This document shows positions 1 to 51,014 of a stretch of DNA of 51,014 bases, one piece after another. The notes under the pieces were generated by a model. The model was not told where the DNA came from, ran no database searches, and saw nothing but the letters and a program-made list of their open reading frames with translations. Source of the DNA: Sulfuricurvum kujiense DSM 16994 (GTDB lineage: Bacteria > Campylobacterota > Campylobacteria > Campylobacterales > Sulfurimonadaceae); assembly GCF_000183725.1 (NCBI RefSeq), contig NC_014756.1, forward strand, positions 1-51,014, read 5' to 3'. Both the position numbers and the translations under genes were made by a program. How positions within the stretch are numbered: the first letter of the stretch is position 1; each line of letters begins with the position of its first letter.

Positions 1-3
1 TGT

Positions 4-9
4 ATTATA
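4..9 (-). promoter_or_regulatory. candidate -10 of the replication operon promoter
   Basis: Read on the minus strand this is TATAAT. It would drive the helicase-initiator operon that starts at 50983 only if the window is circular, giving a leader of roughly 35 nt with the ribosome site AGGGGAAG just before the ATG. No good -35 is visible (the best is around TTTCA 17 bp upstream). The parS-like site at 41-55 lies just upstream, so ParB or another dimer could affect it. The call rests on one hexamer. Confidence 0.4.
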
Positions 10-40
10 TCTAAAATTGCTATATTGAAATATGTTCAGT

Positions 41-55
41 GTTTCCCGGGGAAAC
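41..55. promoter_or_regulatory. parS-like centromere/operator site 1
   Basis: GTTTCCCGGGGAAAC is an inverted repeat with seven-base arms around one central base; the flanking T and A at 40 and 56 extend the arms to eight. The outer GTTTC/GAAAC arms match those of the canonical chromosomal parS (TGTTTCACGTGAAACA) but the core is CCCGGGG. Its exact reverse complement recurs at 216-230. Position beside parAB makes a ParB binding site the simplest reading. Confidence 0.75.
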
Positions 56-164
56 AGTTGTATAGGGATAAATTGATTATATAATATTTGAAAATACAAA
101 TTAATAAGTAAAGAAAAATCATGTTAAAAATTTAGTGGTTACTGAAAATATTAAAAAATATTGC

Positions 165-170
165 TATAAT
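165..170 (+). promoter_or_regulatory. parAB promoter, extended -10
   Basis: TATAAT preceded by TGC forms an extended -10 (TGCTATAAT, 162-170). The -35 region is weak, as expected for an extended -10 promoter. It would start transcription near 177, placing the second parS-like site (216-230) in the untranslated leader, where ParB binding could repress the operon. The two parS-like sites lie about 110 bp upstream and 46 bp downstream of the hexamer. Confidence 0.55.
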
Positions 171-215
171 CATTTTGAGAAATCTAAATGTTGTATTTTT
201 TAGAAAACTTTATGA

Positions 216-230
216 GTTTCCCCGGGAAAC
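216..230. promoter_or_regulatory. parS-like centromere/operator site 2
   Basis: GTTTCCCCGGGAAAC is the exact reverse complement of the site at 41-55, 23 bp upstream of the parA start. It sits between the promoter and the ribosome site AAAGGAAAT, so it is placed both as a partition site and as an operator for autoregulation. I saw no third copy in the window. Confidence 0.75.
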
Positions 231-252
231 ACTTTAAAAAGGAAATAGATTT

Positions 253-948
253 ATGAGGTCAAACATAATTACATTGGCTCATCAAAAAGGTGGTACAGGA
301 AAATCAACATTGGCATGGAATGTTGCTATAGAACTCGGCCTAAACTATAAAAAGTATGGATTTAAAGACTTTGTATTTGTAGATTTAGACAATCAAGAAT
401 CCGTAACCATGACAAATAGACTCAGAATGCAATATGGACAACAACCGCTTTATATAACACGTTTTACTGATCGAGAGGGTGAACAATTTCGTAATTTTAT
501 AAATGAAATAGACGATGAGACTTTAGTAGTCATAGATTCTGGTGGGTACGATGCAGACTTAAACCGTCTTGCTATCATTGCAAGTGATTATGTTATTACC
601 CCAGTGTCATCCGATTATATGGAAATATTTGGACTTCAAAAATTTAAAAATATTTTAGCGGAACTCTCAGCATTAAAAGGGGAGGGCGAAACTGTAAAAG
701 TGAATGTACTATTAAATAAAATTGATCCAAAAGCTAAATCATTTGACGACATAGAAGAATTTATTAGAGAGACAAAATATTTTAATTTGATGGAAACTGT
801 AATAAGGTTTCGATCGGATTTCAAGCATTCAATTGGATATGGTTTTAGTGTTGCAGAATTGGATAAAAATAGTAAAGCCACCGCAGAGGTGAAAATGCTT
901 ATTAAAGAAATTGAAACGAAAGCAGGGCTAATAAATGGCAAAGCGTAA
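253..948 (+). CDS. parA: ParA-family partition ATPase
   Basis: A 231-residue ParA/MinD-type P-loop ATPase that would segregate the plasmid by ATP-dependent binding to nucleoid DNA, stimulated by ParB. The deviant Walker A motif KGGTGKS is at about residues 12-18, with the signature first lysine; the A' motif is FVFVDLDNQ and Walker B is LVVIDSGGYD. It begins almost directly with the P-loop, so it is a short (type Ib-like) ParA without an N-terminal HTH, and autoregulation would fall to ParB. AAAGGAAAT precedes the ATG. It overlaps parB by 14 bp, indicating translational coupling. Confidence 0.93.
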   Translation: MRSNIITLAHQKGGTGKSTLAWNVAIELGLNYKKYGFKDFVFVDLDNQESVTMTNRLRMQYGQQPLYITRFTDREGEQFRNFINEIDDETLVVIDSGGYDADLNRLAIIASDYVITPVSSDYMEIFGLQKFKNILAELSALKGEGETVKVNVLLNKIDPKAKSFDDIEEFIRETKYFNLMETVIRFRSDFKHSIGYGFSVAELDKNSKATAEVKMLIKEIETKAGLINGKA

Positions 949-1783
949 TAGAATAACAGCAGAATTATCTCAAACCATAGCGGAATCTGCACCACTAGTG
1001 AAAATGGTGCCTAAGCAAATTACTATTGATGGATCAGAAACACACGCTGATATAGAAATTTCTAAATTGATTCATAACCCATTTCAACCTCGCATTGAAA
1101 TGGATTCAAATGAACTCTCTGAATTGGTTCAGTCTATTGAAAAAAATGGACTTTTGCAACCAATTTTGGTTACATCCAATCATAATGGCAAATATACGAT
1201 TTTGGCAGGACATAGACGCGCAGAAGCATTTAAAATATTGGGAAAAGAAAAAATACCTTGTATGCTAAAAAATGATGTTTCAAGACAAGATATGGCAGTT
1301 TTTGCAATAGCAGAAAATGCTGTTCGCGTAGATTTGAATCCTATTGAATTTGCAATTTCTATGCAACATCTACTTGATGAAGGTGTTGTGGAAAGTCAAA
1401 ACAAGTTAGCAGAACATATAGGATTGTCAAAGGGGCATGTTTCAAAAATAATGGGCATTTTGAAATTACCATCAAATATTATAAAAATGGTCAAAGAAGA
1501 TAATTACAATATCGTTTATATTCTGTCTATTTTAAATAAAGTGGCTCCAGATAAAATTAAATCAGCCTATGAAGAAATAAAGTCTTTAGGTAGAGATGAT
1601 GCTGAAAGTGTTTTAAAAACAAAATATTTGAGTAAAGGTAAGGATACAGCTACTTTACCAATTTTTAAAGCTAAACAGACAAAAGATAAAATAAAAATTG
1701 ATATTAATATCGCTGGTATGAATGAAGCCAAGCTAGTGAAGTTGAATGATGCTATTAAAAAAATGATTGCAGATTTTGAATAA
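935..1783 (+). CDS. parB: ParB-family centromere-binding protein
   Basis: A 282-residue ParB. The N-terminal ParB/Srx-like domain (about residues 40-125) has the typical NPFQPR, GLLQPILV and AGHRRAEAFK segments; the last two belong to the CTP-binding fold of this family. A central HTH follows (about 150-180, with LAEHIGLSKGHVSKIMGILKL). The lysine-rich C-terminus probably dimerises. It overlaps parA by 14 bp. The expected target is the pair of inverted 15-mers at 41-55 and 216-230. It faces the polymerase gene tail to tail. Confidence 0.93.
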   Translation: MAKRNRITAELSQTIAESAPLVKMVPKQITIDGSETHADIEISKLIHNPFQPRIEMDSNELSELVQSIEKNGLLQPILVTSNHNGKYTILAGHRRAEAFKILGKEKIPCMLKNDVSRQDMAVFAIAENAVRVDLNPIEFAISMQHLLDEGVVESQNKLAEHIGLSKGHVSKIMGILKLPSNIIKMVKEDNYNIVYILSILNKVAPDKIKSAYEEIKSLGRDDAESVLKTKYLSKGKDTATLPIFKAKQTKDKIKIDINIAGMNEAKLVKLNDAIKKMIADFE

Positions 1784-1787
1784 TAAA

Positions 1788-1811
1788 GAGGGGGGTTTTA
1801 CAACTCCCCTC
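1788..1811. terminator. hairpin between convergent parB and polymerase genes
   Basis: GAGGGG at 1788-1793 pairs with CCCCTC at 1806-1811, and GTT/AAC extends the stem inward. Read leftward, the stem is followed by CTTTATTATT, so it best fits a terminator for the minus-strand polymerase gene, whose stop codon lies within the loop. It may also slow transcription from parB. Confidence 0.55.
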
Positions 1812-3063
1812 CACCTCTCACAATATCCATCCCATACTTATCTCGTATCTTTGTCAGTGCATCAGTAAGCTTTCTCATCTTAGTATCATCCTCATATTCG
1901 AGCATATCGAGTGTTTTGGGATCATGATGGATAAACTTACTGGCACTCATTCCAATATACTTAACCGCAATATGGGGATAGAGATCAAGTTCTTTAAACT
2001 TATCATAGGCAAACTCTTGAATAAACTTCTCGTTAAAGAGACGATAGATAGTGTATTGCTTCTTGGAGCTTCCCCAATTTTCATACCCGAGTGAGAAATG
2101 AAACGTCGTCGGATTGACTCCCAGTTTCATGATGGTATGACTCCAGTGTCTCACCATAATGTGTATCCGTCGGAAGAGTTCATTACGTTCTTTAATGGGA
2201 TGATCCATACTTCTTGATATCCCAATTCCTTTACGGCTCCGTGATGCTTGTACACTCTCATGATCCTCACCTGTGAGTCTGGCATAGAGATCTCTTCCCT
2301 GTCGTCCCCATGAATCAAAGAGATGAGGAGAGCCCCATGCTTGTCCAATCGTTCTGATCCCATACTTCTGCATCTTTTTGGAAAACGCTCTTCCTACTCC
2401 GGGGAATTCATCGATGGCAATATCGTTCACGAATGCTTTAATATCCTCTTTGTGCACCACTTTGGTTCCATAAGGCTTTGCGGTACCGGTAGCAAGCTTG
2501 GCTATCCATTTGGCAGGACTCGCACCTATAGAGACGGGGAGTTTGAACTTCATGGTGATATCACTTTGGAGCTGTTTGATGAATGCATCCGTCTCATCAT
2601 CTTCAATCCATCCTCGAAGATCTCCAAATATCTCATCAATGCTGTATTGCTCCATAACAGGCACAAGAGTATGCAGATATTCCATCAGCTCATGACTCAT
2701 CGTGTGATAGAGCAGATGATTGGGAGGGAGGAGGGTGATATCGGGACACTTCTGTAATGCTTCATAAATAGTCATCCCTGTCTTCACCCCAAATTGGCGT
2801 GCCTCATAACTGGCAGTGGTAACGATCCCCCGTATCTTCTCCCCATCTTTGAAATACTTAGAGTGATCATGTTCGCTATGAAAGAGTGAGGGGACAAACG
2901 CACCGGAATTAAGAGCAACGAGCTTTTTGGCATGAGAGGGTTTACGATCAAAGATAAACGGATCACCCCGTCCTCCCACGGCAATTTTTTTACCGATCAA
3001 GGAGGGGTTCATCACCCTCTCGCATGAACAAAAGAAAGTATCGAGATCTAAATGGATTATCAT
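1798..3063 (-). CDS. dinB: Y-family DNA polymerase (DinB/UmuC type)
   Basis: A 421-residue translesion polymerase of the ImpB/MucB/SamB family. It opens with HLDLDTFFCSCE, holding the metal-binding aspartate and steric-gate region, and has YSIDE near residue 141 with the second acidic cluster. A helix-hairpin-helix follows (FPGVGRAFSKKMQKYGI, about 215-240), then a little-finger region. An unusual insertion of about 45 residues separates the first strand (AVGG) from TTASYEAR. A plasmid polymerase of this kind is usually part of an error-prone DNA damage response. No UmuD-like partner is adjacent; an S24-domain protein is at 33374. The gene has a higher GC look than parAB, suggesting separate origin. 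Confidence 0.9.
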   Translation of the reverse strand: MIIHLDLDTFFCSCERVMNPSLIGKKIAVGGRGDPFIFDRKPSHAKKLVALNSGAFVPSLFHSEHDHSKYFKDGEKIRGIVTTASYEARQFGVKTGMTIYEALQKCPDITLLPPNHLLYHTMSHELMEYLHTLVPVMEQYSIDEIFGDLRGWIEDDETDAFIKQLQSDITMKFKLPVSIGASPAKWIAKLATGTAKPYGTKVVHKEDIKAFVNDIAIDEFPGVGRAFSKKMQKYGIRTIGQAWGSPHLFDSWGRQGRDLYARLTGEDHESVQASRSRKGIGISRSMDHPIKERNELFRRIHIMVRHWSHTIMKLGVNPTTFHFSLGYENWGSSKKQYTIYRLFNEKFIQEFAYDKFKELDLYPHIAVKYIGMSASKFIHHDPKTLDMLEYEDDTKMRKLTDALTKIRDKYGMDIVRGGGEL

Positions 3064-3131
3064 AGTGCGAAGGATATTTCAATTTGCCACAATATGGACG
3101 ATTTATTGCAAAACGTCATAGACTGGTACTT

Positions 3132-3467
3132 ATGAAAAAATATCTTGAAACCAACGAATTGGCAGCACTCTTTTTTCTCCACTACTTCAAGTACACCCGC
3201 TATGCCTTTAAAAAGCAAAAGAGCGAAGAAGACATTGCCTCCATCCATGCCCACAGAGAACTGATGCGTCTCTTTGGCAGGTTGCATAACGCCAAGGCGA
3301 GGGTAGGGGGGCAAAGTGTGGTCGATATGATTGCAGAGCTGATCTCATCCTCCAACAACCCCTTTGTTCAAAGGGTATCGAGTGTGATGGAAGAGAGTAT
3401 TGCCTTTATTTACGATCATGTACTCCTTGATGAGAGGGAACCCCCTTTGCTTGAGCGATATGCATGA
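3132..3467 (+). CDS. small orphan protein
   Basis: Starting from ATG at 3132 this gives 111 residues beginning MKKYLETNELAALFFLHYF. An upstream in-frame ATG at 3084 would add 16 basic residues inside the divergent promoter region, so I prefer the later start, although no clear Shine-Dalgarno supports either. The protein looks helical with alternating hydrophobic and charged stretches. It overlaps the next 31-residue ORF by ATGA, so the two are likely co-transcribed. It is not recognised, and no catalytic motif is visible. Confidence 0.55.
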   Translation: MKKYLETNELAALFFLHYFKYTRYAFKKQKSEEDIASIHAHRELMRLFGRLHNAKARVGGQSVVDMIAELISSSNNPFVQRVSSVMEESIAFIYDHVLLDEREPPLLERYA

Positions 3468-3559
3468 TAAAACGTCTATTTAAAAAACTGTTCGGTAGTC
3501 GCAGCAAACACTATAAAGAGTACCACATCACCAACCTCGCATTTGGATGCATAGAGTAG
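3464..3559 (+). CDS. possible 31-residue basic peptide
   Basis: ATG at 3464 overlaps the previous stop as ATGA and the frame runs to TAG at 3557-3559. The peptide starts MIKRLFKKLFGSRSKHYKEY, so it is strongly basic with an amphipathic start. Support comes only from the coupling overlap and its fit between two other genes; the next gene's ribosome site lies just after its stop. It could be a leader peptide or chance. Confidence 0.35.
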   Translation: MIKRLFKKLFGSRSKHYKEYHITNLAFGCIE

Positions 3560-3570
3560 GGGAGGGGGCA

Positions 3571-3780
3571 ATGGCTACAATTGATGAATTTCGAGAGGAA
3601 GTGATTGAAACACTGTGCGAACTGGCTGGATGCAGTGAAGACGATGCCCAAGCCATAGCAGAGGAAAAACTCTCCGATATCGAATACGGCCATAAATACC
3701 GTCTTAGCCCAGCCATTATCGCGGGGTCTATTTTGGGAATAAACGATTGCTGTGTCCCAAACCGACCCCAAAAGAACTGA
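3571..3780 (+). CDS. small acidic orphan protein
   Basis: Sixty-nine residues from ATG 3571, directly after the strong purine run GGGGAGGGGG, which decides this start over the in-frame ATG at 3547. The sequence (MATIDEFREEVIETLCELAG...) is helical and acidic, with an EDDAQAIAEEKL segment that could form a small helical bundle. It is the last gene of the 3132-3780 cluster. The family is not recognised. Confidence 0.55.
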   Translation: MATIDEFREEVIETLCELAGCSEDDAQAIAEEKLSDIEYGHKYRLSPAIIAGSILGINDCCVPNRPQKN

Positions 3781-3980
3781 GCTTTGCAAAATCGCTATAG
3801 TAGTGACCTATAGAGCACAAACAACCCTTGAAGCTTCCAATATATCCTCTCGTGAGCATTTTTTAGCCTCCTTAGAGCGATGAACGAATAATAAACAACT
3901 CTGTGTTGCAATAAAACGGTTCTGAGCCTTAGAGGTGTGTTATCATTGCGCTAATGAAACATCCATAAGAGAGGAAGACC

Positions 3981-4202
3981 ATGCAGCAACCTTTTATGGC
4001 GTACGAAAACGATACGGACGGATTCACCACCGGCAATCTCCTTATTCAAAACGGTACCGACACCATCAGAGTTGAAGGTACCCTCGAAATTACCAAAGAC
4101 CGCCAAGGGCTCGAAGCGGCACTCAAACTCAAACGGGCTGTCGATGCTGCCATCGATGCGCTCAAACGTGACCGCAATCTCCCAGATAGCATTCGAGACT
4201 AA
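3981..4202 (+). CDS. small hypothetical protein
   Basis: Seventy-three residues with the strong ribosome site AGAGGAAG before the ATG. The first half looks like a small beta sheet (GNLLIQNGTDTIRVEGTLEI), followed by a long helix (RQGLEAALKLKRAVDAAIDAL). It is followed 14 bp later by another small gene in the same direction, probably one operon. The 200 bp upstream (3781-3980) hold no other gene that I can see. Function unknown. Confidence 0.6.
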   Translation: MQQPFMAYENDTDGFTTGNLLIQNGTDTIRVEGTLEITKDRQGLEAALKLKRAVDAAIDALKRDRNLPDSIRD

Positions 4203-4216
4203 GGTGAGAACAGCTT

Positions 4217-4438
4217 ATGGAAGAGATAGAACTTCATCCCCGGATTAAAACCGAAGCGGCCAAAGGGCGTACCTATGGCGAATGTGTCATGGATGAGATG
4301 ATGAGTATTCGTATGATTGACGGAGAGTTTAGCACTACCTTGCACATCAAGGAGAAGCCCAAACGGCTAGGTCGTGAAGATGCCTTGATCTATTACACTC
4401 AAAAACTGCGCGGCGTGTGGGAAAATATCCTGGAGTAG
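4217..4438 (+). CDS. small hypothetical protein
   Basis: Seventy-three residues, 14 bp after the preceding 73-residue gene and in the same direction. Charged throughout, with no membrane segment, metal-binding cluster or HTH that I can see. GC content and codon use match the neighbouring small genes rather than the AT-rich parAB. It converges with the DUF3293 gene. The family is not recognised. Confidence 0.55.
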   Translation: MEEIELHPRIKTEAAKGRTYGECVMDEMMSIRMIDGEFSTTLHIKEKPKRLGREDALIYYTQKLRGVWENILE

Positions 4439-4455
4439 GGTAGGGTGTTAAAAGG

Positions 4456-4863
4456 CTATTTTTCCAATGCTCTTTCGGTAATTGCCACTCCTGTTTCACA
4501 CTCATAATAACCGACATGGGTAGCAGAGCGATAGAAGATCGCGTATTGCTCTTCTGCTTTAGCTAATTCTATCGCCTCTTCAAACGTGATCTCATAAATA
4601 CAATAACTCACTTCACTGTGATCGTCCAAATACCCAAGCGCTTCATCAAAGGGATGACCATACTCTAAAAGCTTCTCAAAGAGCTGTTTGTTACGAGCCG
4701 TATTTTCCTCAAGACTTAGTGGTTGATTGTTTGGATTCCATGCGGTGAGTATGGCAAAAGGCGCATTAAAAGGTTCATATGAGGGGAGGGTGTCAATAGT
4801 AAAATCGATCTCTTCAGTATTGTGAGAGATTTTAAAATGGGTGTTATCGTAAATTTCTTTCAT
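4456..4863 (-). CDS. DUF3293 domain protein
   Basis: A 135-residue protein that fits DUF3293 along its full length: FAILTAWNPNNQPLSLEENTARN carries the family's typical T-A-W-N-P and N-R-N positions, followed by a helix (LFEKLLEYG) and the late IFYRSATHVG strand region. The family has no established function. There is no Shine-Dalgarno before the ATG at 4863; a TATACT hexamer ends only a few bases upstream, so the transcript may be leaderless. The 12-bp inverted repeat at 4878-4920 lies in the promoter region. Confidence 0.75.
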   Translation of the reverse strand: MKEIYDNTHFKISHNTEEIDFTIDTLPSYEPFNAPFAILTAWNPNNQPLSLEENTARNKQLFEKLLEYGHPFDEALGYLDDHSEVSYCIYEITFEEAIELAKAEEQYAIFYRSATHVGYYECETGVAITERALEK

Positions 4864-4877
4864 GCAATCAGTATAGC

Positions 4878-4920
4878 ATCAAGGCTTGAGCTTAGCTGAA
4901 TGCTAAAATCAAGCCTTGAT
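4878..4920. repeat. 12-bp perfect inverted repeat
   Basis: ATCAAGGCTTGA at 4878-4889 is repeated inverted at 4909-4920, 19 bp apart. It overlaps the 3' end of the minus-strand motility-type gene and lies just upstream of the DUF3293 start. No T-run follows on either strand, so it may be a weak terminator for the upstream gene, or an operator for the downstream one. Confidence 0.55.
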
Positions 4921-5090
4921 GTCGAGATTTTGACCCAGACCGGTCAGTTCGGCGGCTAGTGATACATTGGAATCTTTAGGAACAGCTACGCTATCAAGCA
5001 ATTTCATAATCCCTTGATCTTGCGAATCGATCGCTTTTTCAAAGCGTACATCTGCGGTCCCATTCCACCTTGTGAATTGATTGGATCCAT
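4909..5090 (-). pseudogene. small YjfB-like (putative motility) gene with a one-base frameshift
   Basis: A strong ribosome site (AAGGAGG) precedes ATG at 5090. Translation starts MDPINSQGGMGPQMYALKK and then leaves frame. The -1 related frame continues AIDSQDQGIMKLLDSVAV and ends GLGQNLDIKA. The shift falls in a run of five A (plus-strand T at 5035-5039); one more A would give a clean 60-residue protein. Size, the ALKKAxDxQ..xxKLLDS core and the LGxNLDIKA ending resemble the small YjfB family of putative motility proteins. It is either a real loss of function, phase variation at the A-tract, or a sequencing error. The longer ATG-less frame to 5139 ignores this ribosome site and is less likely. 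Confidence 0.65.
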
Positions 5091-5167
5091 TGGTTAGCCT
5101 CCTTGTGGAGTTAGAACCTATATCGGCAGTTATTAGCAAAATTCCATTTTTACAGCAAATTATTATT

Positions 5168-5213
5168 TAGTTATGGCGTAACTATTGACAAGAATAGAAA
5201 GAAGTGCTACAAT
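5168..5213 (+). promoter_or_regulatory. strong promoter of the restriction operon with operator repeats
   Basis: TTGACA (5185-5190) and TACAAT (5208-5213) are separated by exactly 17 bp, a near-consensus promoter. TAGTTA (5168-5173) and TAACTA (5179-5184) form an inverted repeat abutting the -35, and TTAGT (5225-5229) with ACTAA (5239-5243) forms a similar inverted pair between the -10 and the start codon. The repeated TTAGT/ACTAA motif suggests repression by a small dimer. Restriction and toxin operons are commonly controlled this way. Confidence 0.7.
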
Positions 5214-5254
5214 TTCCGCATAAATTAGTAAAGTCTTAACTAAAGAGGTGTAAG

Positions 5255-5497
5255 ATGATAGCAACAAAACATATTGGCGAGAGAATGTCTCAACGTGGTA
5301 TGACTAAGCGTATGATTGAACTTGTTATGGAGTTTGGTAAAGAGCAGGGAGACAAAGTTATTCTCAATCGCAAAGCCACGCAATCTATTCTTCATGAAAT
5401 GGATCAGCTAAAAAAAGATCTTCTCAAAGTTATGGACAAAGGCGGCATAGTCGTTGTTATGGATAACGAAACATTGATCACCACATATAATGCATAG
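5255..5497 (+). CDS. DUF4258-like small protein
   Basis: Eighty residues with AGAGGTG before the ATG. The pattern HIGERMSQRGMTKRMIELVMEFG, then basic strand residues (KVILNRKA), and the ending DKGGIVVVMDNETLITTYNA fits the DUF4258 type of small alpha-beta protein, which shares a fold pattern with RelE-like toxins. It is the first gene after the strong promoter and 8 bp before the degenerate methylase gene, so it is co-transcribed with the restriction operon. It could be a toxin-like or regulatory protein; no antitoxin is visible beside it. Confidence 0.6.
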   Translation: MIATKHIGERMSQRGMTKRMIELVMEFGKEQGDKVILNRKATQSILHEMDQLKKDLLKVMDKGGIVVVMDNETLITTYNA

Positions 5498-5505
5498 GGA
5501 ATAAT

Positions 5506-7299
5506 ATGATAAACAAAATTTTAACTTTTATCGAATCGCACCCAAGCCAAATGAATTCAATGGATTCATTAACATTTCTCTATTTATTACATACTTGGAA
5601 AAAACTTTCTGATACGGCTGCAATACCAGAACATATTCGTATTGAAAAATATGCTGATGGAAAAGTAGAGTTTGGGCGAATGGGGATCTTATTTGTTGAA
5701 TTGGCTAATCACAGTGAGGTGTTTCATACTCAGGTTGAAAAGCATTCGTGGCAATATCATTCAGATAGTAAAACGTTAAACGAATACATTCAATTTGTTC
5801 TTGATAATTTAGTATTTCCTAATGTGTCTGAGGCATTCAATGTTTTATCAGAGCGTCAGGGAAGTAAATTCGGTGAGTTTGCCCAACCGGAAGAACTTGT
5901 TGATTTACTGGTGAAAATAGCTGATCAGGATAATCCTGAAAGTGTCTATATACCATTCACATCAGGTACTTTACTTGCTGGAGTGCTTGGTAAAAAAGCA
6001 AATCAGAAGTTGTATATTGAAAATATTTATCTCAATACGGTTGTTCTGGAATTAAGTCGCTATCTTGATCATGTAAGTATGGACTATGCAATCAACAATC
6101 CAATATACGAGCCAACATTTGTTGATTTGGAAACGCGAACTTTGAACCAATTTGATGTTAGTGTAGCTATTCCTCCTTTTGGCGGCATTAAAGCAGAGAA
6201 AGAAATTGCCAATATTAGATGGGATCGTTATCGTGTTGCAGACACGTTGAATGGATCAAGCAGAAATGGTGAAATTGCTCTTATTGAGCACACATTATCA
6301 CAAACAACTGGGCGAGCAATTTTTGTAATATCGCATGGGTTACTCTTTCGAAGTGCTGCGGATTGGATGATTCGTGAACAGTTATTAGCAAATAAACAAA
6401 TTGAAGCAGTAATTACACTGCCAGGAAACCTATTTATTCATAGTGTTATTCCAACGGCTATTTTAATACTGAATAATCAGTGTTCTTATCAAGATGTTTT
6501 ATTTATCGATGCGAGTAAAATGGTGAAACGTGTCGGTAAAAAAAATGTTCTAACAGATCTTGAAACAATACTGCAATTGTTGGAAAAACGAGAAAGTGTT
6601 GAAGAAGTCTCAGCCCTAGTCAGCTACAAAGAACTAAACGCTAATCAAAATAGCCTGAATCCATCACGCTATATCGTCTCTGTCGATGATCAAAATATTC
6701 AGAATATATTGGAAGCCCACGATACAGAAAAACTTAGTAATTTGACTGTTTTACAACGCTCACAGCTTATCAAGGACGAAGAAGCGGACGATGGAACCGA
6801 ATATCGCATGGTTATGACCGGCGATATCCCTGAATGTGGTTTTTTGACCACAACGGAACGAGTAATTCGTGTTAAAGAACAAAAAGCCAAGGCTGAAACA
6901 TATCGACTTCATCCTTATGATATTTTACTTGGGGTAAAAGGGAGTATCGGAAAAGTAGCGATTATCGGAGATATAGGTGAAGGCTACTGGCTAGCAAATC
7001 AATCGTTTCAGGTAATTAGTATGTCGTCATTTAACGAAAAAGAAGATGCAATTTATCTGTATATGTATTTGAAATCAGCGGTTGGACAACAGTTACTTGC
7101 ATCCATCACTGCCGGTGCGGCAGTGCCACAAATACCAACTAGTGCATTGAAAGATTTGGTTGTACCATTCAAAGAGCGAAAACTAAAAGAGCGTGCAATA
7201 AAACATTTTTATGAAGAGATAGAAATTTATAACGAGATTGAAGTCTTAAAAGATAAAATATCAAACATTAACAAACATTTTTTTGGTCAGGAATCATAA
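5506..7299 (+). CDS. degenerate HsdM-like protein fused to a target-recognition domain
   Basis: A 597-residue protein that keeps the outline of a type I N6-adenine methylase but lost its catalytic motifs. [16 protein letters not shown] matches the usual GEFYTP region; the SAM-binding DPACGSG is replaced by IPFTSG (about 149-154), and catalytic NPPF by IPPF (about 222-225). The structural segments [17 protein letters not shown] and [18 protein letters not shown] are well kept. Residues about 425-560 look like an HsdS target-recognition domain ([15 protein letters not shown]..., [18 protein letters not shown]). It joins hsdM by TAATG. It may be a structural or specificity subunit rather than an enzyme. 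Base composition is more AT-rich than hsdM. Confidence 0.75.
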
Positions 7300-8888
7300 T
7301 GAGTTTTAAAAACATCGAAGCACTTGAAAAACGGTTATGGTCAGCAGCCGATGAGCTGCGTGCCAACTCCAATCTAACTGCATCAGAATATTCTCGTCCG
7401 GTATTGGGACTGATCTTTTTACGGTATGCTGAATATCGTTATCTGATAGCCAAAGAGGCGATCGAATCTACACAAACTTCCCGTCGTCGCGGAACGGATA
7501 TCAAAACTGCGATTCAAGCTGAGGGGGCAATGTATGTCCCCGATGTTGCATTGTTCGATAACCTCCTAAAACTTCCTGATGGAGCCGACATCGGACGTGC
7601 GATCAATGACGCGATGAAAGCACTCGAAGCCGAGAATGAAGCGATCCGTGATACCCTACCGAAAACTTATACTAAATTTGATAATGCTATCCTTATCACT
7701 CTCTTGAAAAACTTTGCGGGGATTCGTTTCGACATCGGTACGGATGTATTCGGGCGTATCTATGAGTATTTTCTCACGGAGTTTGCCAAGAGCGAAGGGC
7801 AAGGGGGCGGAGAGTTTTTTACCCCTGCGCATTTAGTACGTCTCATCACCGAGATCATCGAGCCCTATCACGGTAAAGTCTTCGACCCCGCGTGCGGAAG
7901 CGGCGGGATGTTCGTCTCAAGTGCGTCCTTTGTCGCCGAGCACAACCGGAACGCCAGCAGTGAGCTCTCGATCTTCGGTCAGGAAAAGACAGGAGATACC
8001 GTCCGTATCGCGAAACTCAATCTCGCAGTTCATGGGCTACAAGGGGATATTAAAGAGGGGAACTCCTACTACGAGGATATTCACCAATGCGCCGGACAGT
8101 TTGATTTTGTCATGGCAAATCCTCCTTTCAACGTCAACAACATCCAAAAAGAGCGAATAGCGGATGATAAAGCTCGTTTCCCATTTGGTATGCCCAACGT
8201 CGACAACGGCAACTATCTGTGGATACAGCTCTTTTACGCGAGTTTGAACGATACCGGTCGTGCCGGTTTCGTTATGGCAAACTCTGCGGCGGATGCCAGA
8301 GGAAGTGAGATGGAGATCCGCCGTCAGCTCACCCTTAGTGGCGGAGTGGATGTGATGGTTGCGATCAGTTCGAACTTCTTTTATACCGTGACGTTACCGT
8401 GTACGCTGTGGTTTTTGGACAAGGGCAAACCGCAATCTCGAAAAGATAAAGTTCTCTTTATCGATGCACGTCATATCTTTAAGCAGGTCACTCGATCGGT
8501 GCGTGATTACAGCTCTGAGCAGCTCAACTTTATCGCCGATATCGTTCGACTCTATCGGGGAGAAGCGACTGATGACACCTATAAAACCCACCATGAGGAT
8601 GAGCGCAACGACGGTGAGTATACGGTAGAGAGATTTTTCGCTGATGGGACGTATCAAGACATCGCGGGACTCTGTAAAGTTGCCACTATTGACGAGATCG
8701 CCGTGCAGGGGTACAGCCTCAATCCGGGGCGCTACGTAGGTGTCGCTGCAGGAGTAGAAGACGACGAGGAAGAATTTGCTATCCGACTCGAAACACTCCA
8801 AGAAGAGCTGGAAGTGCTTAATGCTGAAGCGCATGAACTGGAACGGCGAATTGCTGAGAATGTTGCTGAGATTTTGGCTACACGATGA
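7299..8888 (+). CDS. hsdM: type I restriction-modification methyltransferase subunit
   Basis: A 529-residue HsdM that transfers methyl groups from SAM to adenine. An N-terminal helical domain (about 1-150) is followed by [10 protein letters not shown], the SAM motif [10 protein letters not shown] (about 197-206) and catalytic NPPFN (about 274), then a C-terminal coiled region ([18 protein letters not shown]) that would contact HsdS. Its start overlaps the upstream degenerate paralogue (TAATG) and its stop overlaps hsdS (ATGA), so three subunit genes are translationally coupled. All expected motifs are intact. It is notably more GC-rich than the genes on both sides. Confidence 0.95.
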
Positions 8889-10138
8889 GTAAAACTATTC
8901 AACTCGGAGATTACATTTGCACTCTAAAGGGTTTTGCTTTTAAAAGCCAATGGTATGAAAAAGATGGGCATCCTATTGTAAAAGTATCAGATTTTACAGA
9001 AAATTCTATAGATACATCGAAGCTTGTAAAAATCCCTTTTGAAGTAGCAGAAAAATATAAAAAATATTCATTAAAAACAAATGATATTGTGATTCAAACG
9101 GTAGGATCTTGGCCAAGTAATCCAGCATCAGTTGTTGGAAAAACTATTAAAGTTCCTTGTCAAGCTCATGGGTCTTTGCTGAATCAAAATGCTGTAATCA
9201 TTTATCCAGATAAAAATATTGATCAAAGCTATCTCTACTATGTGTTAAAAGATCAAAATTTTAAAGATTATATTGTTGGTACGGCACAAGGAGCTGCAAG
9301 TCAAGCAAGTATTACATTGGACGCTATAAAAGGCTTTGAATTAGAATTACCTGATCAAGAAGTTCAACAAAAAATTGCTTCTATCCTTTCTACTTACGAT
9401 GTCCTGATCGAAAACAATAACCGCCGTATCACGATCCTCGAAGAGATGGCACGTAGCCTCTATCGAGAATGGTTCGTCAAATTCCGATTTCCTGGTCATG
9501 AAGCGGTTGAAATGGTCGATTCGGAGTTGGGACAGATACCGAAGGGATGGGAAGTTTCTCCTCTTGAAAATTTATGTAGTCGTATTACTGATGGATCGCA
9601 TAAAAGTCCAAAATCAGTATTAGAAGGGTTTCCAATGGCTTCAGTAAAGGATATGCATGATTTCGGATTAAATGTTAATTCTTGCCGTAAGATTTCTAAG
9701 GAAGATTTTGATGACCTTGTCAGAAATGACTGCAAAGTGACAGCTAATGATATTTTGATTGCAAAGGACGGAAGTTATCTCAAACACACATTTGTAGTAG
9801 AAAAAGATCTCGATATCGCTTTGTTGTCTTCAATAGCAATGTTACGTCCTAATAATAAAATTAAATCACATTTTTTATCGTATTGTTTGAAAAGTCCAGA
9901 AGTTAAAGAAAGAATGAAACAGTGTGTCTCTGGTGTTGCGATACCCCGTATCATTTTACAGGACTTCAGAAACTTTAAAATTATAGTTCCAACAATAGAC
10001 ATACAAAAACAATGGAATAATTTGATTGAAGACAATATCCAGATGTGTTGGAATTTGATTAAGCAAAATAATTTATTGAAAACTCAGCGAGACATGCTCT
10101 TACCGAAGCTGATTTCGGGGAAACTTCAAATCACATGA
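8885..10138 (+). CDS. hsdS: type I restriction-modification specificity subunit
   Basis: A 417-residue HsdS with two target-recognition domains, each followed by a conserved helical spacer. TRD1 is about 5-165, ending [18 protein letters not shown] and then [22 protein letters not shown]2 is about 215-375, followed by the second helix ending [20 protein letters not shown]. It sets the bipartite recognition sequence, which cannot be read from the protein. TRD regions are AT-rich while the central conserved region is GC-rich like hsdM, which suggests TRD exchange by recombination. The stop overlaps the HNH gene as ATGA. Confidence 0.95.
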
Positions 10139-11682
10139 AACGACGTGATAATTTTACACAGAAGACTATTGAAATTCTTAAAACAAGAGTCGCGCATAGA
10201 TGTTCAAATCCAAATTGCAGAATTGTAACTGCAGGTCCAACAACAGATATTGGCAAAGTAAATATTATAGGAGAAGCAGCTCATTTATATGCAGCAGCAC
10301 CAGGTGGTCCAAGGTATGATTCAACAATGTCTCCTGATAAAAGAAAATCTATAGAAAATGCTATTTGGCTTTGTTCAAATTGTTCAGATTTGATTGATAA
10401 AGATCCTGATGCCTATCCTATTGAGTTGCTGAATGAGTGGAAACAAAGGGCTGAACAGTTGGCTTTAGAAGAATTAGGAAAAAAGTTGCCTGATAAATTT
10501 GACGCGATTAATACTTTGACAACTGCAATGACAGGAACATGTAATAAATCTATACCAGATATGCTAAGGAACGTGTCTGTTGCATCAGCAAATTATTTAC
10601 ATCAATTAGATCCTAGACTTCGTATCGATGTAGCTTATCAAAATAAGACTACTATTTATACTTTCTTCCAACATGGGGAAGAGCCAGTCGATCTCAATGT
10701 AAAATTTTCAATTGATGAAAAACATGAATCGCATAATAATTTTGAGGAAATGTTCAATTACGGCAAACCTATAGAATTAGCCGTTAAAAATTTTGAATTA
10801 AGCGGGTCGCCAATTTTCGATACGTTATTGTCAGATTTTAATGCTGGAACAATATCGGTAAGGCCTGAAAGTATTAATGCAAATATGAAGATATGGTTGT
10901 CAAAAGACCATAAGATGCCCTTCTTTATGGATGATGTCCGTGGAGAAATTTTTCGCGGCACGAAAGCGTTATATTTCACTGGAACTTCATGTAATGGACT
11001 GTTTCAGTTTGAAGTTCACGTCGGAAAAGAAGGAGGGATCTCCTCTTTTTCATTCGGAATAGATTTTTCACAATGGATAGGCTCAGATATTCTACGGCTA
11101 CCCTATTTCACAAAAATCTATGACTTTATGGAATGTATAAATGATAGTTGGTCTATAAACGGTATTATGGAAATCAATGGAGAGAAGCTTTTCGAAGCTA
11201 CGCAGGAAAGTACCGTCAGCAATATGGCATTACGAGAAATCTTTATTCCATTAAGATATATCGCAATGGTTAGAAAGTTTGCAGATTATTTGAAAATCAA
11301 TTTAACATTTCAAGAAATACGTCTTTCGAAAGATCTTTATGATCTATTGGATCGGTTTGAGATGGCAGTCACACAGACAATAATGAAACCTCCTTTTCTA
11401 TCTAATCCTAGTACGGTGATGCATATTGAATCTGAAGAAAATTTAGAAAATTTAAGAAAATCATTTTTAGATGAAGAACCTACTTCTGTTACAATAGAAC
11501 AGCAGACTGAAGTTGTGGAATTATTCAATCAAAAAGTTCCAATGCCAGTGATGAGACATGTATTTACAAGCGTATTTCCAAAATTAGAACGAAAAATTGA
11601 TGATTTAACTATTGGTGATCATGTGAAAGTAGAGTTTATACCCGCAGAAGAATGCGAATACTATATTGAATTGATTGAATAG
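10135..11682 (+). CDS. HNH-type nuclease protein coupled to hsdS
   Basis: A 515-residue protein whose first 120 residues fit the HNH family with CxxPNC, GEAAHLYAAAPGGPRYD, IENAIWLCSNC and LIDKD, ending in a WKQRAEQLA helix. The paired CxxxxC and CxxC would bind a structural zinc. The usual histidine after the last cysteine is replaced by serine (CSDLID), so activity is uncertain. The remaining about 390 residues are mixed alpha/beta with no family I recognise and could be a sensing or effector domain. The ATGA overlap with hsdS makes it the last gene of the restriction operon. A role as an accessory nuclease is inferred. Confidence 0.7.
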   Translation: MKRRDNFTQKTIEILKTRVAHRCSNPNCRIVTAGPTTDIGKVNIIGEAAHLYAAAPGGPRYDSTMSPDKRKSIENAIWLCSNCSDLIDKDPDAYPIELLNEWKQRAEQLALEELGKKLPDKFDAINTLTTAMTGTCNKSIPDMLRNVSVASANYLHQLDPRLRIDVAYQNKTTIYTFFQHGEEPVDLNVKFSIDEKHESHNNFEEMFNYGKPIELAVKNFELSGSPIFDTLLSDFNAGTISVRPESINANMKIWLSKDHKMPFFMDDVRGEIFRGTKALYFTGTSCNGLFQFEVHVGKEGGISSFSFGIDFSQWIGSDILRLPYFTKIYDFMECINDSWSINGIMEINGEKLFEATQESTVSNMALREIFIPLRYIAMVRKFADYLKINLTFQEIRLSKDLYDLLDRFEMAVTQTIMKPPFLSNPSTVMHIESEENLENLRKSFLDEEPTSVTIEQQTEVVELFNQKVPMPVMRHVFTSVFPKLERKIDDLTIGDHVKVEFIPAEECEYYIELIE

Positions 11683-11684
11683 GA

Positions 11685-11697
11685 GCGCCTGAGGCGC
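11685..11697 (+). terminator. short hairpin after the HNH gene
   Basis: GCGCC-TGA-GGCGC immediately follows the stop codon and is followed by ACCTTATTATTT. The stem is only five GC pairs and the T-run is broken, so it is a modest terminator for the restriction operon. It may also slow transcripts arriving from the opposite 43-residue gene. Confidence 0.5.
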
Positions 11698-11703
11698 ACC
11701 TTA

Positions 11704-11835
11704 TTATTTCCCTTTCTTCGTTTGACTAAGGGCGCTAGCAGCGACTGATTTACAGGCTTTGCTTGCAGAAGGGCTTTTCAGCACTTTTGATGCTGTAGAA
11801 GCTACATTAGAGGATGTCTGCTTTTTATTTGCCAT
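11704..11835 (-). CDS. small conserved defence-associated-type protein (43 residues)
   Basis: ATG at 11835 follows the clear ribosome site AAAGGAGACACC. The peptide is MANKKQTSSNVASTASKVL..., then PSASKACKSVAASALSQTK, rich in Ser, Ala and Lys. From memory it resembles a widespread short family that begins with KQTSSxVASxASxVL and contains SLAGSALSQ, often seen near defence genes or phage remnants and lacking a known function. It is followed at its 5' side by the 104-residue membrane protein, transcribed in the same direction. Confidence 0.65.
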   Translation of the reverse strand: MANKKQTSSNVASTASKVLKSPSASKACKSVAASALSQTKKGK

Positions 11836-11868
11836 GGTGTCTCCTTTCATAAGATGTGTTTTACGTTA

Positions 11869-12183
11869 TCAGCGTGAAAAATTTAGATCGATGAAACCGA
11901 TTTGATCGAGAATGTAAACTACTGCTCCGGCTATTAGAAACGAAAGTATCCAGTAATACTCCATCAAGAACAGATACCCTACTAAAAACATCGCAGGGAT
12001 AGCGATCCATTTGATCGCTTCGGCGGTATGACGCTTCCGCTGTCGATAAGTATCCGTCAGATCAAAACGGAGTATGTACCACACGATCCCTCCGACAATC
12101 ATCAGTAAAAGTACCCACCAGTAGTTTTCAACCAGCGGCGCAACCATGGCTTTTAATATATCAGTTGTATTGATAGTAAGCAT
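11869..12183 (-). CDS. small membrane protein
   Basis: A 104-residue protein with about three to four hydrophobic segments: WWVLLLMIVGGIVWYIL, then a basic loop (DLTDTYRQRKRHTAEAIKW), IAIPAMFLVGYLFL, and WILSFLIAGAVVYIL. It is divergent from the XRE-ImmA gene and upstream of the 43-residue gene on the same strand, 33 bp away, so both probably share the divergent region 12184-12326. The family is not recognised. Membrane effectors occur in defence loci, but nothing here proves that role. Confidence 0.6.
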   Translation of the reverse strand: MLTINTTDILKAMVAPLVENYWWVLLLMIVGGIVWYILRFDLTDTYRQRKRHTAEAIKWIAIPAMFLVGYLFLMEYYWILSFLIAGAVVYILDQIGFIDLNFSR

Positions 12184-12204
12184 TTAAAAACTCCATTTGT
12201 GAAA

Positions 12205-12247
12205 TAGGTTTACAAATATACAATAAAATTCTTAAAATGTAAACCTA
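12205..12247. promoter_or_regulatory. 10-bp inverted repeat operator in the divergent region
   Basis: TAGGTTTACA (12205-12214) and TGTAAACCTA (12238-12247) form a perfect inverted repeat spaced by 23 bp. The core GTTTACA/TGTAAAC is also contained in the palindrome at 12296-12312. Position between the membrane gene and the XRE regulator suggests binding by that regulator. Confidence 0.6.
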
Positions 12248-12295
12248 TTCAGCCGATATGAAGTTGTTTCGATTTACAATTTACAAGATAGTCAT

Positions 12296-12312
12296 CATGG
12301 TTGTAAACCATG
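12296..12312. promoter_or_regulatory. palindromic operator before the XRE-ImmA gene
   Basis: CATGGTT-GTA-AACCATG is an inverted repeat with seven-base arms, only 15 bp upstream of the chosen start (12327). It shares GTAAACC with the outer repeat at 12205-12247. It would cover the leader or core promoter and is a natural autorepression site. Confidence 0.55.
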
Positions 12313-12326
12313 GGAGGAGTGATAGA

Positions 12327-13391
12327 ATGTTTGGAGAGCGTATAGCGCGGGCGCGTAAAACCGCCGGCTTATCATTACGTGGATTGGCAGATCAAGTGGG
12401 TGTTTCTCAGACAGCCATAGCAAAATATGAAAAAAATCAGATTCACCCCGATTCGCAGATGCTTTTAAAACTATCTCAGGCTTTAGGGGTAAAGAGCGGG
12501 TATTTTTTCCGTCAACAAAGCGTAACCCTTTCAAAACCGGAGTATCGTAAAAAAAGCTCAATATCTCAAAAACAGCTGGATATCATCGAGGGGAAAATTT
12601 TGGATCAAATCGAACGCCGTTTAGAGCTCGAAGCGTTGTTTCCAAAATCCCCTGTACACCCTTTTGCTTTGGTTGAGGGATTGCCTTCTGTGATTGGGTC
12701 ATATGAGGATATCGAAGCAATCGCTGAAGCGGTGCGTAATGAATGGAAACTTGGGATGAATCCTATCCCTGAACTGATCGACGTTTTGGAGAGTCATGGA
12801 ATCCGTGTGTTTCAGGTTGAGGATGATGGTGATGGTAAATTTGATGGTCTAATGGCACATGTTGGGGAACATCCTGTAGTCGTGATATCCTCAAAATGGT
12901 CGGGAGATCGACAACGATTTACAATGGCGCATGAATTAGGACATTTGTTAATGCACGGACGACTCAATGAGGGATTAAACGAAGAAAAGGCGTGTCATCG
13001 ATTTGCGGGGGCATTGTTAGTGCCTAAAGTAGCAGTTCAAGATGAGCTGGGGACGTTTCGAACCAAGTTGGAGTATCGGGAGCTGTTGTTGTTGAAACAG
13101 GAGTACGGTATTTCGATGTCTGCGGCATTACGTCGGGCATATGATTTAGGGATTATTAAAGAGAGTTATTACAAACATGTGGTGATCGATTTTTCTCAGC
13201 GCGGTTGGCGTAAAAATGAGCCTTATCCTACCAAGCAAGAAGAGTCCCACCACTTCACTCAGCTGATTTTTCATGCATTGGCGGAAGAGTATATCGGAGA
13301 GTCCAAAGCGGCCGATTTGATGAATATGAGCGTCATGGATTTTTACCATCTCCGAATGATAGAGAGCAACGGTGCGTCTGTTCATCAGTGA
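12327..13391 (+). CDS. XRE-family regulator with ImmA/IrrE metallopeptidase domain
   Basis: The start at ATG 12327 is chosen because GGGAGGAG lies just upstream; the longer frame from 12258 would run through the operators. The 354-residue product has an N-terminal HTH (about 5-60, with LRGLADQVGVSQTAIAKYE) and a zinc-peptidase domain with AHELGHLLMHG (HExxH near residue 201). Proteins of this design sense stress or act as antitoxins; ImmA-type members cleave repressors. It overlaps the PIN-domain gene by 20 bp, so the two likely form one regulated pair, placed inside the type I restriction locus directly before hsdR. Confidence 0.88.
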   Translation: MFGERIARARKTAGLSLRGLADQVGVSQTAIAKYEKNQIHPDSQMLLKLSQALGVKSGYFFRQQSVTLSKPEYRKKSSISQKQLDIIEGKILDQIERRLELEALFPKSPVHPFALVEGLPSVIGSYEDIEAIAEAVRNEWKLGMNPIPELIDVLESHGIRVFQVEDDGDGKFDGLMAHVGEHPVVVISSKWSGDRQRFTMAHELGHLLMHGRLNEGLNEEKACHRFAGALLVPKVAVQDELGTFRTKLEYRELLLLKQEYGISMSAALRRAYDLGIIKESYYKHVVIDFSQRGWRKNEPYPTKQEESHHFTQLIFHALAEEYIGESKAADLMNMSVMDFYHLRMIESNGASVHQ

Positions 13392-13881
13392 TACGAATAT
13401 CTTTATAGATTTAACCACTTGTGGATTAATCACTCAGATGTTTCAGCTTCCCTATGAATTTGCAGTGCCGGACATGCTTTATTTTGAAGAGCTTTCTGAA
13501 AATCATGGAGAGTTACCTGCGTATGGATTGCAGATCATGACGGTCAATGAAGAATATACGATGTATGCCGCTGGTTTGCAAAGTATTTATCCACAAACCG
13601 GACCAAATGATCTATTGGCTTTGTCGCTTGCAAAACAGGAGAATGCTCCTTTGATTAGCGGTGATGGTGCTTTGCGGATTGCAGCTAAAAAAGAGGGTGT
13701 CGATGTCAAAGGGACATTGTGGGTGATGGAAGAGTTCGTAAGGCATGGCATGATTACTATTCATGAGGCTGAAGAAGCATTTGAACGTATGAAGCGGTAT
13801 CAGCGATTTTTACCATGGAATGAAATTAACGCATTATTGAGACGACTGCACGAAGAATTTAATCAAAGCGAGAAGCTATGA
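13372..13881 (+). CDS. PIN-domain protein, probable toxin partner of the XRE-ImmA protein
   Basis: A 169-residue PIN-type nuclease candidate with a GTG start inside the preceding gene. Acidic residues are placed as expected: SDTNIFIDL (D7, D13), YFEELSE near 39, GPNDLLAL near 79 and SGDGALRI near 98. Such metal-dependent RNases are the toxins of many bacterial pairs. The 20-bp overlap upstream and the ATGA overlap with hsdR downstream couple its translation to both. The C-terminal helical tail of about 40 residues is longer than in typical VapC. Toxin role is inferred. Confidence 0.78.
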   Translation: MRLFISDTNIFIDLTTCGLITQMFQLPYEFAVPDMLYFEELSENHGELPAYGLQIMTVNEEYTMYAAGLQSIYPQTGPNDLLALSLAKQENAPLISGDGALRIAAKKEGVDVKGTLWVMEEFVRHGMITIHEAEEAFERMKRYQRFLPWNEINALLRRLHEEFNQSEKL

Positions 13882-16800
13882 GCTACACCGAAGATTCGAT
13901 CGTTGAGCAAAGCGCACTAAGTATCTTTCAAGAGATGCAATGGCAAAATCTAAATGTCTACAAAGAAGACTTCGGTGAAAACGGAACATTGGGACGTTTT
14001 AATCGTAGCGAAGTCGTTCTCCGTCCGCGACTCCTCCATGCTCTCGAAAAATTAAATCCCGCTATTTCTAAAACCTCCCTCTCTGAAGCTGCTGATATGA
14101 TTATGCGGGATCGTTCCGCTATGAGCCCGATCGCAGCAAATCAAGAGGTCTATAAAATCATCAAAGACGGTTTGAAGCTGAGCGTCCATAATGACGAGGG
14201 GGAAAGCGAAGATGTGACCCTTCGTGTGATCGACTGGGAACAGCCGAAAGAGAATGATTTTCTGCTGTGTTCACAGTTTTGGATCATGGGGGAAACTCAG
14301 CCTAAACGGGCGGATTTGATCGGATTTGTGAACGGACTCCCACTCGTATTTATAGAACTCAAATCATCACATGCCAAACTCTCTAAAGCCTATAACGAAA
14401 ATCTAAAAGATTATAAATCATCTATCCCTCAGCTTTTTTGGTATAACCAGCTCATTATCCTCTCGAACGGTATTGCTTCTAAGATAGGGACGGTTTCGAG
14501 CAGCTGGGAACATTTCAGCGAATGGAAAAAAATCGAGCGAGAGGATGAGCCGCGACGGGTTAGTTTGGAAGTGATATTACGTGGAACCTGCGAGAAAAAC
14601 CGCTTGCTTGATTTGATCGAAAATTTCACACTCTATATCACGAAAAAAGAGACCGTCAAGATCGTTGCAAAATACCATCAGTTCCTCGGTGTCAATCAAT
14701 CATTGAAAGGTATAAAGCATATCAAGGAGATCGAAGGAAAACTCGGGGTGTTCTGGCACACACAGGGGAGTGGAAAAAGCTTTTCTATGACATTTTTTGC
14801 TCAGAAAATCTTTCGTAAGATTCCGGGTAACTGGACGTTTGTTATCGTGACTGATCGCAGTGATTTAGATGATCAGATATACAAAGGGTTTCACAGTGCA
14901 GGTGTATTGGCAGAAGAGTGTCAAGCAGATTCAGGGGATGATTTGCGACGTCTACTCAGCGAAGATCACCGATTTGTCTTTACCCTCATTCAAAAATTCC
15001 GTGCACCTCTTGGTGAGACGTATCCACTGTTATCAGAGCGTGATGATGTTATTGTCATTACCGATGAAGCCCACCGCAGCCAGTACTCATCCATGGCGAT
15101 GAATATGCGTTCTGCATTGCCAAAAGCATCTTTTATTGCATTTACAGGGACACCATTGCTATCAGGGGAAGAGAGAACCAAAGAGGTATTTGGTGATTAT
15201 GTGAGCGTATACAATTTTTCCGATGCAGTTGAAGATGGCGCGACGTTACCGCTCTATTATGAAAACCGTGTTCCCGAAGTAGGATTGAAGCGCGATGATT
15301 TGGGCGATGCGATTCTCGAACTCCTAGATGAGGCTGATCTGAGTGATGAACAAGAGTCGAAGATGGAGAGAGAATTTGCCAGTGCCTATCATATCATCAC
15401 TCGCAAAGAGCGGCTAGAGACGATTGCCCATGATATCGTAGAGCATTTCATGGGGCGAGAGTATATGGGTAAAGCGATGACAGTCTCTATTGATAAACCC
15501 ACCGCGATCAAGATGTATGATTTGGTACAGATAGCGTGGAAAGCAAAAATAGAGCAGCTCGAAGCCGAATCAAAAACGGCAAGAGGCAGTGTATTATCTA
15601 AGCTGCAAAATGACATCGAGTATATGCGTCAAACGGATATGGCAGTTGTCGTGTCGGGTGGTGCAGGTGAAGAAGATCGACTGCGTTCACGTGGTGTAGA
15701 AATAGCACCGCACCGATACCGGATGGAGCATGAAAGGCTTGATGAGAAATTCAAAGATCCCGATGATCAGTTGCGTATCGTATTTGTATGCGCTATGTGG
15801 CTGACTGGATTTGATGCCCCTGCTGTTTCGACACTCTACCTCGATAAACCGCTTAAAAGTCATACCCTAATGCAGGCGATAGCACGAGCTAATCGACTTT
15901 TCCCCGGTAAGCCTAATGGTCAGGTTGTCGATTACATCAGTATATTTGGAGCACTGAGAGAAGCTCTGGGGCTGTATGGTGCAACATTGGACGGATCAAA
16001 GATTGATCTTCCGGCTATTGATAAAGAACGTTTGTATGAAGCGCTAATGGTTGCGATGTCCGAAGCTAAAAACTTTTTAGACGATCAAGGTGTTTCGTTG
16101 CAGGCTATTATTAATGCGACGCAACTTGAAAAGCTTCGATTGCTCGATGCTGCCAGTGAAATGATGCAAGAGCCATCAAATAAAGAAACATTTACATCCT
16201 ATCTGCGTCAAATCAATCGTATCTTCAAAGGAATCTTACCGGATGTACGCGCGGAAGCGTTTATAGCAGAGCGTGTAGCGATCAATGTCATCTATCAACA
16301 AATGCGGTTGAAGGCGGGTGAAGACATTGATGATGAAGAGGTAATGCAGGTTCTACGTGATAGAGTTAACTTGTTATTAGACGATGCCATTGAAACCGTA
16401 GAGATCAAATCGTATCTTCCGTCTCCGGTCAATATTTCTCAGATCGATTTTGAAGCACTAATGAAGATGTTAGAACAGATGGCTTCACCGACACGATCCG
16501 AAGCGGAACGACTTAAGAATATTATTGAGCGAAAATTGAACGTTATGATCGAGCAAAACAGTTCACGTTTGGATCTCAAAGAAAAGTTCCAAGAGTTGGT
16601 AGAGCGGTATAACCTCGGAGCGGCTAATGCCGAAGTCTTTTTCGAAGAGTTGAAACGCTTTATCAAAGAAGAACTTAATCCTGAAGAGAGACGTGCCGCG
16701 CGAGAAGAATTAAGTGAAGAAGAGTTGGCGATTTTTGATTTGATTGCATCGGGTGTTGAACTTACCGAAAAAGAGCGTAAAGAAGTTAAAAAAGTAGCTC

Positions 16801-17000
16801 ACGATTTGTTAGAGACACTGAAACTCCTTTTGGTCATCGACTGGCGGAAGAAGCAACAAACTAAAGCGAAAGTACGATTGACGATCGAAGAGGTTCTGGA
16901 TCGCTTGCCACAAAAGTATGATGAAGAGTTATGGCCACGATCGGTTGAGATGGTGTATCAGCATGTATTTGATAGTTTTGGCGGATTGAGGGCGTCGTAA
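13878..17000 (+). CDS. hsdR: type I restriction endonuclease/translocase subunit
   Basis: A 1040-residue HsdR, full length for the family. The nuclease domain has RADLIGFVNGLPLVFIELKS (about 144-162, PD-(D/E)XK type). The motor has Walker A TQGSGKS (about 295-301), DEAH (ITDEAHRSQ, about 395), FTGTPLL, and motif VI QAIARANR (about 666). A C-terminal helical region (RLKNIIERKLNVMIEQNSS onward) would bind the methylase complex. It cuts unmodified DNA after ATP-driven translocation. It is separated from hsdMS by about 3.7 kb and starts within the PIN gene stop (ATGA), so its expression depends on the XRE-PIN transcript. Confidence 0.95.
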   Translation: MSYTEDSIVEQSALSIFQEMQWQNLNVYKEDFGENGTLGRFNRSEVVLRPRLLHALEKLNPAISKTSLSEAADMIMRDRSAMSPIAANQEVYKIIKDGLKLSVHNDEGESEDVTLRVIDWEQPKENDFLLCSQFWIMGETQPKRADLIGFVNGLPLVFIELKSSHAKLSKAYNENLKDYKSSIPQLFWYNQLIILSNGIASKIGTVSSSWEHFSEWKKIEREDEPRRVSLEVILRGTCEKNRLLDLIENFTLYITKKETVKIVAKYHQFLGVNQSLKGIKHIKEIEGKLGVFWHTQGSGKSFSMTFFAQKIFRKIPGNWTFVIVTDRSDLDDQIYKGFHSAGVLAEECQADSGDDLRRLLSEDHRFVFTLIQKFRAPLGETYPLLSERDDVIVITDEAHRSQYSSMAMNMRSALPKASFIAFTGTPLLSGEERTKEVFGDYVSVYNFSDAVEDGATLPLYYENRVPEVGLKRDDLGDAILELLDEADLSDEQESKMEREFASAYHIITRKERLETIAHDIVEHFMGREYMGKAMTVSIDKPTAIKMYDLVQIAWKAKIEQLEAESKTARGSVLSKLQNDIEYMRQTDMAVVVSGGAGEEDRLRSRGVEIAPHRYRMEHERLDEKFKDPDDQLRIVFVCAMWLTGFDAPAVSTLYLDKPLKSHTLMQAIARANRLFPGKPNGQVVDYISIFGALREALGLYGATLDGSKIDLPAIDKERLYEALMVAMSEAKNFLDDQGVSLQAIINATQLEKLRLLDAASEMMQEPSNKETFTSYLRQINRIFKGILPDVRAEAFIAERVAINVIYQQMRLKAGEDIDDEEVMQVLRDRVNLLLDDAIETVEIKSYLPSPVNISQIDFEALMKMLEQMASPTRSEAERLKNIIERKLNVMIEQNSSRLDLKEKFQELVERYNLGAANAEVFFEELKRFIKEELNPEERRAAREELSEEELAIFDLIASGVELTEKERKEVKKVAHDLLETLKLLLVIDWRKKQQTKAKVRLTIEEVLDRLPQKYDEELWPRSVEMVYQHVFDSFGGLRAS

Positions 17001-17083
17001 TTATGGTCAATATAAGCTTTATGTATATAGCCTAGAATTTAGGACTGTGTGCACGGAATGATTTTTTTAAAAAGGTAAAATGT

Positions 17084-17983
17084 ATGAAGCCATTAAAAAT
17101 TTGTATTTCATCAACTTTCTTAGATCTGAAAGAATATCGTGAAAATGCAATCAAAGCGTGTGAAATCTTTAAAGCTCATTCTATTGTGATGGAAATGCTT
17201 TATAGTTCTTATCAATCACCTATAGAAGCTTCGTTAGGCTTAGTTCGAGAAGCGGATATTTATGTTTGTATTCTTGGACAACGTTATGGAAGTGTTAAAG
17301 AAGGTTTCGAAAAATCCATTACTCACTTGGAATACGAAGAAGCTCAAAAACTAGGCAAACCATCTTATTTTTTCCTTGCTACAGAATACTTGGAACGTGA
17401 AACGCAATTACAGAATTTGATCGATGAAATAAGTCAAAAATATGTATATCTTGAAGTATTATCACCACATGAACTATTAATAGGTTTGATGAATACATTG
17501 CGAAATGATTTTTATCAAGAGCTCAAATTGGATAGTAAATATCTTGAAGAACTAGAAAAAAAATATTTACATGACTCTTGGCATGAAATGTCAATGGAGT
17601 TTATCTCTCATTTGAAAACTTCTGAAATTTTGAAAAAATATGAAGAAGATTTTCTTGGTTTGAGTCAGATGCTTGATTACATTCATGAATCTTACGATAG
17701 GTTGGAATCAGATTTATATGATTTACTAGATAAGGTAAATTTGGACAAATCAAAATTAGATCAAATACCTTACTATGAAAATCCACTTATTAATAGGGAT
17801 TGGGCGTATGTAAATATTGGATTTCATAATTGGAAGGCTGCCCTACAAAGAGATTTTTATAACATAAAAGTCAGACTGCTAGAATATGAATGTCAACGTA
17901 ATAATGACCCAGATTTGATTGCTGAGCTTGAAAAAGCTCGACATGATTTGAAGGAAAACATAGCTCTTTGTTATGTGGATTAA
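17084..17983 (+). CDS. DUF4062 domain protein
   Basis: A 299-residue protein. Residues 1 to about 95 fit DUF4062: KICISSTFLDLKEYRENA, then EADIYVCILGQRYGS and THLEYEEAQKLGKPSYFF. DUF4062 is a Rossmann/TIR-like N-terminal domain often attached to NTPases or effectors in defence proteins. Here it is followed by about 190 helical residues with many leucines and a possible coiled coil (YDRLESDLYDLLDKVNLDKS), with no NTPase motif. AAAGGT precedes the ATG. It is the first gene of an AT-rich trio with the HEPN/LprI and nuclease genes. Function unknown; a sensor role is a guess. Confidence 0.72.
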   Translation: MKPLKICISSTFLDLKEYRENAIKACEIFKAHSIVMEMLYSSYQSPIEASLGLVREADIYVCILGQRYGSVKEGFEKSITHLEYEEAQKLGKPSYFFLATEYLERETQLQNLIDEISQKYVYLEVLSPHELLIGLMNTLRNDFYQELKLDSKYLEELEKKYLHDSWHEMSMEFISHLKTSEILKKYEEDFLGLSQMLDYIHESYDRLESDLYDLLDKVNLDKSKLDQIPYYENPLINRDWAYVNIGFHNWKAALQRDFYNIKVRLLEYECQRNNDPDLIAELEKARHDLKENIALCYVD

Positions 17984-17988
17984 ATGAC

Positions 17989-18948
17989 ATGAATAAAAAT
18001 GTAATTGAGTATATTCAAGAAATTAAATCTCGACAACGATTTAAATATATCTATGGTGAATTTCATGGTCGAATCAGTGATATGCGATCAGCTTTTAATG
18101 TATTACCACATAAAGAATTTTTGCGTTATTTTCCCTTGTCACTTGTTGCTCTTCTTGAAACATCTTGCAGAATGCTTATTGCCGAACTTATAGACTCTGG
18201 AGAACCATATATTTCTAGATCTAAAGAGCTTATGGATAAGCAAAAGATAGATTTTGAAGTAATGAAACATCTCTATGGTAAAAAAATAACAATGGGAGAA
18301 TTTATCGCACATAGTGTTGCTATCAATAAATTAGAATCGATTGACAGAATATTTACTACTTTATTAGATAAAAAACTTTTACAAGTATTACCAAGTCATA
18401 TCAATAGATGGAGTGTTGAAGTAGAAAAAAAAGATCCACAACCTATGATACAAAATTCTGTTGAAATGTATACATGTATCAAAGAAATATTTGAAATACG
18501 TCATATCTTAGCCCATGAATCTGCAATGAATATAGAGCTTGAAAATGTGAAAATCGAACAAGCGATTGTATTGTTTGGAGAGTTTTTAGAAGTATTAAAT
18601 GATTATATCCGTGATGTTATGTATCCAGATCAACCTTTAACACAAATGGATATGAATATGAGTGCCTGTGATGATTTAACAAAAACTTTAGATTCAATTG
18701 AAGCTATTGATAGTGAAATCGTTAGGCAAATTTCTGACAAGTGGATTGAGAGATTAGAATACTACAAAAGAGCACATGAATCATGGAAAAAGTATATGGA
18801 AGATAATTCTGAGTTTGAGGCAAGCAGTTTTATAGGTGGAAGTATGTGGACATTGATAAAAGCTTCTTCGGCCAATCGGATAGCTTTGGAACGTGAAAAA
18901 GATTTAAAATTGCTTTTGAACCAATTAGAAGAAAATGATTTTTGCTAA
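17989..18948 (+). CDS. HEPN-like protein with a C-terminal LprI-like segment
   Basis: I choose ATG 17989 (319 residues, MNKNVIEYIQ), five bases after the DUF4062 stop. The helical first part holds EIRHILAHESAM, where R171 and H176 form the RxxxxH motif typical of HEPN ribonucleases. The last about 70 residues (ESWKKYMEDNSEFEASSF, GGSMWTL, ANRIALEREKDL) match the conserved end of the LprI/DUF1311 family (W..Y, FE, GGS, then an R...L helix), normally found in exported lysozyme-inhibitor-like proteins. No signal peptide is present. A HEPN-LprI combination in the cytoplasm is unusual. Role inferred: RNase effector of the trio. Confidence 0.62.
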   Translation: MNKNVIEYIQEIKSRQRFKYIYGEFHGRISDMRSAFNVLPHKEFLRYFPLSLVALLETSCRMLIAELIDSGEPYISRSKELMDKQKIDFEVMKHLYGKKITMGEFIAHSVAINKLESIDRIFTTLLDKKLLQVLPSHINRWSVEVEKKDPQPMIQNSVEMYTCIKEIFEIRHILAHESAMNIELENVKIEQAIVLFGEFLEVLNDYIRDVMYPDQPLTQMDMNMSACDDLTKTLDSIEAIDSEIVRQISDKWIERLEYYKRAHESWKKYMEDNSEFEASSFIGGSMWTLIKASSANRIALEREKDLKLLLNQLEENDFC

Positions 18949-18963
18949 AAAATAGGAGTATTA

Positions 18964-19803
18964 ATGAACTGGAAAGATTATGAACGTGAAATTTTTGAGC
19001 AATTTCAAATCCGTTATCCCTATGCTTCAATTAAACACAATCAAAAAGTTTTAGGTCGAATCTCAAATATAAAGCGGCAAATTGATGTATTGATTGAGGA
19101 TCAGTCTTTGGATGCTTCAATCAGAACAATTGTTGATGCGAAAAGACGCACCTCACCTATAGATATTAATGATATAGAAACATTTATTTCAATGATGGTT
19201 GATGTTGGAGCACATCGAGGAATTCTTGTTTCACCAGTTGGGTATACAAAGGGAGCAATTACAAGAGCACATAATGAAGTGAACCAAGATATTGACCTTG
19301 ACGTATATTCGCTTGAAGAATTACAACTTTTTCAAGGTCAACAAGCTATTCCATATAGCAGGGATTACGGTGTGCTACTATCTGCACCATTTGGATGGGT
19401 TGTTGATGCAACAAAAAGAGAAGGATGTTTGGCTTGTCTGTATCAACGTGGATACGATCTTAATGCTGCTGGTAACGCCAAAGAGTGGATGTATATAAAC
19501 TTTTGGATAAAAGAAACTCCAGAGCAGTGTTTAGAAGATTTACTAAAAATTCAATCAGATGGATGGAAGAACGCAAAATTGAGTTATTTGCAAGGTGTAA
19601 ATAGAACAGATGCTAAAACATTTATTCGACTGGCGGAGGTTCCTGATTATCCAACTCCAGAATATACAGGATTTGTAGAGTTTGAAGAATTTATTTTTTT
19701 TGCGGTTCTTTTTACGCCAATTGAAAACTCAAAACGTAATTTAAGAAAATTACGAGAAGTTATGAGAACTGTTTTACCGTTCAATGTCGGAACAAACATA
19801 TAG
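18964..19803 (+). CDS. PD-(D/E)XK restriction-endonuclease-like protein
   Basis: A 279-residue protein with TAGGAG before its ATG. The N-terminal about 120 residues show an Mrr-like nuclease core: FEQFQIRYPYASI (first acidic helix E), GRISNIKRQIDVLIE (D near 41), IVDAKRR (D58-x-K60), then INDIETFISMMVDVGAHRGILVSPVGYTKGA, the typical glutamine/arginine helix region of this superfamily. The C-terminal half is unassigned. It is 15 bp after the HEPN/LprI gene and closes the trio. Cleaving invading DNA is a reasonable inference from the fold. Confidence 0.75.
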   Translation: MNWKDYEREIFEQFQIRYPYASIKHNQKVLGRISNIKRQIDVLIEDQSLDASIRTIVDAKRRTSPIDINDIETFISMMVDVGAHRGILVSPVGYTKGAITRAHNEVNQDIDLDVYSLEELQLFQGQQAIPYSRDYGVLLSAPFGWVVDATKREGCLACLYQRGYDLNAAGNAKEWMYINFWIKETPEQCLEDLLKIQSDGWKNAKLSYLQGVNRTDAKTFIRLAEVPDYPTPEYTGFVEFEEFIFFAVLFTPIENSKRNLRKLREVMRTVLPFNVGTNI

Positions 19804-19813
19804 ATATCCAAAA

Positions 19814-20392
19814 TTAATTGTAGGTGCAAAGTTGGATATGATTAAGAGTATCAATAAGCGTTGACCTTTTCACCTCAAATGTCCGACACACCGCCGCTTT
19901 AGACATCCCGTTATTTAACGCCTCCAAAATAGCATCCATTTTTTCTTGAGGAATTGCTTTTGGTCGTCCGCCAATACGTCCTCTTTTTCGTGCCGCTGCT
20001 AATCCGGCATTAACACGTTCCTGTATAAGCGAGCGCTCGAACTGTGCCAATGCTCCGAACACATGAAATAATAGTTCGCCTGATGGGCTGGAAGTATCCA
20101 TGCCTTCAGTCAGAGATTTGAATCCGATACCTTTGGCTTTGAGTTGTGAAACGATTTCGATCAAGTGGGGTAGGGAGCGTCCTAATCGATCCAATTTCCA
20201 AACGACCAATACATCTCCCTCTTTGACATACTCCAAAGCTTGAGCTAAACCGATACGATCATCTTTGGATCCGGAAGCCTTGTCTTCGAAAATATGACGC
20301 TCATCAACTCCGGCACTCATCAATGCATCACGTTGAAGATCGGTACTTTGTCGATCACCGTCAGTTGAAACTCGAATATACCCTATTAACAT
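19814..20392 (-). CDS. serine recombinase (resolvase/invertase family)
   Basis: With ATG at 20392 the protein has 192 residues: MLIGYIRVST (catalytic serine near residue 9), DKASGSKDDRIGL, VVWKLDRLGRSLPHLIEIV (the DRLGRS arginine cluster), ALAQFERSLIQERVNAGLAAAR and a C-terminal HTH (GMSKAAVCRTFEVKRSTLIDTL). This is a small Tn3/Hin-type resolvase. No matching full transposase adjoins it; the miniature Tn3 element starts about 200 bp upstream. A candidate crossover site lies directly before the start codon. It may be a leftover of a Tn3 element or act in plasmid multimer resolution. Confidence 0.9.
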   Translation of the reverse strand: MLIGYIRVSTDGDRQSTDLQRDALMSAGVDERHIFEDKASGSKDDRIGLAQALEYVKEGDVLVVWKLDRLGRSLPHLIEIVSQLKAKGIGFKSLTEGMDTSSPSGELLFHVFGALAQFERSLIQERVNAGLAAARKRGRIGGRPKAIPQEKMDAILEALNNGMSKAAVCRTFEVKRSTLIDTLNHIQLCTYN

Positions 20393-20440
20393 GTCGGAAA
20401 ACCTCAAAATTTAGTATCCGACTATTATATCATTCCGACA
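20392..20440. promoter_or_regulatory. candidate res subsite of the orphan resolvase
   Basis: TGTCGGAA (20392-20399) and TTCCGACA (20433-20440) are perfect inverted arms, with another TCCGAC at 20417-20422 between them. The position directly upstream of the resolvase start is where such enzymes bind and autoregulate. The spacing is longer than a classic 28-bp subsite, so it may include two half-overlapping sites. Confidence 0.45.
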
Positions 20441-20594
20441 CTGTTTTTCGCATAGATTATTGCAGTTTTTTTGGCTTTGAAAGCAGGGTATGGAAGCGTG
20501 TACGGAAAACACTAGAATAACAAACATATTTAAATCATTCAGTATTAATAATGCGGATATCCTTATTCATTTTGAAAATCGATCAAAAAATAAT

Positions 20595-21151
20595 GGGTAA
20601 TTCCGTACGAAGGTACGAAAACTCCCATGCTGCTTAAACAAATCTAAAATACTCATTTTCTGCAAATTCCATCTACAGCTTTATATCTATCTCACAAAGT
20701 AGAAAATTCGAATAAATTCTCTAAAGCAGTTTTTTTCGGGAACAATTCGGAGTTTACGGTTGCAACAATTGAAGAGCAGAACATCGCCAATAATTGCAAG
20801 CGCCTTATTCAGAATTCTGTCATTTTATGGAACTATCTTTATATGTCTCAAAAATTAAAAGAATCTTCTATGACAGAGGAAAAAGAGGAGATAATCAAAG
20901 CGATACGGCAAGGTTCGATCATCCATTGGCAGCACATAAATTTTTATGGGGAGTATGATTTTACAAAGCTCAATCGTAAAAATAGCGCATATTTGAAAGA
21001 TATGGACTTTTCTTCTTCGGGCATAGTTTAGTGTGGAAATATTTTTTTAAGCATATGTAGACGATTTATAGAGGTTATTTTTCTTAAAAGATGCAAAATC
21101 AGCTAACTTTAAGCCGTATGGGAGTTTTCGTACCTTCGTACGGAATTACCC
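20595..21151. mobile_element. 557-bp miniature Tn3-family element (TIME/MITE-like)
   Basis: Ends at 20595-20628 and 21118-21151 are perfect 34-bp inverted repeats beginning GGGTAATTCCGTACG; similarity continues inward for about ten more bases with two mismatches. Inside is only the 3' end of a Tn3-type transposase gene. This is a deletion derivative that could be moved in trans by a related transposase, like Tn3-derived miniature elements. The flanking five bases (ATAAT and AAATA) do not form a target duplication. The transposase type differs from both full transposons nearby. Confidence 0.85.
20648..21031 (+). pseudogene. C-terminal relic of a Tn3-family transposase
   Basis: Frame open from the stop at 20645-20647 to TAG at 21029. 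It reads ...FFGNNSEFTVATIEEQ, NCKRLIQNSVILWNYLYMSQ, and HWQHINFYGEYDF, which corresponds to the Tn3 transposase ending (catalytic-domain tail, WNTVYL and [10 protein letters not shown] in the two full copies here). There is no N-terminal or catalytic Asp region. A 62-residue product from ATG 20843 is possible but would have no transposase activity. Confidence 0.8.
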
Positions 21152-21172
21152 AAATACGTATCAGACATAAAT

Positions 21173-21460
21173 ATGCTCATAAATGAAGTTTTCAATGAAG
21201 CGCTAAAAAAGTTAACAGATATACAAGAGATATTAAGCCAGTATGAAAAATCACATCCCGACGAGTATGTCAGTGTTATCTCAAGTTTGGGCGATATATG
21301 GAAAGTATTATATCCTGAGTATTTGATAGAGAATCAGGAAAGTTTGACGTTAGATCAAATACAAACGTGGGGCATGCCCCTCCAGAATAGTATAGGTGTA
21401 ACATTGTCTGAGGTTATACCTGTGACAATGAATTTATTGATGAAAAAAAATGAAGATTAA
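21173..21460 (+). CDS. small hypothetical protein
   Basis: Ninety-five residues starting 22 bp after the right end of the miniature Tn3 element, so its promoter may come from the element or have been replaced by it. The sequence (VFNEALKKLTDIQEILSQYEKSHPDEYVSVISSLGDIWKVLYPE) is helical and acidic, with no recognised domain. No clear Shine-Dalgarno precedes the ATG. It could be the intact 3' portion of a longer gene cut by the element. Following bases 21461-21651 hold no gene that I can see. Confidence 0.45.
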   Translation: MLINEVFNEALKKLTDIQEILSQYEKSHPDEYVSVISSLGDIWKVLYPEYLIENQESLTLDQIQTWGMPLQNSIGVTLSEVIPVTMNLLMKKNED

Positions 21461-21651
21461 ATACCTAACATATCTGTATTGCTTTAAATGGAAGATTTCC
21501 CCTTTGATACACTACCAAGGTTAAGGGATAGGAAAATTCCTATTAGGATAACTTACTAAGACTAATTTGTAAGTAAAATCTGAAACTTTTAAAAATCATT
21601 TGCATTTATGGTTTGTAACTCGTTTTTATTTAACCCAAAATAGGTTATCCT

Positions 21652-21689
21652 GGGGTCGTTTCAGGAAACGGAATATATAGCACGTTAAG
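21652..21689 (+). repeat. left terminal inverted repeat of transposon A
   Basis: 38 bp, GGGGTCGTTTCAGG at the outer end and AGCACGTTAAG at the inner end. The right copy (26060-26097) differs only at the eighth base (T versus C). Confidence 0.92.
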
Positions 21690-21709
21690 AGAATTTTACC
21701 ACTCATAAA

Positions 21710-21747
21710 TCATTTTCTACAGAATTCGGAAAAAATAGCACGCTAAG
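21710..21747 (+). repeat. degenerate second copy of the transposon A end
   Basis: Ends ATAGCACGCTAAG, like the inner half of the true end 58 bp away (ATAGCACGTTAAG), and keeps CAG.A..CGGAA before it, but the outer GGGG is absent. It may be an extra transposase-binding site or a decayed older end. Confidence 0.6.
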
Positions 21748-21756
21748 AAGATTTAC

Positions 21757-21804
21757 AATAACTCTATCGAAGCATTTTGCAATAACTCTATCGAAGCATT
21801 TTGC
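21757..21804. repeat. 24-bp exact tandem duplication
   Basis: The unit AATAACTCTATCGAAGCATT plus TTGC occurs twice without gap. The second copy contains the TAG stop and last codons of the minus-strand gene 21788-22216, so the first copy is a duplicated gene end, consistent with replication slippage. Confidence 0.85.
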
Positions 21805-22216
21805 AATAATATTGCTGCTTAGGATCCTCTCTGTTGCCAATCCAGAACTCCATCCCTTTTAGGTAAAGCACTATATTGTTAAAGGCTATCATCCCATCTA
21901 TTTCAGCTACCATTTTATTTTTCAAATCTACAATGGTTCCGCTTGGGAGATCTATTTTAAACACGGTTTGTTTGAATATCAGCGAATCATCCTGTTCTTT
22001 TGTGATGTGTAGACATTCAATAAAACTTTCATTCCCTTGATTTTCCTTCATCCAATTCAAATAACGATCAAATAGTACGGCATTCATATGCAAAAGTACT
22101 TGTTCGTCAATATCCCATACTTTTACGATGCTGATTTTGATATTGATTAGATCATCACCGTACTCGTATATATTGATATCTGCACATGAATCGTTCATAT
22201 GTGTATTATCTGTCAT
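21788..22216 (-). CDS. hypothetical passenger protein of transposon A
   Basis: 142 residues, acidic, no signal peptide, predicted mostly beta at the start (DINIYEYGDDLINIKISIVKV) followed by mixed structure; no motif I recognise. It lies 5 bp after the XRE-like gene and would be the last gene of a three-gene minus-strand operon with ORF6N and XRE. The 3' end is duplicated in a 24-bp tandem repeat. It could be a partner or immunity protein of the regulator pair, but nothing shows this directly. Confidence 0.55.
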   Translation of the reverse strand: MTDNTHMNDSCADINIYEYGDDLINIKISIVKVWDIDEQVLLHMNAVLFDRYLNWMKENQGNESFIECLHITKEQDDSLIFKQTVFKIDLPSGTIVDLKNKMVAEIDGMIAFNNIVLYLKGMEFWIGNREDPKQQYYCKMLR

Positions 22217-22221
22217 AATAA

Positions 22222-22443
22222 TTATTCAATTGTTATTTTTAATTGTCTGCCAAGAGCAGATACAGCTTTCTCAAGCGTTATCAAGGTCACAGATGTGTTA
22301 TCTAAATCCAGTAGCCGATTGATTACCATACGACTAGTTCCCATCCGTTTGGCCAACTCGGTTCTGGTCATGTTTTGTTCTTTAATTGCCATCTCTAGTT
22401 GTTCGGCAATGACCTGCTTGCAAGGGCTAGAAGAATCATGCAT
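22222..22443 (-). CDS. XRE-family HTH protein, antitoxin-like
   Basis: I choose ATG 22443 (73 residues, MHDSSSPCKQVIAEQLEMAI), which overlaps the ORF6N stop by 8 bp; the longer frame to 22536 runs entirely inside the ORF6N gene. The HTH is NMTRTELAKRMGTSRMVINRLLDLDNTSVTLITLEKAVSALG, a HigA/XRE-type fold ending in a short strand (RQLKITIE). Small XRE proteins with this ending often act as antitoxins or repressors. It is part of the minus-strand passenger operon of transposon A. Confidence 0.75.
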   Translation of the reverse strand: MHDSSSPCKQVIAEQLEMAIKEQNMTRTELAKRMGTSRMVINRLLDLDNTSVTLITLEKAVSALGRQLKITIE

Positions 22444-23005
22444 CTTTCTTGCCTCGTAAAAATCCGATTGATTCGACTTCTTTGGCAGTTCCGATATCAG
22501 ATACCACTTCTTGTAGTTCATCGAATGACTCTTCAATCATAATGATCGCATCCGCAACGGCTGAGAGGCGTTCTTTGCTCCATTGTTTATGATCTTGTAA
22601 ATCTTGTCTAAGTGCATGAATTTCTTTGGCTAAATCAGCATGCTCAAGAGCATAACGACGTATACGTGCAAAGGTACGCATGATCGAGATGGTCACTTCC
22701 GCTGCACGTTGGCTTTTGAGAACAGTCGCGAGCATATAGACACCTTGCTCACTGAAGGCTTTAGGGGCTTGTCGTCGCCCTCCCCAACTTGAGGTCACAT
22801 TTTGTGATCTCAAGATTGCAAATTCTTCTTCACTTAATTGGAAGAAAAAATCATCTGGAAATCGATCACTGTTTCTTGAGACAGCCTGATTAATCTGACG
22901 GGTTTCAACCCCATAGAGTTCAGCTAGATCTGAATCGAGCATTACTTCGCTATTGCGGATGGCGTGTATTTTATCTTTGATGGGTGCAGAGGGTAAAACT
23001 TCCAA
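22436..23005 (-). CDS. ORF6N (KilA-N-associated) domain protein
   Basis: 189 residues. The ORF6N domain occupies about residues 8-95: IHAIRNSEVMLDSDLAELYGVETRQINQAVSRN, then FPDDFFFQLSEEEF, AFSEQGVYMLATVLKS and SIMRTFARIRRY. The family comes from phages, where it is a DNA-binding domain fused to variable effectors. The C-terminal half is a coiled-coil-like helix (DLAKEIHALRQDLQDHKQWS). It overlaps the XRE gene by 8 bp and faces away from tnpA, with both promoters in 23006-23094. A role in host takeover or element maintenance is inferred. Confidence 0.8.
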   Translation of the reverse strand: MEVLPSAPIKDKIHAIRNSEVMLDSDLAELYGVETRQINQAVSRNSDRFPDDFFFQLSEEEFAILRSQNVTSSWGGRRQAPKAFSEQGVYMLATVLKSQRAAEVTISIMRTFARIRRYALEHADLAKEIHALRQDLQDHKQWSKERLSAVADAIIMIEESFDELQEVVSDIGTAKEVESIGFLRGKKDA

Positions 23006-23094
23006 AAAATCTCCAAATAGTATAATAATACTATTGTATCTTTTTAGATACGATATGTAAATCTATTTTTTACATTTTTATAGAAGGAATTGAT

Positions 23095-26064
23095 ATGCCG
23101 CGTCGATCGATCTTATCCGCTTCCGAAAAAGAGAGCCTAATCGCCATTCTTGCATCTGAAGAAGAATTGATCCGGCATTACACCCTGAGCGAAACTGATC
23201 TATCCATTATTCGTCAGCATAGAGGTGCGGCCAATCGGCTTGGCTTCGCTGTACAGCTTTGTTATCTTCGCTATCCCGGAATTCTATTAGGCCCTAAGGA
23301 GGCTCCAAACAATGCGGTTGTAGAGATCGTGTCCCAACAGCTGAAAGTATCTGCTGGTCTATGGGATCAATTTGGAATAAGGGAGCAGACAAGGCGTGAA
23401 TACCTGCTGGAGCTGCAAAATATTTTTGGATATGAGCTCTTCACAATGAGCCATTATCAATCGGAAGTTCAAGCACTAGGCACTATTGCGCTTCAAACTG
23501 ACAAAGGGATTGTGCTAGCAACAGAGTTAGTAGAACATTTACGCCGTAAGTTAATAATCCTACCCTCAATCAACGTGATCGAAAGAATGTGTGCGGAAGC
23601 ACTTACTGTTGCAACCAGACACATTTATTCCACACTCTGCGATCCGTTGAGTAAACAGCAGTATCAACAATTAGACGCATTACTTTTACGAAAGCCCGAA
23701 GGAAAAATGACATGGCTTGGCTGGCTACGTCTTTCCCCTGCAAAACAAAACTCCAAATATATGCTTGAACATATTGAACGTCTAAAAATGCTTCAAGAGA
23801 TCAAATTAGTTGCAGGGATAGAGCGAACCCTTCATCAAAACCGTTTATTGAAAATGGCACGAGAAGGTTCTCAGATGACTCCGGCAGACCTTTCGCGGCT
23901 TGAAACAAGCCGAAAATACGCTACTTTAGTGACTATTGTCATCGAGTTAACAGCAACTATAACCGATGAAATCATCGATCTTCATGACAAAATAATCGGT
24001 ATTCTCTTTAACAATGCCAAAAATAAACATCAAAATCAGTTTCAATCTTCCAGTAAAGCAATAAACGATAAAGTTCGTCTCTACACAAAAATCGGGCAGG
24101 CACTCCTTGATGCGAAGCAAAGCGGGAAGGACCCTTATGCAGCAATTGAAAAAATAATCTCGTGGGATGAGTTTGCAAGTAGCATCGATGAAGCCAACAA
24201 ACTGGCGATGAATGAAGATTTTGATTTTTTGCCTCGTATCGGTGAAAATTATCCGACTCTGCGACGCTATGTTCCCCAATTTTTAAATATTCTTCAACTG
24301 CGTGCTGCACCCGCTGCCGTTGATCTTCTTAGTGGCATTGATATCATTCGAAAACTCTATGCCGACAATAGCCGCAAACTCCCTGCCGAAGTCCCCACTA
24401 CATTTATCAAGCGTCGATGGGGGAAGCTCGTTTTTACAAAAGAAGGTGTTCATCGTATTTACTATGAAATATGTGTTCTGTCTGAACTTAAAAATGCTTT
24501 ACGTTCAGGAGACATTTGGGTACAGGGATCTCGGCAATATAAAGATTTCGATGAGTATTTGATCCCCTCTGAAACGTTTGAACGTTCCATGAAGGAAGGG
24601 ACTCTTGCTTTAAAATACGATACCAACTGTGAAATCTATCTTGAAGATCGACTCTCAACGCTTAATGCACGATTTTTAACTGTGAATGAGATGGCAAAAA
24701 ACAACACACTGCCTGATGCAATCATCGGTCAATCGGGGTTGAAAATAACACCACTGGAAACTATTGTACCTGAGAATGCACAGACATTGATTAATCGTAC
24801 ATCGGCGATGCTGCCGCATATCAAAATAACCGAACTACTGCTGGAGGTAGAAGAGTGGACAGGATTCTCAAACCATTTTACCCATCTCAAAACTGCCGAA
24901 AAGGTCAAAGACAAGCTGATGCTATTGAGTGCCATCTTAGCAGATGCCATAAACCTTGGTTTGGTAAAAATGGCTGAATCATCACAGGGAAATACCTACG
25001 CAAAACTCTCATGGCTGCAAGCTTGGCATATTCGTGATGAAACCTATTCCAGAGCTTTGGCGGAACTGGTTAACTCACAGTTGAAACAGCCTTTTGCTGC
25101 TCATTGGGGCGATGGAACAACCTCTTCATCAGACGGACAACGATTTCGCGCCGGAAGCAAAGCACAAAGCACTGGACATATCAACCCAAAATATGGGAGC
25201 GAACCGGGGCGTCTTTTCTATACCCACATATCCGATCAATATTCACCTTTCAGTTCTAAACTCGTAAATGTCGGCATACGAGATTCAACCTACGTGCTTG
25301 ACGGACTGTTATATCACGAATCTGATCTTCAAATCGAAGAACACTACACCGATACTGCGGGATTTACCGACCATGTATTTGCCATGATGCATCTACTTGG
25401 ATTTCGATTTGCACCAAGAATCAGAGATTTGGCGGATACTAAAATTTATATCCCGTATGCTTCCATTGACTATGATTCTCTTAAGCTACTGATTGGCGGA
25501 ACCATCGGAATTAAAAATATTCAAACACATTGGAATGAAATTCTCCGATTAAGTGCATCCATCAAACAAGGAACGGTTACAGCTTCACTGATGCTTCGCA
25601 AGCTTGCGAGCTATCCTAGACAAAACGGGTTAGCACTCGCCTTAAGAGAATTAGGACGAATCGAGCGATCTCTCTTTATTCTCGATTGGCTCCAAAGTGT
25701 TGAACTGCGCCGCCGAGTAAATGCCGGATTAAATAAGGGTGAAGCCCGAAATGCATTGGCTCGTGCCGTCTTTTTTAATCGTTTAGGTGAAATCCGTGAT
25801 CGAAATTATGAGCAGCAACGGTTTCGTGCCAGCGGTTTGACATTAGTGACTGCCGCGATTGTTCTATGGAATACGGTTTATTTGGAAAGGGCAATTGCTT
25901 CTATGCGTACAAGAGATGACATCGTCGTAGATGATGAATTGTTAAAATATTTGTCGCCACTAGGCTGGGAACATATCAATTTAACAGGCGATTACGTCTG
26001 GAAAAAGAGTTCGAAGATCAAAGATGGCAAATTTAGGCCTTTAAGGGCGGTAAAATTCTCTTAA
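23095..26064 (+). CDS. tnpA: Tn3-family transposase of transposon A
   Basis: A 989-residue DDE transposase. It opens with [17 protein letters not shown] (DNA-binding N-terminus that recognises the 38-bp ends), contains [14 protein letters not shown] (first catalytic Asp, about 670-680), [15 protein letters not shown] (second Asp region) and [11 protein letters not shown] (Glu near 882), and ends with [14 protein letters not shown]. It catalyses replicative transposition. The stop lies 33 bp before the right outer end's inner border region. Together with transposon B's enzyme it is clearly homologous but not a close copy. Confidence 0.95.
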
Positions 26065-26097
26065 CGTGCTATATATTCCGTTTCCTGAAGCGACCCC
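26060..26097 (-). repeat. right terminal inverted repeat of transposon A
   Basis: Reverse complement of the left end with one mismatch. It overlaps the last codon and stop of tnpA (26060-26064). Its outer border is in codon contact with the antiporter gene: read leftward, the ...SYIAHYWG reading frame continues into the repeat as RFRKRNI and stops at TAG (26069-26071). Confidence 0.92.
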
Positions 26098-26797
26098 AAT
26101 AATGGGCGATGTACGAAGCACCTATAGCTAAAAACAGTATGCTTCCGACAAACAGCTCATCCGAGTTGGTTTTTATAATCTGGGTTAAAAACGGCTCCAG
26201 TAGGTATTTGCCGAATATCCATAAAATAGAGAGCAAAATGACTGCACTAAATGCCATCTCTATCAATACAGTCGAAATATTTTCTGTTTTACTGCTCATA
26301 AATCCAATAATGAGGAGAATGGGGATGACAGCGATGTCTTGCATAATCAAAATTCCGAGAGAGCGCTGACCGTGACGACGATTAATTTCACCGCTTTCAT
26401 TAAGGATTTTAAGGACTATCGCAGTCGATGAGAGGGAGAGTACCAGTGCAATAATAAAAGAGGAATTTGGATCAAGTTCCAAAAGATAATAAGCGATTAG
26501 ATAGACAATAGAGGATGTAATAATGATTTGTAACGTTCCGGCTACAAAAACCTCATTACGCATCCGTTTGAGATGAGCAATAGAAAACTCTAATCCGATC
26601 GTAAACATCAAAAAGACAACACCGAATTCGGCAATCTCTTTTAGATCATGGTTGCTTACCGCATTATGAAGATTAAAGCCATACGCGATAGCCGTACCGG
26701 TTAAAATATAGCCGATAATAGTTGGGAGATGGATTTTTTTAACAAAGATATTAATAATGAGTGATAAAAGGAGTGTAGTAACAATAATAGTTTGCAC
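26069..26797 (-). pseudogene. Kef-type cation/proton antiporter, 3' end cut by transposon A
   Basis: I choose GTG 26797, preceded by AAAGGAGAG. The remaining 242 codons encode membrane segments typical of the CPA2 family: VQTIIVTTLLLSLIINIF, IHLPTIIGYILTGTAI, EFGVVFLMFTIGLEF, ALVLSLSSTAIVLKIL, GILIMQDIAVIPILLII. The family normally has about 12 segments and often a regulatory RCK part; here the sequence stops at IGASYIAHYWG and the last seven residues come from the transposon end. It is not expected to work. The missing 3' half is not present on the other side of the transposon. Confidence 0.85.
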
Positions 26798-26865
26798 ATT
26801 CTCTCCTTTTTTTGTTTTTTGTAACATTACCAAAGTAACGATAAACTTTTGCTATTATCTGTACA

Positions 26866-27597
26866 ATGAAACTTGTACATATCTTCATAATATCAGCGCT
26901 TTTGTTAATGCTTCAAGGGTGTACAAAGAGCACTAATAAACAAAAATTACATATTGCTATTACACGAACAATTGCTACCCATCCGATGTATTTAGCCCAG
27001 TCATTTGGATATTTTCCCTCTAAGGATATCGCTTTTTTTGAAACAAAAACACTCGAAGAATCATCTATGGCATTTAATAAAGGAAATGTGGATGCAGCTG
27101 TAATTACGTTGAAGCAAGCTGTAGATATTTATACAAAAAAAAATGATTTTGTAATTGTGTTGGTACTCAACCGCTATCATACAACTAAAAAGAATGCTCA
27201 AAACGACACTTATAATGTTCTTATCGTTCGCCGTTCTTATCTCTTACATCATTCACAACAAATCAAAGATGTAATTGGAGGATGGTATTCTGCACTAGGA
27301 TACATGAATATCAATATGAACACAATCGTTCGAGGATATAGCAAATACATTGGAGTGAGTGAAATTGAGTTAAGAAATACACTTGCAACTTTTAATTTCG
27401 GAGGATCGGAAGAAAATGCACTTTATCTATTTTCAGAAAAGCCATCTTTACCAATCTATGCTAAGCAGTTAGAAAATCATAAAGAATCGAATATCACACA
27501 GCATTCTTTACTTAAGGCTTTTTTGCCAAAAAATACGATTAAAGAACTTCATCGCTATAAAAAATGGAAATATAAAATAGGGCAAACTCACATTTGA
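26866..27597 (+). CDS. lipoprotein resembling ABC-transporter substrate-binding proteins
   Basis: 243 residues with a lipoprotein signal: a hydrophobic run (IFIISALLLMLQGC) and a lipobox ending at Cys 19, so it would be anchored in the periplasm. The mature part resembles the NMT1/THI5-type binding fold: LHIAITRTIATHPMYLAQSFGYF, then FETKTLEESSMAFNKGNVDAAVITLKQAVD. A TGCTATTAT extended -10 ends only 7 bp before the ATG and no Shine-Dalgarno is seen, so the mRNA may be leaderless. It lies in the chromosomal-looking segment between transposons. The ligand is unknown. Confidence 0.72.
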   Translation: MKLVHIFIISALLLMLQGCTKSTNKQKLHIAITRTIATHPMYLAQSFGYFPSKDIAFFETKTLEESSMAFNKGNVDAAVITLKQAVDIYTKKNDFVIVLVLNRYHTTKKNAQNDTYNVLIVRRSYLLHHSQQIKDVIGGWYSALGYMNINMNTIVRGYSKYIGVSEIELRNTLATFNFGGSEENALYLFSEKPSLPIYAKQLENHKESNITQHSLLKAFLPKNTIKELHRYKKWKYKIGQTHI

Positions 27598-27792
27598 TCA
27601 TTTTTGAGTAACTTAAGTTTTTTAAACTTATCACAAACTCTGTATGTTGCATTCACTTATACAATGAAAATACATCTATTTAACACGCATCCTCAGATAT
27701 ACATATTTGTACATAAGGAATCAAAGAAAAATTAAAGAGTGTTCTAGATATATCCATAAAAACTTGAGAGAAAGATAAATAGTATTATAGTC

Positions 27793-28680
27793 TTATATAC
27801 TTTTTATATCATACATTACGATTCTATTTTTCCCTTGTTCTTTTGCTTCATACATCGCTTTATCAGCTTCACCGATAATGTATTCGGGATTGATTTTTGG
27901 ATCACAAAAAAGTGATATCCCGATGCTCACATGACAGCTGTGTTCTGTCTGTTCTAAATGATTGTTTTTTTGCACGTCAAATTTATAGACTTCATTGATT
28001 TTAAGACGAATTTTTTCAGCTACTTGGAGAACGTAGGTTCTGGCTTCATCATGTGAATTGCTCAGGTTGGTTAACAAAATTACAAATTCATCTCCTCCAA
28101 AACGTGAAACTACATCACTATCTCGGAGTCCTTCTTGGAGACGCGTAGCGGTCTCTTGGAGGATTAAGTCTCCGATAGCATGACCATACAAATCATTAAG
28201 CGGTTTAAAATTATCCAAATCCATAAACAACACAGCAGCACAAGATCTTGAGCGTGTCATTATTGTTAAGGTATATTCCAATCGATCAATAAAGAGTCTA
28301 CGGTTAGGCAATTGGGTTAAAAAGTCATGAAAAGCGAGATGTTCTATTTCCATTTGAGATTTTTTTTGTTCAGTGATATCATGAACAAAGACGACAACCG
28401 ATTCAACATTTTCCTCTTTAAATATGGGATAATAATCGATTAAAAAAAAGTATCCATCACGAGCATCTTCGATTTTGGCGGCTTTTCCTGTAAAAAAAAC
28501 TTTTTCAATTATTACTTTTTGTCGTGCAACATAACACTCTTCCAATTGATCACTTAGCTGAGCTCCTAACAGCTGTTCTACTGTTGAGCCTAATCTTTTG
28601 GCTGCCGAATCGTTGAGCATTAAAATGTTTCCTTGAATATCAAGCTGTAAGATGCTGTCAGTAGTAGCATTGATCATCAA
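27793..28680 (-). CDS. PAS-GGDEF diguanylate cyclase, 5' end cut by transposon B
   Basis: The frame runs up to the border of transposon B at 28680/28681, so the true N-terminus is lost; the first ATG left is 28677. What remains is a PAS domain (TTDSILQLDIQGNILMLNDSAAKRLG) with a PAC-like end (VVVFVHDITEQKKS), then a complete GGDEF domain: LAFHDFLTQLPNRRLF, AAVLFMDLDNFKPLND, the I-site RDSD and the active site RFGGDEF. It would make cyclic-di-GMP if expressed. Sensor domains probably preceded the PAS. No promoter is available except from the transposon. The missing 5' part is not found to the right of transposon B. Confidence 0.88.
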   Translation of the reverse strand: MMINATTDSILQLDIQGNILMLNDSAAKRLGSTVEQLLGAQLSDQLEECYVARQKVIIEKVFFTGKAAKIEDARDGYFFLIDYYPIFKEENVESVVVFVHDITEQKKSQMEIEHLAFHDFLTQLPNRRLFIDRLEYTLTIMTRSRSCAAVLFMDLDNFKPLNDLYGHAIGDLILQETATRLQEGLRDSDVVSRFGGDEFVILLTNLSNSHDEARTYVLQVAEKIRLKINEVYKFDVQKNNHLEQTEHSCHVSIGISLFCDPKINPEYIIGEADKAMYEAKEQGKNRIVMYDIKSI

Positions 28681-28718
28681 GGGGTCACGTGCCGAAACGG
28701 ATAGAATCGTACGCTAAG
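28681..28718 (+). repeat. left terminal inverted repeat of transposon B
   Basis: 38 bp, GGGGTCACGTGCCG outer and TCGTACGCTAAG inner, identical to the right end. A second copy of the inner 12 bases (TCGTACGCTAAG, 28748-28759) lies 41 bp inside and overlaps the transposase stop codon. Confidence 0.93.
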
Positions 28719-28754
28719 AGCTAAAAACTGTAAATTTTATCATTTTTTCGTACG

Positions 28755-31673
28755 CTAAGGCTCCATACGCCAGACATAATCGCCTGTCAGATTAATATGC
28801 TCCCATCCTAGAGGTGAAAAATACTTCAAAAACTCATCCGGAATTTCAATTTCTTTTTTAGCCTGTTCAATCGCTTTCTCCAAATAGACAGTATTCCAAA
28901 GAATAATCGCAGCCACGATCAGGTTCAGACCAGATGCACGGTATAGTTGATTTTCGAAAGTTCTATCACGAACTTCCCCTAATCGATTAAAAAATACGGT
29001 ACGCGCCAAGGAATTTCTCGCTTCACCTTTGTTGAGACCAATTTGGACTCTACTCCGGAGTGATGGGTTCTTGAGCCATTCAAGTATAAAAAGTGTTCGT
29101 TCAATCCGACCAACATCGCGAATAGCAAGTGCAAGACGATTTTGCCTTGGATAAGACGCAAGCTTGCGGATCAACAGTGACGCTGAAGCTGTACCTATTT
29201 TGATAGAAGCGGCTAATCTAAGGACATCATCCCAGTTTTGCTGCATATCTTTTATTTTGAGGGAACCGGTGATGATATTGTTAAATTTCTCTGGAACTTC
29301 AACTCCTTCTAATGCAAAGAGCTTCGTATCGGCTATATCTCGAATTCTGGGAGCAAATTTAAATCCAAGCAGATGACACAACGCAAACACATGATCAGTG
29401 AAACCAGCTGTATCGGTATAATGTTCTTCAATCTTTAAATCTGATTCGTGATAAAGCAGTCCGTCAAGAACATATGTAGCATCTCTGGCATTTGCGTGGA
29501 TAATCTGGGTATGAAATGGAGAATACTGATCACTGATATGAGTGTAAAATACCACTCCGGGCTGAGTGCCGTACTTTGCGTTGTACCCACCTAACGCGTC
29601 CCCTGTCCCTCCGGTGGGAAATCGCTGACCATCTGATGAAGAGGTTGTACCGTCTCCCCAATTCTTGACCAGCGAAGTTTGGTGATGATGGTTGGTTATT
29701 TGCGCCAATGCACTTGAATAATTTTCATCCCGAATATACCAATCAGATGCACTTCTAAGTCTTCCGACGGATATATCGGCGCAAGCATCCGCCATCTTTT
29801 GATGCCCTAGATTGATACCATCAGATAGTATCGCCGCAAATAGTGCTTTTTTATCTGTAGATGTCATTCCAGAGCGCAGATGGGTAAACTGATCGGAGAA
29901 TTTTGTCCAAGTATCTACCTCGATGAGCAAGTCGGTTATTTTAATTCGTGGGAGTAAATTGGCTACATAGCGTATGATATTAGTCGCTTCTTTTGGAGCG
30001 CCGTCTGTGCGATAAGGTTTAATCGAATAACCATTTTGTGTAAACTCAACATCGGCAATTGTACCGTCTTTAATCATATCTGAAAGCTCATCGATACTCT
30101 CACCCAGTTGCTTTTGGCGATTTATCAAATACCTTGAAAAGTCGATTTCCACGGCGATAGGTAGATTGTTTTGAGATTTCATCTCGCTGTAGCTATGACG
30201 TGTCATCAAATAGCTGTCGAAATCAAGATATTGTTTACTCCCCTCAATCCAAATGTCTCCTGAACGGAGTCTATTTTTTAGCTCGCTGAGTGCACACAGT
30301 TCATAATATCGCCGATCCATCCCTTCCTCAGTATAGATAAAAGGTTTCCATCGAGAGGGGATAAAAGTAACCGGCGCATCCTCGGGGAGTTTTCGTTTAT
30401 TTTTTGAATTGAGTTCTTGAAGCAATCTGATCGCATCCATGACATCCCCTCCGCCCGCGGAGGCTTTAAAATCAAACTCTTCTAAAAAACGGGATGTATA
30501 TTTGCGCATCTGTACGTAGTGGGTTTCTATGAAAGCCAAATGGTCTTGTTTGATAGGTTCTGAGAGGCTAGTAGCCTCTTGTACAGACTGCAAAAACGAA
30601 TCCCATCCGATGTGCAAATCGATAGATTCCCATGGATTTGCTCCGTTGTTTCTAGATTCAATCAAAAGTTGTGAGGTGCGGGAGAAAAACCGTATAAGCT
30701 CTTTTGCCTTTTTGTCCCCATCTTGGATTGTTTGATGAAATCGGTTCTGACTTCGCCGCATCAGTGAACCAATAATACGATCATGCATAGTGATCGCATC
30801 ATCAATAAGAGCTTTTTGAATTTCAAGAAGAGTAATGGCTATGAGGGTATAACGGCGCTTTGGTTCATACTGACGAAGATGGCTAATGGAGATTCGGTAC
30901 CCTTCACGACTGTATTGCTGCATTCGGATTTGCGATACTCTACTAGAAATAGTTTCGGAAATTTCAAGCCTCTTGATTGTTTGCAGCCGTTCCATAATAA
31001 CGAGCATATTAGCGGATGTTGGACGTGACTCACTTTGCCTAAGCCATGAAAAAATACTTTGGCCGACAGACACGTCAAACGCAAGCAAGTCATCGAGTAA
31101 TTGCATGTTCTTCTTATTTAAAAATGATGTCACGGTTTGTTGAATAATTTTTTCAGCACGACTCAGAGACAGTGATACCATTGATTCTATTTGCAGCAAC
31201 GAAGGCAAAAGAATTTTTCGATACCGCATTTCATGCATCAAAGTCTGTAATAAAAAAATGCCTTTGTGGTTTTCAATTGCGATTGGGGTTAACCAGCGAA
31301 CCATCTCTTTCAAATATCGATCGTTGAAATTTTTGTATCCATACTTTTGCATCAACAAGTATTGGTGCTCACGTCTGGTCTCTGCACGCAATGCGTATCC
31401 CAAAAAATCTTCATAGTTCAATCCAAGTTGTTCCGCAATAAATTCAACCAAAGCTTTGGGTGGAATTTCATCGATTTTCAGCGTGCGCCCCGGATAGCGC
31501 ATCATGCACAAAGAAAGTGCAAACCCTAATTTATTAGAAGAGCGTCGTCGCTGAGATATAAATTCAAGATCATCTGAAGTTAGGAGGTAGTGTTTTGCTA
31601 ATTCCTCAAATTGCTCTGGCAACTTTTCTAGCATTTCGCGCTGTAATGATGAAAGAATTTTTTTACGTGGCAT
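28755..31673 (-). CDS. tnpA: Tn3-family transposase of transposon B
   Basis: A 972-residue DDE transposase with the same plan as transposon A's enzyme: PRKKILSSLQREMLEKL at the start, [29 protein letters not shown] and NKGEARNSLARTVF as the catalytic segments, and [16 protein letters not shown] at the end. Its stop codon is inside the second internal copy of the terminal-repeat core. It is divergent from tnpR with the res region between them. Clear but moderate similarity to the other copy indicates separate arrivals rather than duplication. Confidence 0.95.
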   Translation of the reverse strand: MPRKKILSSLQREMLEKLPEQFEELAKHYLLTSDDLEFISQRRRSSNKLGFALSLCMMRYPGRTLKIDEIPPKALVEFIAEQLGLNYEDFLGYALRAETRREHQYLLMQKYGYKNFNDRYLKEMVRWLTPIAIENHKGIFLLQTLMHEMRYRKILLPSLLQIESMVSLSLSRAEKIIQQTVTSFLNKKNMQLLDDLLAFDVSVGQSIFSWLRQSESRPTSANMLVIMERLQTIKRLEISETISSRVSQIRMQQYSREGYRISISHLRQYEPKRRYTLIAITLLEIQKALIDDAITMHDRIIGSLMRRSQNRFHQTIQDGDKKAKELIRFFSRTSQLLIESRNNGANPWESIDLHIGWDSFLQSVQEATSLSEPIKQDHLAFIETHYVQMRKYTSRFLEEFDFKASAGGGDVMDAIRLLQELNSKNKRKLPEDAPVTFIPSRWKPFIYTEEGMDRRYYELCALSELKNRLRSGDIWIEGSKQYLDFDSYLMTRHSYSEMKSQNNLPIAVEIDFSRYLINRQKQLGESIDELSDMIKDGTIADVEFTQNGYSIKPYRTDGAPKEATNIIRYVANLLPRIKITDLLIEVDTWTKFSDQFTHLRSGMTSTDKKALFAAILSDGINLGHQKMADACADISVGRLRSASDWYIRDENYSSALAQITNHHHQTSLVKNWGDGTTSSSDGQRFPTGGTGDALGGYNAKYGTQPGVVFYTHISDQYSPFHTQIIHANARDATYVLDGLLYHESDLKIEEHYTDTAGFTDHVFALCHLLGFKFAPRIRDIADTKLFALEGVEVPEKFNNIITGSLKIKDMQQNWDDVLRLAASIKIGTASASLLIRKLASYPRQNRLALAIRDVGRIERTLFILEWLKNPSLRSRVQIGLNKGEARNSLARTVFFNRLGEVRDRTFENQLYRASGLNLIVAAIILWNTVYLEKAIEQAKKEIEIPDEFLKYFSPLGWEHINLTGDYVWRMEP

Positions 31674-31784
31674 ATAGGTTCCTTCACAGTGTTTAGTAAT
31701 ATAATATTATGTTGTTTATAATACTATGAATAATATACTGTTTATGAAGCAATTATTCTTATCTGTTCAGAAAGAAATTCATAT

Positions 31785-31810
31785 GTATCACAAACCTTCG
31801 TTTATGATAC
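31785..31810. promoter_or_regulatory. res crossover subsite of transposon B
   Basis: GTATCACAAAC, CTTC, GTTTATGATAC: a 26-bp imperfect palindrome with 10 of 11 arm bases matched, 19 bp upstream of tnpR and between the divergent transposase and resolvase genes. This size and place fit a resolvase binding subsite. The very AT-rich stretch 31690-31784 probably contains further subsites and the tnpA promoter. Confidence 0.65.
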
Positions 31811-31828
31811 GGCACTAAAAGGACAAAA

Positions 31829-32452
31829 ATGCTGATTGGTTATGCACGTGTCTCCAAGGCGGATGGAAATCAGGTATTGGATTTGCAGATCGATGCACTT
31901 CAAGGTATTGGAATCACGTACGGACAAATATATGTCGATAAAGCTTCCGGAGCCAAAGACGATCGTCCCGGTTTGGATAACTGCCTTAAAGCGTTGCGCG
32001 AAGGGGATACGTTGGTCGTTTGGAAACTGGATCGGTTGGGACGAAATCTCAAACATTTGGTCTCAACTGTCGATGATCTGTCCAGGCGTAATATTGGATT
32101 CAAAGTTCTCAGTGGTCAAGGTGCCGATATCGATACGACAACACCTGCGGGAAAAATGGTATTTGGAATATTTGCTGCATTGGCTGAGTTTGAACGTGAG
32201 CTTATTCGTGAACGCACTATTGCTGGACTTAATGCTGCTCGCGCACGTGGACGAAAAGGGGGAAGAAAATTTCAGCTCACCAAAGCGCAAATCCGTTTAG
32301 CACAAGCAGCAATGTCTAATCGCGATACGTCGGTATCTGAGTTGTGTAAAGAGATCGGTGTTACACGTGCGACACTCTATCGTTATGTCGGACCAACTGG
32401 AGAGTTACGAGAATTTGGAAAGAAAGTATTGGGAATTGAAGAGACTCCCTGA
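31829..32452 (+). CDS. tnpR: Tn3-family resolvase of transposon B
   Basis: A 207-residue serine recombinase with AAAGGAC before the ATG. MLIGYARVSKADGNQ carries the catalytic serine near residue 9; DKASGAKDDRPGL, VVWKLDRLGRNLKHLV and LAEFERELIRERTIAGLNAAR follow, then a C-terminal HTH (DTSVSELCKEIGVTRATLYRYV). It would resolve cointegrates at the adjacent res region and repress itself. Its stop abuts the antitoxin stop on the other strand (TGATTA, no gap). It is related to the orphan resolvase at 19814 but differs throughout. Confidence 0.95.
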   Translation: MLIGYARVSKADGNQVLDLQIDALQGIGITYGQIYVDKASGAKDDRPGLDNCLKALREGDTLVVWKLDRLGRNLKHLVSTVDDLSRRNIGFKVLSGQGADIDTTTPAGKMVFGIFAALAEFERELIRERTIAGLNAARARGRKGGRKFQLTKAQIRLAQAAMSNRDTSVSELCKEIGVTRATLYRYVGPTGELREFGKKVLGIEETP

Positions 32453-32746
32453 TTACGATGCCCGCACCGGTGTAATCTGAAAATGCAATCCAAGTGAATG
32501 CACTACTTTTGCAATGGTATCGAAACGAGGTTTTGAGCCGGGTGCAAATGTTTTATAGAGGCTTTCACGACCAAGACCACTCTCTTGTGCGATTTGACTC
32601 ATCCCACGGGCTTTTGCGATATGCCCGATAGCACGGATCAGCTCATCGGTATCACCTTCTTCGAGGACTTGGGTTAGATATTCGGCAATCGCCTCTTCGC
32701 TATCCAAATACTGTGTCATATCAAATGGGGTTAATGTCAGTTCCAT
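32453..32746 (-). CDS. HigA/XRE-type antitoxin (addiction-module antidote)
   Basis: 97 residues with the antidote-family pattern: TPFDMTQYLDSEEAIAEYLTQVLEEGD, then the HTH GHIAKARGMSQIAQESGLGRESLYKTF, and ending FDTIAKVVHSLGLHFQI. It follows the toxin gene by 2 bp, the reversed order typical of HigBA-like pairs. It would neutralise the toxin and repress the promoter at 33046-33074 through the TGTATC/GATACA palindrome. Confidence 0.9.
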   Translation of the reverse strand: MELTLTPFDMTQYLDSEEAIAEYLTQVLEEGDTDELIRAIGHIAKARGMSQIAQESGLGRESLYKTFAPGSKPRFDTIAKVVHSLGLHFQITPVRAS

Positions 32747-32748
32747 CG

Positions 32749-33039
32749 TTATATCTCCTTTGCCATCTCTATGGCTTTTTCAATATCGCGTTGTTGAGTC
32801 GACTTATCGCCACCAACAAGCAAGACAATTATTTCGTCTCCACGCATCGTATAATAGAGCCGATAACCCGGACCCATATCGATACGCATCTCGTAAACAC
32901 TTTCACCAACACTTTTAGCATCCCCAAGATTACCACATTGAGCACGTTCAATACGACGTGCGATTGCGATACGGGCTCGCATATCTTTTAGCTTTATCAG
33001 CCATTGTGAAAACTTTTGGGTTTGTTGAATGTTATACAT
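32749..33039 (-). CDS. RelE/HigB-type toxin (addiction-module killer protein)
   Basis: I choose ATG 33039 (96 residues, MYNIQQTQKFSQWLIKL); the in-frame ATG at 33066 lies inside the promoter. The protein fits the RelE/ParE-like killer family: FSQWLIKLKDMRARIAIARRIERAQCGNLGDAKSV, then VYEMRIDMGPGYRLYYTMRGDEIIVLLVGGDKSTQQRDIEKA. Such toxins usually cut mRNA on the ribosome. With the start at 33039 the -10 ends six bases before the ATG, so the message would be leaderless or nearly so. Confidence 0.9.
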   Translation of the reverse strand: MYNIQQTQKFSQWLIKLKDMRARIAIARRIERAQCGNLGDAKSVGESVYEMRIDMGPGYRLYYTMRGDEIIVLLVGGDKSTQQRDIEKAIEMAKEI

Positions 33040-33045
33040 ACACAA

Positions 33046-33074
33046 ATTGTATCCAGTTAGATACATGGTGTCAA
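33046..33074 (-). promoter_or_regulatory. promoter and operator of the transposon B toxin-antitoxin pair
   Basis: On the minus strand TTGACA (33069-33074), 17 bp, TACAAT (33046-33051): close to consensus. The spacer holds an inverted repeat, TGTATC (33048-33053) and GATACA (33060-33065), the expected antitoxin operator. The -10 is separated from the ATG at 33039 by six bases. Confidence 0.8.
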
Positions 33075-33125
33075 GAAAGAAGGGTATATTTTAGAAAATG
33101 ATCGGGAAAATCTATTGTAATATTT

Positions 33126-33163
33126 GCTTAGCGTACGATTCTATCCGTTTCGGCACGTGACCC
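33126..33163 (-). repeat. right terminal inverted repeat of transposon B
   Basis: Exact reverse complement of 28681-28718. The following 33164-33373 has no gene that I can see and does not continue the interrupted PAS-GGDEF gene. Confidence 0.93.
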
Positions 33164-33373
33164 CTATATTGTCTAATGTCTATACTCTATACGAAAAACA
33201 GTAGTTTTCCGTCATCCATATCAAAACTGAACCTTGACTATTCTTTTTCATTAGGTATTGTTCAATAATCTGTGCAGGAGCGAGTGATTTCTTAGATTAT
33301 TTTATAACTTGAGAGACAGGTGTGATAGACTTTAAATATGTTACACTTAATTAAGTCAAAAAAGTACTTAATC

Positions 33374-33748
33374 TTAAAATGTATTAAAAGATAAAACAGC
33401 CTTAGCTACAACACGAACTTCTGCTTCTTGATAAACTAAATGCGAGTATGCTTGATTTATAGATACTAGTGTCATTCCAGTAAGTATTTCTTTAGCCTGT
33501 TTTATCCACATTTTATTATCGTAATAGACTAAATAAATTCCTCCATCTTCAAGCTTTTTTTGAGATAAGTCAGCCACAACTAATGCACGGTCCTTTATAA
33601 CAGGTTGCATGGATTTACCATCCACTTTTATGACGAAAAGTGAACTCTTATTGACTGGTTCTTTTAGTAAACTTGTAGAAAATTTCAAAACTTTTTTTTC
33701 ATTATCTGCATCTAGAATATCTACATATTCAAGGGTAATTAGTGGCAA
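33374..33748 (-). CDS. S24 (LexA/CI-type) peptidase domain protein lacking an HTH
   Basis: 124 residues. VIKVDGKSMQPVIKDRALVVADLSQKKLEDGGIYLVYYDNKMWIKQ contains the catalytic serine (GKSM) and lysine (WIKQ) of the S24 fold. There is no N-terminal HTH and no Ala-Gly cleavage site that I can see. So it is either the C-terminal remnant of a phage-type repressor or a UmuD-like standalone form. The 177 bp upstream contain no HTH in the same frame. If UmuD-like, it might serve the Y-family polymerase at 1798, but that is speculation. Confidence 0.75.
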   Translation of the reverse strand: MPLITLEYVDILDADNEKKVLKFSTSLLKEPVNKSSLFVIKVDGKSMQPVIKDRALVVADLSQKKLEDGGIYLVYYDNKMWIKQAKEILTGMTLVSINQAYSHLVYQEAEVRVVAKAVLSFNTF

Positions 33749-33925
33749 ACTTTTCCTTATTTTGGAATGACCCCGATTTATTGATAGAAACTTATTCGGT
33801 TAATACCTAATTTTTTGAAGCCTAAAATTATATCTTTTTTTCATACTCATCAGGCAACATATATCCAAGACAACTATGTCTTCAAATATTTTATTAAATA
33901 GAATATATCTTAGGTTAACCAGCTT

Positions 33926-35062
33926 TTATTTCAACTTCTGTCGCATCATCAACTCCGGATTATTCTTCACATAGGCGCTAAAAGTCGTATTGGTCGATGT
34001 ATGCCCCAGCTCCATCGCTACAATCGCTAAATCTTTACCATCACCCAGCTCTTTGGTCGCATAGCCGCGGCGGATGATATGACGTCCGCTTTTGTTCACT
34101 CCAATCGCCTTGAGCGCATACGTGGTGAATTTCCACATATCCACATCTGGCATTTTTTTATTCGTGTAGTTTCCGTTGGTATAGGTACTGGATATGACAT
34201 AAGATGAGTCCGGCAGAACAGTTCTCATGTAATTAACGAACACTTCAATCTCTTCACGCCTCACCACCACTTCACGGTATTTATCCCCTTTAGTCGTATG
34301 ATAAGCGATCGTATAAAACAGATGTGTAGTGCCATTATCGTCTTTGTATTCAGACTCTTTGATATGCTCCATCTTGAGGCTCATCACTTCATCAGCCCGT
34401 GCACCACTTAGACAATAAAGCAAAACAATTAAGGCATTGCGATAAGCATAACGCTGCGAACTCTTTGGAAAATGCTCTTTAAAAACTTCCGGCCAATGTT
34501 TCATAAAATCGATAAGCTCTTCGAGTTCATTTTCGGTGACGAAGTCAGTGCTCCGTTTTTGGACCTTGATCTTGGTGAAGTATTTAAAGAGGGGAGTGAA
34601 GTCTTTGTTTTCTTTATTGTTTTCACTAATGAACAGCAACAGCTGTTTAAGTACCGTCAAACGGTGGGAAATGCTTTTCTCATAGCGATAGACGATAGAG
34701 AGTTTTGCGTCGTTTTTCCCTCGGTTTGCTTTACGATTGGAGAGGACTTGATGATACTCTTCGTTCGAGATCTTTTTAGCTTCGAGATCTTTAGAGGCAA
34801 GATGTTCTTGATACCACATAAGATAGTTATTGATGAACTTTGCGGACAGCCCTTCCAAATCCATGATTGAATCGTACTGATGTGCAAACTCGATAAGAGG
34901 GGTCAATGCTTCGCCATAGGACTTGCGTGTTTTATCACTTACCCCTTGAGCCACTTTTTCGGTAATGTAGCGATCGCGCCAGGCATCTAGATCACTGACT
35001 AACCCTTTACCGGTACAAAGATCCCATTCGGCGAGGTCGTCTTGGAAGTGGGCGGGGGACAT
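33926..35062 (-). CDS. tyrosine recombinase/integrase
   Basis: 378 residues. A SAM-like N-terminal domain (about 20-175) precedes a catalytic domain with all key residues: R in LSGARADEVMSL, K in the TTKGDKYREV hairpin, HIIR in GRHIIRRGYAT, H in LGHTSTNT and Y in FSAYVKNN. It could resolve plasmid multimers or integrate an element. The start ATG follows directly after the stop of the 79-residue gene (TAAATG), so it is the last gene of an operon led by Phd-VapC. Confidence 0.92.
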   Translation of the reverse strand: MSPAHFQDDLAEWDLCTGKGLVSDLDAWRDRYITEKVAQGVSDKTRKSYGEALTPLIEFAHQYDSIMDLEGLSAKFINNYLMWYQEHLASKDLEAKKISNEEYHQVLSNRKANRGKNDAKLSIVYRYEKSISHRLTVLKQLLLFISENNKENKDFTPLFKYFTKIKVQKRSTDFVTENELEELIDFMKHWPEVFKEHFPKSSQRYAYRNALIVLLYCLSGARADEVMSLKMEHIKESEYKDDNGTTHLFYTIAYHTTKGDKYREVVVRREEIEVFVNYMRTVLPDSSYVISSTYTNGNYTNKKMPDVDMWKFTTYALKAIGVNKSGRHIIRRGYATKELGDGKDLAIVAMELGHTSTNTTFSAYVKNNPELMMRQKLK

Positions 35063-35302
35063 TTAATCCAATCCATCCATTAAAGTATTATCAAATTCTT
35101 CGATCAATTCTTTATCTGCATTTTTGAGTTTTTCAAGTGCATTATGGAACTGTTCACTTGTAACATGATTAATGGCGTTTTTGCCAGTTGCTTTTTCTTT
35201 TTTTAATTCTTGACAAGTTTTATTACCTGTTTGACCATTTAACATTCCGCAAAATTGCATCATATTCTTTACAGTATCGCTATTCTTGTCTAACTTATTC
35301 AT
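35063..35302 (-). CDS. small hypothetical protein between vapC and the integrase
   Basis: 79 residues, charged and helical (SEQFHNALEKLKNADKELIEEFDNTLMDGLD). Its ATG shares one base with the vapC stop (TGATG), and its stop abuts the integrase ATG, so it is translationally locked into the four-gene operon. Two cysteines are present but no motif is recognised. Its conserved placement suggests a role with the recombinase, for example as a directionality or accessory factor, without further evidence. Confidence 0.6.
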   Translation of the reverse strand: MNKLDKNSDTVKNMMQFCGMLNGQTGNKTCQELKKEKATGKNAINHVTSEQFHNALEKLKNADKELIEEFDNTLMDGLD

Positions 35303-35700
35303 CAGAGTATTTTCAAACCAAGAGATTCATAGTGCTTGAATTTAGAATCATCAGAGACCAAAGTGTACCCATGATGAATACAGTCATTAATAATCAAACG
35401 ATCAAATGGATCTTTATGATTTGTTATTTGCGGAAGCTTATAGACACCGGACATACTTTTGGTATCAATAGTATGGGTTTCGATTCCCATCTTTTTTGCA
35501 ACATCAGGCAGTTCATCGGGATTCAACCCTTCCAGTTCTAATTTGCCAAGACTAAATTTAAGTGCGATTTCCCAAAAACTGATATTGCTCACATAAACCG
35601 AGTTTTTAGGGTCTTTGAGTAAATCTAACTTCTTTGCATCAATCTTATCGGGATCGAATATAAGCCATAAAAGAATATGGGTATCAATGATGTATTTCAT
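35302..35700 (-). CDS. vapC: VapC-type PIN toxin
   Basis: 132 residues with the PIN order: MKYIIDTHILLWLI (first Asp near 6), FWEIALKFSLGKL (Glu near 43) and KDPFDRLIINDC with LVSDD at the end (third and fourth acidic sites). This is the Phd-linked VapC subgroup (D-T-H-x-LLW and DPFDR). It is an RNase toxin expected to be held inactive by the upstream antitoxin. It overlaps the antitoxin gene by four bases (ATGA). Confidence 0.92.
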   Translation of the reverse strand: MKYIIDTHILLWLIFDPDKIDAKKLDLLKDPKNSVYVSNISFWEIALKFSLGKLELEGLNPDELPDVAKKMGIETHTIDTKSMSGVYKLPQITNHKDPFDRLIINDCIHHGYTLVSDDSKFKHYESLGLKIL

Positions 35701-35942
35701 AAGCCTAACAACTCTTCAGTACTCATTTCAAAGTCATCATTAAATTTTACATGCCCTCGATTTTTATACAACCCAAAGACTCTCTCTTGACTTTGATCCA
35801 ATGCAGCATCATAGGGGATAATCATTGCCACTTTTTTATGATTTTTTCCATATTCAACGATAAACGTTTCCCCTTCTTGTTGAACCAACTGTAAAATGTT
35901 AGAAAAATCGCTTTTTAATTGTCCAACTTGAATCGATTGCAT
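35697..35942 (-). CDS. Phd/YefM-family antitoxin
   Basis: 81 residues: MQSIQVGQLKSDFSNILQLVQQEGETFIVEYGKNHKKVAMIIPY is the Phd/YefM DNA-binding fold, followed by a C-terminal tail that would wrap the VapC toxin. AAGGAGA precedes the ATG. It overlaps vapC by ATGA and probably represses the promoter at 35971-35999, where TTGACAA is repeated in tandem. Confidence 0.92.
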   Translation of the reverse strand: MQSIQVGQLKSDFSNILQLVQQEGETFIVEYGKNHKKVAMIIPYDAALDQSQERVFGLYKNRGHVKFNDDFEMSTEELLGL

Positions 35943-35970
35943 TGTATTCTCCTTGCTTTATATTAGAATC

Positions 35971-35999
35971 ATAATATCATTTAGTTGTCAACTTGTCAA
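35971..35999 (-). promoter_or_regulatory. promoter of the Phd-VapC-recombinase operon
   Basis: On the minus strand TTGACA (35994-35999), 17 bp, TATTAT (35971-35976). TTGACAAG is followed at once by TTGACAAC, a direct repeat that covers the -35 and part of the spacer and may be the antitoxin operator. Confidence 0.75.
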
Positions 36000-36002
36000 G
36001 AA

Positions 36003-36040
36003 AAACTCTGTACAGAAAACGGAAAATATAGCACGTTAAT
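36003..36040 (+). repeat. isolated relic resembling the transposon A end
   Basis: CAG.AAACGGAA.ATATAGCACGTTAA at 36013-36039 matches the inner two-thirds of the 38-bp end of transposon A and is equally close to the degenerate copy at 21710-21747 (both begin TACAGAA). The outer GGGG is missing. It lies 2.8 kb from transposon B and more than 9.9 kb from transposon A. Confidence 0.65.
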
Positions 36041-36180
36041 AAAATCAATCATTCTTCATAGACAAGTCTAACAATATAGACTTATACCAATATATAGTCT
36101 AATAATAAAACTATAATACAGATTAATAGACTATAAATACCAATAATAACACCATTACCATCTAAAATAAGAGATTATCT

Positions 36181-36197
36181 CCATTAAATGACCTCTA
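36181..36197 (-). repeat. solitary iteron-like site
   Basis: On the minus strand TAGAGGTCATTTAATGG, matching the origin iteron TGTAGGTCATTTAATGG at 15 of 17 bases, with 14 contiguous. It is in the opposite orientation to the origin array and about 12 kb from it, in noncoding DNA. Confidence 0.75.
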
Positions 36198-36492
36198 TGT
36201 TTTGAATAAAACAATTCTTTTTACTCTTTGTTGCTATTAATCCTTGAAGAATTATAGCAAAAAAGCACTATACATACAAGATAATATTGTATTATCTTAG
36301 TATTAATAACAAAACGAAGCCATATTGTGCATCAACATTCCAACTGATTGCTCCATATAGCTAAAGCGTATTATCTATGTTATATAAATATTTATAGTTT
36401 CAATAATGTCATTATTATTGACTATATACGCATTTATAGCTATTATACTTCTATTATATAGCCATAAAGCATTACTAAAAGGAAATAATCTC

Positions 36493-36813
36493 ATGAATAA
36501 TGCAAAAATAGACCGTAGAGTCGTTTTAGATAGCAATAGTCTCGAAGAACTTTCTAAAATCGCCAATTCACTTGATTTAGACAAAGGGGTTAATGAGCGA
36601 GAACGTTTAGGAGCGGCAATTGTGAGTTTGCTCGAAATCAAACGACAATTTGATAAAGAGTTCATTGAATTGGATCAAACAAGTAAAGAACGGATCCATA
36701 CGATGATCGGGTTTGGGGAATATGCTTCCAAAGAGGCAGTGGTTACCTCATCGATCGAAAAGTTATTCGCCGAGCATCGAGAGAAAATAATCAAGAAGAT
36801 TGAGGCACTATAA
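36493..36813 (+). CDS. small hypothetical protein
   Basis: 106 residues from ATG 36493, chosen because AAAGGAAAT lies just upstream; earlier in-frame starts add an unlikely hydrophobic leader. The protein is helical (VVLDSNSLEELSKIANSLDLDKGVNERERLGAAIVSLLEI), with no recognised domain. Its 3' end nearly meets the convergent Abi/HEPN gene (3 bp gap). It could be a small DNA-binding or antitoxin-like protein, but no HTH pattern is clear. Confidence 0.55.
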   Translation: MNNAKIDRRVVLDSNSLEELSKIANSLDLDKGVNERERLGAAIVSLLEIKRQFDKEFIELDQTSKERIHTMIGFGEYASKEAVVTSSIEKLFAEHREKIIKKIEAL

Positions 36814-36816
36814 TTA

Positions 36817-37578
36817 TTACACGCACTTGAGTTTGATGATTCTATGTTGCGAATCGATGTTATTAATAGCATCTTCAAGATTGAATCCCAGATGAGCCAA
36901 AATCAATTCCATATCATCGACGATTTCATGCCGTCTTTTTCGGCTACTGTGAAATGGTTTATGATGGGCATTGTCATTACGAGACTTTCGTATCGACTCA
37001 AGCATGGTCGTCATCGATTTTTTACCAATTTTCTTGAGCTTATACCCTTTAAACTCTTTTTCTTCAAATAGGTCTGCTAAATCCGCCCAAAAAGAAATAT
37101 AGAGTGTCTTCAATCCGCCAAGCAATATATAATCGAAAACCTGAAATGTATCCAAATTCCGTATGTCTTCACCATCTAGTTTGATTATTTCGGTTGATTT
37201 ATCTAAGGTGTGCTGAATTTTTGGAGGAACTAAAGAGGGGGTATGGAACCAATCATCTTGATCTGGAGAACTGTATTTTTGAGATAAAACAACTGCAGCT
37301 TTTGAACGGATCGCGGTCTCAAAAATATTGAACAGTAAAAACATCACTTGATGCTCTTTGATATGCTTATTGTACAGTCCCATCAAAAAATCAAAATCTG
37401 ATACTATAGACTTTTCAGGATTGGTCGTTTTGATATGGGCAAATTCTTTAATAGCAATTTTGAAATAAGCTTGATTGACAAGATCACCGGCTTTTCCAAA
37501 TTTGAAATATTCGGTGTGTGTATTATCGATATTTAACGCCGTACATAACTCAGCCAATACTTTATCGTGCAGCGTCAA
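36817..37578 (-). CDS. Abi-like/HEPN-type protein
   Basis: 253 residues, mainly helical. HQVMFLLFNIFETAIRSKAAVVLSQ and SIRKSRNDNAHHKPFHSS are the most informative parts: RNDNAH gives the RxxxxH signature of HEPN RNases, and the FETAIRSK region resembles Abi-like (AbiD/AbiF-type) abortive-infection proteins. It stands alone between two unrelated genes, with no partner on the same strand. A phage-defence RNase role is inferred from motif only. Confidence 0.6.
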   Translation of the reverse strand: MTLHDKVLAELCTALNIDNTHTEYFKFGKAGDLVNQAYFKIAIKEFAHIKTTNPEKSIVSDFDFLMGLYNKHIKEHQVMFLLFNIFETAIRSKAAVVLSQKYSSPDQDDWFHTPSLVPPKIQHTLDKSTEIIKLDGEDIRNLDTFQVFDYILLGGLKTLYISFWADLADLFEEKEFKGYKLKKIGKKSMTTMLESIRKSRNDNAHHKPFHSSRKRRHEIVDDMELILAHLGFNLEDAINNIDSQHRIIKLKCV

Positions 37579-37903
37579 TTTTTTCCCTTTATTGCTATTT
37601 AACTTTTTTTATTCTATCATTCCAATACTTAGGCTTTCTAACGGACGCACATTGTCTGGTACTGCTTGCAGCTGAAAGCCAAGTCTTTCGTGTCATTTTT
37701 TTACTCACGCCTCTTTTTAACCCATCCAGTTTAACAGTCAAAATGCGCCTTTAAAATCAAAGCAAAATTGTATTAAGTTTTAATTTATAACTAATATTAT
37801 TTTAGTTATTTACTATATTTATTTTAGGTGATTGATAATACTTATTTTATTAAAATCTATAAAATGTGCTATAATTAATAATTACAACAAAATAAGAGTG
37901 TTT
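37579..37903. other. 325-bp intergenic region before the recombinase cassette
   Basis: Divergent promoter region between the Abi/HEPN gene and the recombinase cassette. An extended -10 (TGCTATAAT) is at 37867-37875. The base composition changes from moderate near 37690 to very AT-rich after 37745. No ORF or strong repeat is seen; it is where an attachment site could lie, though none is identified. Confidence 0.6.
37867..37875 (+). promoter_or_regulatory. extended -10 promoter of the recombinase cassette
   Basis: TGCTATAAT, the same nonamer as the parAB promoter (162-170), 28 bp before the chosen start of the first cassette gene. The -35 is poor (TTATTA). Confidence 0.5.
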
Positions 37904-38926
37904 ATGGTTACAGGAAAAACATCTATTAAAAGCATTTTAGACCTGATTTCAAGAAAAAAAGAGTTGAATATTTATGTAAATCGTGAAAAAAATAATGAAG
38001 CTCTTATGGAAAAAGTCGGCGATGAATTCATAAAAATCTTAGCAGTTGAGCCTTTAATATTCTTTCATAATAACCAAAATTTAACTGACCAAATAGACTT
38101 TGACTTGTCTGATCTATCTGATCATATTTCCCATATGAATGACTCATGGAAAATTAATTTTTTTCGACTCCTAAATGACAAACAAGTTGAACAAATTGAA
38201 ATAAATTGGATAGGAGTTTATTCTCATGAATCTAACGGGCCAGATTATGAAAGTGTAAAAATAATCGGTTTGCTCAATACTCTCAACGTTCCTGGAAAAA
38301 ACACATGGAAACCTGATTTTGAATGGGTAGAAGATCATCTGATAAACCTAAGATCATCCACAATATTAAAATTTTTGGATCATATTCCCACAAAATCTTT
38401 TTTTGGTTACTTGTTTAGTAATCATGCAAAACGGAATATTCGTTCCTATAAAAATACCCTCAATTTTTTCGAATTACCTTCTCAGATCGACCTTTCTGAT
38501 AAACGTTTTCACAGAGTGCTTGACTACACCATCCGATGTTCTCTATGCAATGCTATTCATCATGTCTATTTATCCCACCACAAAACTCACAAAAAATTTA
38601 TTGAGAACAAAGCGCTTTTTTCAAACTGTAAAAGTACTAGAGAAATTCTAACAATTGATGGTGATCGTATCTATTTACGATGCGGGCATTTTGGGCATGA
38701 GTACTCAAATCCAAAAAGACCTGATTTTTCAATCAGTGCAAAAAAATACAAAATCAACACAAAACAATTGACAGATGAAGATTATGACAGAATTTACCTC
38801 TTCATCCGTTCTATGAATACGTATGATACGAACTATGCTTATAACCGTTTAGAGAATGAAAACGAAATCAAGACGATCAAACATTCAGAATATTTTAACT
38901 ACATAGAAAATCTCAATGAACGATGA
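37904..38926 (+). CDS. first protein of the recombinase cassette (zinc-ribbon-like)
   Basis: 340 residues from ATG 37904 (MVTGKTSIKSILDLISRKKE); the upstream ATG at 37832 would start before the promoter. There is no R-H-R-Y recombinase pattern. A cysteine/histidine-rich part (IRCSLCNAIHHVYLSHHKTHKK, later CGHFGHEYS) could bind zinc. It overlaps the next gene by 11 bp, so the three cassette genes act together. By analogy with multi-gene tyrosine-recombinase elements (Tn554-like, GInt-like) it may be a helper or DNA-binding subunit. The family is not recognised. Confidence 0.6.
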   Translation: MVTGKTSIKSILDLISRKKELNIYVNREKNNEALMEKVGDEFIKILAVEPLIFFHNNQNLTDQIDFDLSDLSDHISHMNDSWKINFFRLLNDKQVEQIEINWIGVYSHESNGPDYESVKIIGLLNTLNVPGKNTWKPDFEWVEDHLINLRSSTILKFLDHIPTKSFFGYLFSNHAKRNIRSYKNTLNFFELPSQIDLSDKRFHRVLDYTIRCSLCNAIHHVYLSHHKTHKKFIENKALFSNCKSTREILTIDGDRIYLRCGHFGHEYSNPKRPDFSISAKKYKINTKQLTDEDYDRIYLFIRSMNTYDTNYAYNRLENENEIKTIKHSEYFNYIENLNER

Positions 38927-41516
38927 TCTATCAATTTGTAGTCAGATTTTACTACCATTTTTAGCGGACGATGAAGTCCTGAATGAATGTAATTCAAAGC
39001 ACACTGCGACTGCGTTAGTGCAATTTTTACAAATGGTATCTTCAATGGAAGATGATGCGAATGTTTTTCAATCAATATTGGAATCTGCTAAGGTTACGGA
39101 TACGATGAACCTTGCTCAATACCGTAATAGTGTTATGAATCTTGTGGTTGATAAACAATTAACATCATTAAAACAATACAAAAAACAGTTCAATAGCGAA
39201 CAGCTGATTTATGTTTATTACGCTTTGTCAAAACAAATATTGGCACGAACATTAGATCCTGAAAATTCCAAAGAAGTCAAATTCATCTATCAGATGACTT
39301 TGACTTTGCACCGCTACATACTCTTATACGTCACAAAAAAATCTACCCCTATTCAAACATCTATCAAAGATACAACTAAAAATTTAATACGCATCAATGA
39401 CATCTTATTAAATGTGCTTGGAAACAAGCATCTTGTTCCCCATTTGTATGATTGGTTATTTAGCGGACACGAAACACTCAATTCCATTGATTTCTATTTA
39501 CACATTGTCAGAATGATAGTTAATCATCCAAATACTTTTGTCTTATATGGAGGGGGTAAAAATTCTGATCATAAATATCTGAAAATTGAACGTGGAAGTG
39601 AAAGTTTTCAAATCGATTTTAGTGGAAGGGTTAGTAATGCAGGGGCTAAAAAAAAGAAAAGCGATCATACACAAAACAAAGATATTTCTGGCATAGAATC
39701 TGCAGCTAATCCATCTGACCAAGCATATAATATCAACTATAGCGGTTTTTTTAAAGATGCCAAAAAACATATAGAAACTATCATAGAAGCTAAGCCTGGA
39801 AAATCCGAGAATAGCAAATCAGGAAATGGGGGAAATTCTTACGAAAGACACCCTACTCCTCCTGAACCGTTTGAGGTTTTCAATGAATCCATAATTCCCG
39901 CTCTTTTTAATGACATTGATTATGCCGATCAGGCTTTTTACCCAAAAGAATCAAGCCGATTTCCCCATACAATCAAATTCCTCGAAGACGTTGAAAGCCT
40001 ATCTGAAGAAAAAAAGAAACCGCCTACACTTCGGCAGCAGATGAAGCACTGCAAGGCATTTTCAGCAGCGGTGACCAAATACAGACTCCTTTTAACTACA
40101 GACTACGACACGCCGACACTTTCACAGCTATCGTTTTTCTTACAAACGTTATTAGAAAAGCCATTCACAAAAAACAAAGTTGATTCGACCTTATACAGTG
40201 AACAAGATATTCAGAGAATTATGTTGGTGGCATGCATAGTGACCGGGATAGAATACGACCGATTGATTCAGATATTGGAACGTTCAAGCAACAGTAGAAA
40301 CAGAGTTGAAATTATAAAAGAGAAATATCTTCATCTACAACTTGATGAATCTTTGCAGGTTCAAGATGACTTGAATGAAAATTTATTTCACAAGACGGAA
40401 CGAAATATTACCTATAAGCTTCCGTATATCCTTGATTTGCTACTAGATGATGTCATCAAACATTTTAACCAATATCATTTTTTGAAAAATGCAAATCAAA
40501 AAGAATTTATTGAATCATACATTCAAGATATGGCTGTGAAAATACATTTCAAACCTAAAGATCTCTGGAGACTCTCTCTTACTTACCGGAGAGAAGAGCT
40601 GACCAGTGATGTCAATGCCATGTACGCCATGGGTAAGTTTCAGCAAAATGACAAACCTCGGATGCATTATCATACAACACCGAAACGATCAGTCATACAT
40701 AGCAAATGGCTTGAGAAATATTCCGAAATACTTGGTACGGAATCTCTGCTGGCAACTGCGATGGGGCTCAACCCTTATCAGCCAAAACCGGTGAGCAAAG
40801 AAACGGGCACCGAATTAACTGGAAGCAAAAAATATATCAAAGACGAAAGCCTTACATTGTTTTTCAAAGAGATCTCTTCGCTCTATTTCAAAACTAACGA
40901 CCCTTACATTAAACATAATCTGCTCTCTATCCATTTGCGATACGCCATGAGCGTTTTGTTAGGTACCAGAGAATACAACGGATCGGATCATTTTTCCAAG
41001 ATCAGTTATTCCATAGGCGTGATGATAACTTCAGAAAAGGCACAAACAGAACTCTCCGGCACACGGATTATTCCAATGTGCAAGACAATCGTTGATATGA
41101 TCCGAAACTACATACACTATTGCCAGCTACACTTTAAAATAACACCGCTGCAACCATTTTTATTTAGATCTATTTCTAAGACAAAAGATTGGAAACCTTA
41201 CCCTTCAGAAATTACATTTAAAGCATCCATGAAAGAATTTACCAGTGATATGTTGATAGCTTCTATGTATGACAACATTTCCACATTTATCAGAGATGTT
41301 CCTTTGAATATCGGACGCTATATCGCTTCGAACCATTTTGAGAAAATGGGGTTAAACTACCATTATCTCGAAGCGTACTTGGGGCACTATTTTGCTGGAG
41401 CCGAACAGCACGGCAAATTTTCCAGCATGGACACTCAAGAGTACATACGGTCCATCGCAAACATGACTGAATCATTTGCACACAGATATGGCATCAGGAA
41501 GCTGATCAATGTTTGA
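38916..41516 (+). CDS. large divergent tyrosine-recombinase-like protein
   Basis: 866 residues. Only the C-terminal about 200 fit the recombinase fold: VLLGTREYNGSDHF (Arg I region), a K/R-rich hairpin (LSGTRIIPMCK), NIGRYIASNHF (Asn in place of the usual His in HxxR), LEAYLGHYFAG (His) and SMDTQEYI (probable nucleophile Tyr). The first about 650 residues are unassigned, with a low-complexity linker (KPGKSENSKSGNGGNSYERHP). It overlaps both neighbours (11 and 8 bp). It probably acts with the downstream recombinase. Confidence 0.7.
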   Translation: MNDDLSICSQILLPFLADDEVLNECNSKHTATALVQFLQMVSSMEDDANVFQSILESAKVTDTMNLAQYRNSVMNLVVDKQLTSLKQYKKQFNSEQLIYVYYALSKQILARTLDPENSKEVKFIYQMTLTLHRYILLYVTKKSTPIQTSIKDTTKNLIRINDILLNVLGNKHLVPHLYDWLFSGHETLNSIDFYLHIVRMIVNHPNTFVLYGGGKNSDHKYLKIERGSESFQIDFSGRVSNAGAKKKKSDHTQNKDISGIESAANPSDQAYNINYSGFFKDAKKHIETIIEAKPGKSENSKSGNGGNSYERHPTPPEPFEVFNESIIPALFNDIDYADQAFYPKESSRFPHTIKFLEDVESLSEEKKKPPTLRQQMKHCKAFSAAVTKYRLLLTTDYDTPTLSQLSFFLQTLLEKPFTKNKVDSTLYSEQDIQRIMLVACIVTGIEYDRLIQILERSSNSRNRVEIIKEKYLHLQLDESLQVQDDLNENLFHKTERNITYKLPYILDLLLDDVIKHFNQYHFLKNANQKEFIESYIQDMAVKIHFKPKDLWRLSLTYRREELTSDVNAMYAMGKFQQNDKPRMHYHTTPKRSVIHSKWLEKYSEILGTESLLATAMGLNPYQPKPVSKETGTELTGSKKYIKDESLTLFFKEISSLYFKTNDPYIKHNLLSIHLRYAMSVLLGTREYNGSDHFSKISYSIGVMITSEKAQTELSGTRIIPMCKTIVDMIRNYIHYCQLHFKITPLQPFLFRSISKTKDWKPYPSEITFKASMKEFTSDMLIASMYDNISTFIRDVPLNIGRYIASNHFEKMGLNYHYLEAYLGHYFAGAEQHGKFSSMDTQEYIRSIANMTESFAHRYGIRKLINV

Positions 41517-43611
41517 ATCCTCTCTGATGCTGTTTATAGAAAAAGCAAAAAAACATCCATCAATTCCTAAAAACTTTATTGATTCGGTAGTATTGGTTTT
41601 AAACCGAATTCATAATAACACAAATGCCAAAGAAGTTGAAATCATCAATCAAAAATTTGTGTTTAACACATCATTCATCGAGTATTTTGCCAATATCATT
41701 GATCTACCAAAGAGCTCAGACAACACCATATATTACAAAAATTTTCTACGATTAAAAAAATTCAAAATCATCCACCAAAAGTCATCTGATTTTTATCCAA
41801 ACAGACTGCGGCTGCTTTCCATCAATCCTAATCCGATATCATTGCTACATGAAGAGTTCAGTCAAATCGATCAGTACCTTGAAGCAAAAAAAGCGTTTTT
41901 GCATGATCTTGATTCCATTCAAGACAAATATACACTTATTGGCGCTTTATCCATTTACTTGCATTATTACCATTTTCCCAATTTCACCAAAAAAGAGCTC
42001 TATTCCCTTTCAAGATGCCATTACTCAGTTATAGATTCAAATCGTGTCTGCCTGTTTTATCCTAAACGTTCCCCTCTTGCGTTAAATGACAGTGGAAATA
42101 CCTTCTATCAATCCGTTCTGCTCGATGAAATTGCATCAAAACTATTTCTTTACGACAAAAATCTCTTTACAAATCTCGACACTGCTTATATTTATAAACA
42201 ATTATCTTCCTACCAAAAAATGGTATTTTCTTATATGAGCTCTGATGCTATATCCATCGCCCGTAAAAATCATTTTTTGTTTTCCCATACCCCTGTAGAG
42301 TATTCCATCAAAAATAAATCACTTCGCCCTCCTATGCTCTGTTTTAATGAAATCAAAGCTATATTTCCCCAATGTTCTGAAAGTGGAATCGGTCAAATTG
42401 AATCAAAACTAATTAATAAAGCCAGCCTCAAAGCCTCCTCAATCAGCCTCAATGAAGAAAATGACGACGACGATTTCATGGAAGACAATTCAGAAATTTG
42501 GTGGTCATATTCGGATATGTTCGCATTTAAAGAACTACTCAAGACTCAAAAATCGATACATAAATCGATTTTAGAAAATGCGTTAAAAGAATTGGATTCC
42601 CATAAGGAACAAGCTGATACTAGAGGTGATATTCACTCCAAGATGATATTTGAATTTCTTTACCATTTGGTCATTCGGCTTGATGGCAAACACAAGATCA
42701 GGCAAAAAACATTCAAAAATTATTTCTCAACACTAAGAGTCCATTTATTCAATAAAGTCAAAAATCTCGCAAATCCGCAAAATTATGAGATTCGGAAAAT
42801 CATTCAATATCTTGAAAATAATGGGTATAAAAAGAAAACTGTTTTTAAGATCAAGTACCTAATTCGGCGTTTTTATCGCTTCCATTCTCATAATGGGATC
42901 AACATCGATATCGCGTTGAACAGCTATTCGAAGTCACTTGTTTTTGATTTTGAGATTGATTCCATTTTAGAAGAGCTTGAAATTGATTTCCGGCTTCAGC
43001 ATAATTTTAAAAGAGAAGGGAAGTGGGTCAGATTACAACTACTCCAACAAAAAGTGCTTGTATTATTGACTTTCTATACTGGAATGAGAAAAAAGGAGAT
43101 CCTTTCGCGTTTATGGAAAGATTTCATGCTTTTTGGCAACGAAATCATAGTGGATGTCAATAATGAAGGAATGAAGCCTCTTGGATGGAATTTGAAAACA
43201 AGAAATGCAAAACGCAAAATATCTGTAAAGATTCCTATTCCTCACCACCTTGAATTGATCAAAGAGTGGTATGATCTTCGCTCCTCCACCTCCAAAAGCG
43301 GGTATTTATTTGTAACACAAAAAAGCAACGGATCCCCTAAGGTCAAAGAACCTCTACCAGAATCTATTATTGAAATTTTTAACACAATTATTGCAGAGAA
43401 AACAGGTCGATATTGTACTTTTCATTCATTAAGACATTCATTTGCGACTTATGCTTTTTTAGAAATCTTACGCTTAAAACAAAACTTTCCGTATGCAATC
43501 ATCGAATTAGCTGTCAAACTTGGTCATGAAACACCTGAAACAACTATCAATACCTATGTTCATTACGATGTTGCGCAGCTTCTCCAAACGGATGTTAGCG
43601 TTCCTCAATGA
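41509..43611 (+). CDS. large tyrosine recombinase
   Basis: 700 residues. The C-terminal domain has a complete catalytic set: R in FYTGMRKKEILS, HSLR in TFHSLRHSFATYAF, H in VKLGHETPE and Y in NTYVHYDV. The N-terminal about 370 residues are unassigned and include an acidic linker (NEENDDDDFMEDNSE). The preceding core-binding domain is about 370-480. Its size resembles the large partner enzymes in multi-recombinase elements. It overlaps the 866-residue gene by 8 bp and overlaps the convergent gene 43595-43993 by 17 bp, so an element edge may fall here. Confidence 0.85.
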   Translation: MFESSLMLFIEKAKKHPSIPKNFIDSVVLVLNRIHNNTNAKEVEIINQKFVFNTSFIEYFANIIDLPKSSDNTIYYKNFLRLKKFKIIHQKSSDFYPNRLRLLSINPNPISLLHEEFSQIDQYLEAKKAFLHDLDSIQDKYTLIGALSIYLHYYHFPNFTKKELYSLSRCHYSVIDSNRVCLFYPKRSPLALNDSGNTFYQSVLLDEIASKLFLYDKNLFTNLDTAYIYKQLSSYQKMVFSYMSSDAISIARKNHFLFSHTPVEYSIKNKSLRPPMLCFNEIKAIFPQCSESGIGQIESKLINKASLKASSISLNEENDDDDFMEDNSEIWWSYSDMFAFKELLKTQKSIHKSILENALKELDSHKEQADTRGDIHSKMIFEFLYHLVIRLDGKHKIRQKTFKNYFSTLRVHLFNKVKNLANPQNYEIRKIIQYLENNGYKKKTVFKIKYLIRRFYRFHSHNGINIDIALNSYSKSLVFDFEIDSILEELEIDFRLQHNFKREGKWVRLQLLQQKVLVLLTFYTGMRKKEILSRLWKDFMLFGNEIIVDVNNEGMKPLGWNLKTRNAKRKISVKIPIPHHLELIKEWYDLRSSTSKSGYLFVTQKSNGSPKVKEPLPESIIEIFNTIIAEKTGRYCTFHSLRHSFATYAFLEILRLKQNFPYAIIELAVKLGHETPETTINTYVHYDVAQLLQTDVSVPQ

Positions 43612-43993
43612 TTTTTAAACACTCCGCATCATCCGCCATCTCAATCGTATAATGCTCGATTGAGAGTTCAATGGCACGTTTAACCTGATACGCTTTTTTC
43701 TCATCTAGCGAAAAACACTCTATTAACAGATCAACCGCTGCATGTGGCATCGTAAAACGCCATTGATGCTCGTCGTAAGATTCACCACAGCGGTCAGTAT
43801 CATTTGGATGGGAGGTAATGAAGTTGCCTCGCCTATAGTAACGTATCTGAGGATCATCTTCACCCTCGTAGATGCGAAATAGCTCCTCTTTTTTTTGATT
43901 GTGTTGTTTTTTTGGAGAGCGTTTATAGCGGATAACATAAATTATCAAGCCCAATAGTACAATGATATTTAGAACCATCCAAGTATTACTCAT
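43595..43993 (-). CDS. hypothetical membrane-anchored protein, last gene of the nine-gene operon
   Basis: 132 residues with an N-terminal membrane segment (TWMVLNIIVLLGLIIYVIRY) followed by a basic stretch (KRSPKKQHNQKK), giving a cytoplasmic C-terminal domain of about 100 residues. That domain includes two cysteines and an acidic helix (DECFSL-like region and KRAIELSIEHYTIEM). It overlaps the recombinase gene end by 17 bp. The family is not recognised; it belongs to the operon by direction and spacing. Confidence 0.6.
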   Translation of the reverse strand: MSNTWMVLNIIVLLGLIIYVIRYKRSPKKQHNQKKEELFRIYEGEDDPQIRYYRRGNFITSHPNDTDRCGESYDEHQWRFTMPHAAVDLLIECFSLDEKKAYQVKRAIELSIEHYTIEMADDAECLKIIEER

Positions 43994-44041
43994 TTTAGTT
44001 TTTCCTTAATCGTTTTGAAATGATTGGTTATTGAGAGCGGT

Positions 44042-44227
44042 TTAAAAAAGATTCAATACCCTTCTGGAAAACGCACTCTGTGGATAAAAGATAATGGTGG
44101 CGGCCGTAAATGCAAACACAAATAAAAAAAATGCCACCCCAAATTCTTGAATACTGTGCACTCCTACCCCTGCAAAAAGTGCAGGGATAAAAAAGATCAA
44201 AGCACTCATCCATTGTTTAATGCGCAT
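44042..44227 (-). CDS. small two-segment membrane protein
   Basis: 61 residues from ATG 44227 (MRIKQWMSALIFF); an in-frame ATG at 44260 is possible but lies deeper in the WGR gene. Two hydrophobic segments: ALIFFIPALFAGVGVHSI and FGVAFFLFVFAFTAATIIF. It overlaps the WGR-like gene end by 22 bp. Function unknown. Confidence 0.5.
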   Translation of the reverse strand: MRIKQWMSALIFFIPALFAGVGVHSIQEFGVAFFLFVFAFTAATIIFYPQSAFSRRVLNLF

Positions 44228-44451
44228 CGGTTTGTATATCCCTTTTTTAGTTTGGCACATATCAATGATTGCATCGACTCAGCGGCAGTTTCTGCACTGT
44301 CATAAATCTCACTAATCACTCCGGTGGGCTTGAGTTTCTTGATCGAACCATAGGTACGGACTACCATCCACTCAGAAAAGAGGTTTGGAATTAGCTCAAT
44401 CGTGTAATACCGTATCCTACCCTTAACGCTTCGTGTCATCGTCATTTTCAT
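44206..44451 (-). CDS. WGR-like domain protein
   Basis: 81 residues from ATG 44451; ATGs at 44445 and 44439 are also possible. RIRYYTIELIPNLFSEWMVVRTYGSIKKL and LICAKLKKGYTNR follow the WGR domain pattern (Y.l.l.pnLF.eW.vvR.WG... and K.rrGY), with the name-giving Trp-Gly-Arg changed to Tyr-Gly-Ser. WGR domains bind nucleic acid ends in PARP-type and related proteins. It is the only clear nucleic-acid-type protein in the operon besides the RNase-H-like one. It overlaps both neighbours. Confidence 0.68.
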   Translation of the reverse strand: MKMTMTRSVKGRIRYYTIELIPNLFSEWMVVRTYGSIKKLKPTGVISEIYDSAETAAESMQSLICAKLKKGYTNRCALNNG

Positions 44452-44785
44452 AATCGTGTTTCCCGAATTTTGCATCTTTAATAGCACTCACTTTGGATCC
44501 ATCTTCCATTAAATGACCTACGTTTTTGGATTTTTGGTACGCATCGATCTGCTCTTGGGTGATACCGCTTTCACAGTACCCCCGTTTCATATCCTTGTTG
44601 TTCAGATATCGCCCGACCAAACCCAGCAAACCAATAATGGCTAATGTAGCGGCGATGATAGTTGTGGGATTGATCTGATCATCGAATCCGTAGGTTTGTC
44701 CGTATTGGTAGATAGCCAGCCCATAGATTTGCACAAGTACCAGCAGTGTCCAGTAGGTTAGAAATTTAGACATTCTTTTGCTCAT
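44423..44785 (-). CDS. hypothetical membrane protein with an internal iteron-like DNA site
   Basis: 120 residues with two membrane segments (FLTYWTLLVLVQIYGLAIY and TIIAATLAIIGLLGLVGRYL) and a charged cytoplasmic tail. Codons for NVGHLMEDG contain a 16-base sequence identical to the origin iteron (44506-44522). It overlaps the upstream gene by 20 bp and the WGR-like gene by 29 bp. The family is not recognised. Confidence 0.6.
   Translation of the reverse strand: MSKRMSKFLTYWTLLVLVQIYGLAIYQYGQTYGFDDQINPTTIIAATLAIIGLLGLVGRYLNNKDMKRGYCESGITQEQIDAYQKSKNVGHLMEDGSKVSAIKDAKFGKHDYENDDDTKR
44506..44522 (-). repeat. iteron-identical site inside a coding sequence
   Basis: On the minus strand CGTAGGTCATTTAATGG: 16 of 17 bases match the origin iteron, and the origin copy at 48424 also begins with C. 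It lies about 3.7 kb from the array, in the opposite orientation, within the codons for NVGHLME. A chance 16-base match in 51 kb is very unlikely even with AT bias. Confidence 0.8.
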
Positions 44786-45389
44786 GGTGTACCTCCTTCA
44801 TGTATTCATCACTCGATTCATAATAATCTCCTACAAACTCATTCCACTCTTTGAGCTCCGGATCGTTTTTATAGAGTTCCGCCATCGCAGCAGCTCCTTT
44901 TTCGATTGTGGCTTTACGTTCCTCACGGGCCTTGGTTTTTTTGTGTCTCTCGCCCAGCTGTCGAAACATCCAAGCCATCCATCCAAAAATACCGATCAAT
45001 ATACTCGTTCCGATAATGATCTGCGTTGTTATACTGATACAGTGCGGTTCGCTGCTGTTGAGTATTTCACACTGATCTTCAAGAATCTCTACTCCTCGAT
45101 TCCCCTTAAATAGGTATTGCCCTTTGTGCTCCCATCCACTGCTCTTAGAGATGAGAAGCGGATGGGCATTATCATCTTTACAGATAACCTCCCCTCCCCT
45201 ATCAAAATGATTCCCATAATAACCCTGCCTATCGTTTCGGCTGCAGATATCGTCTCCCCAGACCATAACTAAAAGTAAAAACAACCCAACTATCGGGACG
45301 ATCATCTCTTTGAGAAACGTTACGCTCACTGCACCCACCAAGAGTATCAGCCCCATCAATGCCATCATATCCATATCAAAGTGACTCAT
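44766..45389 (-). CDS. hypothetical membrane protein with an SGW-type soluble domain
   Basis: 207 residues. Two or so N-terminal hydrophobic segments (ALMGLILLVGAVSVTFL, IVPIVGLFLLLVMVW), then about 75 soluble residues (VICKDDNAHPLLISKSSGW, YLFKGNRGVEILEDQCEIL), another segment (IIIGTSILIGIFGWMAWMF) and a charged tail. The soluble part shares a pattern (C, then L..., SGW, FKG[ND], D.C.[IV], EP) with the protein at 46406-46882, so the two look like paralogues in one operon. Several cysteines could form disulfides in the periplasm. Function unknown. Confidence 0.6.
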   Translation of the reverse strand: MSHFDMDMMALMGLILLVGAVSVTFLKEMIVPIVGLFLLLVMVWGDDICSRNDRQGYYGNHFDRGGEVICKDDNAHPLLISKSSGWEHKGQYLFKGNRGVEILEDQCEILNSSEPHCISITTQIIIGTSILIGIFGWMAWMFRQLGERHKKTKAREERKATIEKGAAAMAELYKNDPELKEWNEFVGDYYESSDEYMKEVHHEQKNV

Positions 45390-45398
45390 TTTTCCCCC

Positions 45399-46106
45399 TT
45401 ATGCCGCAATCGGCCCTTTTAATGTATTTCGTGCTGCTTCCTCAAACCAGCTCATATCAAATTCTGCAGCTTTAAGCAGTTCGTCGTAGAGTTTTTGCTT
45501 GTAGCATTGGATATGTTTGAATCGCTCAGAGAGGAGACGATGGAGATTTTGGCTCCCGGCAAAGAGTAATAAAGCAATGATCTTCTCATTCACCTCTTTG
45601 ATGTTGTTGGGATAAGGTTTCATCATCGGTGCAGTACCGCTGATGGCACATAGGTATCCATAAGTCTCTCCGCGTGTGAGAGGCATCAATGCGCTCACCA
45701 GCTCCTCATCGCTGATTTGGGAGGCATGGGCAAGAATCTGTTTGGTCCAGTTTGCATTTTTAGCGTGTTTGAGTCTGACGTTAAATGCAAGAGCGTCTAC
45801 TTGAGATAGGTAAGCACGCTTCATCCACAAAAACTGAATCCGATCGAACATCTTAGAAAAAAAAGCTCCAATGCTTTTGGTGTCGATCCCCATGTTGTCA
45901 TAGACAAAGACGCAGTTACGGTGTTGATGCTCGATCGCATGGGTAATCGCTTCAATGAGGGCGAACTCTTCGGCTTCGTGTACATTCATGGCGTGGACAA
46001 ATACAGAATGGCTTTGGTTCGTATAGAGGTTTTTTACCCCTATTCCCGCCTCTTTGGTGAGGTGGTCATACGACGCATCACTGAGATATATGACATTATT
46101 TTCCAT
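45399..46106 (-). CDS. RNase-H-fold-like protein
   Basis: The start at ATG 46106 follows the excellent site AAGGAGGAGACACC; the longer frame to 46154 lies in the upstream gene. The 235-residue protein opens with NVIYLSDASYD, then AEEFALIEAITHAIEH and CVFVYDNMGID, which match the D, E and D positions and spacing of RNase-H-type folds (DAS, AE..AL..A, YDN). The C-terminal half is helical. It is the only enzyme-like protein in the membrane operon; a nuclease or non-catalytic binding role is inferred. Confidence 0.6.
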   Translation of the reverse strand: MENNVIYLSDASYDHLTKEAGIGVKNLYTNQSHSVFVHAMNVHEAEEFALIEAITHAIEHQHRNCVFVYDNMGIDTKSIGAFFSKMFDRIQFLWMKRAYLSQVDALAFNVRLKHAKNANWTKQILAHASQISDEELVSALMPLTRGETYGYLCAISGTAPMMKPYPNNIKEVNEKIIALLLFAGSQNLHRLLSERFKHIQCYKQKLYDELLKAAEFDMSWFEEAARNTLKGPIAA

Positions 46107-46425
46107 GGGGTGTCTCCTCCTTTTGGGAGTGTTCTGCATGCTTTTCCTCTTCATGCATCGTTTTAAGATCCCGTATACACTGACGGCTTTGCTTTAAAAG
46201 GATCCACAGTGTGACCAACATCGAGAGAACCATAAAGAGCAAGCTTGCTGCCAATAGCCATTTCATCGCTACACCTAGCCCAACTCCCACACTTAAAACT
46301 AAATACCCGACACTGATTAGATAAAGTCGTTGACGCCGTTCATGTATGATAATCCGTAGCATCAAAACACTAAGTCCCCAGTAAAAAAGACTTAGAAAAA
46401 CGATATCACTCAGCTCTTGTGTCAT
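46096..46425 (-). CDS. small membrane protein
   Basis: 109 residues from ATG 46425, preceded by GAGGAAAA; an ATG at 46443 gives six more residues. Three hydrophobic segments (IVFLSLFYWGLSVLMLRIII, LYLISVGYLVLSVGVGLGV, WLLAASLLFMVLSMLVTLWIL) and a charged tail (EEEKHAEHSQKEE). It overlaps both neighbours, by 11 and 20 bp. The family is not recognised. Confidence 0.58.
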   Translation of the reverse strand: MTQELSDIVFLSLFYWGLSVLMLRIIIHERRQRLYLISVGYLVLSVGVGLGVAMKWLLAASLLFMVLSMLVTLWILLKQSRQCIRDLKTMHEEEKHAEHSQKEETPHGK

Positions 46426-46882
46426 CTTTTTCCTCCTCAACACCTAGCGTCACCGCCCGCAGTGTCATCAACACACCTATGAGTGTGACTAAGACCATCC
46501 AATACGGAACACTTGAGGGTTCTGGAAAAGCTTTTTCAATCACCCTACACACTCCAGGATCATTAATGATTACATCCCCTTTCACAAATCCGGTCCCCTC
46601 CTCATATCTCCACCCACTTAAGCGATCAACCCTAGCACTCTCCCCTCTCCATAAACCGCAGGACAATGCCTGCCCCTTATGAAACTGCTCCATCAAAAAA
46701 CGCTCACCTAGGTAGTGTGTGTGGTTAGTGTAGGCAATGGTAAATACTCCCACAATCACCACTATCCCGACAAAAACAAACTCAGCCCCTCTTCCATAGA
46801 GGATAAATCCAGCTCCTATGAGCAGCAATACACTCAACAGCCACACTTCACCGGTACTGGTAACCAACATCTCAGGATGCAT
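46406..46882 (-). CDS. hypothetical membrane protein with an SGW-type soluble domain
   Basis: 158 residues from ATG 46882, which follows GAGGAG and the previous stop by one base; the longer frame to 46963 is inside that gene. Two hydrophobic segments (VWLLSVLLLIGAGFILY, FVFVGIVVIVGVFTIAY), about 70 soluble residues (ALSCGLWRGESARVDRLSGW, GFVKGDVIINDPGVCRVIE) and a third segment. The soluble part is similar in pattern to the 44766-45389 protein. Likely envelope protein of the plasmid's uncharacterised operon. Confidence 0.6.
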   Translation of the reverse strand: MHPEMLVTSTGEVWLLSVLLLIGAGFILYGRGAEFVFVGIVVIVGVFTIAYTNHTHYLGERFLMEQFHKGQALSCGLWRGESARVDRLSGWRYEEGTGFVKGDVIINDPGVCRVIEKAFPEPSSVPYWMVLVTLIGVLMTLRAVTLGVEEEKDDTRAE

Positions 46883-46883
46883 C

Positions 46884-47288
46884 TCATCTCTCCTCGTAAG
46901 AGTATGAGAGCACAGCAGAGCGTTCATGGATACGATAATCTTTATACTGACACAGATACACACTTCGAATTTCGCGTTTCAATACACCGCACACGTTGTA
47001 CCAGGTGAATCCGAAAAAACTTTTTTTATGAATTAGCTCTTGGGGATGGAGGCAAAGAATCTTTTCATAATCCAATCCCATCCCTTTATGTTCGGTATAG
47101 AGAGTTTGTTCCCCTTCAATTTCATATCTCTCCTCAACAGAGTCATACCGCATTATCGCGTCACGGAAAATTTTATGCTGCTCGTCACACTCCACAAAAT
47201 AAAAACGCTCCCCCTTAGGGTTGATCAGGATCTCTTTTTTCCCTTCATCAATGAGTAAATCGATATCGCTAAAACACACATGGCTCAT
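46884..47288 (-). CDS. hypothetical protein, first gene of the membrane operon
   Basis: 134 residues with AAAAGGAGA before the ATG. No membrane segment; mixed strands and helices (EILINPKGERFYFVECDEQHKIF, SFFGFTWYNVCGVLKREIRSVYL). As first gene of a nine-gene run it could be a soluble partner or regulator. The palindrome TAAAC-ATAC-GTTTA (47316-47329) lies upstream and may control it. The family is not recognised. Confidence 0.58.
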   Translation of the reverse strand: MSHVCFSDIDLLIDEGKKEILINPKGERFYFVECDEQHKIFRDAIMRYDSVEERYEIEGEQTLYTEHKGMGLDYEKILCLHPQELIHKKSFFGFTWYNVCGVLKREIRSVYLCQYKDYRIHERSAVLSYSYEER

Positions 47289-47594
47289 GAAATCTCCTTT
47301 TAGTATGAGTAAAAATAAACATACGTTTATAATTTAAGTAATTATATACTCATATATAAACAATGTCAACACCTGATATACTTATATGATTATATTTAAT
47401 CACAATTTATTACCTATATGTAAATTTATGACATTTTGCTAAGCGGGTAGTTGTTAGAGACAGTATTCTTACAAAGTAAACATTTGATTATTTAATGCAT
47501 TATTTAATACACAAATAGTGTATTTTTAGTCATTTAGTAAACATTTGATGTGATTTAGATAGAATTTTATAAACGAATAAGTATTTGGGAACCA
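47289..47594. promoter_or_regulatory. divergent regulatory region with palindrome and direct repeats
   Basis: No gene. TAAAC (47316-47320) and GTTTA (47325-47329) form a small palindrome near the minus-strand operon start. AGTAAACATTTGAT occurs twice, at 47475-47488 and 47536-47549, 61 bp apart (about six helical turns), upstream of the HTH gene. The shared TAAAC core suggests one regulator, most simply the 79-residue HTH protein, controlling both directions. Confidence 0.55.
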
Positions 47595-47834
47595 ATGGAC
47601 AAACACGCTTTTAACGACTTACTTAAAATTGCAGGGCTTTCTAAAAAGGAATTTGCCGAGATTTTAGGGACGACCGGCGGTACGATCAGTAACTGGGGGA
47701 ATGAAGATCGCGAGATCCCTTATTGGGTAGAGTCGTGGTTGAGTCTCTATATTGAGAATCAGCACTGCAAGAAGATCAAAGAAGCGATTAGTAAAAGCGG
47801 TGTATGCAATTTAATGGATAAAAAACCCAAGTGA
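47595..47834 (+). CDS. small HTH regulator
   Basis: 79 residues. FNDLLKIAGLSKKEFAEILGTTGGTISNWGNEDREIPYWVESWL is a Cro/C1-type HTH, with the recognition helix around TGGTISNWG and a tail that may dimerise. GGGAACC before the ATG is a weak ribosome site. It is divergent from the nine-gene membrane operon and overlaps the next membrane gene by 4 bp, so it is the likely local regulator. Confidence 0.75.
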   Translation: MDKHAFNDLLKIAGLSKKEFAEILGTTGGTISNWGNEDREIPYWVESWLSLYIENQHCKKIKEAISKSGVCNLMDKKPK

Positions 47835-48109
47835 ACTTTCTAACCTTTGACTCTTTTATCTCAATTCCGATACTGATTGCTCTGTATTACCTGGGAGCAT
47901 TGATGATCCCTGCCCTGCTTTGGTACAAGCGTATATGGGTTATTAAAATAGCCGATGCATTGATGCAAACATTCCCCATTTCCACCTCACGGCTTGTTCT
48001 GGGGTTCATGGTTTTATTTATCGGATTTGAGATACTGTGGCGAATGATGTTTGAGATGTTTATCGGGTATTTCAAGATGATTGAGTATTTACGCCATTTG
48101 GCTTATTGA
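47831..48109 (+). CDS. small membrane protein
   Basis: 92 residues with a GTG start overlapping the HTH stop (GTGA). Two or three hydrophobic segments: FISIPILIALYYLGALMIPALLWY, LVLGFMVLFIGFEILWRMMFEMFIGYF. No signal peptide cleavage site or motif is recognised. Coupling to the HTH gene suggests a sensor or anti-regulator role at the membrane, but this is speculative. Confidence 0.5.
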   Translation: MNFLTFDSFISIPILIALYYLGALMIPALLWYKRIWVIKIADALMQTFPISTSRLVLGFMVLFIGFEILWRMMFEMFIGYFKMIEYLRHLAY

Positions 48110-48259
48110 AATTTTAAAATTACGTTTACTAAAACCCTCTCATCCATCTAGGTACCATAGCGCCTTCCCCCTGTTCCCAATGCATTATCGATTTGAGTGA
48201 TCAATTTTTCAGACTTTTTAGGAATCGTTCAGAGATATAAACACCATATTTGATAATAA

Positions 48260-48773
48260 TGTAGGTCACTTAATGGAATGTGTAGGTCATTTAATGGAGC
48301 GAACTTATTGGTTCATACTACGTGAATTATCGGTATTTACGTCATTTCACGCTTTTTTTAAAGCTATTTACATAAAAAATGCAAACCCATAAGTTACCTA
48401 TTTCCCTTTGATAGGGTATTTTGCGTAGGTCAAATAATGTACTCACTTTTTTTATGTAGGTCAAATAATGCCAGCAATTCAAAAATGTAGGTCATTTAAT
48501 GGAATACAAGCCTTCGATGGTTATTTCATAACTATTATTAACCGATTGCTTATCTGTAAAAGAAATATTTGCCATTTAATGATTCAAAATTACTTTTTTC
48601 ACTTCATATCTAGTTTTTTAACGTGCACAAATTCATTATATTCTCATAAATACCTGTATTTTAATAAGTATTTATTATTGGTATGTCGGTCATTTAATGG
48701 GAAGTGTAGGTCATTTAATGGGATTTAGCGATATGTGTAGGTCATTTAATGGGAAGTGTAGGTCATTTAATGC
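48260..48773 (+). repeat. nine-copy iteron array, core GTAGGTCATTTAATGG
   Basis: 17-base units start at 48260, 48281, 48424, 48455, 48486, 48684, 48705, 48736 and 48757, all in one direction. Within groups the steps are 21 or 31 bp, i.e. two or three helical turns, so bound initiators would line up on one face of the DNA. Units at 48424 and 48455 have CAAATAATG in place of CATTTAATG, and 48684 has TGTCGG. A decayed fragment (CATTTAATG) is at 48573. These are the expected binding sites of the initiator encoded at 48878-49759. Confidence 0.95.
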
Positions 48774-48780
48774 ACAGATA

Positions 48781-48844
48781 TCCCTATTTTAGGGACTTTG
48801 CGTTTTTACTCTATAGAGTATTATAGATTATATAGAAATCTATA
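48781..48844. promoter_or_regulatory. cluster of three palindromes between iterons and initiator gene
   Basis: TCCCTA-TTT-TAGGGA (48781-48795), ACTCTATAGAGT (48808-48819) and TATAGATT with AATCTATA (48822-48829, 48837-48844). They lie downstream of the initiator gene's stop, so they are not its promoter; they could be replication-structure elements, such as single-strand initiation hairpins, or operators. Confidence 0.5.
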
Positions 48845-48854
48845 GTAAGGGGGC

Positions 48855-48870
48855 GAGGCTTTTGTGCCTC
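48855..48870 (-). terminator. hairpin after the initiator gene
   Basis: GAGGC (48855-48859) pairs with GCCTC (48866-48870), with G/C-rich flanks that lengthen the stem. It lies just past the stop of the minus-strand initiator gene. No clean T-run follows. Confidence 0.4.
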
Positions 48871-48877
48871 CCCTCCC

Positions 48878-49759
48878 CTATTTTGAGAGCAAAGACTGAA
48901 GAGGAGCAGAAAAAGTGATTTTTGCATCTTCTTGTTTGCGATATAAAATCTTTTTGATCTTTTTTCGTCCAGATTCAGTTACTTCTTCTTCAAGTGTAGA
49001 AATACCAAATTTTTCCAGGGTGTCTATATTTGATTCAATTTCACGACGAGCAGTTCTTATGGCATTTTCACTGTCTTGAGGGTAACCTACTGTTGTTAAT
49101 AGAGCTTTTATTTCCATCTTTGAAGCATCCTTGTGTGTCCAAAAGAAACGGACAATCGCTCTGAGTAATGCGCTTTGAATAGTTAACAACTTATCTAACT
49201 CATCAATATAACCGATAGTTAATTGACCTTCAATGTAGTTTCTATATTTTGAAGAGAATACAATTTTAAATTCACCTGTCTCTGGGATTGCACCATCATC
49301 TTCGAGAATTTGAAATGCGTAATATTTTTTACTATGGTCTTCCATTTCTATGGACGTATTACGAATTTCCCGAATCTTTGTCCGTAGCCATGTATGATTT
49401 GAACCGGCTGTATTTCCGTATCGTTTTAAAACATCCGTTTCATTAAAAAATACAGCAACACTACCGCCTTCCAATTCTTCGATATTATTAGCAGATGCAA
49501 AAATACAGTCTAATAAATCTCTGTGGACTTGAGTTAAAATATTACCAGTAACAAGAACTTTTCCCCATGATGTACTAATCGCACGAGAGCGTTTGTTTTT
49601 AATGAAATTTTTGTAAATAAGACTTGTTGAAGAAACTTTTTCAATAGGTGCCCATAGGCCAGTTCTGAGTTCTGAAACAGAAACGTTAGATCGTTCCATT
49701 TTTGAAATAATGTCAATCTCAAATTTACTTTGATTCGGGGAATCTTTTCTTTTTGCCAT
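48878..49759 (-). CDS. plasmid replication initiator (winged-helix, RepC/TrfA/RepB-like)
   Basis: 293 residues. The order of segments fits a tandem winged-helix initiator: ILTQVHRDLLDCIFASANN, DVLKRYGNTAGSNHTWLRTKI, then IGYIDELDKLLTIQSALLRAIVRFFWTHKD, and a second unit ending AIRTARREIESNIDTLEKFGI. It would bind the adjacent iterons and open the origin. Its ATG follows directly on the helicase stop (TAGATG), so expression is coupled. The helicase-initiator pair recalls IncQ repA-repC, although no RepB primase or mob gene is present. Confidence 0.85.
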   Translation of the reverse strand: MAKRKDSPNQSKFEIDIISKMERSNVSVSELRTGLWAPIEKVSSTSLIYKNFIKNKRSRAISTSWGKVLVTGNILTQVHRDLLDCIFASANNIEELEGGSVAVFFNETDVLKRYGNTAGSNHTWLRTKIREIRNTSIEMEDHSKKYYAFQILEDDGAIPETGEFKIVFSSKYRNYIEGQLTIGYIDELDKLLTIQSALLRAIVRFFWTHKDASKMEIKALLTTVGYPQDSENAIRTARREIESNIDTLEKFGISTLEEEVTESGRKKIKKILYRKQEDAKITFSAPLQSLLSK

Positions 49760-50983
49760 CTAATCTCCAATAAATACTGAATTGAATCGTTCAGAACGAC
49801 CAGAAGTAGTTGAATTATCTTTGCTAGGGAAAATTTGTCGTTCAACTTCGTTTGATTTTAAAATTGCGCCTGCATTATAATTATCTTTCGCGAGACGAAC
49901 AAGTCGCATATGTAATTTTGATTCATCAATCTCTTTGTCTTTGTTTCGTATGCGATCAACTTCATAATGAAGGCGTGCCGCATCAACTATAGCCCCTGCT
50001 CCACGAGAGCCAGCAGTTCCTTTAGTTGAATGATGAATAAAAACAATAGTTTTTTCGTTTTTTCCTGCATATTCAGTAAATAGTTGCATGAAAAATCGAG
50101 CATGTCCATTATTGTTTTCATCGCCTCCAAAAAAAGCAATAAGCGGATCAAGGATTATCAAATCATAAGGATCAAAAACTTTTTTCATATCATGCCAAAT
50201 AGGATCTGTTGTTACTTTATTTCCAATAATATTTAGTAAATGTGGAGTTGCGTCATCTGCAATATCTATTTTAAGATTTGGTATAGAGTTTTCAAGTACA
50301 CCTGAAAGAATTTTATTTAAACGTGATTTAGAAAGAGTTTTTGGATCTTCTGAAAGCCATAAAAATGCTCTGGATGTTTTGTTTTGAATACAAAAACGAG
50401 CGGCAATTTGTAAAACGGTCCAAGTTTTTCCAGAACCTCCAGGTGCTGTAACTAATGAGACAGTGTTACGAGGAATAGGAAGCCAATCTTTTAGAATGAA
50501 TTCAACTTCTTTTTCTTCAATTTCCTCATGATTCGTAGGATGTGGCAATCGTCGATCTATACTCATCCCCTCTTCAAGTGCTACAATTAATTCTTTGGCC
50601 GCATTTATTGGATCTTCTGCTTGGGCAGCTTTTTTAAATTGTGTTGATAGTCCTAAAAGAGTTCTTCTATCTTTATATTTTGCAAGTTCTTGAATATAAG
50701 GTGTAATACTAGCTATTGGGTTTGCAGTTAGAACTTCAATCATTACTCTTTCATCAAATTGTCCGATTCGATTTAATTCAGATCTCAAAAATTCTTCATC
50801 AATGGGTTTATCCATCGCAGTTAAATTGATCATAGCAGTATAAATATTTTGATGGGCAACAAGATAAAAATACTCACGTGAAAGTTGATTCGATATATAT
50901 GTAAAATCGCTAGGATTAAAAATAATAGAAGACAATATAGATCTTTCAAATGGTATATTATAGATCTCTAACTCGTCATTCAT
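49760..50983 (-). CDS. repA: RepA-type replicative helicase with a DnaB-like N-terminal domain
   Basis: 407 residues. Residues 1 to about 115 look like a DnaB N-terminal domain: PFERSILSSIIFNPSDFTYI, EYFYLVAHQNIYTAMINL, DEEFLRSELNRIGQF and ITPYIQELAKYKDRRTLLGL. The RecA-like domain follows, as in RSF1010 RepA: APGGSGKTWTVLQIA (Walker A, about 180), LIILDPLIAFFGGDENNNG (Walker B) and IVFIHHSTKG. Known IncQ RepA lacks the N-terminal part, so this version may recruit the host primase like DnaB. AGGGGAAG precedes the ATG. It is the first gene of the operon. Confidence 0.85.
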   Translation of the reverse strand: MNDELEIYNIPFERSILSSIIFNPSDFTYISNQLSREYFYLVAHQNIYTAMINLTAMDKPIDEEFLRSELNRIGQFDERVMIEVLTANPIASITPYIQELAKYKDRRTLLGLSTQFKKAAQAEDPINAAKELIVALEEGMSIDRRLPHPTNHEEIEEKEVEFILKDWLPIPRNTVSLVTAPGGSGKTWTVLQIAARFCIQNKTSRAFLWLSEDPKTLSKSRLNKILSGVLENSIPNLKIDIADDATPHLLNIIGNKVTTDPIWHDMKKVFDPYDLIILDPLIAFFGGDENNNGHARFFMQLFTEYAGKNEKTIVFIHHSTKGTAGSRGAGAIVDAARLHYEVDRIRNKDKEIDESKLHMRLVRLAKDNYNAGAILKSNEVERQIFPSKDNSTTSGRSERFNSVFIGD

Positions 50984-51014
50984 AACTTCCCCTACTTACC
51001 TATATTCACTTAAT

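Follow-up and report, generated by a model that had tools for sequence, protein, structure and literature searches.

What is a copy of a replication-origin iteron doing within the codons of a small plasmid cargo gene, and does it bear on the replication of the plasmid that carries it? The stretch of DNA analyzed here, termed the window, is the entire contig C3 (51,014 bp) of a genome of five contigs and 2.82 Mb, in which contigs C1 (118,585 bp) and C2 (71,513 bp) are read as further plasmids because replication genes adjoin iteron arrays there. The features of the window that bear on the question are:

43595 to 47288, minus strand: cargo operon containing the host gene, matched by plasmid C2 DNA that is 88% identical
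44423 to 44785, minus strand: host gene P0001, 120 amino acids, no Pfam match
44506 to 44522, minus strand: solitary iteron CGTAGGTCATTTAATGG, identical to the array consensus at 16 of 17 positions
48129 to 48222, minus strand: 3' remnant of a radical-SAM gene, 81% identical over 94 nt to the copy on G064:C31
48260 to 48773, plus strand: origin iteron array, nine copies of a 17-nt unit, consensus TGTAGGTCATTTAATGG, starting at 48260, 48281, 48424, 48455, 48486, 48684, 48705, 48736 and 48757
48878 to 49759, minus strand: probable initiator, 293 amino acids, adjoining the array as it likewise does in relatives
49760 to 50983, minus strand: replicative-helicase-like protein with DnaB N-terminal and AAA_25 domains

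Within groups, the iterons of the array lie 21 or 31 nt apart, start to start. As in Rep_3 iteron replicons, a direct-repeat array adjoins an initiator gene with Rep3_N relatives, the Pfam Rep3_N domain being matched by 8 of 17 aligned members of the initiator family (E up to 0.05). However, the window protein itself has no Pfam match and is paired with the DnaB-N/AAA_25 helicase-like gene; a PDB profile search gave a best match at E 0.097, and a PDB search with the single sequence gave one match at E 0.41. The cargo operon codes for one RVT_3 protein and otherwise mostly for small proteins that match no Pfam family above the cut-off. DNA and protein searches of a plasmid collection, and a search of viral contigs, found nothing. 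The window also harbors a 4.4-kb element (21650 to 26098) with a 99.9% identical copy on C1, the 59-bp ends of which match at 93% in inverted orientation.

The lone copy differs from the consensus solely in its first base, a mismatch within the array's own variation, as the array copy at 48424 has C in this position too. It lies in frame in the host gene, where AAC GTA GGT CAT TTA ATG GAA encodes N-V-G-H-L-M-E; a gap of 3,738 bp separates it from the array, whose first copy is at 48260. The preliminary description, which reported a 16-base iteron copy inverted in these codons about 3.7 kb from the array and a chance expectation of about 2e-5, more with AT bias, is correct on both counts: for an exact 16-mer on both strands of the window, equal base frequencies give an expectation of 2.4e-5, the base composition of the window 3.9e-5 and a first-order Markov model 2.6e-5. 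Allowing up to three mismatches to the iteron, the whole window contains 11 matches against 0.23 expected, of which eight are in the array and the others are at 44506 (one mismatch), 36181 (two) and 47801 (three). On a weight matrix built from 18 array copies, those of this plasmid and of G064:C94, the gene site reaches 26.8 bits, which exceeds three of the nine own array copies and six of all 18. When the codons of the host gene were shuffled with protein and codons fixed, a match to the iteron with one mismatch or none arose in 4.4% of shuffles; the same procedure on seven other operon genes gave zero such sites in 2,000 trials. The sequence match at 44506 to 44522 exceeds simple chance. It is a single copy rather than a cluster of several iterons, and the next lone copy with up to two mismatches is 8.3 kb away in an intergenic region with two lone sites about 130 bp apart, one of the plasmid's own type and one of a foreign type:

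36181 to 36197, minus strand: second lone iteron TAGAGGTCATTTAATGG, two mismatches, intergenic
36313 to 36329, plus strand: solitary AACGAAGCCATATTGTG, differing at one base from AACGAAGTCATATTGTG, the iteron of another plasmid family

This intergenic region (36013 to 36400) adjoins a PIN-domain gene and a sequence weakly matching Phd/YefM, and contains a 33-nt segment that matches, at 88%, the termini of a transposon-like element of C1. We also considered the motif as the operator of a small HTH protein (47595 to 47834); there is no match with up to three mismatches before that gene, the sole nearby one, at 47801, lying inside it. Nor is it a motif scattered throughout the genus: in 41 genomes, with arrays, host gene and radical-SAM gene excluded, there were 8 matches with up to one mismatch against 16 for the reversed pattern.

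The first alternative to be weighed is a coding coincidence, in which the tail of a small protein needs the residues G-H-L-M, the codons commonly used for them spell the iteron core by accident, and replication is irrelevant. The host gene product is probably a small membrane protein, with two hydrophobic stretches recognizable by eye. A search of 228 genomes of the family yielded matches in 9 genomes at E up to 0.01, and full-length copies of the gene are found on five contigs (C3, C2, G058:C70, G064:C94 and G070:C7). The preliminary description had named homologs with other codons for the same residues as one half of what would speak against the site; in all five full-length copies G-H-L-M is encoded by the same GGT CAT TTA ATG G, the three bases preceding it being GTA in three copies, GGA in one and GGT in one. 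Three invariant codons in a row are unremarkable alone, since 30 of 77 degenerate one-residue columns have one codon in the five copies. At 13 nt, this is the host gene's longest invariant run; codon-column shuffles match it in 34% of cases when the whole gene is used (P = 0.34) and in 4% when only the tail is used. In the whole-module alignment, where 13 runs reach 13 nt or more, it is inconspicuous. A six-codon window over G-H-L-M ranks first of 109 for synonymous identity (0.975 versus a mean of 0.67), windows of five codons tie for first, and shorter windows at the site tie with six others (four codons) or twelve others (three codons). Synonymous conservation over these codons, a comparison the preliminary description had proposed, is highest in the gene at the six-codon scale. 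Coincidence gains from the whole-gene test of the invariant run, from the 4.4% of shuffles that yield such a site and from the three plasmids that keep it without this array. However, it has to contend with the zero yield from seven other operon genes, with G-H-L-M codons that stay constant while the surrounding tail diverges among homologs, with the lack of G-H-L-M in five more distant relatives, and with the radical-SAM and intergenic lone iterons described below, for which it would need a separate account; on balance we regard it as unlikely. Three paralogs of the host gene stop near the site, and two more distant relatives carry different tails. An internal ribosome site with a start codon (GGAGG-7-ATG) can be set aside, as GGAGG is present in only one of the five homologs, that of G064.

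The distribution of the site over the five plasmids provides the chief result against a simple outlying iteron of the plasmid's own. Among the homolog-bearing plasmids the window's iteron is common only to the G064:C94 array; the arrays of C2, G058:C70 and G070:C7 are unrelated, with own iterons TTACCCCTAATACCCTA (C2), AATCGTAACAACCGTGT (G058) and ACAAAATACTAACGTTT (G070:C7), and the site is present in them all the same. Hence, with three of five homologs on plasmids with unrelated arrays, retention of the site does not track the resident initiator. Furthermore, the G064:C94 site TGGAGGTCATTTAATGG, on the plasmid with the matching array, scores 24.0 bits versus 26.8 in the window. The proposal of an outlying own iteron thus stands insofar as the match is beyond chance and own lone copies are in excess, and is weakened by these three plasmids and by the lower score in G064:C94.

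The excess of own lone copies emerged from loci taken around relatives of the initiator, in which arrays were located by script and the remainder was scanned for the locus's own iteron. Of 34 loci scanned, 31 with an initiator relative and three with a larger C1-type Rep, 33 gave a credible array; L135 was dropped, its best repeat being unlike an iteron array. The array-bearing 1,400-bp region was excluded in each locus, as a result of which the radical-SAM site of C1 is lost from the own-iteron count. In the 613,079 bases of the 33 loci there are 13 own iterons outside arrays with up to two mismatches, whereas shuffled control iterons give 0.2 and reversed ones 0. Four of these are exact, five have one mismatch and four have two; they are spread over 12 of the 33 loci and reduce to about 10 once homologous sites are merged. 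Iterons of foreign families gave 95 matches in 16.2 Mb, or 5.9 per Mb versus 21.2 per Mb for own iterons, and likewise exceed the shuffled rate, this count being inflated by many matches that represent one place matched by several near-identical iterons. Judged by the lists of open reading frames, 10 of these 13 are situated outside likely genes, and in five of them a stop codon is 3 to 14 nt away. On three plasmids an exact own iteron occurs 9 to 14 nt behind an impB/mucB-type polymerase gene (L126:12522, L130:3870 and L131:7071), and the sequence past the iteron differs between them; Pfam IMS was matched in both copies of the gene tested. Among three other impB/mucB-type copies, one has a two-mismatch iteron, on a plasmid with another iteron, and two have none. 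A held-out set of 13 loci from other families gave three matches with up to two mismatches versus 0.3 shuffled, two of which fall in a low-complexity repeat of L179 mistaken for an array by the script; with one credible site in these loci, the excess is shown only for this initiator family, and a feature of the wider initiator family is not borne out.

Several individual sites deserve mention. On two contigs (L180:2891 and L140:4765) an exact lone iteron precedes a ParA-type gene, which is in keeping with initiator control of partition. In C2, a lone iteron (L011:14073-14089) 23 nt ahead of the start of a helicase-like gene is a possible autoregulatory operator; the corresponding place in the window (400 bp at the window ends) contains no iteron with up to five mismatches. 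An exact TGTAGGTCATTTAATGG also occurs alone on a small contig, in an apparently intergenic position (L052:286-302, G058:C100).

Further coding examples come from a radical-SAM gene (PF04055) that adjoins several sister origins and has a chromosomal copy (G000:C4) in the same genome. Its embedded iterons are exemplified by:

L011, 17755 to 17771: iteron embedded in the radical-SAM gene of C2
L016, 1042 to 1058 (C1, 21042 to 21058): iteron embedded in the radical-SAM gene of C1
L053, L054, L055 and L056: further copies

Six radical-SAM genes were compared; they comprise every homolog from a protein search that is full-length, uninterrupted and 73% identical or more, and were not selected by motif. 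The exact C1-type 17-mer AACGTAACAACTTTGCG is present in five of the six and the exact C3-type TGTAGGTCATTTAATGG in four, and in a table of 30 copies of the gene, sites of either type with up to two mismatches are confined to these six and the decayed copy on C1. Synonymous identity reaches 100% in only 4 of 287 six-codon windows, starting at codons 81, 82, 83 and 222, and these four correspond to the two embedded iteron sites, against a gene mean of 67%. The C1-type match stops at the 17-base unit on either side. In 20,000 codon-shuffle trials the exact site arose in 0.015% for the C1 type (C2 gene) and 0.16% for the C3 type (G064:C31 gene), and AACGTAACAACTTTGCG with up to one mismatch has 13 matches in 41 genomes, the reversed pattern having none. 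In another genus, the G107 copy of the gene carries the exact iteron of the G151 and G216 loci, GGGTAGTCATTTAATAG, a second exact copy of which precedes a ParA/ParB gene pair on the same contig; no array was seen on this 4.9-kb contig. The radical-SAM gene of G065:C9 contains a pair of oppositely oriented C3-type sites spaced 24 bp apart (L055:7376 and 7400), one of them exact over 15 bases. As the radical-SAM remnant (48129 to 48222) abuts the window array and the exact 17-mer is present in intact copies, we suspected that the iterons were born from this gene; this is rejected, in that the window iteron looks like an ordinary member of the iteron family of related initiators (e.g. AACGAAGTCATTTAATT and GGGTAGTCATTTAATAG) and the alignment homology stops at the iteron, two further bases agreeing with one array copy.

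The lone iterons could alternatively be relics, the cargo module having once stood beside such an origin and the copy having been left, now functionless, after replicon exchange. Such an origin accords with a module that adjoins different replicon types, with the foreign-family lone iterons, with the immediate divergence of plasmids past the iteron behind the impB/mucB-type gene, with the three paralogs that end near the site, and with the decayed radical-SAM copies of G066 and G047, which have drifted to three mismatches in their C1-type sites and two in their C3-type sites. Yet a relic would be expected to decay at the synonymous rate, whereas synonymous identity in the radical-SAM gene peaks at its embedded sites and the C1-type 17-mer is exact in two other decayed copies, those of C1 (81% identity) and G071:C5 (74%), which leaves this explanation rather improbable.

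Given that foreign iterons are kept too, the modules could be relics of earlier replicons or the sites could act between plasmids in one cell. In its general form, which we offer as a speculation with little probability, cargo genes flanking origins would hold the iterons of several co-resident replicon families by codon choice under DNA-level selection, so that a plasmid might sense or titrate the initiators of its sisters, coupling copy numbers or excluding rivals. That such cross-plasmid titration or sensing of another plasmid's initiator explains the site is highly doubtful: C2 does hold the window plasmid's iteron (16 of 17 bases, in the homologous gene, at C2:21995-22011) and the exact C1 iteron (in its radical-SAM gene) while its own iterons differ, G065 has a C1-type site on G065:C19 and a Rep of that type on G065:C9, and G064 has a C3-type site on G064:C76 and an array of that type on G064:C94, but in the carriers G064 and G071 no C1-type Rep was found in the genome and in G058, G065, G070 and G071 no C3-type array was seen (several of these genomes being drafts), and one site per plasmid makes a weak decoy.

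From the sequence match, its position, the constant core codons in five homologs and the excess of lone iterons in related loci, we propose that the site is an initiator recognition sequence within the codons of a cargo gene, which would slightly lower initiation and copy number, an explanation that, taken as a whole, we hold to have an even chance of being right. The initiator encoded at 48878 to 49759 would bind 44506 to 44522, and the bound lone iteron would then pair or compete with the array 3.7 kb away, by looping or handcuffing within the plasmid; alternatively, it might pair between plasmids or titrate free initiator. In consequence, initiation and copy number would be slightly reduced, so that the site is probably a weak negative control site acting by titration or handcuffing, a single copy being weak as a titrator. 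The operon would be the carrier of the site and not its target. Looping to regulate the operon is conceivable, but nothing was found that ties the site to operon expression. The wider lone-iteron pattern partly supports our interpretation, and does so more strongly elsewhere than at the window site; the excess of stray iterons on related plasmids suggests a possible second role for genes as sites of replication control.

Comparable arrangements are known. At the incA control locus of P1, initiator iterons away from the origin cut copy number by handcuffing; incA is a multi-iteron array near the rep gene, whereas here there is one iteron, 3.7 kb off, in an unrelated gene. Initiator sites additional to those of a plasmid origin have been described as inhibitory, through titration and interaction with origin sites (PMC3937223), and the external RctB sites of Vibrio cholerae chromosome II are likewise origin iterons away from the origin, with initiator titration or inhibition (PMC3937223, PMC6090056). 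The RctB sites differ in that binding and inhibition have been shown and in that one 74-kb stretch has five iterons and a 39-mer-like site (PMC3937223, PMC6090056), in contrast to the single candidate copy here, in coding sequence and on a plasmid. The repD gene of pTiR10, which is translated and contains two parS-like sites for RepB (PMC6090056), resembles the present case as a translated plasmid gene carrying sites for maintenance proteins in its DNA; it differs in that these are partition sites, not iterons, and lie inside the rep operon itself. Among the matches listed from the open-licence PMC literature there was no paper on solitary iterons kept in plasmid cargo coding sequences, which is weak evidence of absence.

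The sites found lend themselves to a defined set of short synonymous changes, including a co-resident plasmid pair of which one carries the other's iteron. If lone iterons in and beside genes are real initiator sites, the origin alone would be insufficient to read the copy-number control and incompatibility of plasmids, and lone iterons may serve to mark where the cargo of a plasmid is, or once was, coupled to its replicon.
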